Source: Gammaproteobacteria bacterium
GTDB taxonomy: Bacteria; Pseudomonadota; Gammaproteobacteria; Pseudomonadales; Azotimanducaceae
Reading direction: 5' to 3'
Assembly (NCBI GenBank): GCA_002704225.1
Contig: PAFU01000034.1
Location: 7,705 to 59,293 of the forward strand
DNA length: 51,589 nt
Shown here piece by piece: positions 1 to 51,589 of this stretch. The notes under the pieces were generated by a model, which did not search any database, was not told where the DNA came from, and worked only from the letters and a program-made list of their open reading frames with translations. Within the stretch, counting starts at the first letter, position 1. Each line of letters begins with the position of its first letter. The translations under genes and the position numbers were made by a program.

Positions 1-45
1 AAAGAGCCACCACAAGATCATTTCGTCTTAGGAAAAAATAGTCAT

Positions 46-1236
46 ATGAAGATTCTCGCAATCGGAGGCAGCGGTGGCATGGGTAGGCATGCTGTTTGTG
101 CGGCTCAGCATTTTGATGATGTGGAGCAGATCGTGGTCGCTGACCTGAACGAGGCCAGCGCTAGAAACTTTGCAGATCAACTTGGTAAAAAAGTTACCGC
201 AATAGGATTAGACATTGAAAACGACCGGGCCTTGCGAAAGGCGATGGCTGATGCAGATTTAGTTATGAACACCAGCGGACCTTTTTATCGTTATGCCGTG
301 CAGGTATTGCAAGCTGCAATTGAAACGGAGTGCCATTACTTAGATATCTGTGATGATTGGGAGCCCACTGTTGAGATGCTAAAGCTCGATCAAAAAGCCA
401 AAGAGGCGGGTATATCGGCTACCGTGGGATTAGGTGCTAGTCCAGGGATTTCTAATTTTTTGGCTTTACTCGCAATGAAAGAGCTCGACTCCAGTTCCAC
501 TGTGTATACGGGGTGGGATTTTGGGGGCGCAAGGCCAGAGGGGGAATCCTCTCAAGCTAACGTGAACGCCGCGATGCTTCATGGTATCGAGCAGATGACT
601 GGCAAAGTGAGGATCTTTCGGAACGGTGCCTACGAGCTCACGGAGCCTTTGGTGCCTGTGACGGTAAGGTATCCGGGGTTAACTCCTTTTCGCGGCCATA
701 TTTTTGGTCACCCGGAGGCAGTAACATTTCCCTACAACTATCCGCAGTTGCGTGAGTCGATTAACTTGACTCACGGAGGCGATATTGACTCTTGGCTGCT
801 CAAAGCCATCCTGGGCCTCGTCAATCAAGGGCTGGTAAGTCGCTCTCGAGCAGCTGCTTTGTTGGCTTGGTTCGAAAACCGGAGAGGTTCCGTCACTGAA
901 ACGACAAACCCTGACTTTCCTCCGGCGATGTACGGTATGGCCATTGGGATTAAGGGCGGCGAACCAGCCATTGCAGGTGCGGCTTGGTTCGGTGAGGCGG
1001 TTGATAGTGGAGGAGATTCAGGCCTAAGTATGGGCGCTGCAACAGGCGTGCCTTTGGCCTGCGGCGCGAAACTTTTGCTGGATGGCCGCATTAAACAGAC
1101 GGGAGTGCTGACGCCAGAGGCTGGACACATAGATCCTCTAGAGTTCCTGCGGGAGGTTTTTCGGCAATTTGAGAGTGCAGGAAGATTAAGATCGGGCGCG
1201 TTAGAGGATAACGTACGGATTTCTCGAACTTGGTGA
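46..1236 (+). CDS. Saccharopine dehydrogenase-like NAD(P)-binding reductase
   Basis: The 396-residue protein starts with a Rossmann nucleotide-binding loop (GGSGGMG, residues 7-13) and an acidic residue at the end of the second strand (D33 in VVADLN). The conserved MNTSGPFYRYA segment near residue 90 and the following LDICDDWE stretch are typical of the saccharopine dehydrogenase NADP-binding superfamily. Members act on varied substrates, so lysine biosynthesis should not be assumed; no lysine pathway gene is nearby. An AGGA lies upstream of the ATG. The gene is complete and stands alone, followed by the oppositely oriented EthD gene. It is probably cytoplasmic: no signal peptide or membrane segment is visible. 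The family is clear and the substrate unknown. Confidence 0.8.
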   Translation: MKILAIGGSGGMGRHAVCAAQHFDDVEQIVVADLNEASARNFADQLGKKVTAIGLDIENDRALRKAMADADLVMNTSGPFYRYAVQVLQAAIETECHYLDICDDWEPTVEMLKLDQKAKEAGISATVGLGASPGISNFLALLAMKELDSSSTVYTGWDFGGARPEGESSQANVNAAMLHGIEQMTGKVRIFRNGAYELTEPLVPVTVRYPGLTPFRGHIFGHPEAVTFPYNYPQLRESINLTHGGDIDSWLLKAILGLVNQGLVSRSRAAALLAWFENRRGSVTETTNPDFPPAMYGMAIGIKGGEPAIAGAAWFGEAVDSGGDSGLSMGAATGVPLACGAKLLLDGRIKQTGVLTPEAGHIDPLEFLREVFRQFESAGRLRSGALEDNVRISRTW

Positions 1237-1381
1237 AATCCAGGTCGTGTTCCCAGCAAAAAAGGCGTACTTGCAACTGCAAGATTTGGGCCTTTTGGGT
1301 TTAAAAATTTGTGGGGCGTTTATGAGGGCACCATTGTATCGTCAAGTAAAAAAATTATATAAAACAGAGAGGTTAGCGGTT

Positions 1382-1404
1382 TTCGAACCCCGTCCACTCC
1401 GCCA
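1382..1404 (+). other. tRNA-Asp 3'-end-like fragment (possible attachment-site relic)
   Basis: The run from the T-loop TTCGAAC through CCCGT and CCACTCC to GCCA has the layout of a tRNA 3' end: 7-nt T-loop, 5-nt T-stem arm, 7-nt acceptor arm, discriminator G, CCA. It resembles the 3' end of bacterial tRNA-Asp. The preceding bases cannot pair as the 5' T-stem arm, and no rest of a tRNA lies upstream, so this is a fragment. A similar fragment in the same orientation lies at 4881-4900. Confidence 0.45.
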
Positions 1405-1405
1405 T

Positions 1406-2185
1406 TTATCGTTTGTCGATGATCGTGTGTTCCTTCCCAAACAGAAACGTTGAACGCTCCATGTCGATGAAGTTGTGCTCGTCGTTGATGAAGGCTGCAT
1501 TGGCACGACGTGATTCGTCTGTCTTTGGTGCTTTCCCCATGTCTATCCAAGCTTCCGCGTGACCAAGATAGGATTCAATCTTGGTGCCTCGGGCTTTTTG
1601 AACAGCTATATCGAGCGGTGAGTTGGCACGATGCACCTGTCGATAACACAAAGTCCGAGTAGCCTCGGCATGTGATCTAACAATGGGCCCATGGTGCGTC
1701 AGCCAGTAATGCCTTGCCTCTTCCTCCGACAGCTTTGACTGGTGTCGCAGTGGGAAAAATACTCGAAGAATGTTGCTCTTTAGCTTTGCCGCTATGTCTT
1801 CAGGGGATGGATTGATTTGAGGGTATTCGTAGGCAAACCAGAGGGGCGAATGAGGTAAATCGATGAACTTAGATTCATCCTCAAGCAGAGCTGCACCAGC
1901 TCTCGCCGCATTCCCGGATGCAGCGCTCATCTGCTCTGCAAGTTCAGTTTCCGATGACCACCAAAGCTCCGCAATACCGTCGTAATGAGGCTCCATTTTT
2001 CCGCGCGCATTTTGCGCAGCTTCATTCATTGGAGATTCGATAGTGTGCGTTTGAACGTACCGAAGTATGTTGAGGTCGGTAGCAAAGCTGGCAACTAAGG
2101 GGCCATGTTGGTTTAGCCAATAATCTTGGAATTCTGCTAGCGTCAGGTGGCTTTGGCGCCTAAGCGCGAATACAAGTCTGATCAC
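1406..2185 (-). CDS. EthD-domain protein with two tandem domains
   Basis: The protein is 259 residues and holds two similar halves. Each begins with a hydrophobic strand and a basic patch (IRLVFALRR near residue 2, ILRVFFPLRH near residue 139), followed by a W-L-x-H-HGP motif (YWLNQHGPLV and YWLTHHGPIV). This is the signature of the EthD ferredoxin-like dimeric alpha/beta barrel fold. Single EthD domains normally dimerise, so the duplication would give an intramolecular barrel. EthD proteins accompany oxidative degradation pathways, but the reaction here is unknown. The start is a GTG with only a weak ribosome site. The gene is transcribed towards the tRNA-like fragment and diverges from the SDR gene at 2374. 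Confidence 0.75.
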   Translation of the reverse strand: MIRLVFALRRQSHLTLAEFQDYWLNQHGPLVASFATDLNILRYVQTHTIESPMNEAAQNARGKMEPHYDGIAELWWSSETELAEQMSAASGNAARAGAALLEDESKFIDLPHSPLWFAYEYPQINPSPEDIAAKLKSNILRVFFPLRHQSKLSEEEARHYWLTHHGPIVRSHAEATRTLCYRQVHRANSPLDIAVQKARGTKIESYLGHAEAWIDMGKAPKTDESRRANAAFINDEHNFIDMERSTFLFGKEHTIIDKR

Positions 2186-2373
2186 GTGGGCCGTCCATTG
2201 GTTAGAGGGTCTATCCTTATCCTAGGGGTATCGGAAGTCAAAGTAGATCGGCAGTTCTAACAATCACTTTTGCCATTGAGCGGTTTGAACTGAGCCATCG
2301 GACTGATCCTAGGCTTGCTAATGGGAAAAGCGTTTAAACTACCAAATCACAGAAGTTAAAAAGGATGATTCCA

Positions 2374-3288
2374 ATGGCGAATACCCTGACATTCGAAGAT
2401 CGCGTTGTTGTTGTCACCGGCGCAGGTAACGGCATCGGTCGAGCCTATGCCCATGAGTTTGCTAAACGGGGTGCAAGGGTCGTTGTCAACGATCTGGGAG
2501 GATCTGTCGCCGGGAAAGGTAGCGACACAAACTGCGCTGATACGGTTGTTAATGAAATTATCGCGAGTAACGGTCATGCGATTGCGAATCACGATTCGGT
2601 GGTCGACGGTGAGAAAATCGTTGGCGCTGCGCTCAGTGAGTGGGGCCGTATCGATGTCCTGTTGAACAACGCCGGCATTGCATATCCCACTTCTTTTCAT
2701 GAAATGACACCTGAGCTGTGGAATCGAATGTTATCGGTGCATGTCGACGGCAGCTACGCATGTACTCAAGCTGCCTGGCCGCACATGCTTGAACAAGGTT
2801 TCGGTCGTCTGCTCTTCACCTCATCACCTTTCGGTTTATATGCCGCTGCGAAATTTGCTCATTACAGCGCAGCTAAGGCAGCGATGCTGGGCCTATCAAA
2901 AGCGCTTGCTCTGGAAGGGAAGGAACACAATATTCACGCCAATGCGGTTGCGCCATTCTCTGCAAGCCGCATGACGGGTCGGACGAATGAAGAACAGGCA
3001 AGGAGCCCGTTCGGACCGCGATACCTTGCACAGCTAGCGGTTTGGCTGTGTCACGAATCCACGATAGAGACCGGCGGCGTATTTGAAGTAGGAGGGGGCT
3101 ACATTCACCGTGTACGTAACGAACTGAGCAACGGACTGCACTTGCCGGGTGATATGCATACCGCTGAAAACATTGCGGAGGGCGCGAGTACGTTGGAAAA
3201 CTACAGTAACGCCATTCATCCTAAGCTGGGTGAATCGTGGACGATAGGCAAAGATGTGTTTGGCGATGGCTGGTCCAGTGAGTTTTAG
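2374..3288 (+). CDS. SDR oxidoreductase of the 3-hydroxyacyl-CoA dehydrogenase (17beta-HSD4) type
   Basis: This is a classical short-chain dehydrogenase: TGAGNGIG cofactor loop at residues 15-22, NNAG near 98-101, and a catalytic Ser/Tyr/Lys set with YSAAK at 164-168. The VVVNDLGGS segment after the second strand, where D40 suggests NAD preference, is typical of the dehydrogenase part of peroxisomal multifunctional enzyme 2 and bacterial relatives that oxidise 3-hydroxyacyl-CoA. An ATG at 2365 is in frame but overlaps the AAAAGGA ribosome site; the ATG at 2374 sits about 8 nt behind it and is preferred, giving 304 residues. The C-terminal ~60 residues extend beyond the core fold. A role in side-chain or fatty-acid beta-oxidation, together with the crotonase at 5124, is inference. 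Confidence 0.82.
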   Translation: MANTLTFEDRVVVVTGAGNGIGRAYAHEFAKRGARVVVNDLGGSVAGKGSDTNCADTVVNEIIASNGHAIANHDSVVDGEKIVGAALSEWGRIDVLLNNAGIAYPTSFHEMTPELWNRMLSVHVDGSYACTQAAWPHMLEQGFGRLLFTSSPFGLYAAAKFAHYSAAKAAMLGLSKALALEGKEHNIHANAVAPFSASRMTGRTNEEQARSPFGPRYLAQLAVWLCHESTIETGGVFEVGGGYIHRVRNELSNGLHLPGDMHTAENIAEGASTLENYSNAIHPKLGESWTIGKDVFGDGWSSEF

Positions 3289-3289
3289 A

Positions 3290-3433
3290 TTAAAAGAAAG
3301 TTTCTGAGGGTTGTCGAACGAGATCGTCACGAAACTGATGCTCCAACTCTTCGATGACCCGCGGAGTGAAGTTGGAATCTGAGGGCTCTTCTTGCACAGG
3401 CAGCCTCTGAACCAAACTCTGCGAATAGGGTAA
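3290..3433 (-). pseudogene. Possible C-terminal remnant of a lost gene
   Basis: Read on the minus strand, this stretch gives about 47 codons ending in TAA with protein-like composition (acidic and amphipathic, including VIEELEHQF). A stop lies immediately upstream in the same frame and there is no start codon or ribosome site. It could be the tail of a deleted gene, but the family is not recognised with confidence. It fills part of the gap between the SDR and the selenoprotein candidate; nothing else was identified in 3434-3600. Confidence 0.2.
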
Positions 3434-3600
3434 AGTTTAGACGGCCTAGTCGTTAAAAAATTCGACGTCGATAATTGGCGAACTAAAAGTGGCTCGAGAG
3501 ACGCTTGCTACGTTTGTAAATCGGAAAAATTCTCTGTCCGGCCGCCCGGTTAACGGCTTATATTAGATCTTTGTTCGATAACGTACATTCTGGGAGAACT

Positions 3601-4704
3601 ATGCTGGCACCAGAAGACATTCCAGAGCACCTTGGCCCCGCAACGCAGGCGGCTCTGTCGTGGATTAACCTTCAGCGCGCATCAAATTATTCCCTGACCG
3701 GCATGATCGGTGCGGATGACCTTGAGCGAGCTGACGGACCTTTTGAAGTTGGTCTCGTTCTATGCGACGGAGAGATCTGCGCCCGAGAACAAATACGCAT
3801 CATTCCAGATGGGGATTCCTACCAATTTAAATTCGGCGCCGAGGCTGAACCAGACATTCCGCCATTGCTCGATCCGCCGGTGGGAGTTCGTCGAGAATGG
3901 CTAGATAAGCAGCTGGGAAAATACGAATTTGTCCTACTACTTTATTATCGTGGGTTGTGGTGACCCCCCTGTCGCTTCGAGTTACGAAGCTATGCGAAAG
4001 CTGGAGTGCTTGATGAAATTCGTCAGGCAGGAGGAGAGGTGTTCGGTGTAACCAGCGAACCGCAAACCCTAGCGTTAGAGGCGGAAAGAGAGTGGGAAAC
4101 TCAGTTTCCGATCATCGGTGATCCACACCATGAGATCCGTGAGGAATGCAGCGAGCGAGGCTGGCTAGACGTTTTTTACAATGAGAATGCCGGACATCTG
4201 CGCGAGCGCAAATGGGCATCTCATCCCAAAGGTTACTATCAGCCTGCTGTTGTCGCAGTGCAGCGAAGCGGACGTATATTGTATCGCTGGAGATGCGTAC
4301 CTAAGTTCAGCAACATGAGCGGCGCCGGAGCTCGCCCGGAGGCGGTTTATACTTGGGAGAAAATACAGGCCGCGCTCGCGGAAACAGAGGACGCGGCCCC
4401 TGATATCGACCCTGTTATGGGCTCAAAGGAACTTGGTTGGTTGCGATTTCTGCTGATTTTGACGGCCCATGGCTGGTTTATAAGACCGAAGGCATTTCCC
4501 CTAGGGCGAGAAGGGGATAAGCGTTCAGCATCCCCGGCGAGTATGATGGGCCGAGTATACGTTTTTGTCGCGCTTTGGTTGCTTTTGCTGCTTGTTTTAC
4601 CGCTTAAGTGGTTTGGTATGGCGCTAGCGATATGGCTCGTGGTGCTGACACCCGGTTTGATCGAGATTCATCGCCAGTTCCAACACGAACCCGATCAATA
4701 TTGA
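3601..4704 (+). CDS. Peroxiredoxin-like (AhpC/TSA family) selenoprotein candidate with C-terminal membrane anchor
   Basis: Two open segments (3601-3960 and 3964-4704) are in the same frame, separated only by TGA at 3961. Read through as selenocysteine, they give 367 residues with the motif YRGLW-U-PPC, U121 and C124, exactly where AhpC/TSA peroxiredoxin-like proteins carry WCxxC. The thioredoxin fold continues after the TGA (GEVFGVTSEP, FPIIGDP, then a VPKFSNMSGAGARPE segment usual near the end of this subfamily), so the downstream half is not a separate gene. A perfect hairpin follows the TGA at SECIS distance. Residues about 319-356 form two hydrophobic helices, so the redox domain is probably membrane-tethered. 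The ATG at 3601 has GGGAG 6 nt upstream. The likely role is thiol-dependent peroxide or disulfide chemistry. The alternative is a nonsense-mutated cysteine homologue. Confidence 0.8.
3961..3994 (+). promoter_or_regulatory. Candidate bacterial SECIS element and selenocysteine UGA
   Basis: TGA (3961-3963) is followed by a perfect 6-bp stem, GCTTCG (3974-3979) with CGAAGC (3985-3990), closing the 5-nt loop AGTTA. Three further pairs can form below a single mismatch (3970-3972 with 3992-3994). Published bacterial SECIS rules ask for a loop of 3-14 nt with a G in its first two positions and 16-37 nt between UGA and loop; here the G is second and the distance is 16 nt. Such an element recruits SelB with Sec-tRNA. 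Confidence 0.7.
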
Positions 4705-5123
4705 CGCCAAGCCAAAGGCGAGATGACTGTAACTGGGTAACAAAGTGGCGAGCGTGCAAAAAAGATTGTTTCCCTCGTTTATTGCGGTAGCCACGGGAGG
4801 TTGGTTGTCCGATGGCATTAATGGAGGGAACAGCTGCTGAACACAAAAATATCATTGTAAAACGAGCCTTTAAGTGGTTTTTCGAGTCCCGTCCGTTCCG
4901 AAATCGCTTTGTTTCAAAACGTTCCACAACGCTCAGATGCGAAATATATAATCGTAAAAACAATGACTTGACGTATCTTGAGGCCTAACGACTGTGGGGG
5001 CATTAATCCGAAACTGAGTTAAAAGTGATAAGCGAACAGAGGTGATGCAGATGTGGCGGATCATTCAAACTGCCACGGCGAGGCAGGTGGTAAGAAATAC
5101 TTGATAAAAAAGGGAGCCGAGTA
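4705..5123. other. Intergenic region, no gene identified
   Basis: These 419 bases hold no convincing reading frame; open frames here are short and lack ribosome sites. The only recognisable item is the tRNA-like fragment at 4881-4900, so the region may be a scar of past integration or deletion. Confidence 0.5.
4881..4900 (+). other. tRNA-Asp 3'-end-like fragment (second copy)
   Basis: TTCGAGTCCCGTCCGTTCCG matches the T-loop-to-discriminator part of a bacterial tRNA-Asp (it equals the E. coli tRNA-Asp 3' end as I recall it), but AAA follows where CCA would be. It differs from the fragment at 1382 by four transitions over 20 nt. Both are preceded by a similar A-rich stretch and GYGGTTT, so similarity extends slightly upstream of the tRNA-like part. 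It is not a functional tRNA. Confidence 0.45.
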
Positions 5124-5909
5124 ATGGCAGAAGAATCTAACGGTAAAATTCTCGCAGAGGTGAAAGACCATATACTCAAAATCACTATCAGTAATCCAAG
5201 TAAGAGAAACGCTTTTGATCCTGACATGATGCTAGAGCTATCAAATGCGCTTACTGAATTGGACATGAATCCTGAGCTTCGGGTAGGGGTTCTAACTGCT
5301 GAGGGTGAGCATTTTACGGCGGGTTTGGATATGCCGAAGTTTTTTGGGCCAGGCGCGAATCCAACGCCAGTACCTGAGGAAAACGTCAGTGTTTTTGGAC
5401 TTGGCAAAACGTGCAGTAAGCCGATCGTCACCGCGATGCAGGGAATTAGCTTCACAATTGGTATCGAGATGGCTTTAGCGGGCGACATCATTGTCGCAGC
5501 GAAAGATTGTAGGTTTTGTCAAATGGAAGCGAAGCGTGGAATTGCGCCTTTAGGTGGGGCTCATTTTAGATACGTTTCGCGTTCTGGGTGGGGTAACGCG
5601 ATGTACCATCTTATGCTCTGTGATGAATTTGGCGCCGAAGAGGCATATCGAGTCGGTTTGGTTCAAGAAGTAGTGGCCACAGGAACTCAGATTGAGCGGG
5701 CGATGGAAATCGCTCGCATTATTTCGCAGAACGCGCCCTTGGGAATACAGGCGACAAAAGCAGCAGGGCGAAGATATATAGAGGCGGGCGAGGCCTCCGC
5801 GGTAAACGCAATCGATGACATCCGGGCCAAGGTAATGAACAGTCAGGATGCTGCGGAGGGAATCCAGTCTTTTGTGGAACGCCGCGCTGCTGTATTCGTC
5901 GGAAGATAG
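5124..5909 (+). CDS. Enoyl-CoA hydratase/isomerase family protein (crotonase)
   Basis: The 261-residue length and motif order fit the crotonase family: NPSKRNAF near residue 27, the first oxyanion-hole strand EHFTAGLDM near 64-72, and the second block ISFTIGIEMALAGDIIVAA near 108-126. A glutamate follows in QMEAKRGI, near the position of a catalytic Glu of true hydratases, but the usual second Glu position is not clearly kept (PLGGAHFR), so isomerase, hydrolase or another acyl-CoA reaction is possible. A GGGAG ribosome site precedes the ATG. Upstream lies a 419-bp gap and downstream the flavin oxidoreductase, so it probably has its own promoter. Participation in an acyl-CoA degradation route is likely; the substrate is unknown. 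Confidence 0.82.
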   Translation: MAEESNGKILAEVKDHILKITISNPSKRNAFDPDMMLELSNALTELDMNPELRVGVLTAEGEHFTAGLDMPKFFGPGANPTPVPEENVSVFGLGKTCSKPIVTAMQGISFTIGIEMALAGDIIVAAKDCRFCQMEAKRGIAPLGGAHFRYVSRSGWGNAMYHLMLCDEFGAEEAYRVGLVQEVVATGTQIERAMEIARIISQNAPLGIQATKAAGRRYIEAGEASAVNAIDDIRAKVMNSQDAAEGIQSFVERRAAVFVGR

Positions 5910-6002
5910 GGTGTGCTCACGCCGTCGCGCTAGTGCCAGTGCCTATCAATAAGTCTTCCTAAATCAACTAAGGACTTTTGTTAGTAACCAGCGCTGCCAA
6001 AG

Positions 6003-7091
6003 ATGGATCCAGAGAAAAACAAAGTAAATGCCGCACGAGGTAAACAGCGCGATAGCAAGCTGCGCATCAGCATCAGCTTGGGCGGTGCATTGGCAAATTC
6101 AGATATACGGGAACAACTGGACTATGTGCGGGAGGCTGAAAAGCTAGGCGTTCACAGTGTATGGACTGTCGAGGGTTGGGGCTATGACGCAGTTACTCCG
6201 TTGGCTTATCTAGCAGGCCATACCAACCGAATCAAACTCGGCACGAGCATTATGCAAATTAGCGCTCGCACGCCCGTCAACACAGCGATGACAGCTTTAT
6301 CGTTAGCAAACATCTCCGAAAATCGATTCCTGCTCGGCTTAGGAAACAGCGGTCCTCAGGTCGTCGAGGGTTTGCACGGTGTGAGTTTCGACAGGCCCCT
6401 GGCTCGGCTGCGCGAAACTGTCGAAATTATACGCCTCGCCCTTGCCGGCGAAAAAATAGATTATTCTGGGGCTCAGTATCAGCTTCCGCTGCCCAACGGC
6501 CAAGGACGCCCCATAAGGTTGTCCGTGGGGCCAAATCTTTCGATCCCAATTTACCTTGCCACCTTGGGCACCAAGAGTTTGCAGTTTACGGGAGCCGCCG
6601 CTGATGGATGGATCGGCACTTCATTTACACCAGAATACGGCGATAATTTAATGGACGACGTGCGCTTAGGAGCAAGACAGGTCGGACGTGAATTAAGGGA
6701 CTTTGACGTGCATGTGGGCGCAGCTGCAGTTTCGTTTAGCGAAGATATCGATGCGCTTGTGGACTCAGAACGGATGGGGCGGGCATTTACAATCGGTGCA
6801 ATGGGCAGCAAAGACATAAACTTTTACCACGACGCCTATCGGCGAGGTGGCTGGCTGGAGGCTGCCAACGAAGTGCAACACTTGTGGCTATCCGGCGATC
6901 GATCAGGCGCAGCGGCAGCGGTGCCAGCTGGAATGATCCTGCAAACCAATCTTTTTGGCGGCGAAAAAGCGATCCGCGCGCGTCTGTCCGCATATGAAGT
7001 AGCCGGCGTAACCACTCTCAAGGTGCAGCCCAAGGCAGAAAGCTTAGAGGATCGTTTGGAAATTCTTGGTCGATTGATGGATCTCGTTTAG
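6003..7091 (+). CDS. LLM-class (luciferase-like) flavin-dependent oxidoreductase
   Basis: The 362-residue protein has the TIM-barrel landmarks of bacterial luciferase-like monooxygenases and F420-dependent reductases: an early ISISLGGAL strand, HSVWTVEGWGYDAVTPLAYLA near residue 50, IKLGTSIMQISARTP near 80, and FLLGLGNSGPQVVEG near 110. Such enzymes use FMNH2 or reduced F420 on aldehydes, alkanes, sulfonates or other xenobiotics. The cofactor cannot be fixed from sequence, and no flavin reductase partner lies alongside. No clear ribosome site is visible, so the first ~18 residues (charged, poorly conserved) may not be translated. It is followed in the same direction by a DhlA-like hydrolase, suggesting linked catabolic functions. 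Confidence 0.82.
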   Translation: MDPEKNKVNAARGKQRDSKLRISISLGGALANSDIREQLDYVREAEKLGVHSVWTVEGWGYDAVTPLAYLAGHTNRIKLGTSIMQISARTPVNTAMTALSLANISENRFLLGLGNSGPQVVEGLHGVSFDRPLARLRETVEIIRLALAGEKIDYSGAQYQLPLPNGQGRPIRLSVGPNLSIPIYLATLGTKSLQFTGAAADGWIGTSFTPEYGDNLMDDVRLGARQVGRELRDFDVHVGAAAVSFSEDIDALVDSERMGRAFTIGAMGSKDINFYHDAYRRGGWLEAANEVQHLWLSGDRSGAAAAVPAGMILQTNLFGGEKAIRARLSAYEVAGVTTLKVQPKAESLEDRLEILGRLMDLV

Positions 7092-7329
7092 TTCATTGAT
7101 GTGCCGCTAACAAACAACTTAGCCACTCGATGTTCTCGAACCTTTAGGGGTTCAACCAAGCATTTACTCTTCGCAACAGTATTTCCCCTATCGACGTAAA
7201 GGCACGCGGGAGTATAAAGACAACGATGGCCTAGGTGGTGTGGAGCCTCCCAGGCCCGAATGAAAAACTGGTGTTGCAAATAGTTGGAGTAATGCCTTTT
7301 GATTGTGTAACCCTTGAAGGTAAAGAAAG

Positions 7330-8256
7330 ATGGAGCGTTCAATGATACCTGCAAAAGAGACTTTCAATGGTACCTGGCCGTTTACTCCGCACTTTAGTGA
7401 CGCTTCTGGCTTTCGCCAACATTATGTTGATGAGGGGCCACGCGAGGCCGAGGTGCTGATTTGCCTGCATGGCGAGCCGACCTGGGGATACCTCTACCGC
7501 AACTTCATACCGCGATTGTCAGAGCGGTATCGTGTGATCGTCCCGGATCACATGGGTTTCGGAAAATCTGAGACACCACAGGACCGGGTGTACACCTTGC
7601 AGACTCATGTCGAGAACTTGGAGCGGTTCATCGACGATCTTGAACTTCACGATGTTACGTTCGTCTGTCAGGACTGGGGCGGGCCGATTACTGGAGCCTA
7701 TACAATTCGTCATCCCCAACGGGTCAAGCGAGTCGCCTTAATGAACACGTTATTTGGCTTCGGCGGTGGCGTGCAAAACGCGCATAAAACGCCGTGGTTT
7801 GACTGGATAGCGAGACACGAAGAAGCCGGCACTCTGCGTGGTATCTTGGGCGAATTGGGGTCCACTGTGCTTTCGGTGATGAAAATTATCGGTTTCGAAA
7901 ACTCAGCAGCTGTGGACGATACGTGGATTCGGGCTTACTCCATGCCATTTCCGAATCGTGAGAGCTGTGTCGGTGGAATTGAATTTCCCTTGGACGTCCA
8001 CTATGGGCGGATGACGGAATACATGATGGCTGGCTTGGCTACCGGCAATCTCGACGCGGTAAAAGCCAAGCCCGCAATGTTAGCGGTGGGTCTGGAAGAT
8101 CACGCGATTCACCCAGAGAACGCCATAGGAGATTTTCGTGCCCTGTTCCCTGACGCGTCTTTAGTAACGCTACCTGGTGTGGGGCACTTTTGCCAAGAAG
8201 ATGCACCGGAGACGTTAGTGACACTGATTGATCAGTTCGTACAGTCAAATCCTTAA
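7330..8256 (+). CDS. Haloalkane dehalogenase-like alpha/beta hydrolase (first copy)
   Basis: The fold motifs match subfamily-I haloalkane dehalogenases: HGEPTWGYLYR (residues 48-57, as in DhlA), PDHMGFGKS near 72-80, and the nucleophile elbow CQDWGG with D115 followed by the halide-binding Trp. The catalytic His lies in GVGHFCQED near the C-terminus, and GLEDHAI probably supplies the acid. This suggests hydrolytic removal of halide or a closely related ester or epoxide activity. An in-frame ATG at 7342 has GGAG 6 nt upstream and is a good alternative start, giving 304 residues. The leader at 7205-7260 contains a GGCCT/AGGCC inverted repeat. No signal peptide is seen. Activity on a specific halocarbon cannot be claimed. 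Confidence 0.82.
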   Translation: MERSMIPAKETFNGTWPFTPHFSDASGFRQHYVDEGPREAEVLICLHGEPTWGYLYRNFIPRLSERYRVIVPDHMGFGKSETPQDRVYTLQTHVENLERFIDDLELHDVTFVCQDWGGPITGAYTIRHPQRVKRVALMNTLFGFGGGVQNAHKTPWFDWIARHEEAGTLRGILGELGSTVLSVMKIIGFENSAAVDDTWIRAYSMPFPNRESCVGGIEFPLDVHYGRMTEYMMAGLATGNLDAVKAKPAMLAVGLEDHAIHPENAIGDFRALFPDASLVTLPGVGHFCQEDAPETLVTLIDQFVQSNP

Positions 8257-8884
8257 CCTCGTCCTTGATGAGCATGCAGCGACCGAAGACGGGCAAATTG
8301 AGTTCACCGTGTGCGACATTCCCGGCCGCGATTAACGGAGTGTCGAAGCTGACGTGCTGGGACTAAGCCTTTTTGAAAGGCGAGCTGAATCAGCTGGGTA
8401 CGGCTATCGAAATTTCTCTGTCTTAAGGCCTTGAATCATGACGAGCCAAAATACTCGTTTAAAAAAGAGCTCTGTCGACGCCCTCGATTACGCGATATTC
8501 GCTCGACAGCGCCGGCTCACGCAGCTGAATAGGCAAACTGTAAGCGGTTTGGCTGATAGTTGAAGTTATAAAAATGTGAACGCATGCAAGTGCGAGGACA
8601 GCCACTTTTGCGTAGCCAGAACGTGTCAAGCTAGCTTGATCAATGACACTGGCGGGAAGCGATCTGACGTTAGGGCAAACAAGTCATAACATTCGCTGCA
8701 TCAACGCTTGTGGGGACCGCGTCAGGGTTATGCGAGCGATCATCTGGTGAAGAGTCCCGAGTCGACTGAGCCGGTCATGTAAAAATGATGCAAACAATCG
8801 ACCTATTCAGAAATAAAGTTGACGCGTCAAGATTTCAGCTGACGAGTGAGAGCTATGAGCCTGAGCGTCAAGCGTCCTGTTGCG
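8257..8884. other. 628-bp region without an identified gene
   Basis: No reading frame with a start, ribosome site and protein-like composition was found. A small hairpin GCCTTT-TTG-AAAGGC (8367-8381) follows the hydrolase gene but has no T-tract, so it is not a convincing terminator. The region may contain decayed coding sequence, but I could not name a family. Confidence 0.4.
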
Positions 8885-9496
8885 TTAGAGGTGGAGGAAA
8901 TGCCCGAGGAGCGCATTTACAAACTCTTCCACATTATCGAAGCCAAAAGTCTCGGGAGTAATTCTCCCTTCGATAAGAAGATTTGAAATACCATAAATCT
9001 GCGCCCAGGCAATGGGCGCGTCTAGTTGCCGTTCAGCCGATCCGAAATGTTTCAGGGGTGCCGCGGCAAGCCCTGACAACATCAGTTGATAACCCTCATT
9101 GAAAATTTCAGGCAGGTTACCTTGCGCGTCCAGTGATTCGCTGATCGGTCGAGTGCTCATCAACCGAAAGAGAGCAGGGTGTTCAAGCGCGAATTGAACG
9201 TGTCCAACAGCTAAACCGGCCAGATATTCCAAACCCTGTTTGCCCGCCGCTCGAGCCTTCATGGAGTCGCCAAACCATACCGTGCCCTCGACACAGACGG
9301 CAGTAAGCAGGTCTTTCTTACTCTTGAAGTGACTGTAGGGAGCGGCTTGCGATACGCCTACGTCTCGAGCAATTCGGCGCATGGTTAGGGCTGCTTCCCC
9401 TTCGGACTCGAGAATATTGATCGCTCTGCCGATCAATGCTCGTCGCAAATCGCCGTGGTGATAGTGGTCGGAGCCCTTTGTTTCATTGATCCTCAT
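8885..9496 (-). CDS. TetR/AcrR family transcriptional regulator
   Basis: From the ATG at 9496 the protein has 203 residues, the usual TetR length. The upstream extension of the open frame is proline-rich and unlike TetR, so it was left out. The N-terminal helix-turn-helix is clear: LTMRRIARDVGVSQAAPYSHFKSKKDLL. The C-terminal ligand domain contains EHPALFRLM and FVNALLGHFL, as in the WHG-type TetR C-terminal domain. The gene diverges from the large haem protein at 9589 with a 92-bp shared promoter region that contains an inverted repeat, so it most likely controls that gene and itself. The ligand is unknown. Confidence 0.85.
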   Translation of the reverse strand: MRINETKGSDHYHHGDLRRALIGRAINILESEGEAALTMRRIARDVGVSQAAPYSHFKSKKDLLTAVCVEGTVWFGDSMKARAAGKQGLEYLAGLAVGHVQFALEHPALFRLMSTRPISESLDAQGNLPEIFNEGYQLMLSGLAAAPLKHFGSAERQLDAPIAWAQIYGISNLLIEGRITPETFGFDNVEEFVNALLGHFLHL

Positions 9497-9546
9497 AGTC
9501 CGAGAATAACTGACCCTATTTAATAATGAGATATTTTCAGGCAATC

Positions 9547-9559
9547 TTAACAGCGTTAA
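9547..9559. promoter_or_regulatory. Inverted repeat, candidate TetR operator
   Basis: TTAAC-AGC-GTTAA is a perfect 5-3-5 inverted repeat in the short region between the divergent TetR gene and the 9589 gene. Position and symmetry suit a repressor site. No second copy was noticed, so this is inference. Confidence 0.35.
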
Positions 9560-9588
9560 CTTTGGTTGAGCGATCCGGGAGGTGGGGC

Positions 9589-12500
9589 ATGTTAGAGGGG
9601 GCTGTCGTTCGGATAAAGAGAAAGGGGTCATGGACTGCGCGGCTTGCCTTGGTCGTTGGCATGGGCGCTGCGCTCCTGCAGGCAAGTGCTGCTCCGGCGG
9701 AAGTGGCTGCGGGGGATTGGTACGAGTCATCAATCAGTCACCCCTCCTTTGTTAGCCCCCATGCCCAGCCCATAGCTGTGCACGGCAACAACGTATTTGT
9801 GGTCAATACACCGAGCGATACTCTTGATGTGATCGACAGGGATAGCCGCCAGGTGACGGCGAGAATAAATGTGGGCGTCGACCCCGTCAGCGTCGCCGTG
9901 CGCCCAGATGGTCATGAGGTTTGGGTTGCAAATCACGTATCCGATTCTGTGTCGATAGTGGATAACAATGCTCTTAGCCCAACCTACTTGCAGATCGTAG
10001 CCACGATTCAAACCTTCGATCGCGAACGCAAGGCGACCAGCTTCGATGAACCGATGGGCATAGCCTTTGCCGGGAACGAGAAGGCCTATATTGCCCTGTC
10101 CTCTGACAATCACATCGCGGTCGTCGATGTCAGTTCTCGCTCCGTTATTAAGCGACTGCGTATCACCGCACAGGACCCCCGCGCTATTGAAGTGCGAAAC
10201 GGTAAGCTATACGTACTGCCATTCGAATCCAACAATAAAACACAGCTGTCCGGCGGTATGAAAAGTGCCATTGATGGCGACTTAGTTACCTTTGACGCCG
10301 TGGCCCACTCTATTGTCTCGAACAGCAAGCTATCCCTGGGCCACGTCATTGATATCGTCAAGCATCCCGACATGCCGGATCGAGATCTTTACATTTTTGA
10401 CACCGAAACTGATGAACTGATTGAAACGGTAAGCACGCTGGGAACACTGCTCTACGGATTAACGATTGATTCAAAGGGCAACGTGTTCATCGCGCAAACT
10501 GATGCTCGTAACGATGCTAACGGTCGAGCTGGCACTCAAAAGCACGGATTGGCAGAGATGGAAAATCGTGCGTTTTTAAATCGAGTTACAAAAGTGAATA
10601 CCCAAGGAGCTGGAGTGCCAGCGAGAACATTTTTCGATCTTGAGCCTCTGCCCCCGCAACAGCCGTTGCCAGGACGCGCGCTGGCTACGCCCTACGGGAT
10701 TCGCGTGAGCGACGATGACTCAACGTTAGTGGTAACGGCAGCTGGCTCAGACAAGCTCGTCACGATTGATGCAGCGAGCGGGGAGGTACTGGGCCGCGTG
10801 GATGTTGACGCGGTCCCGCGCGGTGTCGCCTTGGTGAGCGATGCAGCTGGCCGGCCCGAGCAAGCGTGGGTACTCAATGCCGTGGAAAATACTGTTTCGT
10901 TGGTAGATGTTGCGAATAAAAAAGCGCCTAAGCTATCTGCCAGAATCGTTCTTCATGATCCGACGAGTCCGCTGCTGAAGCAGGGGCGCAAAGCGTTCGA
11001 AACGGCTGGGGCGTCTTCGACGGGCACCTTTGCGTGTGCCAGCTGTCATCCTGATGGCCACACCGACCAACTGCTTTGGGTGCTTAACACGCCAATTGTC
11101 ACAGGCGGTGATCAAATCCAGCCGAGAACCACCATGCCCATTCGGGGGTTACGTGACACAGAACCGTTCCATTGGGATGGGATTCCCGGTGACCCTTACG
11201 GCGGGCATAATGCGGCAAACACGGACAGTTATGTCGCCCCCAACAGTGATATTAACGACCCAACGACGGCGACTCGTAATCTGATTGATGCGAGTTTAGC
11301 TAACACGATGCGTTTGCTTGGCGCTACAAACACCAATGACGAGGGCAAGGTTGGCTTGCTTAGCGCAGCCGAACGCGACGCCCTAGCCCTTTTCTTGCTC
11401 AATGTCCCTTATCCGCCAGCCCAGAGAAGACCGTATGATAATGTACCCAGCGACCGCGCCAAGGACGGTTTTCGGCTTTTCCACATTGACGGGAATGGCG
11501 TTGGACGACGCGATGTCTGTGGAGATTGCCACCGGTTTCCCCACATGGTTAGCACGAATCACCCGACAATTGGCATGGATACCCCGACATGGCGAGGAGC
11601 CTATGATCGTTTTCTGATACTGCCTCAAGGCCGCATCAATATGGTGACCCTGCCGCCCTTTGCTAAGCTTGCCGAGCAGGGAATACCGGAGCGCGATTTG
11701 TGGCGTTTTTCCTGGGGCCTGCGGGACGAATTTGATCCCGTCTGGGATATGGTGCTCGAGCATAGTACAGGTTTCTCGGGTTCATTTGCCCGCCAAGTGA
11801 CTCTGAGCAAACAGTCTTTGGCGGAGGATACGACAATCGACTTGTTAGCGGCGCTGGAGCAATCGGCCCGAGAAGAGGCCATTCAGTTGGTGGGCAACGG
11901 TATGTTTCTGGGTTCAGAGAAACCCCAGTTTGAGGCACTCTTTTTCGACGGCTCGGCCTACGTAACCAAAACGAGGCGGTATGCCCGAGACGAGCTAATC
12001 GATATGGCCGAAAGCGGCTCGTTTGTTGCCACGCTAACCGCACACAAAGGGACAAATGCGGGCGCAGATCAGGCTCAACCAGCCATTTGGACCCTCGGTC
12101 CAATTGAGCAGCAAAATGGCCCCCAGCGCTTTCCAAAACTGCATTCCGAGCAGTCCTCCATCACAGTCAGCGGCCGGCATATCCCAGAAGACGCTTTTGT
12201 GATTGTAGATGGGCGCCGCGTGGCGGGGTCGGTGAGCGCCCGAGGCAACGAAGTGCTAGAGATTGCGTTTGCGAAAATTCCTGATGAAGGCATGCACTTG
12301 CTTCAGGTTCAAACACCTGGCGGTCTAATGAGTAATGACTTTATCTTTCACGTAACGAACGGTGCCGAGCAACCCGATAGGCCTACGCTCGGCGAACTTA
12401 TCCAAAGGAGCGGCTGGGAGGACTTGATTGGAGATTGGGTTGACGTTGGCACACGCGGTGAATTTAGACTGAGCCTCACTTGGAAGATCAAGAATCAACT

Positions 12501-12816
12501 GCTTGAACTGGTGACAATGGATCAAAACGGGCCTGCAGTTGCGTTGATCCGGATAGAGCAAGGCACTGGTAGGATCGTACACTCTGGTTCAAACCACAGC
12601 GGTGTCTCAAATACAGGACAGTGGGACTTTGCTGCCGAGGAAGGACCGAAAATGACCGGTAGTTTTGTGTCCAATACCGGCGTGGCTAGCGAGTTCACCA
12701 TGCAATTGGTACCAGCGAGTCGCGATACCCTCGTTCTGCGGTTGGGCGCCGCGCAGTTGTCGGAGATTCCGATGATGCGCAAGCAGGTGGCTCGCAATAC
12801 TTTAAGTTTGCTGTAA
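9589..12816 (+). CDS. Exported YVTN beta-propeller / di-haem cytochrome c / IPT-domain protein
   Basis: The ATG at 9589 has GGGAGG 6 nt upstream and begins a signal peptide (basic VRIKRKGSW, hydrophobic LALVVGMGAALLQASAAPA); an in-frame ATG at 9526 would destroy this. The mature part of the 1075-residue protein starts with a YVTN-type beta-propeller (repeats such as DTLDVIDRDSRQVTARINVG and HEVWVANHVSDSVSIVD). Two c-type haem motifs follow, CASCH at 483-487 and CGDCH at 644-648, in a region resembling di-haem peroxidase/MauG-like proteins. Residues about 870-940 look like an IPT/TIG Ig-like domain, and the last ~120 like a lipocalin-like barrel. It is probably a periplasmic or surface electron-transfer or oxidative enzyme. 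The substrate is unknown. It is probably controlled by the divergent TetR. Confidence 0.75.
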   Translation: MLEGAVVRIKRKGSWTARLALVVGMGAALLQASAAPAEVAAGDWYESSISHPSFVSPHAQPIAVHGNNVFVVNTPSDTLDVIDRDSRQVTARINVGVDPVSVAVRPDGHEVWVANHVSDSVSIVDNNALSPTYLQIVATIQTFDRERKATSFDEPMGIAFAGNEKAYIALSSDNHIAVVDVSSRSVIKRLRITAQDPRAIEVRNGKLYVLPFESNNKTQLSGGMKSAIDGDLVTFDAVAHSIVSNSKLSLGHVIDIVKHPDMPDRDLYIFDTETDELIETVSTLGTLLYGLTIDSKGNVFIAQTDARNDANGRAGTQKHGLAEMENRAFLNRVTKVNTQGAGVPARTFFDLEPLPPQQPLPGRALATPYGIRVSDDDSTLVVTAAGSDKLVTIDAASGEVLGRVDVDAVPRGVALVSDAAGRPEQAWVLNAVENTVSLVDVANKKAPKLSARIVLHDPTSPLLKQGRKAFETAGASSTGTFACASCHPDGHTDQLLWVLNTPIVTGGDQIQPRTTMPIRGLRDTEPFHWDGIPGDPYGGHNAANTDSYVAPNSDINDPTTATRNLIDASLANTMRLLGATNTNDEGKVGLLSAAERDALALFLLNVPYPPAQRRPYDNVPSDRAKDGFRLFHIDGNGVGRRDVCGDCHRFPHMVSTNHPTIGMDTPTWRGAYDRFLILPQGRINMVTLPPFAKLAEQGIPERDLWRFSWGLRDEFDPVWDMVLEHSTGFSGSFARQVTLSKQSLAEDTTIDLLAALEQSAREEAIQLVGNGMFLGSEKPQFEALFFDGSAYVTKTRRYARDELIDMAESGSFVATLTAHKGTNAGADQAQPAIWTLGPIEQQNGPQRFPKLHSEQSSITVSGRHIPEDAFVIVDGRRVAGSVSARGNEVLEIAFAKIPDEGMHLLQVQTPGGLMSNDFIFHVTNGAEQPDRPTLGELIQRSGWEDLIGDWVDVGTRGEFRLSLTWKIKNQLLELVTMDQNGPAVALIRIEQGTGRIVHSGSNHSGVSNTGQWDFAAEEGPKMTGSFVSNTGVASEFTMQLVPASRDTLVLRLGAAQLSEIPMMRKQVARNTLSLL

Positions 12817-12963
12817 AAACAGCGGTCCATATCCCGAGGCGAGAATATGTATCTGGGTTTGCGGGAGAAACATGAAGGTCGCTTGGACTGAGCGCCTGCG
12901 GCCAAGCTGTCAGACATGTCAGGCAGTGCCAGCTATACTCAAAGCCTTTTGAGGGGGATTTTC

Positions 12964-13845
12964 ATGCAGGATTTCGCGGGAAAGGTCGCTGTGATTACCG
13001 GTGCGGCAAGCGGTATCGGTAAGGCGCTTACCGAAAAGTGCATTGCCGAAGGTATGCACGTGGTGATGGCGGACATCGAAGAAGCGGCACTGGAGAAAGC
13101 AGCTGCCGAGCTGCAGGCCACAACGAACAACCAGGTACTGCCCATTGTTGCTAACGTGGCAATGGAAGCTGAGTTGCGCAAGGTCCGGGATGAAGCCGTG
13201 GAAACCTTGGGGGGCGTACACCTGCTTTTCAACAATGCTGGTGTTGGCGGTGGCGGCAATTCCTGGAACGCAACTCAGAAGGACTGGGACTGGGTGTTTG
13301 GCGTCAATCTGTGGAGCGTGATCTACGGTCTGCGTGTGTTCGTGCCGCAGATGATCGCGCAGGAAACGCCTTGTCACATCGTCAATACCGCCTCGATCGC
13401 CGGCATTATCGGCGGCAGCACCAACGCCCTTTACTCCGTTACCAAGCATGGCGTGGTTGCGTTGACGGAAAATCTCTCCGTGGATCTCAAGGAAGAAGAC
13501 ACAAACATTGGCTGCTCTGTGCTCTGTCCGGGGTTCGTCAATACCAACATTTTTAACAGCGGCCGCAACCGGCCGGCAGATCTTGCCAACCGCGAAGACC
13601 CGCAACCGCTGACGCCGGAAGACGAGCAGCGCATCGCCATGTTCCAGGAAATCCTGCGCCAGGGCATGCAGCCGGCGGAGATTGCCGAAATCGTTTTCGA
13701 TGCCATCCGAGCCGACCGTCTCTATATCCTGACCCACGATCACTTCGACGAAATGATCAGGGATCGTGCCGAGAACATGATTAATGGCACAAACCCACTA
13801 ATGGGAGAGGCCGCTTTGGCGAACCTAGCAAAGCCGGCAGACTGA
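12964..13845 (+). CDS. Short-chain dehydrogenase/reductase (classical SDR)
   Basis: From the ATG at 12964, with a purine-rich GAGGGGG upstream, the protein has 293 residues. The open frame begins further upstream at 12916, but that extension lacks SDR features. TGAASGIG (12-19) binds the cofactor, D38 after the second strand suggests NAD, NNAGVGGGG is the structural motif, and YSVTKHG holds the catalytic Tyr and Lys. The long tail fits SDRs acting on bulky alcohols, ketones or steroids. The preceding gene ends 147 bp upstream on the same strand, so cotranscription is possible but not evident. Confidence 0.85.
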   Translation: MQDFAGKVAVITGAASGIGKALTEKCIAEGMHVVMADIEEAALEKAAAELQATTNNQVLPIVANVAMEAELRKVRDEAVETLGGVHLLFNNAGVGGGGNSWNATQKDWDWVFGVNLWSVIYGLRVFVPQMIAQETPCHIVNTASIAGIIGGSTNALYSVTKHGVVALTENLSVDLKEEDTNIGCSVLCPGFVNTNIFNSGRNRPADLANREDPQPLTPEDEQRIAMFQEILRQGMQPAEIAEIVFDAIRADRLYILTHDHFDEMIRDRAENMINGTNPLMGEAALANLAKPAD

Positions 13846-14109
13846 TCCTAGGCTGCTAGGACGGCTGCGCTGCCATTTTGCTGTTTCAATCGATTCCAAC
13901 CGGAACAAACCTGACAGCAGAACGGATGAACAACGTCGGTTTCGTCGGTTAAATCACAAAAGGGTCAGGCATTAGTTCGAGGGGGTGAATGGGGGTATTG
14001 AGTGAGATTTTTGAGATGATATTGATGTAAATCAGTAGGGCAGGGCGGCTCCCGTCCGTCCTCCATGTCTCGGTCTGTCCTCTTTTTCTCCGTCTGTCAG
14101 GGCATCGCG

Positions 14110-15105
14110 CTATTCGGTATCGTCCTGGCCAAGTTGGAACAGGCAGTCCCCGGGTTGAACTCGGCCAGGGATACGTTTGCATAGGATGGTGCCTGTGATT
14201 GGGAAAGCTACTTCCTCGGCGTCCTGCCAAGGTGCTTCAGGTTGATGAATCCAACCGGCAGTTTGACCCTCTGTGACATCCTCCCCAATCTCGGCGGCAG
14301 GTTCGAATAAACCGTCTTGGCGAGCGTATAGATAATTATGCTTGCCCGTGAGGCGAAGGATTCTTGTCTCGCCCGGTGCTCCTAAATTCGTTTCCCTTAA
14401 GATGCCGAATTCGGCCATAACGCGTTCAATGCCTTCTCGAGTGACCTTCAGTGCGTAAGGCGTCACGGTGCCCGAACCGCCCATTTCTACCGTGACAGCG
14501 ATCGTACCTTGCCGTCGAGCTGCCGCTGTCGACACGATCTCGCCAGATCGTCTGAAATGCAGCGCATAAGGCGCGGCAAATGACCGGGTCAGGCGCAGAA
14601 CGTCAGCCATCTCGTGTTCGTCTTCACGGTCGCCGTACAACACCGTAGGAACGTAATGTAAGGAACTGCCGCCGGAGTGTAGGTCGATGGCGTAGTCCGC
14701 CATTTTCATGAGCACCGACTCGATGTAGTGCGCAATAACCTGAGTGACTGTGCCGGCAGGGTCGCCGGGAAAAGATCGGTTCAAGTTGCCGTCATCTATG
14801 GGAGATGTGCGGTGTCCGGCTTTCGCGGCTGGAAAATTAGCCATGGGCAAAAGTATGACGCGCCCATGAATCATCTCAGGCTGTAGGTCCTTAGCGAGTC
14901 GTGTCACCGCGACTTGCCCCTCATACTCGTCGCCGTGATTGCCTGCCATCAGCAGAATTGTTGGGCCTTCTCCGTTCTTTATCTGCACGATCGGGATGGG
15001 AATCCAACCGTATGCTGAGCGATGCACGGAATGAGGCAAGCGCAAGTAGCCTGTTTGCTTGCCGTCCGCCTTGTAGTCGATCTCTGATGAAATAGGCGAG
15101 CGCAT
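14110..15105 (-). CDS. Succinylglutamate desuccinylase/aspartoacylase family deacylase, DoeB-like
   Basis: The 331-residue zinc-peptidase-like protein shows the M14-type ligands H57 and E60 in GNHGDEYEG, H143 in DLHSGG, and a likely catalytic E206 in VTVEMGG. DDGNLNRSFPGD and the whole layout resemble DoeB, the N-acetyl-diaminobutyrate deacetylase of ectoine degradation, more than AstE. No doeA or other ectoine gene is visible, so deacylation of an N-acyl amino acid is the safe call. The start overlaps the stop of a 65-codon frame (TGATG), suggesting translational coupling. Downstream, 13960-14109 has no gene, only a purine/pyrimidine-skewed tract near 14045-14100. Confidence 0.78.
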   Translation of the reverse strand: MRSPISSEIDYKADGKQTGYLRLPHSVHRSAYGWIPIPIVQIKNGEGPTILLMAGNHGDEYEGQVAVTRLAKDLQPEMIHGRVILLPMANFPAAKAGHRTSPIDDGNLNRSFPGDPAGTVTQVIAHYIESVLMKMADYAIDLHSGGSSLHYVPTVLYGDREDEHEMADVLRLTRSFAAPYALHFRRSGEIVSTAAARRQGTIAVTVEMGGSGTVTPYALKVTREGIERVMAEFGILRETNLGAPGETRILRLTGKHNYLYARQDGLFEPAAEIGEDVTEGQTAGWIHQPEAPWQDAEEVAFPITGTILCKRIPGRVQPGDCLFQLGQDDTE

Positions 15106-15302
15106 CAGAGCGCCTCGCCGTGCATGAACGTCAATGATGCTGCGGCAGACATCCGCCTAATCGTCCGGTCACCCCAGTCTGCTTCGACGGCCCCGTTAAA
15201 GAATAAGCGGCGTCGTGCGACCGTTGATTTAACGGGTTTAAGTGCAAGCAGGTTTTCTCGCTGCTCGGGTCTAAAGAGGCTCGTGGTCATTAGGTCTGGC
15301 AT
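15105..15302 (-). CDS. Small hypothetical ORF coupled to the deacylase gene
   Basis: A 65-codon frame ends with TGATG, so its stop overlaps the deacylase start by one base. The product is basic at first and contains RRLFFNGAVEADWGDRTIRRM; no family is recognised. No good ribosome site is visible. It could be a short coupled leader gene, a remnant, or chance. Confidence 0.3.
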   Translation of the reverse strand: MPDLMTTSLFRPEQRENLLALKPVKSTVARRRLFFNGAVEADWGDRTIRRMSAAASLTFMHGEAL

Positions 15303-15408
15303 GTATCTATCCGCTGCTCGGGAGTTGAGAAGAAGATCTTATATTCATTAATAGTGTCTGCCCAATGTTGCCTGCTATTGTTCCATATGTTTTGTTGCGG
15401 ACGAGAAG

Positions 15409-15891
15409 ATGACGACAGAGATCACCGAACGAGAGCTGGCCGACGCAAGGCAAACGTGGGGTAATGCGTTGATTGCGATCTCCAAAGCGTTTGAGGAAGA
15501 AGGCATCGACGCAGCCAGAGTGGTTGCTAATGGCGCACTCGATGCAGCCTATGGCTACGAGCTTGGGCAAGTTCTTTTTAAGCCAACGTTAGCCAGCGGG
15601 GAACAGACCTTTCGCACCACGCGAGACGGTGCGCTTGCGTATTTTGTGGGTCACAGTGATGAGTACCCCGGCGACGGAGGGTTTGGCCTCAAAGGCTGGC
15701 GTTCCGTTGTTTCAGAAACGGCTGCCAGTTTCATTCAGGGTGATGTCGCCATGTGGATGGGCTGGGTGACTTTCACCGACAAAAATGGAGACATCACTCA
15801 GGTCGATAAAAGCTGGGGTTACAAAAAGGACAAGGCAGGTACACTGCGTATTGTCCTGCACCATTCGTCGTTGCCGTATCAACCAGAGTGA
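15409..15891 (+). CDS. SnoaL/NTF2-like protein (CaMKII association-domain type)
   Basis: The 160-residue protein has the layout of cone-shaped NTF2-like folds: N-terminal helices (ADARQTWGNALIAISKAFEEEG), a strand set with GQVLFKPTLASGEQTFR, and a C-terminal strand pair ending LRIVLHHSSLPY. The GxLFKP and LHHSSLPY motifs are typical of small proteins that databases have often mislabelled phosphoribosyl-AMP cyclohydrolase; cyclohydrolase metal-binding cysteines are absent. No signal peptide is seen. It lies 48 bp upstream of the iron alcohol dehydrogenase on the same strand and may be cotranscribed. Function is unknown. Confidence 0.65.
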   Translation: MTTEITERELADARQTWGNALIAISKAFEEEGIDAARVVANGALDAAYGYELGQVLFKPTLASGEQTFRTTRDGALAYFVGHSDEYPGDGGFGLKGWRSVVSETAASFIQGDVAMWMGWVTFTDKNGDITQVDKSWGYKKDKAGTLRIVLHHSSLPYQPE

Positions 15892-15939
15892 GTTTTGACT
15901 TAGCATCTAAACCACAACGAGTAATAAGGAGTCCTTACA

Positions 15940-17082
15940 TTGCTTTCAAATGAGAATTTTACCGTCCGCCCGCTACCTACGATTGTGTTCAATAGAGGCG
16001 CGGCCAACACCCTAAATAACCACATTCAGGCGCTTGGTAAGAGTGCGGCTTTGATTGTGACCGACAAAAATCTGGCCGCGAGTGGAGTACTCGATCCAAT
16101 TTTGGAGGCGCTTCGCGCGGCGAATCTATCGGTCGAAGTGTTTGACGGAGTTGAGCCCAATCCCACCGATCTAAACGTCGAAGCCGGGGCGGAGAGGCTG
16201 AAAGAGCTTGGTGATGCGGTTGTCGTACCGATTGGCGGTGGATCTTCCATGGACTGCGGTAAGTCGATTGCTCTGCTAGGGTCCAATCCCGGTACGGTGG
16301 AGGCGATGCAAGGCTCCCAGCCCACGCCTGCGGCAGCACCTGTTATAGCGGTTCCCACAACGGCTGGCACAGGATCTGAAACAAACAGTGCGTGTGTGAT
16401 CACCAATACCCGGCTTGGTCGCAAGACCTATGTGATGCATCCAAGTATCACGCCTGCCTTTTCAGTGCTCGATCCAGATCTGACGGTTGGTCTGCCAACC
16501 TACCCAACCGCCACCTGTGGGTTTGATGTGCTCACACACGCGGTTGAGGCGTTTGTTTCGGTTGGTGCTAACGCGTATTCGGATGCGATTGCGGTTGAGG
16601 CCATTCGCAAAGTTGCGGGTAATCTTCGAAACGTTGTGGCTGATGGTCAAGACATCGAAGCGCGCTCTCAGATGTTGCTTGGATCAGCCATGGCAGCACA
16701 GGCGTTTAACGTAACCGGCCTAGGGTCAGCTCATGGTACTGGGCACGCTATTTCAGCCAGACTCAACGCGGCGCATGGACAAACCCTCGCGACGATGTTG
16801 CCTCATGTGATGGAGTACAACATGTCTGTCAGCGAAGAAAAATACGCTGAAGTCGCACGGATTCTTGCGCCCTCTGGTCCTGCGACTGGCGCGGGCGCAA
16901 TCGACGCAGTGCTTCAGTTGCGCAGCGACATAGGCATCGACCGCTCGATTACTGATTTGGGCGGGGAAGACGGTTTGCTGAGTGTTCTTCTTGAGGATGC
17001 GATGGCTGATCCGGTCAATATGACGAATCCACGTCCGGTTGATCAGGCGGGTTTTGAGGCCATGTACAGCGCTGCTTGGTAA
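15940..17082 (+). CDS. Iron-containing (group III) alcohol dehydrogenase
   Basis: The 380-residue protein has the family pattern: GGGSSMDCGKSIAL near residue 100, TTAGTGSETN near 140, and metal ligands in GFDVLTHAVEAF and in GSAHGTGHAISARLNAAHG. These enzymes reduce aldehydes or oxidise alcohols with NAD(P) and Fe or Zn. The start is a TTG, fixed by AAGGAG 7 nt upstream; the nearby ATG is out of frame. The gene converges on thrS, separated by a strong bidirectional hairpin. The substrate is unknown. Confidence 0.88.
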   Translation: MLSNENFTVRPLPTIVFNRGAANTLNNHIQALGKSAALIVTDKNLAASGVLDPILEALRAANLSVEVFDGVEPNPTDLNVEAGAERLKELGDAVVVPIGGGSSMDCGKSIALLGSNPGTVEAMQGSQPTPAAAPVIAVPTTAGTGSETNSACVITNTRLGRKTYVMHPSITPAFSVLDPDLTVGLPTYPTATCGFDVLTHAVEAFVSVGANAYSDAIAVEAIRKVAGNLRNVVADGQDIEARSQMLLGSAMAAQAFNVTGLGSAHGTGHAISARLNAAHGQTLATMLPHVMEYNMSVSEEKYAEVARILAPSGPATGAGAIDAVLQLRSDIGIDRSITDLGGEDGLLSVLLEDAMADPVNMTNPRPVDQAGFEAMYSAAW

Positions 17083-17100
17083 GACGCTCAAGCTGAGGTG

Positions 17101-17128
17101 CGTTCGAGCGCGATAGTGCGCTCGAACG
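17101..17128. terminator. Bidirectional hairpin between convergent genes
   Basis: CGTTCGAGCGC (17101-17111) and GCGCTCGAACG (17118-17128) form a perfect 11-bp stem with a 6-nt loop, between the alcohol dehydrogenase stop and the thrS stop. There is no strong T-tract on either side, so it may act as a weak intrinsic terminator or as an RNA 3'-end stabiliser for both genes. Confidence 0.65.
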
Positions 17129-17133
17129 ACTCG

Positions 17134-19053
17134 TTATTGCAGATTGCGGGTCCGCTCTTGCACGAGTGATGCGAAGTCATCCACAGCCATCGTACCTAAG
17201 TCTTCCCCACTCTGGGTGCGCACCGCTAACTCGCCGTTTTCTACTTCGCGGTCACCGACGACCAAGAGGTAAGGGATTGCCTGCAATGTATGCTCTCGGA
17301 TTTTGAAGCCTACCTTTTCGTTTCGCAGGTCTGAGATAACGCGCAGACCGTTGGCCTTGAGTCGTTTTTCCACCTCACGAACGTAGCTGTCCTGCTTGTC
17401 GGTGATCGTCAGAATGGCCGCTTGTACGGGAGATAACCAAGCAGGGAATTTCCCTTCGTAGTGCTCGATCAAAATACCGATAAACCGTTCGAGTGAGCCG
17501 AACAGTGCTCTGTGCAACATCACCGGTCGCTTGTCGCGGCCACCACTCTCATCGACATAAGAAATGTCGAAACGCTCAGGCAAGTTCATATCCACCTGCA
17601 AGGTACCGCACTGCCAGTCCCTTCCAATGGCGTCCCGAAGCACAAATTCAAGCTTCGGACCGTAAAAGGCTCCTTCTCCCGGATAGAGCACATAGTCCAG
17701 GCCCATCACCTCCAGCGCATTGGTCAATGCACCTTCTAGCTTGTCCCATACGGTGTCGCTGCCGATTCGTTTTTCAGGTCGAGTCGACAGTTTGATGACG
17801 ACATCCTCGAAACCGAAGTCTTTGTAGATATTTAAAACAAGGGCCACAACGTCGATGCACTCTTGCTCCATTTGTTCTTCAGTGCAGTAAACGTGAGCAT
17901 CATCTTGGGTGAAGTGACGAACACGCATTAACCCATGTAAGGCACCTGACGGTTCGTACCGATGCACTTTGCCAAACTCGGCCATCCGCAGCGGCAGATC
18001 GCGATAGCTTTTTAGGCCCTGCGCAAACATCGATACGGAGCCGGGGCAGTTCATGGGTTTCAATGCGAAGATGCGTTCGTCTTCGGTCTGCGTAGAGAAC
18101 ATGTTTTCCCGATAGTTGAACCAGTGGCCTGACGTTTCCCAAAGGCTTCGATCCATGACGTCGGGCGTATTCACTTCAATGTATCCGGCCTCTTCTTGCC
18201 GTCGACGCATGTAATCAATCAGTTTCAGGAATAGCGCCCAGCCCTTCGGGTGCCAGAACACAGAGCCGGGGGCTTCATCGGCGAAGTGAAAGAGATCCAG
18301 CTTGCGCCCAAGCTTACGATGATCTCGTTTTTCCGCTTCTTCCAGCTTGTGTAGATGGGCTTTGAGTTCTTTTTTATCGCGCCACGCTGTTCCGTAAATT
18401 CGTTGGAGCATTTCATTGTCGGAGTTACCTCGCCAGTAGGCACCCGCCAGCTTCATCAGTTTGAAGGCTTTCGGCAGCTTGCCAGTGCTCGGTAGGTGAG
18501 GGCCCCGACAGACGTCAAACCAATCGCCCTGCCGGTAGACGGAGACTTCTTCGTTTTCGGGAATCACATCTTCGATGATTTCAACTTTGAATGTTTCACC
18601 GATACCCGCGAACGTGCGTTTGGCTTCTTCTCTTTCCCAGACTTCTCTTTCGATGGGCAGATCGCGGCCCACAATTTCTTGCATGCGCGTCTCGATGGTG
18701 AGGAGATCATCAGGCGTAAAGGGCTCTTCTCGAGCGAAGTCATAATAAAACCCATCTTCGATTGCGGGCCCAATGGTGACTTGGGTGCCGGGGAATAGCT
18801 CCTGTACCGCTTGTGCCATGACATGAGCGGCGTCGTGACGAATCAGCTCAAGGGCCTCATCATTTTTTGCGGTGATAATGGCCACTTCTGCATCGTGTTC
18901 GATCAAGAATGATGTATCGACAAGCTGACCATCCACTTTGCCGGCCAGCGCGGCTTTGGCTAGGCCAGCGCCGATGTCTGCGGCCACGTCGTGGACAGAG
19001 ATGGAATGATCGAATTGACGGGAAGAACCGTCGGGAAGGGTAATCTGCGGCAT
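17134..19053 (-). CDS. thrS: Threonyl-tRNA synthetase
   Basis: The 639-residue product is full length for bacterial ThrRS. It has the N-terminal TGS domain ([14 protein letters not shown] onward), the editing domain with [11 protein letters not shown] near residue 73, the class II catalytic core with MNCPG (a zinc-binding Cys) and [14 protein letters not shown], and a C-terminal anticodon-binding domain ([12 protein letters not shown]). It charges tRNA-Thr in the cytoplasm. In many Gammaproteobacteria thrS is followed by infC-rpmI-rplT; here it is followed by the convergent alcohol dehydrogenase, so that order is not kept. A TATACT box lies upstream on the minus strand (19120-19125). Confidence 0.97.
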
Positions 19054-19730
19054 ATGAAACCTCTTTCAGTGGCGACCCGTACCAAAGGTCGCTTGGTCAG
19101 TTGATGTAAAACGTCGCAAAGTATAGGGCGATTTGAAACAAAAGGCATGTGATTGTCTCAGCATGACGGCTTTACCGCGGTGGACCCGAGCGCCGTCTAG
19201 TCCAATGTTGATGCCGGTTACGCTGTATCGGTTTTATGCCCTGTTGTTAGGCTTTGCCGGTCGATCTGGAGTAAATGAGCAGGGTGGAACGTGAAAGTCG
19301 GAGTGTCTGGTGGTTGTCACTCGCCCCGGGTTCAGGCACTGCTGATGCTTCCGTCTGGGTCGCTCTCGCGGGTGGCGGCCATGGCGTGAGCGTTTTGAGT
19401 CAAGACGGGGTCGAAACAGCGTTCATCGAGATACCTGAACCGTTATGTACCAGTTTGTGTTTTTGCGTGTCGATGTGGCGGGCGTGCTGTTCAGCGATGT
19501 CGCAGTATACCTCCGTTGGGTCTCGGGCCAGTAAGGCCCTGAAGACGCCATCACCGCCTGCTCATGTCGGCGTGTGGCGAGCTGTTGTTCTCAGGTTTGA
19601 GTTTGGTAGTGTAAGAAAGGGCAAGGGGGCTGATGCTGCAAAAACCCGGAGGTTAGATGGGCACGGTTTGTTTGACGGAATTTGCGAAAAGTGACCGGTT
19701 CACAATTGCTATCAACTATTGCAAAACAGG
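19054..19730. other. Region upstream of thrS with only a doubtful ORF
   Basis: An open frame at 19275-19694 (+) could encode 139 residues, but it lacks a ribosome site, has erratic composition (Ser, Arg and Cys-rich) and resembles no family I know, so it is not called as a gene. The region must hold the thrS promoter and 5' leader; no riboswitch or T-box structure was recognised. Confidence 0.4.
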
Positions 19731-20558
19731 ATGAATGACGTGCTAGCTCATCAAAACATTACGCCGGGATTGGGTGCAGAACTCGCGCCCGAAATACAGC
19801 TGACGAGCCTGAGCGATGGTCAGATCAACGCACTTCAACAACTCGCGTCAGAGCGAGGTATTGTGGTCGCTCGGGGGCAGGTGATGTCGTTACAGGAGCA
19901 GGCGGAATTTGCCCATCGGCTTGGTGAACCGCTGACGAGGCCAACCAACCCTAGCGAGATCCCGCCGGAACTCATCCGGATCATGGCTGACGAAAACTCC
20001 AAGCATGCCGCTGGCGAGGGCTGGCATTCGGATGTCTCAAGCGAGAGTGAGCCGCCAGGTTTGTCTATGCTGCGCATGGAGGTGGTGCCGAGCGCCGGTG
20101 GCGATACATTATTTGCCAATATGTACGCGGCCTACGAATCGCTGTCGCCGGCAATGCAGGCATTTGTCGAGACGTTGACCGCAAAGCACGATCCGATTGG
20201 GCATTATCTTTATGTCAGCGGGGCAAAAAAGCTGGAAGAGCTGCCGTCAGCGATTCACCCGGTTGTTCGCATCCATCCAGACACCGGCCGTAAGGCGTTG
20301 TACGTCAACGTTGGCTTCGTTAGCCGGATCATTGGGCTCAATCGGCGTGAGAGTCAGGCGCTGCTTCAATTGCTCTACGATCATGTCGCCTACTCTGCAA
20401 ACATCCAATGTCGAGTCAGCTGGCAGCCGGGCACCGTGGTATTTTGGGATAATCGTTGCGTCCAGCATTTTGCTGCGTTTGATTATTTTCCCGAGAAGCG
20501 ACTCGGGTACCGGGCGACCATTCGGGGTGAAAAGCCTATCCCAGCACAGAGACTTTAG
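19731..20558 (+). CDS. TauD/TfdA family Fe(II)/2-oxoglutarate-dependent dioxygenase
   Basis: The protein of about 275 residues has the facial triad of the family: HSD (H99 and D101) in GEGWHSDVSS, distal H246 in NRCVQHFAAFDY, and 2-oxoglutarate-binding R261 in GYRATIRG. Relatives hydroxylate taurine, sulfate esters, phenoxyacetates, pyrimidines or carnitine precursors; the substrate cannot be chosen here. Three starts compete: TTG 19719, ATG 19731 directly next to CAGG, and GTG 19740, which is 8 nt after AGGA and has the best spacing. The gene has its own upstream space and no obvious partner. Confidence 0.87.
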   Translation: MNDVLAHQNITPGLGAELAPEIQLTSLSDGQINALQQLASERGIVVARGQVMSLQEQAEFAHRLGEPLTRPTNPSEIPPELIRIMADENSKHAAGEGWHSDVSSESEPPGLSMLRMEVVPSAGGDTLFANMYAAYESLSPAMQAFVETLTAKHDPIGHYLYVSGAKKLEELPSAIHPVVRIHPDTGRKALYVNVGFVSRIIGLNRRESQALLQLLYDHVAYSANIQCRVSWQPGTVVFWDNRCVQHFAAFDYFPEKRLGYRATIRGEKPIPAQRL

Positions 20559-20737
20559 AATAAGAGCCCGAAACAGATCGCCAATAAATCATGGGCTGTG
20601 CTGATATGGTTTTCTACGTTCGCGGTACGGCGATGAGACGAGCGCCTATTTTTGGCATCCCAAAGCGATGATCGTTGATGTTAAATTGGCGGCGTCTTTG
20701 AGATGCTTTAGGGCATGGTTTTGATAGGTAAACGTTA

Positions 20738-21133
20738 ATGAAAACAGGTACACGTCTATTCGTTGGCGGCTTAGCTTTAGCGCTGGCTGTGACAGCGTTT
20801 GCACCCTTATTCGGAGTGAACGCGCTGATTTACAACATGTCGCTTACGGATGAGCCGGTTGCAACAAACTTTCTTGTGATTCGCAGCGCTACGTTTGCCA
20901 CGCTGGCGTTCTTCAGCGTGAACTTTCTCAGGCGAAAACGTCCACTGTCATCGGTTGCTCCGATGCTCGTTTTCTGCAATTTCACCGTGCTGTTCGGTAG
21001 TGTGCTGATGATCCAGCGATCTCAATACGACGTTATACCTTGGCTCGCCTTGGCAATGATTGCGGGCGTTGCGTACTTTCTGTTTCGAGAAAATAGGGCA
21101 GAAACCAGTGTGATCTTCCGAGACGGTTGGTAA
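20738..21133 (+). CDS. Small multi-span membrane protein, unknown function
   Basis: The 131-residue protein shows about four hydrophobic segments: LFVGGLALALAVTAFAPLFGV (split about residues 6-26), a stretch near 45-62 before the basic loop RRKRP, 71-91, and PWLALAMIAGVAYFLF near 101-117. The positive loop suggests inner-membrane topology. No family is recognised. It is separated from the dioxygenase by 179 bp and from the VOC gene by 80 bp, so it may be a short operon with the latter. Confidence 0.6.
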   Translation: MKTGTRLFVGGLALALAVTAFAPLFGVNALIYNMSLTDEPVATNFLVIRSATFATLAFFSVNFLRRKRPLSSVAPMLVFCNFTVLFGSVLMIQRSQYDVIPWLALAMIAGVAYFLFRENRAETSVIFRDGW

Positions 21134-21213
21134 CCCGTTAAGTGGCGTACCCAGGCACAAAGGCACATGCGACAGGGATAGTGACACCTCGCGCCTATCG
21201 TGGGAGGTAATAC

Positions 21214-21711
21214 GTGAGTCAACGCTTTCGATGGGGGCATATCAACGTCAATGTCTCCGACCTGGATGTTTCAATCGCTTTTTATAGGCTTCTGGGGTTC
21301 GACATGTTTCGCTCTGGCATTCCGTACTTGGGTCTCGAGGCTGATGAAGCAACAGTCGTACCTGCAACCACGGCGCAGGTGCTGGATGTCCCGCCAGACT
21401 CCCAGGGCCGAGCTTGCATCATGCAATTGGGCAAAGGTTTGCCAAAGCTGGATCTGACCGAGTTTTCATCGTCAGGCGCACAACGTCCTCTGCAAAACCA
21501 AGACGTGGGAATCGTGCGCCTGTGCCTCGTGTCGGAAGATGTACAGGCAGATTATCGTCAGTTGGAGGCTCAAGGCGTCGAGTTTCTAGGGCCGCCGTCT
21601 GAATGCACGGAACGGATGGCTGAGGTGGCGATCTGCAAAGACCCAGATGGCACCCTGATTGAACTGATTCAGGTGCATCTTGACCGATGGCCCCGAACAC
21701 CAAAGGCCTAA
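21214..21711 (+). CDS. VOC family (glyoxalase/bleomycin-resistance-type) protein
   Basis: The 165-residue protein has paired beta-alpha-beta-beta-beta modules: GHINVNVSDLDVSIAFYRLLGFDMF at the N-terminus and CKDPDGTLIELIQVH at the end of the second module. The first His and the late Glu are the usual metal-ligand positions in this fold. Members include dioxygenases, isomerases and glyoxalases. The start is a GTG fixed by GGAGG 7 nt upstream. It precedes the second dehalogenase-like gene but is separated from it by a 250-bp regulatory region, so cotranscription is unlikely. Confidence 0.8.
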   Translation: MSQRFRWGHINVNVSDLDVSIAFYRLLGFDMFRSGIPYLGLEADEATVVPATTAQVLDVPPDSQGRACIMQLGKGLPKLDLTEFSSSGAQRPLQNQDVGIVRLCLVSEDVQADYRQLEAQGVEFLGPPSECTERMAEVAICKDPDGTLIELIQVHLDRWPRTPKA

Positions 21712-21830
21712 AGCCCCAACCACAACACTCGAGATGTGTGCACCACCGCCGCTGATGCGATGCCGAAGGGGCATGCCACTGGAGGAATCGACTCGGGTTA
21801 ACCGCCCGGGCAAGTCGGCAAAAATGGCTT

Positions 21831-21875
21831 TGTCACTTTTTGTCCCCTCGGAGTCGTTTTTCGCTCTGTTCGTTC
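21831..21875 (+). promoter_or_regulatory. Candidate AraC-family operator, copy 1
   Basis: TGTCACTTTTTGTCCCC is followed by a partly matching stretch (GAGTCGTTTTTCGCTCTGTTC). TGTC half-repeats occur 10 bp apart, with a weaker GTC one turn further, as expected for AraC/XylS-type activators. The site is about 120 bp upstream of the dehalogenase-like gene at 21964 and matches a site beside the AraC regulator (24174). Confidence 0.6.
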
Positions 21876-21963
21876 GCTGCGCTTTTTGCAAATAATTCTC
21901 CGTGAAGGCAGTTAACGCTGACAACGTGTCGGTATTGCCGACCAGAGACAAGGTAGATCTGTT

Positions 21964-23001
21964 ATGAGTGTTATCGTTCACAAGACCGCTGACGGACGTG
22001 AATTCGTTCGCACGCCGGACCACGCGTTTGAAGAATTGCCCGATTTTCCCTATGCGCCAAACTACGTCGAGATTGATGGTTTGCGCATGCACTATGTGGA
22101 TGAAGGGCCACGAAACGGGCAGGTGGTTCTGTTATTGCACGGGCAACCCGATTGGTCGTATCTGTATCGAAAGATGATTCCTTTGATCGTTGCCGCCGGG
22201 CATCGGGTGATTGTTCCTGACATGATCGGTATGGGCCGTTCTGACAAACCAACCAACAAAGACACCCACACCATCTACGCTCACGCTGGGTGGTGGAAGG
22301 CGATGATCGACGCGCTGGAATTGAAAGACATTACTCTGTTTGGTCAGGATTGGGGTGGGTTCACGAGTTTGATGGTTGTGGCCCAGCATCCAGAGTGCTT
22401 TCAGCGGGTAATGGTCTCCAACTGCGGACTCTGGCTGATGCCTGACCCAATTCTGAATGTGCCCCAAGGCATCAATCGCGAGGATTATCCGGTTGACGCC
22501 GATGCGAAGGTGAGGACCTTCGATGACTTCGTTGCAGACTGCAACGCGAAGGGTTACCTCAAGGAAGACATGTCCGATTTTTTCTTAGCTTGGATGCGTT
22601 ACGCGTTGACCGGCCCCGAGCTCAAAGCCAGTGATAATCTTCGTCGTGACTTTGGAGGTATTGAACTGACTGTAGACGAGGTGCGCGCTTACGATGCGCC
22701 GTTTCCTGACGAAATTTTTATGACGGGCATTCGAACCCTGCCAAGTATGGGGTCTCTCATTGATACACAGCGCAGCTTGGCGGATTGGGAAGCACTCAAA
22801 ACATTTGATAAACCCTTTCTGACTCTGTTTGGTCAGTTCGATATGTTGGTGGGTTCGGAGAAAACACAGAACACGCTGATCGCCAATGTCCCTGGCGCTG
22901 CGGGCTTATCGCATGACCGCATACCGGCAGGACACTTCATTCAGGAAAGCCAGGGGCCCGAAGTGGCTAGGCGCCTGATTGAGTTCATGGCCGCACACTG
23001 A
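21964..23001 (+). CDS. Haloalkane dehalogenase-like alpha/beta hydrolase (second copy)
   Basis: The 345-residue protein aligns by eye with DhlA over its whole N-terminal half: RTPDHAFEELPDFPY at 16-30, the DEGP turn, HGQPDWSYLYRKMIP at 59-73, PDMIGMGRSDKP at 85-96, and the nucleophile elbow GQDWGG with D129 and the halide-binding Trp. The C-terminal IPAGHFIQE holds the catalytic His. It is probably a subfamily-I haloalkane dehalogenase or close relative. It is more DhlA-like than the copy at 7330. The AraC-type element about 120 bp upstream suggests control by the regulator encoded just downstream on the other strand. Confidence 0.85.
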   Translation: MSVIVHKTADGREFVRTPDHAFEELPDFPYAPNYVEIDGLRMHYVDEGPRNGQVVLLLHGQPDWSYLYRKMIPLIVAAGHRVIVPDMIGMGRSDKPTNKDTHTIYAHAGWWKAMIDALELKDITLFGQDWGGFTSLMVVAQHPECFQRVMVSNCGLWLMPDPILNVPQGINREDYPVDADAKVRTFDDFVADCNAKGYLKEDMSDFFLAWMRYALTGPELKASDNLRRDFGGIELTVDEVRAYDAPFPDEIFMTGIRTLPSMGSLIDTQRSLADWEALKTFDKPFLTLFGQFDMLVGSEKTQNTLIANVPGAAGLSHDRIPAGHFIQESQGPEVARRLIEFMAAH

Positions 23002-23109
23002 ACACGAGTGACCTACGGCGCAGGTTTGAGACCAGCAGACACATCGGTGGTGACTTCGAAGAGGGTTGGCCAAGCCGCTCGGCAGGGCAAGCGTCAGGGC
23101 GGATGGGCT

Positions 23110-24141
23110 TCAGGATTTTTGGGAGCGGGCCCTGTACTGCGAGGGTGTTTCGCCAAACCAGCGTTTGAAACTGCGCCTGAAGCTAGAGGTGTCACTGAAG
23201 CCCACGAGGTGACCAATGCTTTCGATGGATAGACTGGCTTCTGCCAGATAGCTGATCACTTGTTGCTTGGCCAAGGAGTCGCGAACCCGCTGGAACGTTG
23301 TTCCTTCGGCATTCAGTTTCCGTATGAGGGTCCTTGGGCTTAGGTGCAGGTTTGCTGCCACATCGTTCAGCGTCCAAAGTTTTCCAGGATTATCTGATAT
23401 CAGTTTCGAGATCACTTGTTCGGTAGATCGCTCTGTCTGAGTGATTTCACCGGTTCTGATCTGTTGTAGGTGGGCTTCGCAGATCGCGACGGCCTGTTGA
23501 TGCAGAACGGGGTCCGCAACAATGGAGGGCGTCGACAGTAGCGGCTCTGGGACGATGACCTCTGTGGCGGAATGGTCGAACGTTATCTTGTGACCAAAGC
23601 GGTCGCGGTAGACCCTGCCGTAGCTTGGTTTTGGATAAGCAAACAAACATTCGCCGTTGAATTGTCCTGAGCCGACAAAAAAATGAATGGCGGAAAACAG
23701 ACCGCTGAAGACGCTTTCGGTGACGAAGACGCGCAAATCGCCCAAGTCGCGGGTTTCGGCAAAATTCACCTTCAGCCCCTTCGGGTGTTCACTCAACGAG
23801 ATATCAAAAAATTCGGTTCTGGTTTGACCGTAAGTGGCCAGCAGGGTCAGCGCTGTCCTGAGGTTTGGGCCGCTATACGTCGCAACACCCAAGGGACCGT
23901 GTGCCGAGAGATGCAGTTGGAGGCCCACGGACAATCCGATGTCCTCCTTGTCTGAAATGGCTAGGGCGTTTCGATACATTCGGCTGAGATCGTCCCCGGA
24001 AATCGTGCCATCCAGGGACATGAGTTCGTCGTAGGATACGTTGGTGCCTTGGAAATACCCCTGATGGTTTTCTTCGCTCAACCGCAGGTGTCGAAACAAG
24101 ATACGTGCGTAGTTGGAGGAAGGGTGTCTTTGCTTGTGCAT
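23110..24141 (-). CDS. AraC family transcriptional regulator with arabinose-binding-like N-terminal domain
   Basis: The 343-residue protein has an N-terminal ligand-binding domain of the type in OruR/ArgR-like AraC regulators (FRHLRLSEENHQGYFQGTNVSYDELM and the LSAHGPLGVATYSGPNLRTAL block). The C-terminal double helix-turn-helix contains WTLNDVAANLHLSPRTLIRKL and IGHLVGFSDTSSFRRSFKRWFGETPSQYR. It diverges from the desaturase gene, and its upstream region carries the TGTCAC/TGTCCCC element also found before 21964. It probably activates both flanking units in response to a lipophilic or halogenated substrate; the inducer is unknown. Confidence 0.9.
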   Translation of the reverse strand: MHKQRHPSSNYARILFRHLRLSEENHQGYFQGTNVSYDELMSLDGTISGDDLSRMYRNALAISDKEDIGLSVGLQLHLSAHGPLGVATYSGPNLRTALTLLATYGQTRTEFFDISLSEHPKGLKVNFAETRDLGDLRVFVTESVFSGLFSAIHFFVGSGQFNGECLFAYPKPSYGRVYRDRFGHKITFDHSATEVIVPEPLLSTPSIVADPVLHQQAVAICEAHLQQIRTGEITQTERSTEQVISKLISDNPGKLWTLNDVAANLHLSPRTLIRKLNAEGTTFQRVRDSLAKQQVISYLAEASLSIESIGHLVGFSDTSSFRRSFKRWFGETPSQYRARSQKS

Positions 24142-24173
24142 CTGTCATCACCGACACGTTGGAATCGGTACAT

Positions 24174-24213
24174 TGTCACTATTTGTCCCCCGTGTGTCAT
24201 TCTCGGTTCTGTC
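24174..24213 (+). promoter_or_regulatory. Candidate AraC-family operator, copy 2
   Basis: TGTCACTATTTGTCCCC differs by one base from the 21831 element over 17 nt, and the next 20 nt are also similar (GTGTGTCATTCTCGG). TGTC occurs at 24174, 24184 and 24195, spacing 10-11 bp, and again at 24210. It lies between the divergent AraC gene and the desaturase gene at 24281, so it may serve both. Confidence 0.65.
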
Positions 24214-24280
24214 AACGGGAGACATTTTCTCCAACAATGAGAGCATTCAGAAATAGCGAGTAAACATTAGGAGAGCCCGA

Positions 24281-25192
24281 TTGGAAGCTGAAGACGTCTT
24301 TGCCGATCATTCCGACGATCCTGCGCTGTTCAAAGCCCTGAGCCAACGTCCCAGCGTCGCTTGGCCAACGGTTCTGCTTGTTTGCGTCGCCTATGGTCTG
24401 TTTGGTGCGTCAACATTTGCCTATGTCCAAGGCGAATTGCCGCTGGTTTGGGCGATCTTGCTCAACAGCATTGCCGCCTATATTTCCTTCACGCCCACTC
24501 ACGATGCATCACACCATGCAGTGAGCGCCAATCACCAACTGAACGACTGGATCGGTCGCGTTGCTACCGCTCTACAATCTCCTGTGCCGTTTTTCCGAAC
24601 CTTTCGTTACATACACATGCAGCATCACCGGTTTACCAACGATAAAGCGAAAGACCCTGATATTTATGTGGCCACTGGGCCCCGGTGGTTGCTTCCGTTG
24701 AAGTGGTTGTCGCTGGACCTGAACTATCTGTATTTTTATTTGCGACCCTCGGTTTTTTTGAACAGGCCCAAGGGCGAGCGCATGGAGCTGTACGGGGCAG
24801 TTGTCTTTGGCGCCGCGGTATTTGCGGCCATTACCCTTGCTGGTTGGCTGGAGTACTACGTTTTACTGTTTTTGATTCCGTCGCGATTTACGGCGCTGTT
24901 TCTGGCCATCGCTTTTGATTACTTGCCCCACTACCCACACCAAGCGAACGCTCAAGAGCAGCCTTTTCAGTGCACATCAAATCGAGTGGGTATGGAATGG
25001 TTGATGACTCCCTTGCTGATCTTTCAAAACTATCATCTCGTGCACCATCTCTATCCAACTGTGCCGTTTTATCGGTCCCTCAAGCTTTGGCAAGCAAGGC
25101 GGCACTATCATTTGTCGCAAAGTCCCGCGACGACCGCTGCCTTTTCCCTGACGCCAACGGTTCATCGAGACAATCCAGTAAGTTCGGTGTAA
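24281..25192 (+). CDS. Membrane fatty acid desaturase/hydroxylase family protein
   Basis: The 303-residue membrane protein carries the three histidine clusters of the non-haem di-iron family: HDASHH (74-79), HMQHH (112-116) and HLVHH (252-256). Hydrophobic segments lie near 29-70 and 172-212. Such enzymes desaturate acyl chains or hydroxylate alkanes, terpenoids or carotenoids. The start is TTG, fixed by AGGAGAG about 5 nt upstream. It is followed after 47 bp by the GST-like gene and probably forms an operon with it, under the divergent AraC regulator. Confidence 0.85.
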   Translation: MEAEDVFADHSDDPALFKALSQRPSVAWPTVLLVCVAYGLFGASTFAYVQGELPLVWAILLNSIAAYISFTPTHDASHHAVSANHQLNDWIGRVATALQSPVPFFRTFRYIHMQHHRFTNDKAKDPDIYVATGPRWLLPLKWLSLDLNYLYFYLRPSVFLNRPKGERMELYGAVVFGAAVFAAITLAGWLEYYVLLFLIPSRFTALFLAIAFDYLPHYPHQANAQEQPFQCTSNRVGMEWLMTPLLIFQNYHLVHHLYPTVPFYRSLKLWQARRHYHLSQSPATTAAFSLTPTVHRDNPVSSV

Positions 25193-25239
25193 CAATCTCT
25201 TGGTGACGAGACCTATTTAATTTCTGATCGGAGCGAGCC

Positions 25240-26292
25240 ATGTTTGACGGAAAGTATGTGATGTGGGGCGGCGAGCACAGCTTGTTTACGCGCAAGCTGC
25301 AGGCAATGCTTAACTATCTTGGCGTGGACTACGAGTTTAGATTCAAGACACAGGAAGCCGGACCGCACGTAGAGGCGCGCCTGGGAACGCATTTTATCCC
25401 GGGCCTCGAGACGCCCGAAGGGTGGTTCATACACGACTCTACGCCCATCGGTCTGATGCTGAATGCCAAGTATCCTGACCGACCGATTATGCCAAGCAGC
25501 CCAGTGCAGCGTATCGCCGCCCACTTGTTGGAGGATTGGGCAGATGAGTGGTTTGGCCGCTACGCCATCAGCAGCCGCTGGTGTTATCCACACAACATCG
25601 ATCATGTGGCCATCGGGTTTTACGCCAATGCCATCGGGAAAACTATGGCCGAGGGTTTGACCGAGGACGAGCGGGAGAAAGCGGCAGAGCAGATCCGATT
25701 TGTACGAGATAATTTTGGTCTCAAGGCCTGCGCGAACCGGGGCTGTGGTCCAGATCAGGCGGCACATGTTCGGCGCGACTTTGAACAGCTTATGGCTCAT
25801 GCGACGAAGCACTATGGTAACCACCGTTTTTTGTTGGGCGATCGGGCCAGCCTTGGCGACTTTACCTTTGCCGGACTGTTCAAAGCGCATATAGCCGCGG
25901 ATCCAGAGCCGCGCAGTTGGATAGAGGGCAGTGAGCCGGCCATGCTCGAATACATGGATCGGGTGTTTGATGCCCGTTCAGACGAGGGCCACTATCTGCC
26001 CGACGATGCCTTGCCGGATACCCTGGCGCCTTTTTTCGAGCACATGCGTGACAACTACCATCCGTTCCTTAGAGTCTCCCGCGAGGCCTTGGCGGCGGGC
26101 GAAAAGTGGTGCGAAGTAGACTTGGGTGAAGGTCCGGTGCGAATGCGCTCGCTCAAATACAGTGAGGTCAGCAGATGCCACATTGCACGGGAAATTGAGC
26201 GCTTGTCGTCGGACGACCGTGCGGCGGTGGAGCGGGTACTTGGTCCAATGGGCGTGCTCGATGCCTATTTACTGCCGCCCTTAACGTTTTGA
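25240..26292 (+). CDS. Glutathione S-transferase family protein
   Basis: The N-terminal ~85 residues have a thioredoxin-like GST layout (HSLFTRKLQAMLNYLGVDYEFRFKT, then FIPGLETPEGWFIHDSTPIGLML, with the cis-Pro region and the DST glutathione-contact position). A helical C-terminal domain follows with FLLGDRASLGDFTFAGLF, the conserved N-capping box of GSTs. At 350 residues it is longer than usual GSTs (200-230); the last ~100 residues are an extra extension. GGAGCGAGCC precedes the ATG. It is probably cotranscribed with the desaturase and may process a reactive product of that pathway. Confidence 0.8.
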   Translation: MFDGKYVMWGGEHSLFTRKLQAMLNYLGVDYEFRFKTQEAGPHVEARLGTHFIPGLETPEGWFIHDSTPIGLMLNAKYPDRPIMPSSPVQRIAAHLLEDWADEWFGRYAISSRWCYPHNIDHVAIGFYANAIGKTMAEGLTEDEREKAAEQIRFVRDNFGLKACANRGCGPDQAAHVRRDFEQLMAHATKHYGNHRFLLGDRASLGDFTFAGLFKAHIAADPEPRSWIEGSEPAMLEYMDRVFDARSDEGHYLPDDALPDTLAPFFEHMRDNYHPFLRVSREALAAGEKWCEVDLGEGPVRMRSLKYSEVSRCHIAREIERLSSDDRAAVERVLGPMGVLDAYLLPPLTF

Positions 26293-26379
26293 GTTCAGCG
26301 TTCCTGGCCGGCGCCGATTGATCGGGTCTTGCGTGAGTTGACGCTTCCCTTACAGTGGGCGTCTTTGCGAGGGGTTCAG

Positions 26380-26799
26380 ATGCAAGGTTTCCTAAAGGAC
26401 TTTGGGCAGTGCTCTCTAGCAGGGCTGAAGCGGGCTTTCGATTTTAACGGGACTGCGTCCAAGCGTGAGTTTTGGTTTTTTCTTCTCTTCTTCTTTGTCG
26501 CCTATGCCGTCGTGTGGGTGGTGGATGATGTTTTTCTGACAAATACCGTCAACCTCAAAGAGCTTCCCTTTGGCGAACTGCTCCCTGGCGGGTACGTCGA
26601 CCCTGAGGTTGGCATAGCGGTATTGCTGTTTCGTCCGATCATGGCGATTCCCACCCTGTCGGCTACCGTTAGACGCCTTCACGATGTTGGTAGGAGCGGG
26701 TGGTGGAGTTGCTTGTGGGTGCTTCCCGTGCCAGTACTGGGCTGGTTCTGGCTCATTCCCTGGCTGCTGCAGCCAAGTCAGCCGAGTCAATCACCCTAG
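26380..26799 (+). CDS. DUF805 family membrane protein
   Basis: Starting at ATG 26380, with GAGGGG 5 nt upstream, the protein has 139 residues. The motif FDFNGTASKREFWFFLLFFF opens the DUF805 domain, and TVRRLHDVGRSGWW is its second hallmark before the last helix. Three to four membrane segments are visible. The family (E. coli YhaH/YhaI type) is an inner-membrane protein of unknown function. It sits alone between the GST gene and the convergent HtaA-domain gene. Confidence 0.85.
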   Translation: MQGFLKDFGQCSLAGLKRAFDFNGTASKREFWFFLLFFFVAYAVVWVVDDVFLTNTVNLKELPFGELLPGGYVDPEVGIAVLLFRPIMAIPTLSATVRRLHDVGRSGWWSCLWVLPVPVLGWFWLIPWLLQPSQPSQSP

Positions 26800-26867
26800 C
26801 GAGTCATCCTAACGAGTCAGCCGAAACAAAGCGCTTTACCACTCACTTGCGATGGCCGCCTTTGTGG

Positions 26868-27326
26868 TTAGCTCAGTTGAACGGGATCCAGTTCTGTGCC
26901 CGGTGGGTAGTTGTCGGCAATTTGATACATGCCGTCCATCGTGATCTTGGAGTTCATGGTCACCGAACTGCCCGAATCGATCGCAATGAGATCCAGTTCG
27001 GCAACCGCGCAGCGACGTTTGTTCATCGGCCCGTCGAGCACGGTAAGCACCAGCCCGTCCTCGCTAGCCTCTATGGCCAATTCTTTGAGTGTGGACTTGA
27101 GCATGCCTCCGTGGGCTTCAAATGTGACCGTGCCTTGAAAGCGCATGGCACCCGTGGCGCTGCCGTCAGCCGCGATGACCAAATCGCCATTCGGCTCTGC
27201 AGCGAAGACAAAGGCTCCATCCTCGGCACGGGTCGCGCCGTCGCTTAATGTGATCGAACCTTCCGCTGCCTCAACGTAGTTCCTAAAGCTGGCTTTTACG
27301 CCCCAGGTCAATTGCGTGAAACTCAT
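26868..27326 (-). CDS. Stand-alone HtaA-domain-like protein
   Basis: From the ATG at 27326, with GGAG 5 nt upstream on the minus strand, the protein has 152 residues. It begins LTWGVKASFRNYVEAAEGSITLSDGA, which resembles the start of the HtaA beta-rich domain known from actinobacterial haem-uptake proteins. It has no signal peptide or anchor, and no haem transport gene is nearby, so a haem role is not supported by context. An upstream in-frame start (27371) has no ribosome site. Confidence 0.65.
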   Translation of the reverse strand: MSFTQLTWGVKASFRNYVEAAEGSITLSDGATRAEDGAFVFAAEPNGDLVIAADGSATGAMRFQGTVTFEAHGGMLKSTLKELAIEASEDGLVLTVLDGPMNKRRCAVAELDLIAIDSGSSVTMNSKITMDGMYQIADNYPPGTELDPVQLS

Positions 27327-27417
27327 GGACGCTCCGTTTATTGCAAAGGGTAAAGAATGCCCGATTGGCAATAAATTGCATCACCGATTCAAGTTGGCAG
27401 GGGAGATGTGTTTCCTC

Positions 27418-28452
27418 TTAGAGGGCGTTCCGATACGCCGTCATATCGATACCAAAAACCCGATATCGAGCTTCCACAGCCGCTAGGGTGTTGGACGACC
27501 AATACTCGTGTCCCGGCGGTGGAAAGCCAAGCACCGTGCGCTGGGCGACCGTCGCTTGAGCGATCAGTTTTTCCATCAATTTGTCGCGCCTATACATTGA
27601 CCAGGACCACCCGGGGTGCAGCGGGCCCAACCATTCGCGACCGGATTTCGTAAAGGTCAGGTTCTGCACCAGCCGCAGGGTGCCGGGTTTCACCGGCCGG
27701 CCCCGATGCCAGGTGTCGTGGCGATACAGCAACACGGATCCAAACCGGTAACGGGCGACTTCTTCTCTGGGATAGAGGTGTTCTGCGCGAAAGGCTGCGG
27801 CTTTTGGGTCCTGCTCAGCCATATACACCTCGGCTTGCAGACGATCGTTCACATAGTCCAGAACGCCAACGCCGGGTGTTTGGGTGATTGGCCACGGGTA
27901 AGCCGGGTCGTCTGGTCCGTGTCGTGGCACGACTGCGGTTGCGCCCTCACATTCGTCGTAATCGTTGAGGTACACGATCATCTCGACAGCTTCTGGGCTG
28001 TCCCATTCAGGCGGATGCACAAGGGAGTGATTGGGGTAGTCGCAGTGCATGCGTTGATCCGTATTGTCACCAGCGTTTGGTGCACTGTCGCTACCGTATT
28101 TGGGCCAAAGATCAGACTGTGTCAGTCGCAACTCCAGAACGGATACATCGAGGAGATCGGCAACCGCTTGGAGTAAGGCTGGGTGCAGGCTTATCGCGTT
28201 AAACGCCGTTGATCGCGAGGGGAAAACAAAGCTTTGACCGCTACTGAAATCGTTGTAACCCTCGGACGCGGTGGTGTTGGGTTCAGGATAAAACGCCAGC
28301 GCGTCTTGCTTGAGGGCCGCCAGCAGCGAGTGTGGTAGCAGGTCGTGTACCAGCGCAAAGCCTTTGTTGCGCCAACTGCGAATATGCTCGTCATCCAATC
28401 GACTGTCCATGAGGCGCTCTGATTGAATATAACGAACGGTAGGCTTTTCCAT
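27418..28452 (-). CDS. Phytanoyl-CoA dioxygenase (PhyH) family Fe(II)/2-oxoglutarate oxygenase
   Basis: The 344-residue protein has the iron ligands HCD (H136, D138) in QRMHCDYPNH, a distal H249 in DTWHRGRP, and R260 to bind 2-oxoglutarate. The N-terminal KGFALVHDLLP strand is typical of PhyH-type proteins. Members hydroxylate diverse substrates including acyl-CoAs and ectoine; the substrate here is unknown. In-frame start alternatives exist near residue 15. It diverges from the MFS permease gene, with a 139-bp shared region. Confidence 0.8.
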   Translation of the reverse strand: MEKPTVRYIQSERLMDSRLDDEHIRSWRNKGFALVHDLLPHSLLAALKQDALAFYPEPNTTASEGYNDFSSGQSFVFPSRSTAFNAISLHPALLQAVADLLDVSVLELRLTQSDLWPKYGSDSAPNAGDNTDQRMHCDYPNHSLVHPPEWDSPEAVEMIVYLNDYDECEGATAVVPRHGPDDPAYPWPITQTPGVGVLDYVNDRLQAEVYMAEQDPKAAAFRAEHLYPREEVARYRFGSVLLYRHDTWHRGRPVKPGTLRLVQNLTFTKSGREWLGPLHPGWSWSMYRRDKLMEKLIAQATVAQRTVLGFPPPGHEYWSSNTLAAVEARYRVFGIDMTAYRNAL

Positions 28453-28591
28453 AGGTCACTCCGCTTGACAAGCTTGGCGCTCGATGAGCGCCCTTACTGA
28501 GCGCGATAGTAACGGCACGTGCTAGCCTATAACAGTTGTCCTGCGGGTGACCGCGCGATGCATTACCCAGAAAAGGTTTAGGGATTAAGCG

Positions 28592-29962
28592 ATGACGATT
28601 CCGAACAACACGACACCGGTTTTTTCGTCTCGGGCCGTTCTGATGAATTTTTTGGTGTTGGTGCTGTGCTCACAGTTCGCTTTTTCTGTCTTGGCAATGA
28701 AAGGGGCGCTGCTGCCCCAAATGCTTGAGCTGTGGAATATCTCGAAAACGCAGTTCGGCATTCTGATGTCGATTTACGGCATCGTGCACAACATCCTCTA
28801 CGTTGCGCTGGCATGGGTTCAAGACCGCTTTTCTGCCCGAGTTCTGATTCCCGTGAATATGGTGATGGGTGGCCTCACCACGTTTTTCCTTGGCCAAACC
28901 ACAGACTTTGCGACTCTGTGTTTTTTGTTCGTGATGTTGTCGCTTTGGTGTGAGGGTGCTTTCTGGCCGGCGGTGTTGTCGGCAGTGCGGAAGACCACGG
29001 ACGACACGAACCAAGGCAAAATTTTTGGTTTGTTAGAAGGTGGGCGAGGGGCCGTTGAGCTGCTGCAAAATGGTGTCACGGTGGCGCTTTACGTGTTCAT
29101 GGGTTACAGCATTCTGGGCTTGCAGTTGGCTTTCATGATGAACGCAGTGGTTATGATCCTTCTTGGCTTGGTGGCCTGGTTTTTGTTGCCAGCCGATACC
29201 CTGCTCAAAACAGGCAGCGACTCGAAATTGGCGAATCGGGAAGTGCTGGCGGGCATGAAGCTGACGTTGCGCTTGCCCGAGGTATGGCTTGCCGGGGCAG
29301 TGGGTTTTTGTGTTTATTTTGTCTATACCGCGATGCCGTACTTTGTTACCTACCTTGGTGAGATGTATGTGCTGCCCGCCTTGGCGATTTCGATTTTTGG
29401 CATCGCCTCGACATCTGGCGGGCGTATTGCGGTTGCTCTACCGTCGGGATACATCGCGGGACGCTTCCTTGGCGGAGCGGTAGGCGGTCTCGGCGCAGGT
29501 TTTTTGCTTACCCTTGGGCTGGGAGCGGTCATGGTGGCATGTACCGTGATCGGGGGGGCGCCATGGGTGGCGATGAGCAGCTTGATGGCCTTTGCCTTCG
29601 CCATCTTTTTTATGCGCGCCCTGTATTTTGCCCCCTACGGCGAAATGGGTCTGCCGCAACGGTTCTCGGGTTCGGTTATCGCTATGGCATCCTTTATCGT
29701 CTATCTACCATCGTCCTTCGCCTACCTGCTGTGGGCGTTGATTTTGGATGGTAATCCTGGCGTACACGGTTATGCGCTGATGTTTTTTGCGTTGAGCATC
29801 GTCTCCGCCGTTGGTTTCGTTCTTGCTCGGGCGCTGCGCCAGCGAATGCGCAGCGGTACAGCGGATCGCGTTGCCGTCCTTGTGGCGGAACTGGACGCAA
29901 AGCTCGGACTGCAAGGCCGCGAAAAACGGTTGAGTGATCTGATCAACCAAGGACGATCCTGA
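28592..29962 (+). CDS. Major facilitator superfamily permease
   Basis: The 456-residue protein is highly hydrophobic with about 12 membrane segments, an N-terminal FVLVLCSQFAFSVLAMKGALLP helix, the cytoplasmic loop WVQDRFSARVLIP resembling the MFS signature between helices 2 and 3, and a second-half loop SGYIAGRFLGG. The overall layout recalls anion:cation or sugar-phosphate symporter groups of the MFS. The substrate is unknown. It is divergent from the PhyH dioxygenase, so the two may handle the same compound. Confidence 0.85.
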   Translation: MTIPNNTTPVFSSRAVLMNFLVLVLCSQFAFSVLAMKGALLPQMLELWNISKTQFGILMSIYGIVHNILYVALAWVQDRFSARVLIPVNMVMGGLTTFFLGQTTDFATLCFLFVMLSLWCEGAFWPAVLSAVRKTTDDTNQGKIFGLLEGGRGAVELLQNGVTVALYVFMGYSILGLQLAFMMNAVVMILLGLVAWFLLPADTLLKTGSDSKLANREVLAGMKLTLRLPEVWLAGAVGFCVYFVYTAMPYFVTYLGEMYVLPALAISIFGIASTSGGRIAVALPSGYIAGRFLGGAVGGLGAGFLLTLGLGAVMVACTVIGGAPWVAMSSLMAFAFAIFFMRALYFAPYGEMGLPQRFSGSVIAMASFIVYLPSSFAYLLWALILDGNPGVHGYALMFFALSIVSAVGFVLARALRQRMRSGTADRVAVLVAELDAKLGLQGREKRLSDLINQGRS

Positions 29963-29978
29963 AAGGAACAACAGTCTT

Positions 29979-30140
29979 ATGACAATGCCGCCTTACGCCC
30001 ACGATGTTGGCGCGGTGCATCAATGTATGGATGATCGGGGACAACTGCTGCGTTACGCACAGCGCGCAGGGAGGCGACGTGGGGCACCGACGTGTTTGCG
30101 CCGCCTGACGGTCTCGGACAGCGTGTCTGACGAGCCATGA
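29979..30140 (+). CDS. Possible small ORF (53 codons)
   Basis: The frame starts ATG ACA ATG after AAAGGA (about 12 nt upstream) and encodes MTMPPYAHDVGAVHQCMDDR and then an Arg-rich tail. The first 30 residues look protein-like, but nothing is recognised. It could be the truncated front of a lost gene behind the MFS permease. Confidence 0.25.
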   Translation: MTMPPYAHDVGAVHQCMDDRGQLLRYAQRAGRRRGAPTCLRRLTVSDSVSDEP

Positions 30141-30202
30141 AAGGGCGTGGTCGGGCGCGTGAGCGAAACAGTTTGGAACATTAGACAGAAGGAGCGGCAA
30201 TA

Positions 30203-30595
30203 ATGTTACTCGGTAGAACGGTTCTTGGTGTGTCTGCTTTCATTTTAATGACCTACGGCTTGCTGTGTCTGGTTTCGCCAGAGCTTCCCGCAGAGTACTC
30301 GGGGCTTAGGATAAGCAATGGCGATGCGTTTGCAGAAATTGGCGCCATGTATGGCGGGCTTCAAACGGGGTTGGGTCTGTTTTTCCTGCTAGCGGTTATG
30401 AAATCGGAGTTTTATCGACCAGCCTTAGTTGTTCTGATGTTTGCGATTGGCAGCTTGGCCCTCGGTCGGCTTTTGTCGCTGCTGATCACCGATCAAGCGG
30501 TAACGGCCTATAGCTATGGCGCGCTTGGTTATGAACTGGCTACGGCCTGCTTGGCCGTTATCGCATTCCTGAGGAGTTCTCATGACCCAGCATGA
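30203..30595 (+). CDS. DUF4345-like small membrane protein
   Basis: The 130-residue protein has four hydrophobic segments and the pattern ISNGDAFAEIGAMYGGLQTGLGLFFLL followed by RLLSLLITD, typical of DUF4345 membrane proteins. AGGAG precedes the ATG. Its end overlaps the start of the next gene by 14 bp, indicating a two-gene unit. No function is known. Confidence 0.7.
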   Translation: MLLGRTVLGVSAFILMTYGLLCLVSPELPAEYSGLRISNGDAFAEIGAMYGGLQTGLGLFFLLAVMKSEFYRPALVVLMFAIGSLALGRLLSLLITDQAVTAYSYGALGYELATACLAVIAFLRSSHDPA

Positions 30596-31121
30596 ATACA
30601 TCTTTATCGCTGTGTCGATCATTCTGGGTCTCGCGATCACAAGACTGCTGAATAACGCGGTGATGCTCCTTCGCAGTAGAGAGCAAATCAGTTTTCATTG
30701 GTCTTCAGCCATCTGGGCCTTCAGCATCATGCTCTATATCTTGCAGCTGTGGTGGGTAGGCTGGGGGCTGCGTGTGCTTCAGGAGTGGCAGGTTACGGAC
30801 TTCATCGTTTTGGTGTTTGGTTGCTCTTGTCTCTATGGGGCGTCAGAAATGGCGTTGAGTGAACCCGGCGAAGGGGAACTCGATATGCTTCGTGAGAGCC
30901 AGCGCTGGGGAAGGCTTTCGGCACTGTTCATGCTGCTCTATTTTTTTGTAGGCCCCTACATCAATATTTTTAAATTCAATGCGCCCGTCTTACCGTCACT
31001 GCTTGCTCCCTCCATAGGGATTTTGCTCATGGGCCTAGTGATCGGTCTGCCCAAACACTTCAGGTCTTGGTCGGTGCTTTTTTTGCTCTACTCCATGAGC
31101 ATACTGCTGCTAACGGTTTAG
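30582..31121 (+). CDS. Integral membrane protein, unknown function
   Basis: The 179-residue protein has about five to six membrane segments, beginning IFIAVSIILGLAITRLLNNAVMLL. The ILGLAITRLL motif recurs in small hypothetical bacterial membrane proteins, but no named function is known to me. Its start lies within the end of the DUF4345-like gene (14-bp overlap), so the two are probably translated together. Confidence 0.65.
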   Translation: MTQHEYIFIAVSIILGLAITRLLNNAVMLLRSREQISFHWSSAIWAFSIMLYILQLWWVGWGLRVLQEWQVTDFIVLVFGCSCLYGASEMALSEPGEGELDMLRESQRWGRLSALFMLLYFFVGPYINIFKFNAPVLPSLLAPSIGILLMGLVIGLPKHFRSWSVLFLLYSMSILLLTV

Positions 31122-31167
31122 ATCTTTTTTATCGCCGGGAGCAGCGGGCGGGAGGAGCGCTTTCATA

Positions 31168-31189
31168 GCCCTGTTTTGGCTTTTTTTTG
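31168..31189 (+). terminator. Weak intrinsic terminator
   Basis: AGCC and GGCT pair across a 7-nt loop, and a run of eight T follows (31182-31189). The stem is only 4 bp, but the T-tract and position after the membrane-protein pair suit a terminator. Confidence 0.4.
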
Positions 31190-31384
31190 AGTTTTTGATG
31201 ATCTGGGCTTTCCAGCTTCGGTCAATGTCCGTACAGTCGCGGCTCCGTTGCGGGCGTGGGTTCACACCAGCGCTTTGCAGCTTCCGAATCTCTCAAATTT
31301 GTGTGGTCTGACTGCTGTCGAAGACAGCGCCAGGCGTTGTGCACTTTCTGCAGTCAGGTTCACAACTACATTTTGAGACGCTCT

Positions 31385-32950
31385 ATGTCTGATTTTCTCC
31401 TCGGCGAAGGTGCTTCGCTGAAAAATGATCTGTTGTCGGGTTTAACCGTTGCCCTGGCCCTAGTGCCAGAGGCGGTCGCCTTCGCGTTTGTTGCCGGCGT
31501 AGAGCCCTTGGTGGGGCTATATGCGGCGTTTTTGGTGGGCTTTATCACCGGCGTTCTGGGCGGTCGTCCGGGCATGATCAGTGGTGCGACCGGTGCGCTT
31601 GCGGTGGTAATGGTGTCACTGGTCGCGCTGCATGGCGTTGAATATTTATTTATCACCGTCGTGTTGATGGGCCTGCTGCAGATTCTTGCCGGGGTGCTGC
31701 GACTGGGTAAGTTCATCCGCATGGTGCCGTATCCCGTGATGTTGGGTTTTGTAAACGGTCTGGCGATCGTGATCTTTCTCGCCCAACTCAGTCAGTTCGG
31801 GGTTCCCGGCGAGCCGGGCTGGCTGCATGGCACGTTTATGCAGGGCTCCATTCTTGATGTGGCGTGGTTGCAGGGTAGGGAACTCTACAGTCTGTTGGGC
31901 TTGGTATTTCTGACCATGTTGATCATCCACCTGCTGCCTCGATTTACCCAGGCTGTGCCGTCTTCGCTGGTCGCCATCGTCGTGGTCTCCGGGTTGGTGT
32001 TGGTGCTGGACATTGATACCAAGATTGTTGGCGATGTCGCCTCGATCGAAGGTGGCTTGCCGAGCTTTCATATTCCAGCGGTGCCATTCACTGTTGATAC
32101 GCTACTCATTATTTTTCCCTACGCGATCATTCTCGCCGCCATCGGCCTTATTGAGTCGCTGTTGACCATGCGTCTAATCGACGAACTGACTGAGTCTCGA
32201 GGTCGAGGCAATAAAGAGTGTATCGGCCAAGGCGTTGCCAATACCGTCACCGGATTTTTTGGTGGCATGGGCGGTTGCGCAATGATCGGGCAGAGTATGA
32301 TTAATGTGAACTCGGGTGGTCGTGGTCGCTTGTCGTCTATCAGTGCGGCAGGCTTCTTGCTGCTGTTTATCTTGGTCGGCTCTCAGCTTATCGAGCAAAT
32401 ACCGCTAGCGGCGTTGATTGGTGTCATGTTCATCGTGGTGGTGGGCACCTTCGAATGGAGTAGCTTTCGCATCATTCGCAAGGTGCCTGGAACCGACGCC
32501 CTGATCTTAGTTGTGGTGTCTGCGGTGACGGTAGCCACCGATTTAGCGGTTGCCGTGGTCGTCGGTGTGATCATTTCAGCCTTGGTATTCGCATGGGAGC
32601 ACGCCAAGCATATTCGCATCGAAGCGCGCGAGGACCACAACGGCTCAACGGTGTACGCGGTTACCGGGCCATTGTTTTTTGGCTCGGTAACATCGTTCCT
32701 AACGCGCTTTGATCCGCGGGCCGACAACGACGATGTGATCATCGATTTCGCGCGTTCGCGAGTGGCCGATCACTCTGGACTTGAGGCCATTGATACGCTG
32801 GCCGATCGTTACCTTGCCGCCGGCAAAACCCTGCACCTGGTGCATCTAAGCGATGAATGTCGACGTTTGCTGAAGCGTGCTGGCAATTTGGTTGAAGTGA
32901 ATGTGATTGAAGATCCGAAGTATTTCGTTGCCGAAGATAGCCTAGCCTAG
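31385..32950 (+). CDS. SulP family anion transporter with C-terminal STAS domain
   Basis: The frame is open from 31256, but homology begins at the ATG at 31385 (MSDFLLGEG), giving 521 residues. The membrane part opens [34 protein letters not shown], the SulP/SLC26 signature, followed by [16 protein letters not shown]. The last ~110 residues form a STAS domain ([35 protein letters not shown]). SulP proteins carry sulfate, bicarbonate or other anions. No carbonic anhydrase or sulfate genes lie next to it, so the anion is undetermined. It converges on the alanine dehydrogenase gene with a 26-bp gap. Confidence 0.88.
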
Positions 32951-32976
32951 CTGCCGGTGGGTTCCATCCCGCTCGC

Positions 32977-34074
32977 CTAATTTCCCTTTGTAACGTGCAA
33001 AGCCAATGCGCGGCTGACTGCCGGATGGCAAATGTGGCCCTGATGCACATTCAAGCCCTTGGCAAAGCCCGGGTCGTCGGCAAACGCGCTCTGCATACCC
33101 TTGGTAGCGAGGGCCGTAAGATAGGGCAGTGTGACGTTGTTCAACGCTTGGGTGGACGTTCGGGCAACGGCGCCGGGCATGTTGGTGACGCAGTAGTGCA
33201 CGATGCCCTGTTCTATGAAGGTTGGTGCGTCATGCGATGTTGGGTGACTGGATTCGAAGCAGCCCCCTTGGTCTATGGATATGTCGACCAAGGCTGCTCC
33301 GGTTTGCATTTCCGCCAGTAGAGACCGGTTGATAAGTTTCGGCGCTTTGTCCCCCACGACGAGAGCTGCACCAATCACCAGATCAGCATCCCGTACCGCA
33401 CGGGCAATGGTGTTCTTGGACGCCATCACTACTTTCGCACGCCCAGCGAATGCGTCGGACAGTGTTCTCAGGCGGTCGATGGACTGATCGACAATGGTCA
33501 CGTCGGCCTGCAAGCCGACGGCCATGCGTGCCGCATTGCTGCCTGCCATACCACCGCCCAGTACCACGACCTTGCCTGGGGGCACGCCGGGGACGCCACC
33601 GAGGAGGGTGCCGCGTCCACCTCCGGATGCGAGCAACGCTTGGGCTCCCACCTGAACCGACATGCGGCCAGCCACCTCACTCATGGGTGCGAGCAGAGGC
33701 AGTCGCCCAAGGTTATCTTCCACGGTTTCATAGGCGATGGCGGTGACTCCCCGGTTCAGCAACTCGTGGGCTTGCGCCTGTGCTGTGGCCAGATGGAGGT
33801 AGGTGAAAAGTATCTGGCCGTGGTCTAACTGACGGCACTCCTGAACAGACGGTTCTTTGACCTTGACGATCAGTTCACCAGAGAAAGCCTCTTCTGCCCC
33901 AACGATTCGTGCCCCGGCCTGAACATAGGCAGCATCGTCATAACCGATGGCAGTGCCAGCCTGAGTCTGAACCGCCACCTCGTGATCTGCACAGGTGAGT
34001 TCGAAGACGCTGGAAGGGGTAAGGCCTACCCGATACTCATGGTTTTTGCTTTCCTTCGGTACGCTGATCTGCAC
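32977..34074 (-). CDS. ald: Alanine dehydrogenase
   Basis: The 365-residue length and motifs are diagnostic: MQISVPKESKNHEYRVGLTP at the start, EEAFSGELIVKVKEP near residue 60, GRLPLLAPMSEVAGRMSVQVGA near 123, the nucleotide loop VVLGGGMAGSNAA near 170, and MPGAVARTSTQALNNVTLPYL near 300. It interconverts L-alanine and pyruvate with NAD. It diverges from an Lrp/AsnC-type gene, a common arrangement in which the Lrp protein controls ald in response to alanine. Confidence 0.94.
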   Translation of the reverse strand: MQISVPKESKNHEYRVGLTPSSVFELTCADHEVAVQTQAGTAIGYDDAAYVQAGARIVGAEEAFSGELIVKVKEPSVQECRQLDHGQILFTYLHLATAQAQAHELLNRGVTAIAYETVEDNLGRLPLLAPMSEVAGRMSVQVGAQALLASGGGRGTLLGGVPGVPPGKVVVLGGGMAGSNAARMAVGLQADVTIVDQSIDRLRTLSDAFAGRAKVVMASKNTIARAVRDADLVIGAALVVGDKAPKLINRSLLAEMQTGAALVDISIDQGGCFESSHPTSHDAPTFIEQGIVHYCVTNMPGAVARTSTQALNNVTLPYLTALATKGMQSAFADDPGFAKGLNVHQGHICHPAVSRALALHVTKGN

Positions 34075-34211
34075 GGCGCTCTCCGGTCAGATGTGAGATG
34101 CCTTATGTTAAAAGCATATGAGTTGCGATAGATTGCAAAATCACCGCATTACGCTAGGCGGGACGCAAGCTTCTGCCTCAGAGATTAAATATAGCGCATG
34201 ATTCAATCGTT

Positions 34212-34669
34212 TTGGACCGGACAGATAGAGCAATTTTGCATGAGGTGCAGGCCAATGGCCGGATCAGCAATGCAGCATTAGCGGATCGGGTCAGCCTCTC
34301 TGAGAGTGCCTGTCTGCGACGATTGCGGCGTTTGGAACAGGATGGCTTCATCCGGGGTTACGTTGGTCTGGTGGATCAATCCTTGGCCGGTTTCCCAGAT
34401 AACGTGTTCGTCACCATCACACTGCACAGCCAGCAGCACAGTGATTTGGCAGCCTTCGAGCGTGAGGCGCGGAATATTCCCGAAGTGATGGAATGTTACT
34501 TGATGAGCGGCGATGCCGACTATCTTCTGCGCGTGATCGTGGCCGACGCGCGGGACTACGAAAGAGTTCATAGCCAGCATTTGACCTGTTTGCCGGGCGT
34601 TGCTCGAGTGCACAGTAGTTTTGCGCTGCGTACTGTGACGAAGAAACGGAAGTGCCCATACGCTCCTAG
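34212..34669 (+). pseudogene. Lrp/AsnC family regulator with apparent frameshifts at both ends
   Basis: The body is a normal Lrp protein: HTH (ISNAALADRVSLSESACLRRLRRLEQDGFI) and RAM domain (VFVTITLHSQQHSDLAAF to VARVHSSFALRTV). The apparent start is TTG at 34212 without a ribosome site, but ATG 34198 would join the frame if one T were added to the T4 run at 34210-34213. At the other end the frame runs on for almost 300 codons; one extra base near AAGAAACGG (34641-34649) would instead give the family-like ending TEVPIRS and TAG at 34667. The two one-base losses suggest sequence error or gene decay. It is divergent from ald and is probably its regulator. Confidence 0.7.
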
Positions 34670-34772
34670 ATTCAGCGTTTTGACGCCAGTAGCGTGTCGC
34701 AAACGCCTTGCCCCGCTTGGGTATTGCCGTTACTTTCTGGAGACCTCATCAAAAACAATAAGGAAAATACTG

Positions 34773-35543
34773 ATGAAGACCTTCCTCAACCGTATGTGTT
34801 TGGTCATCGCAATGACCGTCGTTTCCCACACCGCATTGGCGAACAATCCCGTGCCTGAATACGCAGCCTTAGAAAGCTTTGGTTGCAACTTTCAGCCTGC
34901 TAAAGACCGCAATGACATGGTCAAGTGGGCGGGCAAGTGGAATGCGGCCGCCAAAGACATTTTTTCTGCCCCCTACATGGCGATGCTCCTAGATCCGTTT
35001 TTGATGAACCCTGCTGACCAGCAGCACGATATCTATTGGGTTGGATATTCGCCTAACTTCGCTGCCCAGGGGGCGGTGCAAGACGACTGGAATGCGAAAG
35101 CGGGTAAACTGGCAGATGAACTTCTGAAAATCGCAGACTGTGATACCCACGCGATATGGGCGATGACGACGACTCGCGGTTCCGGTAATACGACACCGCC
35201 AGCCACTGGCGTACTGACCTTTCAGGCGTGTTCCATGGTCGGTGATACCACCATGATGGATCTTGCAGCAGCAGATGCACAGATGAATGCGTTCATGGAC
35301 AACATCGAGCAACCCAGTCCGCGCTGGCGCTGGTGGCCCGTCAGCGGCTTAAACAGTGAGAACCAGATGGATTTCTTTAGTGTGTCTGGCAACCTGTCTC
35401 TGCAACAGAAAGGCCAGACGATGGATAATTTTGTTCAGAATGGCGGCCTGCAGGCGCAAACAGAGATCTACTCTGATGTCATGGACTGCCGCGCCATGGG
35501 TACATCACTCTTTACGCGTGTTGGCGGAAATATGCCTCAGTAG
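34773..35543 (+). CDS. Secreted/periplasmic protein of unknown function
   Basis: The ATG at 34773 follows AAGGAAAAT and opens a clear signal peptide (MKTFLNRMCLVIAMTVVSHTALA, cleavage likely after ALA at 23), so this is a separate gene although its frame is open back into the Lrp gene. The mature part of the 256-residue product has paired cysteines (FGCNFQ, ADCDTHA, FQACSM, MDCRAM) and many Trp/Met residues, and no membrane segment. I do not recognise the family. A GC-rich hairpin follows the stop (35556-35573), without a strong T-tract. Confidence 0.72.
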   Translation: MKTFLNRMCLVIAMTVVSHTALANNPVPEYAALESFGCNFQPAKDRNDMVKWAGKWNAAAKDIFSAPYMAMLLDPFLMNPADQQHDIYWVGYSPNFAAQGAVQDDWNAKAGKLADELLKIADCDTHAIWAMTTTRGSGNTTPPATGVLTFQACSMVGDTTMMDLAAADAQMNAFMDNIEQPSPRWRWWPVSGLNSENQMDFFSVSGNLSLQQKGQTMDNFVQNGGLQAQTEIYSDVMDCRAMGTSLFTRVGGNMPQ

Positions 35544-35819
35544 GCACTCTTCTCTGGGGGGCGCTGCCTCCCCGGTTTCCGCTTGAACCTGTTTCTGTTG
35601 GTTATCTTGCAGGTCTCAGGCGGAGCGACCGTCAGTTTCCGAATCATTCCTGCACGATCTGTAGACACGGTGGATTTTTCTGCCGCAATCCTTGCAACGC
35701 AGATGACTTAGCGTAACTTGAACCCATCCAGCGTCTGGGGGCAGTGCATGTTGTGACTAGGCGTTCGAGAGACGCAATCCAAACATTTGTCCCGTCCAGA
35801 TAAGGAATGAAAACGAACC

Positions 35820-36854
35820 ATGAGTTCTATTGAGATACCCGTCATCGCGGGTGATGGCATTGGCCCAGAGATTACGTCGGCTGTTCTGAAAATAGTCGAT
35901 GCCGCAGTAAGTTCCACCAGCCTGAAGGTGGAATGGATTCCCGTCGTCGCAGGCCTCAGTGCCCTAGAACAGGGCACCGAACTGATTCCCCAGCGAACCA
36001 TGGACGAGATTGCCCGCTGCGGGGTGGCGTTAAAAGGTCCATGTACCACCCCGGTCGGCGAGGGGTTTACTTCAATTAACGTGAAGCTACGCAAGGCCTT
36101 CAATTTGTATGCGGCGGTGCGGCCCGTGCGCAGCATGCCCGGTGTTGACACTCGATACCAAGACGTGGACCTGATCATTATTCGGGAGAACACCGAGGGT
36201 CTCTACAGCGGCGTCGAAAACGAGGTGACGCCGGGTGTGGTCATGAGCATGAAGGTGGCTTCAGAGGCGGCATGTCAACGCATCGCGACCTGGGCGTTTC
36301 GCTTTGCGAACCGCCGGGAGCGCGAAAAAGTTACCGTATTGCACAAGGCCAACATCATGAAGATGACGGATGGCTTGTTTCTCAAGTGCGCGTCCGATGT
36401 TCACGCGAACGATTATCCCAACATCGCCTTCGAATCGACGATTATTGACGCGGGATGTATGAAGTTGGTGCAAGACCCGTCTCAGTTCGATGTGCTGCTG
36501 CTGGAAAATTTGTACGGTGACGTCATCAGCGACCTGTGCGCTGGCTTGGTTGGTGGCCTGGGCGTCGTTCCCGGTGCCAATATTGGAGAAGACTTGTCGA
36601 TTTTCGAGGCGGTACACGGTAGTGCGCCGGATATTGCTGGTCGCAACATCGCAAACCCTCTGGCGTTGCTGATGTCCTCGGTCATGATGCTGAACTTTCT
36701 GGCAGAAAGACGCCAGATGCCTGCGTTAGCAGACAGCGCTGAGCTGATTCGCCGTGCCTACGATGCATGCTTGATTCACGGAGAAAAAACTCAGGATTTG
36801 GGTGGCGATTTGGGCACTGCAGAATTTGCTGACGCGGTGATCGCGCGCTTTTAA
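35820..36854 (+). CDS. Isocitrate/isopropylmalate dehydrogenase family enzyme, NAD-isocitrate dehydrogenase-like
   Basis: The 344-residue protein shows the decarboxylating dehydrogenase pattern: IAGDGIGPEI at 9-18, the SINVKLRKAFNLYAAVRPVR substrate helix with its arginines, IIRENTEGLYSGVE, VLHKANIMKMTDGLF with the catalytic Lys, DVLLLENLYGDVISDLCAGLVGG with metal-binding Asp, and EAVHGSAPDIAG for nucleotide binding. The SINVxLRK segment and short length favour a homo-oligomeric NAD-dependent isocitrate (or homoisocitrate) dehydrogenase over LeuB, which has different contacts and usually lies next to leuCD. It stands alone here. Confidence 0.85.
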   Translation: MSSIEIPVIAGDGIGPEITSAVLKIVDAAVSSTSLKVEWIPVVAGLSALEQGTELIPQRTMDEIARCGVALKGPCTTPVGEGFTSINVKLRKAFNLYAAVRPVRSMPGVDTRYQDVDLIIIRENTEGLYSGVENEVTPGVVMSMKVASEAACQRIATWAFRFANRREREKVTVLHKANIMKMTDGLFLKCASDVHANDYPNIAFESTIIDAGCMKLVQDPSQFDVLLLENLYGDVISDLCAGLVGGLGVVPGANIGEDLSIFEAVHGSAPDIAGRNIANPLALLMSSVMMLNFLAERRQMPALADSAELIRRAYDACLIHGEKTQDLGGDLGTAEFADAVIARF

Positions 36855-36943
36855 CCGGCCACCAAGGCTTCGGCTTTGCACGGCAAATTGCGCATGGTCG
36901 CAGAGACACGGAGCGCTCTGATGGACGAAAATGCCGTCCTAGA

Positions 36944-36959
36944 CAATACGAACCGTCTC
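36944..36959 (+). promoter_or_regulatory. Candidate TetR operator, copy 1
   Basis: CAATACGAACCGTCTC is identical to a 16-nt element at 40874-40889. Here it lies 38 bp upstream of the molybdenum hydroxylase small-subunit gene. The dyad is less complete in this copy (ACGA...TCAC). Confidence 0.5.
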
Positions 36960-36996
36960 ACATAGCATCATGCCGAAGCAGACGGGCGGGGCAGCT

Positions 36997-37467
36997 ATGA
37001 AAGTGAAAGTGAATGAGGTCGAGCATCACGTTGCAGCCGACTGGCACGAAGAGACGTTGCTAACCGTTTTGCGTGAGCACCTTGGCCTAGCGGGGACAAA
37101 ATTTAGCTGCGGTATCGGTCAATGCGGAGCGTGCGTGGTGCACGTCGATGGCTCCCCCCTAAACAGCTGTCTGATTTCGGTCGCGGACGTTGAGAACAAA
37201 GACGTACTTACCATCGAGGGACTCGCGGGTGGCGACGGCAGTTTGCACCCTCTGCAGCAAGCTTGGATTGATGAAAACGTGCCTCAGTGTGGCTTCTGTC
37301 AGTCCGGCCAGATCATGCAGGCACTGGCGTTGATTGGTGATACGCCCGATCCAACCGATGCGGATATCGACCGCGCCATGAGCGGCAATTTGTGTCGATG
37401 TGGCACCTACGACCGTATTCGCAAGTCCATCAAGAAGGCGGCCCTTGTCATGCGGAGTACTTCGTAA
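36997..37467 (+). CDS. Xanthine dehydrogenase-family [2Fe-2S] subunit (IorA-like)
   Basis: From the ATG at 36997 (GGGG about 6 nt upstream) the protein has 156 residues, normal for small iron-sulfur subunits of molybdenum hydroxylases. The plant-type cluster ligands are C38, C43, C46 and C58; the second cluster uses C98 and C101 (QCGFCQSGQ) and C133 and C135 (NLCRCGTY). It passes electrons from the molybdenum site of the next gene product. Its stop overlaps the start of that gene (TAATG). It has no export signal, so it would leave the cytoplasm only in complex with the Tat-bearing large subunit. Confidence 0.9.
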
Positions 37468-39644
37468 TGGCTTCCATCTCTCGCCGTAAATTCTTGATCG
37501 CGACGGGTTGGGTGGCGGCTGGCGTGACCGGAGTGTACGCACTGGGTAAACACGCCGTCGCCGTTGCGCCAACGATCATTTTTCCCGACGAAACCTCTGG
37601 CGCAGCTTGGGTGCAAATCCGTCCCGGCGGTGTCTGCCATATGTTTTTCCCGAGAGTGGATATGGGGCAGAACGCGAACACCGGTCTGGCGCAGATCGTG
37701 GCTGAAGAACTGAACATCGACGTCGAAGACATTCAGGGTGTGCGGCCATCTACCAAGGATGTACCGCCCCTGGCGGTTACTGCGGGCAGCATGTCGTTGA
37801 CCGCGTTTTCGCGTCCCTTGGCCATTGCCGCTGCGACCTTGCGTGAAGGCTTGAGAGATCGCGCCGCGGCCAAGCTCGGCGAGCCCGTGGCCGCTGTGCT
37901 CGATGATGTCGGTGGTTTTCAAACGTCTGACCTGCGCAAAGTGAGCTATGCCGATCTGGTCGATGACACGGGCTTTGTCATCGAACGTGAAGTCGATCAG
38001 GCAGTACCTGCGCTTTATGCGTTTGACAGTGCGCGTCAGAAAACACAGGTAGGGCACCCCAAAAGTCCGTTAGGCATTCGAGACCTCGTAACCGGTGGCC
38101 GTGTCTACACCGCCGATGTGCCGATGGAAGGTGTTGTATACGGTCGAGCTGTGCAACCGCCGGTCCGCAACGCGCGGATTGCATCCTTGGATACCTCGGG
38201 TGTCTCGAAGATTCGAGGCGTCGTGACCTTGGTTGAGGAGGGCGATTTCGTCGGAGTGGTGTGCACTACACCGAGTGCTGTGGACAAGGCTATTGCGCAG
38301 ATCCAGGTGACTTGGGATCTGCAGCAACCGATAAACGAAGAAGAAATTAGGCGCCTAGTCGATGTCGATGCGAAAATGGCCGCCGGTGATTTAGAACATA
38401 TCCTTCAGGACAAGGCCCATCGACGGAATGCCGATTGGTCTGTTGATCTGCGTTTTGATGTGCAGGTGCAGACCCATGCCGCCCAAGAGCCCAGAGCGGC
38501 CATAGCGCGTTTTAATGATGCAGGCGCAGATCATCGTCTGGAAATCTGGACTGGCACTCAGGATCCCTTTGGTATGCAGCGCTTCGCGTCTATGGATACT
38601 GGGCTCTCTGAATCAGATGTGGTGATCTATCCCCAGCGTCTTGGCGGCGGTTTTGGCGGGCGGGAGCATTATGAAGTGGAGCGAGATGCCGTGAGGCTTG
38701 CCCGAGCCGTGGGGCGCCCGGTGAAGGTGCAGTGGACACGGGCCGACGAATTTATGGCCAGCCGCAGCCGGCCTGCGTCGGCGCATCGAATAAGAATTGC
38801 GAGCGATGATCAGGGTAACCTAACGGACTGGTGGTACGGCTATGTGACCGGCCACGTGGTTTTCGCCCGGGAACGGCTGCCGGGCTGGCTGTTGCCCGTT
38901 GCACGACTGTCCGACGATTCCGGTGTGGTGAAGGGTGCCATCGCTCCTTACCAGGCACCGCATCAGCGTGTGGAATGCGAAGACGTTGATCTGCCAATAG
39001 ATCTCGGTGTTTGGCGTTCATTGAACGGCGCATCCGCTATCTTTGCCATTGAATCCGCCATGGATGAACTGGCGGTACTGCAGGGCAAGGAGCCGGTAGC
39101 CTTTAAGATTGCGCAAATGCAGGGCGAGCAGCCTCGCTTGGCCCATTGCTTAGCCTCGGTGCACAGGTTGAGCGCGAAACGGCGCCTGCCTGAAGCCGCC
39201 GGTTACGGTCGAGGTTTTGCTTGTGGTATTTACGACGGCCGATGTTTTGTGGCGGTCAGTGCCGATGTTTTTGTGGATGAGGTGAATCAGCAGATTAACG
39301 TCCTGCACCTATGCTGTGCTCAGGACGCGGGCATGGCCGTCAATCCGGACCAGCTTCGCGCGCAGATTGAAAGCAACCTCGTTTGGAGTATTGGCATGGC
39401 GCTGCTCGAACGTTTCGAGGTCGCCGACAATACCATTCAAAGTTCGAACTTTGACAACTACACCATTCCTCGGATGAGAAACATGCCGACTCTCGATATC
39501 GAAATTATCGATCAGCCGAGCTTACCGCCAACGGGTGCTGGCGAGGTTGCCTTGGTGGCGGGTCCGCCAGCCATCGCTAACGCGATCCGCGACGCCAGTG
39601 GTTTTCGCGCCCTGAGTCTGCCCATTCGCTTTGCAGATATCTAA
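37467..39644 (+). CDS. Tat-exported molybdopterin-binding oxidoreductase large subunit (IorB-like)
   Basis: Translation from the ATG overlapping the upstream stop gives 725 residues, typical for isoquinoline 1-oxidoreductase beta-type subunits. The N-terminus SISRRKFLIATGWVAAGVTG is a twin-arginine signal. Molybdopterin-contact motifs include GTQDPFGMQR, GGGFGGREHYEVERDAVRLARA, and near the end GAGEVALVAGPPAIANA, which holds the catalytic Glu. The substrate may be an N-heterocycle or aldehyde. No separate FAD subunit or cytochrome is encoded here; IorAB-type enzymes lack the FAD subunit and usually hand electrons to a cytochrome. The promoter site shared with the TetR-neighbour genes suggests induction by the pathway substrate. 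Confidence 0.88.
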   Translation: MASISRRKFLIATGWVAAGVTGVYALGKHAVAVAPTIIFPDETSGAAWVQIRPGGVCHMFFPRVDMGQNANTGLAQIVAEELNIDVEDIQGVRPSTKDVPPLAVTAGSMSLTAFSRPLAIAAATLREGLRDRAAAKLGEPVAAVLDDVGGFQTSDLRKVSYADLVDDTGFVIEREVDQAVPALYAFDSARQKTQVGHPKSPLGIRDLVTGGRVYTADVPMEGVVYGRAVQPPVRNARIASLDTSGVSKIRGVVTLVEEGDFVGVVCTTPSAVDKAIAQIQVTWDLQQPINEEEIRRLVDVDAKMAAGDLEHILQDKAHRRNADWSVDLRFDVQVQTHAAQEPRAAIARFNDAGADHRLEIWTGTQDPFGMQRFASMDTGLSESDVVIYPQRLGGGFGGREHYEVERDAVRLARAVGRPVKVQWTRADEFMASRSRPASAHRIRIASDDQGNLTDWWYGYVTGHVVFARERLPGWLLPVARLSDDSGVVKGAIAPYQAPHQRVECEDVDLPIDLGVWRSLNGASAIFAIESAMDELAVLQGKEPVAFKIAQMQGEQPRLAHCLASVHRLSAKRRLPEAAGYGRGFACGIYDGRCFVAVSADVFVDEVNQQINVLHLCCAQDAGMAVNPDQLRAQIESNLVWSIGMALLERFEVADNTIQSSNFDNYTIPRMRNMPTLDIEIIDQPSLPPTGAGEVALVAGPPAIANAIRDASGFRALSLPIRFADI

Positions 39645-39719
39645 CCGCAGCGCAAAGACGGGAGTCGCGCTTGGTGAGGACAAACGACAACTGATGGTTT
39701 AAATCAACGGAGACGCGAT

Positions 39720-40115
39720 ATGACGCTACGACGTGCACTGGCACCGACCCTGTTAACAATGACATTGCTCATCGCCGCTTTTGCGGTATCACCAGTAAGG
39801 GCTGAGACCGGAAAGGTCTACCACACGGTGGTGTTTTGGCTTAAAGCCGATACACCAAGCGAGACGGTTGAGGAAATTACACGGTCTGTAAAGGCACTTG
39901 GGAATTTGTCGATGGTGGAATCCGTGGTGGTTGGCACACCGGTCATGAGCGAACGCGAAGTCGTCGACGACAGTTTCAGCATCGCTTTTACCATGACCTT
40001 CAAAGATGAAGCAGCGCTTGCTGCCTATGGCGACGATCCAGAACACAAAAAGTCCAGCAAATTTACCCTGCAACATGTGACCCGCGGCGTGATTTACGAC
40101 TACAAAGGCCCGTAG
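39720..40115 (+). CDS. Exported Dabb (stress-responsive alpha/beta barrel) domain protein
   Basis: The 131-residue protein has a signal peptide (LAPTLLTMTLLIAAFAVSPVRA, cleavage likely near residue 28) and then a Dabb domain: VYHTVVFWLKADTPSETVEEI, VVGTPVMSE, AFTMTFKDEAALAAYGDDPEHKK. The domain dimerises as an alpha/beta barrel; export suggests a periplasmic role, possibly with the Tat-exported oxidoreductase 75 bp upstream. GGAGA precedes the ATG. An imperfect hairpin (CCAGCA-TTACG-TGCTGG, 40130-40146) follows and may terminate the unit. Confidence 0.8.
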   Translation: MTLRRALAPTLLTMTLLIAAFAVSPVRAETGKVYHTVVFWLKADTPSETVEEITRSVKALGNLSMVESVVVGTPVMSEREVVDDSFSIAFTMTFKDEAALAAYGDDPEHKKSSKFTLQHVTRGVIYDYKGP

Positions 40116-40129
40116 TTTGGGCGTTAAGC

Positions 40130-40152
40130 CCAGCATTACGTGCTGGTGTTCT
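40130..40152 (+). terminator. Weak terminator-like hairpin
   Basis: CCAGCA (40130-40135) pairs with TGCTGG (40141-40146) across a 5-nt loop, followed by TGTTCT. It lies between the Dabb gene and the TetR gene. The stem is short and the T-tract is poor. Confidence 0.3.
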
Positions 40153-40208
40153 GTCAAAGCACTTGATGAGGTGAGATAATCTGGGTTCGCGATCAGGCAG
40201 TGACAGGC

Positions 40209-40787
40209 ATGCAACCGAAACCGAACGCTAAACGACGAAGCTCGAAGTCTCATGAAGCGATTATCGACGCTACCGTTAAGCTATTGGGTTCATCGGGTTA
40301 TGTGGATTTTTCCATCGAAAAAGTGGCCAGTCAGGCGGGTGTTGGTAAGCAAACAATCTATCGCTGGTGGCCTTCTCGAGCGGATCTGGTCCTCGAGGTG
40401 TGGCGGGACCGTTTGTTGCCGCCCTTGGCGCCCTACGACGGCGCAAGTCCGTTACAAGACTATCTGGAAAAGTCATTGTTCTCCTTTGGCCAAATCCTCG
40501 GCCGAGCCGATAGCCGACAGGCAGCTATCTGCGTTCTGGCGGAAGCGCACCGCGACCCGCAGTTGTACAAGCGTATGGAAGAGGCGGTCTATGCGCCCCG
40601 TATTAAGCTGATTGCAGACGCATTCCGCCGGGCTCAAGAACAGAATCTTTTTCCCGCCCATTTCGATATCGACCTTCTGATCGATGCGCTCTACGGCGCC
40701 GTTTGGTACAAGGTCCTTATTCGCTTCGAAAAAGTGAGTAAGGGCTACATCAAGACGCTTGTGGATCAAGTGCTCTCTCATGCGTAA
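40209..40787 (+). CDS. TetR/AcrR family transcriptional regulator
   Basis: The 192-residue protein has a standard HTH (VDFSIEKVASQAGVGKQTIYRWWPSRADLVLEV) and a C-terminal TetR domain (ESLFSFGQILGRADSRQA...DIDLLIDALYGAVWYKVLIRF), the layout of TetR_C_11-like regulators. A GTG at 40200 is an alternative start. It lies between two units that share a 16-nt element in their promoters, so it probably represses both in the absence of its ligand. No copy of the element was seen before its own start. A GGGCT-TTC-AGCCC hairpin (40835-40847) follows the gene. Confidence 0.87.
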   Translation: MQPKPNAKRRSSKSHEAIIDATVKLLGSSGYVDFSIEKVASQAGVGKQTIYRWWPSRADLVLEVWRDRLLPPLAPYDGASPLQDYLEKSLFSFGQILGRADSRQAAICVLAEAHRDPQLYKRMEEAVYAPRIKLIADAFRRAQEQNLFPAHFDIDLLIDALYGAVWYKVLIRFEKVSKGYIKTLVDQVLSHA

Positions 40788-40873
40788 CGCCATCCAGGCT
40801 TAACGAAATTACGGTGAGTCTCTCGCAAAAGTAGGGGCTTTCAGCCCTTCACAAAAGGGTGTTACGCTTAAAG

Positions 40874-40899
40874 CAATACGAACCGTCTCGTTTTATAAT
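40874..40899 (+). promoter_or_regulatory. Candidate TetR operator overlapping a -10 box
   Basis: The 16-nt element CAATACGAACCGTCTC (40874-40889) is extended by GTTTT to form a partial palindrome (AA.ACGA......TCGT.TT). It overlaps a perfect TATAAT at 40894-40899, about 60 bp upstream of the SDR gene. Binding there would block RNA polymerase. Confidence 0.6.
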
Positions 40900-40956
40900 A
40901 GGGCGCTCAGGGCGGATTGGACGGACGTCGAAAAGGGTAGTCAAAGGAGTAGAGCT

Positions 40957-41934
40957 ATGTCGGGATCATTCAATCATCGATCGACCGCTGACGAGGTGCT
41001 GGATGGAATTGACCTCACGGGGAAGCGAGCATTGGTGACAGGTGGCGCCTCAGGGATTGGGGTAGAGACCGTTCGAGCGTTGGCATCCAAGGGCGCTGAA
41101 GTTGTGATTGCGGCTCGTAACACGCAGCAAGCCGAAGCGGCGAAAGCATCCATCGTCGCGTCGACCGGCAATCACGACATCAGCATTGTGGCGCTGGATC
41201 TGGGATCCCTGGCGAAGGTCGATGCGGCAGCAACCGAATGCCTGCAGCGTTTCGATCGTCTGGACATCCTCATGAACAACGCGGGGGTCATGGCTTGTCC
41301 GTTCGCCCAGACCGAAGACGGTTTGGAGCTTCAGTTCGGTTCAAATCACATAGGTCACTTTTATTTCACTAAGTGTTTGATGCCTTTGCTTTTGGCGGGT
41401 GCGCCGTCGCGCGTGGTATCGCTTACCTCTATGGCGCACCGAATGTCGCCGGTGGTCTTTGATGATATCCAGTATGCCAATCGTGCGTACGACAAATGGC
41501 AGGCGTACGGCCAGTCAAAAACGGCCAATGCGTTGTTTGCAGTTGGCCTGAATGCCCGATTTTCTGATCGCGGCGTAGAGGCCTTTTCCGTTCATCCGGG
41601 TGCGATTGCGACACCAATAGGGCGGCATCTGGCGGCGGAGGAAATTGAACAACTCGTCAAGGATAACGCGACGTCTGCAACTAACCCGGAAGACGCGGAT
41701 CAGGGCGGTATCAAAACCGTTGCGCAAGGCGCAGCTACCTCTGTTTATGCCGCGACCGCGCTGGAACTGTCCGGCAAGGGTGGCGCCTACCTTGAAAATT
41801 GTGGCGTCGCTGACGTGGTCCCTGATGACCCCAGTTTCCGAGGCGGTGTGCGTGACTATGCGGTTGATGTTGAGCAAGCAGACCGTCTGTGGAATGTGTC
41901 AGAATCGATGGTCAGCCAGCTAATGGGGAGTTGA
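40957..41934 (+). CDS. SDR oxidoreductase (retinol dehydrogenase/WWOX-like)
   Basis: The 325-residue protein has TGGASGIG at residues 29-36, NNAGVMACP near 109, and the catalytic YGQSK at ~188-192. The LVTGGASGIGVETVRALASKGAEVVIAARN start and SNHIGHFYFTKCLMP block match the retinol dehydrogenase-like SDR branch, and RN after the second strand suggests NADP. Its stop is followed two bases later by the CoA-transferase start region, so the two are one operon. AAAGGAG precedes the ATG. It probably reduces or oxidises a bulky alcohol or ketone in the same pathway. Confidence 0.87.
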   Translation: MSGSFNHRSTADEVLDGIDLTGKRALVTGGASGIGVETVRALASKGAEVVIAARNTQQAEAAKASIVASTGNHDISIVALDLGSLAKVDAAATECLQRFDRLDILMNNAGVMACPFAQTEDGLELQFGSNHIGHFYFTKCLMPLLLAGAPSRVVSLTSMAHRMSPVVFDDIQYANRAYDKWQAYGQSKTANALFAVGLNARFSDRGVEAFSVHPGAIATPIGRHLAAEEIEQLVKDNATSATNPEDADQGGIKTVAQGAATSVYAATALELSGKGGAYLENCGVADVVPDDPSFRGGVRDYAVDVEQADRLWNVSESMVSQLMGS

Positions 41935-41938
41935 TGTG

Positions 41939-43126
41939 ATGACAGCGCAAAATAAACCGCTTGTGGGAGTTAAAGTCATTGATCTGACGCAAATTTATCA
42001 GGGGCCGTATGCTGCCTTCCTGTTTGCTCAGGCCGGAGCAGACGTTATTAAGGTGGAGCCGTTGGCCGGCGAACGTCTGCGTGGCGCGGGTGGTGCGAAA
42101 ACACCGCTGTCCTTCGCCATGCTCAATTCAAACAAGAAAAGTATCACCCTGAATCTTCGCGATGAAGAGGGGAAAAAACTGCTGCGCGAGCTAGTCAAAG
42201 ACGCTGATGTTCTGTTGGAAAATTACGCGCCGGGAGTCATGGACCGTCTAGGAGTGGGTTGGGAGGCGCTAAAAGAAATTAATCCGACGCTGATTTATGG
42301 CTCGGGCACCGGTTATGGCTTATCTGGCCCTGATCGTGATCTGCTTGCCATGGACCACACGATTCAAGCCGCCTCAGGAGTTATGAGTGCCACCGGTGAC
42401 GCCGATTCACCCCCGAGCAGGTCTGGGGGGGCGCCCTGCGATATTATGGGGGGCATTCATATGTACGCTGGGGTGCTGGCTGCTCTGCAGGGGCGAACCG
42501 TCACAGGGCGAGGTACCCGTGTTGAGGTGTCGATGCTGGAAGCCATGTATTTCACGCTGAGTTCGGAACTGAGTATTCATCACGCCACCGGTGAATTGCC
42601 GCCGCGGAACAGCGCGCGGTCGCCCTCCAACGTATGCCCCTATGGTCGTTATCCCTGTAAGGATGGATGGATCGTGGTGATTTGTGTTGCCGAATCCCAC
42701 TGGCAAAACCTGCTGAAAGTGATTGGTCGTTTGGATGAAAAAGACAATCACGACTACCGCAATTCCATGGCGCGCAAAAAACGCGAGCACTTGATCGATG
42801 CGATGATCAATGCTTGGACCGTCGAACGTACACGAGATGAAGCCTACGAAGAGCTGCGCGCGAACCGCATACCTGTCGCACCCATTCGAACCATTGATGA
42901 AGTCCGAGATGATCGTCATCTGCATGAGCGGGGGATGCTGCACTACAAAAATCACGAGCTGCTAGGCGATGTGGTGTTGCCCACCAGTCCGATTCGATTT
43001 TCGGAGTACGATCTGACAGAACCTGAGTTTTTTCCGGAGATTGGTGCGCACAATGATGAAGTGTATGGCGGGTTGAACGTGAGTGCCGAAGATCTAGACC
43101 GGCTGAAGGCTGCAGGCGTGATCTGA
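41939..43126 (+). CDS. CaiB/BaiF family III CoA-transferase
   Basis: The 395-residue protein begins with the family III pattern VIDLTQIYQGPYAAFLFAQAGADVIKVEPLAGERLR, has LNSNKKSITLNL near 63-74, and carries the nucleophilic aspartate D168 in CDIMGG. Members move CoA between acids such as formate/oxalate, bile acids, carnitine or 2-methylacyl groups. GTG 41936 directly before the ATG is an alternative start. It is coupled to the SDR gene and so probably activates or transfers the same pathway intermediate. It converges with the symporter gene with only 2 bp between stops. Confidence 0.88.
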   Translation: MTAQNKPLVGVKVIDLTQIYQGPYAAFLFAQAGADVIKVEPLAGERLRGAGGAKTPLSFAMLNSNKKSITLNLRDEEGKKLLRELVKDADVLLENYAPGVMDRLGVGWEALKEINPTLIYGSGTGYGLSGPDRDLLAMDHTIQAASGVMSATGDADSPPSRSGGAPCDIMGGIHMYAGVLAALQGRTVTGRGTRVEVSMLEAMYFTLSSELSIHHATGELPPRNSARSPSNVCPYGRYPCKDGWIVVICVAESHWQNLLKVIGRLDEKDNHDYRNSMARKKREHLIDAMINAWTVERTRDEAYEELRANRIPVAPIRTIDEVRDDRHLHERGMLHYKNHELLGDVVLPTSPIRFSEYDLTEPEFFPEIGAHNDEVYGGLNVSAEDLDRLKAAGVI

Positions 43127-43128
43127 GG

Positions 43129-44697
43129 TCACCACTGTACTGCCATGCAGACGCCGAGGATGACCAAGAATTGTGACAACAGTATCTTAACGTATCCTTT
43201 GGGCGCCTTTGCTGAGGATTGGAACGACTGCTGTGGCGACAACTCTGATTGTGGTGACGGAACCAAGAAGGCCGAGCCGAGCACGATGCACAGGAATGCC
43301 ACGATGAAGCCGATGACGTTCCACCACAGCCAGGAGACTTCAGGTAAGTACACGGCGACCAGTAGATTGGCTAGTAGCCCACCAACAAACCCAACCAGTG
43401 CGCTGGTCTGGGATACGCGCTGCATCAGTATCGCTGACGCGATGAGGGCGAGTAATGGGCCGTTGACCATGGACCCCACTTTGTTCACGGCTTCCAAAAC
43501 CGTTGGTGCAATGTTTTCTACCTGAAAAGCGCAAACCACCGCGAACAGTCCCCACAACATAGTGCAGGCCCTGCCGAGCAAAAGTTGCTTCGCCGACGAC
43601 GTCTGCTTCGACAAGCGCGGACGGATAAAGTCTTCAACGGTCACAGCGGAAAGGCTGTTGAGAGCGGAATCAATGGATGACATAGAGGCCGCGATGAGTC
43701 CGACCATAACCAAGCCGACGAAGCCGGGTTCGAAATGGTTTAGAACAAAGACTGGGAAGACGACGTTCAAATTTTTCTCGCCGCCGCTGGTTGTTGGCAG
43801 CGACCCAAGAATACGTGGGTCTTGGGCAGCGAGTGCGGCTAACCCAAGACCTAAAAAACAGTAGAGCAAAACGATTGGGAAGCGGAAAACACCGTTCCAG
43901 AGCAGCACGCGCGCGGTATCCGCTTCGCTTCGGGCTGCCAAAATACGCTGGGCCTGACTCTGATCGCAGCCGTAGTAAGAAGCGTAAAGAAAGACGCCGC
44001 CGATCAACATGGGCCAAAAGCCGTAGTCCTGTCCGCCAAAACCCCAGTCGTTGACGAGTGTTTGTTTGCGCTCTTCCACGAAAAAATCCCAGTCGATTAG
44101 ATCGCCAATGTAGATCAGTGAAAACAGTACGGCACCCAAGAGCAAGGCCAATTGAATGGCATCACTGATCACTACAGCGGTAAGTCCACCGAAATAGTCG
44201 TACAACACTGTGGCAGTCATGATGAGTAAGACCGCGGCAACAAAATGTAACTCCAGCAGCAGCGAAACAACCAGCGCACTACCGTATAGGGTGACGGCGG
44301 TGGCGACACCGCGGAATAGCAGGAAACAGCCAGCGGCGGTGAGTCTTGCCCGGCGGCCAATCCGAAGCTCCAAGATCTCATAGATGGAGGTAACGCCGTA
44401 ACGCCGAGCCGGCAGCATGATCCAAAGCAGCGCCAACATCGCCAGTGGCACCGCTAACTCATACTGAAGCCAAATCATGCCGCCACCGGCAACGAAGCCG
44501 ACGAATGCCGGGGCGCCCAAGAGACTGTTGGTAGAGCACTGGGTGGCGATGGTTGAGGCGGCCAATGTGCTCGCGGACAGACGATGGTTGCCGAGAAAGT
44601 AGTCCTCGGCGGAAGCCTGTTTGCTGTTGAGATAGAGCGCCAAAAGCATCAGGCCGGAAAGATAAATCCACACGACTGTCCAATCTAGTGCATGCAA
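43129..44697 (-). CDS. Sodium:solute symporter (SSS) family transporter
   Basis: The protein is strongly hydrophobic with about 13 membrane segments. SKQASAEDYFLGNHRLSASTLAASTIATQCSTNSLLGAPAFV is the typical SSS start, and GLIAASMSSIDSALNSLSAVTVEDF near residue 350 is the conserved helix with the sodium-site Ser residues. An open frame reaches a TTG at 44730, but the TTG at 44697 has GGGAG 7 nt upstream and is preferred, giving 522 residues. It diverges from the GH13 phosphorylase-like gene, so the likely substrate is a sugar or compatible solute, possibly the phosphorylase substrate; this is inference. Confidence 0.85.
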   Translation of the reverse strand: MHALDWTVVWIYLSGLMLLALYLNSKQASAEDYFLGNHRLSASTLAASTIATQCSTNSLLGAPAFVGFVAGGGMIWLQYELAVPLAMLALLWIMLPARRYGVTSIYEILELRIGRRARLTAAGCFLLFRGVATAVTLYGSALVVSLLLELHFVAAVLLIMTATVLYDYFGGLTAVVISDAIQLALLLGAVLFSLIYIGDLIDWDFFVEERKQTLVNDWGFGGQDYGFWPMLIGGVFLYASYYGCDQSQAQRILAARSEADTARVLLWNGVFRFPIVLLYCFLGLGLAALAAQDPRILGSLPTTSGGEKNLNVVFPVFVLNHFEPGFVGLVMVGLIAASMSSIDSALNSLSAVTVEDFIRPRLSKQTSSAKQLLLGRACTMLWGLFAVVCAFQVENIAPTVLEAVNKVGSMVNGPLLALIASAILMQRVSQTSALVGFVGGLLANLLVAVYLPEVSWLWWNVIGFIVAFLCIVLGSAFLVPSPQSELSPQQSFQSSAKAPKGYVKILLSQFLVILGVCMAVQW

Positions 44698-44882
44698 AAC
44701 CGTGCTCCCATCCAGACAAAACTTGCCCAAGGCAGGTGACTTGAGTAACTATTCCCGTTGCGATCTTGAACAAGAAACACAGGTTTTAGATGGCAAATCG
44801 TCTCGAAGCGCATACGCCCAGAAGCCTTCGAATCATTGGAGTTGGCCTTGCTTTGATCTCTTCGCTCAGAAGGTGATGCGTC

Positions 44883-46703
44883 GTGGTGACAGCAAAAGGG
44901 CTGACGGGTGGCTGGACTAATCAAGGAAATATATTGAACGGGCATATCCACCGTGACTCTTCCGCACCGGATGGCAAGGACAAGCAGGCCATCGACTACG
45001 AGGTACTTTCCTACCTGATACAGCTGTACGGCAGCAGTCAGGGACAACGCTTGCACGATCAACTGCGCAGCATGGCGCGGCAAACAGCTGGCAAGTTGGC
45101 TGCCAAGCGATGTGAGTCGCCGCGGTCTGAGGCATTGCTGATTTGTTATGGCGACAGTTTGCTGCAGGACGACAAGCCGCCTCTGCAGGCACTTAACGAT
45201 TTCTCCAACAGCTATCTTAAGGGGGCTTTGACCGGTATCCACGTGCTGCCGTTTTTCCCTTCGTCCTCTGATGACGGGTTCGCGGTTATCGATTATCGAA
45301 GCGTTCGGTCGGATCTGGGCAGCTGGTCTGATATTCAAGATTTGGCTGAGAACTTTGATGTGATGGCTGACTTGGTGATCAATCACTGCTCGCGTGAACA
45401 CGTATGGTTTACCGACTTCATTACCAACGTTGCGCCGGGTAAGGACTATTTTTTTGAAATAGAAGGCAGTCCCGATTTGAAAGAGGTGTTGCGCCCGCGT
45501 AATTCGCCACTGCTGACGGAAGTGCATACGCGTAATGGCATTAGGCGTGTTTGGACGACATTTAGCGACGATCAAGTTGACCTGAATTTCGCGAACCCTG
45601 AAGTATTGTTGGAGTTCGCGAGTACGCTTTTGTTTTATGTCCAAATGGGCGCTCGCTATATTCGTCTGGATGCCATTGCCTATCTTTGGAAAAGACTGGG
45701 TACGACCTGCATGAGTCTGCCTGAGACGCATATGGTCGTTAGAATTCTGCGCGGATTGATTGACGTTGAAGATCTGCCGGTTACGTTGATCACGGAAACC
45801 AACGTGCCTCACGACGAGAATGTCAGTTACTTTGGGGAAGGCAACGAAGCCCATCTGGTGTACCAGTTCAGTTTGGCTCCACTGCTGCTGTTCAGTTATC
45901 TGACCGGCGAGGCGCAGGCCTTGGTGGATTGGACTCGGAACCTCGCCCCACCTCCTGAGGGCTGCAGCTATTTCAATTTTATTGCCTCCCACGATGGAAT
46001 CGGTTTGCGTCCGCTGGAGGGGCTGCTGTCGGAGGCGGATGTCGGCAGGTTGATTGATATCGTCCATGACCGCGGTGGTTTTGCGTCGATGAGAAGTACT
46101 CCCGGTGGGGAAGAACGTGCCTATGAACTCAATATCGCGTTGTTTTCCGCCTTTGGCGGGGACGATGAAAACATTGCAGCCTATGTTGGGGCACATCAAT
46201 TGCTGATGGCGTATCAAGGCGTACCGGGTCTGTATTTGAATGCCTTGTTGGGCCGCTCCAACGATTATCAATACATGGAAGCGACCGGTAGAACTCGATC
46301 GATCAATCGCGGCAGCTGGTCGCTGGAGGCGTTGGTCGACGCCTTGGAGGATTCGGCATCCCATCACGCCAAGATCTTTCAGGGACTGAGTCATAGCCTC
46401 AGGCTGCGGTCCGAACAATCGGCCTTCTTGCCTGCGTCTCAGCAACGGTTTATCGCTGGCAGCGGGGATTATCTGATGTTCCTGCGTCACAATACTCATC
46501 AGCGGTTATTGGTTGTCGCCTCCTTCGTCTCTCATGCTCAGGTTATCGAGTGGCCTGATGCGCTTTCGTCTGTCACCGGTGTAGCAGTCGATCTGCTATC
46601 TGGCGAAGACATCGAAGCAAACGCGGCAATTTCGCTGGGCGGTTTTCAAGTGATGTGGCTGAATTTAGCCGAGACCCGCACTGCCAGCGGCGCGACGGTT
46701 TGA
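44883..46703 (+). CDS. GH13_18 glycoside phosphorylase, sucrose- or glucosylglycerate-phosphorylase-like
   Basis: The 606-residue protein has the GH13 catalytic set: nucleophile D263 in YIRLDAIAYLW, acid/base E305 in LITETNVPHDENV, and D371 in IASHDGIG. The GALTGIHVLPFFPSSSDDGFAVIDYRSV block is the sucrose phosphorylase-group hallmark. Neighbouring glucosyl-3-phosphoglycerate synthase and phosphatase genes favour glucosylglycerate phosphorylase, which releases glucose 1-phosphate and glycerate, over sucrose phosphorylase. The start is a GTG with an AAGG site; no signal peptide, so it is cytoplasmic. The gene end overlaps the convergent synthase gene by 39 bp. Substrate assignment needs residues I cannot compare without an alignment. 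Confidence 0.82.
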   Translation: MVTAKGLTGGWTNQGNILNGHIHRDSSAPDGKDKQAIDYEVLSYLIQLYGSSQGQRLHDQLRSMARQTAGKLAAKRCESPRSEALLICYGDSLLQDDKPPLQALNDFSNSYLKGALTGIHVLPFFPSSSDDGFAVIDYRSVRSDLGSWSDIQDLAENFDVMADLVINHCSREHVWFTDFITNVAPGKDYFFEIEGSPDLKEVLRPRNSPLLTEVHTRNGIRRVWTTFSDDQVDLNFANPEVLLEFASTLLFYVQMGARYIRLDAIAYLWKRLGTTCMSLPETHMVVRILRGLIDVEDLPVTLITETNVPHDENVSYFGEGNEAHLVYQFSLAPLLLFSYLTGEAQALVDWTRNLAPPPEGCSYFNFIASHDGIGLRPLEGLLSEADVGRLIDIVHDRGGFASMRSTPGGEERAYELNIALFSAFGGDDENIAAYVGAHQLLMAYQGVPGLYLNALLGRSNDYQYMEATGRTRSINRGSWSLEALVDALEDSASHHAKIFQGLSHSLRLRSEQSAFLPASQQRFIAGSGDYLMFLRHNTHQRLLVVASFVSHAQVIEWPDALSSVTGVAVDLLSGEDIEANAAISLGGFQVMWLNLAETRTASGATV

Positions 46704-47933
46704 CTCGCCGACGTTGCCAAACTCTTCGTAGTCCAGGGCCACGATTTCTGCCAGCTGCTCCGGTGCAGACGGATAAACGCTGGTGACTCGATTCCACGAG
46801 GGGACGTAGGGCAGGTCTTGTCCTGTTTGTAGATACTCTTGTCCGGAGATCAATACGTTGGTTGCAAATGCCTCGACTGCGCGTTCCTCTGCGTCGCGAT
46901 CGAAATGCAGACCATTTACCATCGCGTCGTTGTAATAGGACTCGATGAGATCTAAGGCGATTCGAAGATAGGCCGCCTTGACCGTGCGAACGGTGCCTGT
47001 TTCAAACACCGCGCCAAAGGTTGCCAGAATTCGATAAAGCGATGTCGCGATATCCGAGCTCATGCGGGACAGGCCTCGGCTGCGATCGTCCGCAGAGAGC
47101 GCTTGGTGTTTGTGGTCGTAGTTGTCTGCGACCTCAATTTGGCAGACCTGCTTCGTTGAATAGTTGCGGAACACCTCCGTGAGTAAGCCGATTTCCAGTG
47201 CCCAATCCGCGGGAATTCGTAACGTTTTGACGAGGTCGATTCGCATGGCGAATTCACCGGCCAATGGATAGCGAAAACTGTCCAGATACTCCAAAAAACT
47301 CTGTTCGGGGAAGACACGTTTCATGGATCGGAGCAGGGGGGATACAAGCAGACGACTCACTCTGCCATTGAGTTTTCCCTCGGCAACACGTGCGTAAAAT
47401 CCCTTGCAGAATTGATAGTTGAATTGGGGATTGGCGACGGGATAGAGGAGTCTCGCCAACAACGCTCTGTCGTAGGTTGTGATGTCACAATCGTGAAGCG
47501 CAACGACCTTGATGTCCGACAATGACTGAATGAAGCCGAAGCAATACCAAACATTACACCCTTTGCCCAAATCCGTGGGGGCGACGTTGTGTTGCTTCAA
47601 CTTGTCTTGCAGTTCACTTGCCCTAGGCCCGTCGTTCCACAACACCGTGTGGGTGATTTTCAAGCGAGAAAAATATTCCAGCGCGTGGCGGTACTCTGAC
47701 TCTGTCGCCTGGTCGAGGCCGATCACCACATGCGCGAGGTAGGTGGCACCGTTCAATGTGTCAATGATATGGCTTAAGGCATCCTGCGCCAGTTCGGAAT
47801 ACAAGCACGGCAGGATAAGTGCCATCGGGCTGTGTTCGCTGAACTCGTGCAGTTCTTCCTCAAGCGACTGCAGGCTCCGGGTTTTAAGGTTGTGTAGGGT
47901 CGTCACGATGCCGTTTTGAAAAAAGTCACTCAA
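46665..47933 (-). CDS. gpgS: Glucosyl-3-phosphoglycerate synthase (GT81)
   Basis: The 422-residue glycosyltransferase contains ALILPCLYSEL, a nucleotide-sugar region with LGKGCNVWYCFGFI, and the metal-binding HDCDITTYDRALLARLLYPV. ADWALEIGLLTEVFRNYSTKQVCQIEVADNYDHKHQ is typical of GpgS. It joins glucose from NDP-glucose to 3-phosphoglycerate, the first step of glucosylglycerate synthesis. The start is a TTG (TTGAGTGA) overlapping the phosphatase stop by 8 bp, with GGAGG 9 nt upstream. The gene is cotranscribed with the phosphatase. GalU, encoded divergently, could supply UDP-glucose. Confidence 0.85.
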   Translation of the reverse strand: MSDFFQNGIVTTLHNLKTRSLQSLEEELHEFSEHSPMALILPCLYSELAQDALSHIIDTLNGATYLAHVVIGLDQATESEYRHALEYFSRLKITHTVLWNDGPRASELQDKLKQHNVAPTDLGKGCNVWYCFGFIQSLSDIKVVALHDCDITTYDRALLARLLYPVANPQFNYQFCKGFYARVAEGKLNGRVSRLLVSPLLRSMKRVFPEQSFLEYLDSFRYPLAGEFAMRIDLVKTLRIPADWALEIGLLTEVFRNYSTKQVCQIEVADNYDHKHQALSADDRSRGLSRMSSDIATSLYRILATFGAVFETGTVRTVKAAYLRIALDLIESYYNDAMVNGLHFDRDAEERAVEAFATNVLISGQEYLQTGQDLPYVPSWNRVTSVYPSAPEQLAEIVALDYEEFGNVGESNRRAAGSAGLG

Positions 47934-48786
47934 GGGTTTGAACCTCCGTTCTGTGTTGTGAAAGCACGGAGAACGGTTCTTCGATGCCTAAGATGTGTTG
48001 CATGGTTTCTAGCCAATGCTCGTGCCCACAGACAGCCGCGTAGTGCACGACTGGGTGGTTGAACTGTAAGTAGTTGCCGTCGTTGTTGGGGAACAACACC
48101 GCAATATCGGCAAGGGCCAGCATCTCTAAATCGTTTTTGGCGTCGCCGCAGGAGACGAGAACGGGCCTGTCGTCTGGCCGCATAAAATGTTCCGCAATCT
48201 TCCGCATGCCAATGGCTTTGTTGCAAGATTTATCCAGAACGGTGTAAAAGCGCCCCCCCTGAACGACCTGCAGGCCAATAAAGCCTAATGTCTCGCTGAA
48301 GGACTCCAGCGCTTGGCGGGAATCGTCCCAAAGCAAAGGCATGCTGCCTGACCTTTGTTTCGCGAGCTCGGCAGCCGATGCGCTGAGCCCAGTGATTGCC
48401 TGCACCTCTGTCGCGTCAAGATGTCGAAGCGTTCGATAGCGAAAGTCGTGGGCCGCGCTGATGTGATCCAGCAGGTCACATATTTCGTCTGCATCTCGGC
48501 CGAATTGTTCAGGCTCTGAGGCAGAGGGCCAACACAGCCCGGCGCCATTTTCAAAGACATAGGGGGAAGGAAACTTCCGATACCGGTTCAATTCAATCAT
48601 TTCGAGATTGGTTTTGCTCGATGCAGGTACGCAAATACAGCCATGTGCGTGAAGGGAGTCCATCGCTTCACCAGCAGCTCGCAGATCGTAACGGTCATCC
48701 AGCAAGGTGCCATCTAAGTCCGTAAAGATCAGCCATTTCGTTGCAAAATTTTTCGTATGACTTTGGATGTCGTTCAACGTACTCAC
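47926..48786 (-). CDS. HAD-IIB phosphatase, glucosyl-/mannosyl-3-phosphoglycerate phosphatase
   Basis: The 286-residue protein has the HAD nucleophile motif FTDLDGTLLD (D23 and D25), a motif II Ser/Thr in PASSKTN, and motif IV in VSCGDAKNDLEMLALAD. FVFENGAGL-type residues (YVFENGAGLCW) and the C2B-type cap match the MpgP/GpgP/YedP family. With GpgS next door it probably removes phosphate from glucosyl-3-phosphoglycerate. The GTG start at 48786 sits directly on AGGA; a TTG at 48777, 8 nt behind GGAG, is an equally good start. Confidence 0.83.
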   Translation of the reverse strand: MSTLNDIQSHTKNFATKWLIFTDLDGTLLDDRYDLRAAGEAMDSLHAHGCICVPASSKTNLEMIELNRYRKFPSPYVFENGAGLCWPSASEPEQFGRDADEICDLLDHISAAHDFRYRTLRHLDATEVQAITGLSASAAELAKQRSGSMPLLWDDSRQALESFSETLGFIGLQVVQGGRFYTVLDKSCNKAIGMRKIAEHFMRPDDRPVLVSCGDAKNDLEMLALADIAVLFPNNDGNYLQFNHPVVHYAAVCGHEHWLETMQHILGIEEPFSVLSQHRTEVQTLE

Positions 48787-49115
48787 TCCTAAGATGACCT
48801 AGCGCATAAGCATCGCAACGAGGACCCAGCAAAGGGCGTGCCACCTTTGAACGGCGCACGCGCCAAGTCTGATTGGATTGTTCGAACGTCGCCGCACCGC
48901 CTAGGTGCAATGTCGTCATATGCCGCACTGTTTTTGTGCTTGCGGATTCCGCAATGCCATTGTTTGAAGGAAATGTTTCTGAAACATGCGGGTGGCAGGG
49001 TGGCACGAATCTTGTTTGCCGTTTGACAGTGAATCGAAAAAACCAAGGAATGTTATGCGTACAAAAGATAACGGTGCCGCCGCCCCGCGTGATTTGGCGG
49101 TGTTAGGAGGTATCA
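48787..49115. other. Divergent promoter region between the phosphatase and galU
   Basis: These 329 bases separate divergent units and hold no convincing gene. They should contain promoters for both galU and the gpgP-gpgS unit. A strong galU ribosome site (AGGAGG, 49105-49110) is present; no operator or riboswitch was recognised. Confidence 0.5.
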
Positions 49116-49949
49116 GTGATCGCTCATAAGTGTCTGTTTCCTGCTGCCGGTTATGGCACCCGCTTTTTGCCGGCAACCAAGGCCATGCCGAAAGAAATGC
49201 TGCCAATCGTGAATCGACCATTGATTGAATTCGGCGTTGAAGAAGCGAATGCCGCCGGAATGTCGGATATTTGCATCGTTACCGGGCGGGGTAAGCGGCC
49301 ACTGGAAGATTACTTTGACGTGAATTTTGAGCTGGAACACCAGATCGCAGGCTCCGCTAAGGAGTCTTCCCTCAGGCAAATCAGGGCACTGAACGACGCC
49401 TGTACCTACACGTTTACGAGGCAGCGCATGATGCGTGGTTTGGGCGATGCGGTGCTCACGGGTCGTAAACTGGTCGGTAATGAAGCCTTCGGCCTGATTC
49501 TGGCAGACGATCTTTGCTTTAATCTCGATGGCGATCCCGTCATGAAACAAATGCAGGATGTTGCGAGCGCCTTCGATTGTTCAGTGATCGCGGTCATGGA
49601 CGTTCCTCAGGATCAGGTGAGCAACTACGGCATCGTGGTGGGGGATGAGATCGAGGCTAACGTGTTGCAGGTATCCTCAATGGTTGAGAAGCCGCGTGTG
49701 GAGGACGCTCCCTCCAACCTCGCTGTGATCGGGCGATATATCCTGTCGCCGGACATTTTTGACTTCATAGAATCCACCGAGCCCGGTGCTGGAGGCGAGA
49801 TCCAACTCACCGACGCGCTGAATGCGTTGGCTCAAACGGGCAAGCTGCTGGCCTATCGTTTTGCGGGTCGCCGGTTTGATTGCGGCAGCGTTGACGGCTA
49901 CGTCGCGGCGACCAACTATTATTACCGCAACGTTGTCCACACGTGTTGA
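49116..49949 (+). CDS. galU: UTP-glucose-1-phosphate uridylyltransferase
   Basis: The 277-residue protein starts LFPAAGYGTRFLPATKAMPKEMLPIVNRPLIEF, the GalU nucleotide-binding signature, and ends with FDCGSVDGYVAATNYYY. EKPR in MVEKPRVEDAPS is the conserved sugar-phosphate contact. It makes UDP-glucose from UTP and glucose 1-phosphate in the cytoplasm. GTG is the start, with AGGAGG 6 nt upstream. It is placed to supply UDP-glucose for GpgS, or to reuse the glucose 1-phosphate released by the phosphorylase. A strong terminator follows. Confidence 0.93.
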   Translation: MIAHKCLFPAAGYGTRFLPATKAMPKEMLPIVNRPLIEFGVEEANAAGMSDICIVTGRGKRPLEDYFDVNFELEHQIAGSAKESSLRQIRALNDACTYTFTRQRMMRGLGDAVLTGRKLVGNEAFGLILADDLCFNLDGDPVMKQMQDVASAFDCSVIAVMDVPQDQVSNYGIVVGDEIEANVLQVSSMVEKPRVEDAPSNLAVIGRYILSPDIFDFIESTEPGAGGEIQLTDALNALAQTGKLLAYRFAGRRFDCGSVDGYVAATNYYYRNVVHTC

Positions 49950-49954
49950 GGTGT

Positions 49955-49984
49955 CGATCAGATCTGGCTCTGATCGTTCTTTGA
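49955..49984 (+). terminator. Intrinsic terminator after galU
   Basis: CGATCAGA (49955-49962) and TCTGATCG (49969-49976) form a perfect 8-bp stem with a 6-nt loop, followed by the T-rich TTCTTTGATT. It starts 5 bp after the galU stop. Confidence 0.6.
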
Positions 49985-50249
49985 TTCTAGGGCACGTTGC
50001 GAACACTTCCCCGCAACCCAATCCTCGGCTTGGTGTATTGCAACAAATATATTTGCGTTAGCCGGCAACATAAATCTCGACCAGTCGGCAGGGTGAGTGG
50101 TTCAATAGTGTCTCGGTCATTCAACAGATTGTTGGCGCCGAAGCGAACCGAGGAAAGGGCGGTTCGCTGAACAATGTGTTGAAAAAGGGGGCAGCATCAC
50201 TTCAGTTAATCGTGACTCGGCGCAAACGCATCTTTCGTTCGGCTCGAAA

Positions 50250-51589
50250 ATGGCCTTTGGTGTTGGTGCAACCGGGGAGGCCGTCTACCTAGGACTGTTC
50301 AATACCTTCATAACCATCTACTACAACCAGGTGATGGAGTTAAACAATGCGTTGATCGGTATCGCGATCATGCTCGCCATGATCGGTGATGCCATTTCAG
50401 ATCCCGTTGTCGGCATCATATCTGACCGCTGGCGCTCCAAGCTCGGGCGACGGCATCCGTTTTTGTGGTTGGCTCCTGTGCCACTGACGCTGACCCTGTA
50501 CTGCGTCTTTAACCCTCCGGAATTCTTATTGGGCGAGACGAGCGAATTCGGCCAGTGGGGACTGTTTGCTTGGCTTGCGGTATGGACCATTTTGAGCCGC
50601 TCTTCGTTGACGCTGTACAGCGTGCCGCATATGGCGCTTGGAGGAGAGCTCTCGAAGAACCAACACCAGCGTTCGCAGCTTTTTAGTGCGAATACGGTTT
50701 TTGCCTATGTGGCCGGTGCTTCCTTTGGCTTTGCGGCGTGGAGCTTTTTCTTTGCCGGTGAACATGTGCGAGCGGCAGACGGTCTGGTAGTACCCGGTCA
50801 TTTGGCGGCCGAGGCCTACGGGCCGCTGATTCTCACCGCGTGTGGTCTTATTCTAGTATCGATGTGGGCCTGTGCTGCAGGCACCTCCCGCCACATACCG
50901 CACCTGTCTTCGGCTCAGCTTGCGGAAAACCGTCTGACCGTGGTCACATTGCTGAGAGAAATTCTCAGCACGTTAAAAAACCGCAACTACATGGTTGTGC
51001 TGTTCGGTTACTTCTTTTTTATGATCGCCAGTGGCATCTATGACACGTTGAACGTATTCATCAACACCTATTTTTGGGAACTACCGCCAGATAAGATTCG
51101 TTGGTTGGGTTTGATTGCAGCGCCCTCTGCCATGCTGGGTGCCTTGCTCTCACCGCTGCTGATGAAACGCTTCGATCGTAAGCCGGTGATGCTGGTCGCC
51201 TTGGCGGGTTCGACCGTGTTCGCTCAGTTGGTCGTGAACCTTCGTCTGCTAGGGCTGTTGCCCGAGAATCATGACCCTATGTTGATGCCCTATTTGTTGG
51301 CCAACGCGGCGGGGTTCACCTTTTCGCTAGGGCTTGGCACCGTCGCGGTGCTGTCCATGCTCGGCGATATCATTGACGAAAATGAGTTGGTGACCGGCGA
51401 GCGCCAAGAAGGTTTGTTTTACTCAGCCCGAGCGTTTTTCGCCAAGGCGTCCTATTCCTTCGGTCATTTCTTCGCAGGGATCATGCTCGAGTATTTCATT
51501 GAACTGCCTTTCAAGGCCGTGCCCGGTGCATTGGAGGCCGATGTCTTGACCCGCCTTGGCCTGACTGCGGGGCCCATGATGGGGGCATC
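50250..51589 (+). CDS. GPH-family glycoside/sugar:cation symporter (partial, cut by window end)
   Basis: The open frame continues to the window edge without a stop and encodes at least 446 residues with repeated membrane helices. AMIGDAISDPVVGIISDRWRSKLGRRHPFLWLAPVPL is the MelB/GPH-type signature; SVPHMALGGELSKNQHQRSQL and GDIIDENELVTGERQEGLFYSARAFFAKASYSFGHFFAGIML are other family blocks. Family proteins begin with LSFGxK, which here lies before the only in-frame ATG (50250), at about 50232-50249, yet no ATG, GTG or TTG is in frame between the upstream stop (50106) and 50250. It is probably a sugar or glucoside importer serving the glucosylglycerate locus. Confidence 0.83.
   Translation, partial: MAFGVGATGEAVYLGLFNTFITIYYNQVMELNNALIGIAIMLAMIGDAISDPVVGIISDRWRSKLGRRHPFLWLAPVPLTLTLYCVFNPPEFLLGETSEFGQWGLFAWLAVWTILSRSSLTLYSVPHMALGGELSKNQHQRSQLFSANTVFAYVAGASFGFAAWSFFFAGEHVRAADGLVVPGHLAAEAYGPLILTACGLILVSMWACAAGTSRHIPHLSSAQLAENRLTVVTLLREILSTLKNRNYMVVLFGYFFFMIASGIYDTLNVFINTYFWELPPDKIRWLGLIAAPSAMLGALLSPLLMKRFDRKPVMLVALAGSTVFAQLVVNLRLLGLLPENHDPMLMPYLLANAAGFTFSLGLGTVAVLSMLGDIIDENELVTGERQEGLFYSARAFFAKASYSFGHFFAGIMLEYFIELPFKAVPGALEADVLTRLGLTAGPMMGA

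Follow-up and report, generated by a model that had tools for sequence, protein, structure and literature searches.

An in-frame TGA within one gene

The question raised by this locus is whether the TGA triplet at 3961-3963 ends a short reading frame or is read as selenocysteine (Sec) within a longer gene. The window, which is the whole stretch of 51,589 nucleotides analysed here (G000:C16:7705-59293), belongs to an assembly of 2.9 Mb in 63 contigs that is 97% complete with 6.65% contamination. We conclude with very high confidence that positions 3601-4704 of the forward strand encode a selenoprotein in which UGA 3961 is read as Sec121.

The open segments 3571/3601-3960 and 3964-4704 lie in one frame and are parted only by TGA 3961-3963. 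This had been observed before and was seen again in both the frame translation and the ORF list. The latter gives two ORFs for the gene, 3571-3963 and 4006-4704, in agreement with the prediction that ordinary annotation would break it. When the triplet is read through, the product has 367 residues and ends at an ordinary stop (TGA 4702-4704). The read-through translation places the predicted Sec121 at the first position of a UxxC motif, YRGLW-U-PPC, as proposed. The start ATG is common to P0002-P0004. However, a same-frame split by TGA alone means little because same-frame open segments of at least 60 codons are parted likewise by 26 TGA, 18 TAA, and 8 TAG triplets in the whole window. Two such splits that ranked high by length were rejected: at TGA 26290, the first, the frame enters a separate DUF805 gene, and TGA 19692, the third, stands before a TauD gene.

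Domain architecture and active site

The N-terminal domain (3601-3885) consists of one helix and a beta sheet and contains the invariant residues Cys55 and Cys60, which form a CX4C pair. It has no Pfam match. A PDB fold search with its model, which was based on 28 of the 33 alignment rows (the five omitted rows are a near copy and four whose loci have masked letters), gave nothing below E 0.3, and the cystatin-like entries (best E 0.35) were not trusted. The peroxiredoxin-fold core (residues 95-263, 3883-4389) contains UPPC at residues 121-124 and an invariant Gln214-Pro215 pair. The full read-through protein matches PF00578 with 33.6 bits (cut-off 26), the same family is matched at E 0.01 by all 33 aligned members, and the predicted model of the protein has the peroxiredoxin (Prx) fold. 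ResA was the only PDB entry found by sequence (E 0.087). The C-terminal hydrophobic tail (4534-4671) comprises two helices, residues 312-332 and 335-357, as predicted by AF2 for the window protein, and all 33 aligned members have a hydrophobic stretch of 19 residues in their C-terminal part. The tail is probably a membrane anchor. FA_desaturase matches to it, seen at E 0.01 in five of the 33 members, did not reach the gathering score and were attributed to hydrophobicity. In our reading, the protein is a membrane-tailed selenoenzyme of the Prx fold that has a thioredoxin-like UxxC site and, in its N-terminal domain, an invariant CX4C pair.

The earlier note described the protein as peroxiredoxin-like. 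This description holds for the core fold but not for the active site, whose motif is a thioredoxin-like UxxC; true peroxiredoxins have a peroxidatic TxxC/TxxU instead. The same selenoprotein could still have another chemistry, that of a true peroxidase in which Cys124 is peroxidatic and Sec121 resolving. We consider this unlikely. The invariant Gln-Pro pair occupies what we take to be the cis-proline place of thioredoxin-like oxidoreductases, judging from a hand alignment with a ResA stretch. In addition, RGLWUPPC replaces the PxxxTxxU signature that a 2026 review gives for Sec peroxiredoxins (PMC13188914).

The SECIS hairpin

The hairpin GCUUCG-AGUUA-CGAAGC at 3974-3990 of the forward strand (stem 3974-3979/3985-3990, loop 3980-3984, AGTTA in the DNA) has the geometry claimed for it, with six perfect base pairs, a loop of 5 nt, and a G at the second loop position. 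Its stem starts 10 nt and its loop 16 nt after UGA 3961-3963. The limits set out for bacterial SECIS elements in PMC13188914 are a loop of 3-9 nt, a stem of 4-16 bp, a G in the first two loop positions, a distance of 16-37 nt from the UGA, and a minimum free energy (MFE) of -7.5 or lower. With -9.5 kcal/mol, the hairpin falls within every one of these limits, in agreement with the earlier statement on the published constraints.

The 38-nt segment around the hairpin gave this energy (2 of 200 shuffles as good, z -2.9), and the 53-nt segment was ordinary (102 of 200 shuffles as good, z 0.08). The folding evidence from the single sequence is weak because the 53-nt fold is no better than shuffles. 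Of the 1815 TGA triplets on both strands of the window, 35 (1.9%) are followed by a perfect hairpin of 6 bp whose loop and distance lie inside the published limits, and the exact geometry of the 3974-3990 hairpin is found at only one of them, 3961. In our view, it is conservation across relatives that decides the question of the hairpin.

Covariation was analysed in 31 hairpins, 30 of them distinct; the masked copy L039, the decaying copy L040, and some further copies were left out. Among the 30 distinct hairpins, 98.3% of 180 cells were paired, compared with 23-51% in slid controls, which keep the relatedness of the sequences. Fourteen cells were changed on both sides of the stem, a number reached in none of 500 shuffles, which ignore relatedness. 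Two of the six stem pairs covary by double-sided changes, four never vary, and three cells are mismatched. The paired percentage, the double-change cells, and the covariation score each exceeded all 500 shuffles; the counts of double-change pairs and of pair types did not stand out (424 and 425 of 500 shuffles).

Nowhere in the gene is constraint stronger than in the hairpin codons: codons 125-131 show the largest excess of codon identity beyond usage among 332 windows along it. All 33 rows use CGC and GAG, and TTA and TTG are the only codons seen for Leu128. The codons of residues 126 and 130 (window 3976-3990) lie opposite each other in the SECIS stem, so that the two amino acids vary jointly as base pairing requires; the pairs in the 33 rows are F/S (16), L/G (6), S/S (6), A/G (4), and R/G (1). 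At the same offset, 5-6 of the six positions are paired in all 42 distinct Sec copies of this family (all six in 38 of them); in the loci compared, every one of the 24 Cys sequences that share the motif has only 0-4 paired. Beyond the family, three more Sec sequences that contain the motif were inspected at that offset; two have 5/6 pairs and one (L133) has 1/6.

Selenocysteine machinery

The earlier note predicted that the organism decodes Sec, and a search for the four sel genes in the window's genome found all of them over their cut-offs: selA with 517 bits (cut-off 268), selB with 399 bits (cut-off 242), the tRNA-Sec gene selC with 72 bits (cut-off 47), and selD on contig C35 with 258 bits (cut-off 125). 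ARAGORN also reported a tRNA-SeC with anticodon tca. selA and selB adjoin on contig C19 (L025 5005-6435 and 6440-8290), and the tRNA-Sec gene lies at L025 11280-11372, 3 kb downstream of selB. The interval between them (L025 8290-11280) contains other ORFs; according to PMC13188914, selC overlaps selB in some Gammaproteobacteria. No hits came from Rfam or tRNA scans of the window, nor from Rfam at the gathering score on the selAB stretch L001, whose end lies before selC. The sel genes are unlikely to stem from contamination because a near relative (G038) carries the gene at 90% identity together with selB and selA over the cut-offs.

Among 97 genomes, the window's own included, 32 strong places of the gene (E 1e-70 or better) were found in 25 genomes, each with one TGA, and seven further rows were weak matches. 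selB over the cut-off was missing in five of the 25 gene-bearing genomes, three of which are 58-73% complete. G009 (96% complete) gave no selB over the cut-off, no selA match, and no tRNA-Sec over the cut-off among the 150 of 711 first-look candidates that were scored. G057 (91% complete) gave no selB over the cut-off and no tRNA-Sec among 150 scored of 655 first-look candidates; a partial selA at a contig end reached 262.7 bits against the cut-off of 267.9. Each of these two assemblies has more than 500 contigs, and fragmentation is the likely reason for the missing sel genes. Within the bacterial family, selB was found in 20 of 25 genomes with the gene and in 28 of 36 without it (p = 1.0). 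The co-occurrence of the gene and selB over all 97 genomes (p 0.005) was not used, as it vanishes within the family.

G009 and G057, both more than 90% complete, carry the gene with no detectable SelB or tRNA-Sec, and this could also mean that the UGA is read through without Sec, by a Trp, Cys, or near-cognate tRNA. A SECIS would be superfluous for decoding of that kind, whereas no part of the gene is under stronger constraint than the hairpin. The gene itself also ends in TGA, and the machinery in the window's genome is complete. This explanation is therefore very improbable in our judgement. We give very little credence, too, to a UGA that acts as a true stop or a selenium switch, in which mostly a 120-residue N-terminal protein would be made and the downstream part would come from an internal start, for example GTG 4006. 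UGA read-through is generally incomplete, and two ORFs are indeed listed. A true stop would, however, cut the Prx active site at its nucleophile. The first half alone belongs to no Pfam family, and the second half alone stays under the PF00578 cut-off. The hairpin also fits the bacterial SECIS model as given in PMC13188914, and the sel genes are present.

Relatives of the selenoprotein gene

The Sec-encoding gene is present, at 64 places, in 53 of 206 genomes searched from the window's bacterial family. The TGA lies inside the gene at 63 of them, and the 64th is a fragment that starts after the TGA column. No Cys version was found among the 64 places. The earlier claim of one hidden gene is confirmed, and it can be refined to a whole family whose proteins have the N-terminal domain and the hydrophobic tail in addition to the Prx-like core. 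A pseudogene or sequencing error, in which TGC or TGT became TGA by mutation or misreading and the downstream half is decaying, can be dismissed for practical purposes. One of the 32 strong places (G027:C233, L040) is indeed a decaying copy with two TAG besides the TGA and URPC for UPPC. Independent assemblies, however, share the TGA (63 of 64 places), which already refutes this explanation and excludes the misread base at 3961 that the earlier note had named as a refutation. In three comparisons, dN (0.04-0.14) is below dS (0.18-1.9) on either side of the TGA, and the codon constraint is highest at the hairpin.

The selenoprotein motif could be read in 43 distinct Sec copies, 42 with UPPC and one with URPC; one copy is partly masked. 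Five loci in contigs of Gammaproteobacteria, Pseudomonadales, or Cellvibrionales all have U. At least three of these loci correspond to genomes of the larger search by their coordinates and identical hairpin regions (L017 = G038, L018 = G933, L020 = G843); therefore, the five-locus and genome sets are not independent. In a class sample (369 genomes) and a phylum sample (398 genomes), searched at E 1e-8 with at most five candidates scored per genome, full-length matches occurred only in the window's genome. The best other match in these samples was L071, a Cys protein that is 29% identical and has CPWC at the place of UPPC. In the alignment with Cys homologues that had been suggested, U121 pairs with Cys in L071 and in four AhpC/TSA homologues. 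No tRNA-Sec over the cut-off was found in the genome of L071 among the 150 of 350 candidates that were scored.

A tree of 34 rows has one branch with support of 100/100 that parts the window type (18 rows) from a second type, named C62 after its contig (15 rows); its rooting is unsafe, the Cys row being very long. The window's genome has one gene of each type. No relatives of the gene were found in viral contigs, and none of the window protein in PHROGs or in plasmids (E 1e-10). No conserved gene neighbourhood was seen: no cluster beyond the gene itself was shared by more than 3 of 20 loci, several such clusters linked near relatives, and the simple ORF caller misread some loci. In 3 of 20 loci, a related gene that is alpha/beta-hydrolase-like by eye lies at most 5 kb downstream of the selenoprotein gene (window 7330-8256; L018 11406-12401; L019 2707-3672).

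Other selenoprotein candidates

In the window's genome, five of the ten PF00578 (AhpC/TSA) matches carry an in-frame TGA, each at WUPxC. Besides the window gene, they are the C62-type gene (G000 C62:14814-15884; L056 5015-6085) and AhpC/TSA-family genes at C41:71862 (L131/L150), C41:87540 (L132/L151), and C28:6947 (L133/L147). A codon scan of the same genome found W-TGA-P-x-C 16 times and its reversed pattern 5 times. Of the 16 matches, only those five AhpC/TSA genes and L141 (G000:C2:5626-5640) have the TGA flanked on each side by more than 50 open codons. The latter has W-TGA-P-x-C with 102 codons before and 52 after it but no AhpC/TSA match, and it is perhaps a chance occurrence.

Two candidates were noticed in other genomes. 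On the minus strand of L064 (G060), near the C62-type gene, a TGA at plus-strand positions 4257-4259 (3758 of the reverse complement) marks a second Prx-like UPPC candidate, whose long C-terminal domain resembles the DsbD N-terminal domain by eye only. In L054 (G056), an in-frame TGA at 1534 within FYRGHWUPFC marks a candidate AhpC/TSA-like selenoprotein, with 5/6 pairs at the same hairpin offset.

Proposed mechanism and implications

From the features that were computed, namely the conserved TGA, the conserved and covarying hairpin, the machinery, the domain, and the predicted fold, we infer the insertion of Sec, the chemistry, the substrate, the membrane location, and the electron relay. SelB-GTP with Sec-tRNA(Sec) would bind the hairpin while the ribosome translates UGA 3961, and Sec121 would be inserted there in place of termination. 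Sec121 is the presumed attacking residue of the thioredoxin-like UPPC site in the peroxiredoxin-fold domain, and Cys124 would resolve it as a selenenyl sulphide. Given these roles, reduction of a disulphide or a hydroperoxide is the most likely activity of the enzyme. The protein is probably anchored on the cytoplasmic side of the inner membrane by its C-terminal helical hairpin, and electrons may reach or leave the UPPC site through the invariant N-terminal CX4C pair.

A broader proposal, to which we give somewhat less than even weight, is that of a Sec-only Pseudomonadales family of membrane-tethered three-domain reductases, composed of a CX4C relay domain, a UPPC Prx-fold core, and a helical anchor. 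Two well-separated branches of it would have kept Sec, five AhpC/TSA genes of one genome would have gone to Sec, and the SECIS would dictate residues 126 and 130. The locus points to a lineage in which several AhpC/TSA paralogues have been converted to Sec. Residues 126 and 130, coupled through the hairpin, clearly illustrate how an RNA structure shapes a protein sequence. In databases, the family is likely to be recorded as fragments because ORF calling splits the gene and the window protein stays below every NCBIfam cut-off (June 2026).

Comparison with known selenoproteins

Among NCBIfam models, NF040769 (SelL-related) is matched by 28 of the 33 aligned members at E 0.1 or better (best 4.6e-7), but the window protein scores 14.2 bits against a cut-off of 120. 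With the Sec peroxiredoxins (TxxU), the window protein shares the Prx fold in its predicted model. By eye, however, the PxxxTxxC/U peroxidatic motif of peroxiredoxins proper is replaced by YRGLWUPPC, in which Sec stands at the Thr position and not at the peroxidatic one.

Catalogued selenoproteins include, according to PMC13188914, a Prx-like thiol:disulfide oxidoreductase (PF00578, UxxC/UxxU) and a redoxin family (PF08534, UxxC). The former, also known as Prx-like 1, shares with the window protein PF00578 above the gathering score, UxxC where peroxiredoxins have TxxU, a bacterial SECIS right after the UGA, and Cys homologues with CxxC. Unlike Prx-like 1, the window protein has an extra N-terminal CX4C domain and a C-terminal hydrophobic tail, and its own bacterial family yielded Sec versions only, as described above. 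UxxC Prx-like selenoproteins are thus a known kind, to which a membrane-tailed architecture is added here; we could not recognise this architecture in the tables of the 2026 catalogue (PMC13188914).

The Sargasso paper had already noted UxxC in place of TxxU. The earlier note mentioned such proteins from marine metagenomes, and the Global Ocean Sampling study of 2008 describes Prx-like 1-3 with UxxC, of which Prx-like 2 and 3 are fused to unknown domains (PMC2398784). The fusion of Prx-like 3 (pfam08534) with Unknown_3 shares with the window protein a UxxC Prx-like core and a fused domain with conserved Cys; compared by its description there, Unknown_3 has three conserved Cys including a CxxC, whereas the window protein has CX4C (PMC2398784). 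The Prx-like 2 and 3 fusions of the ocean data, as that study presents them, could include the architecture of the window protein.
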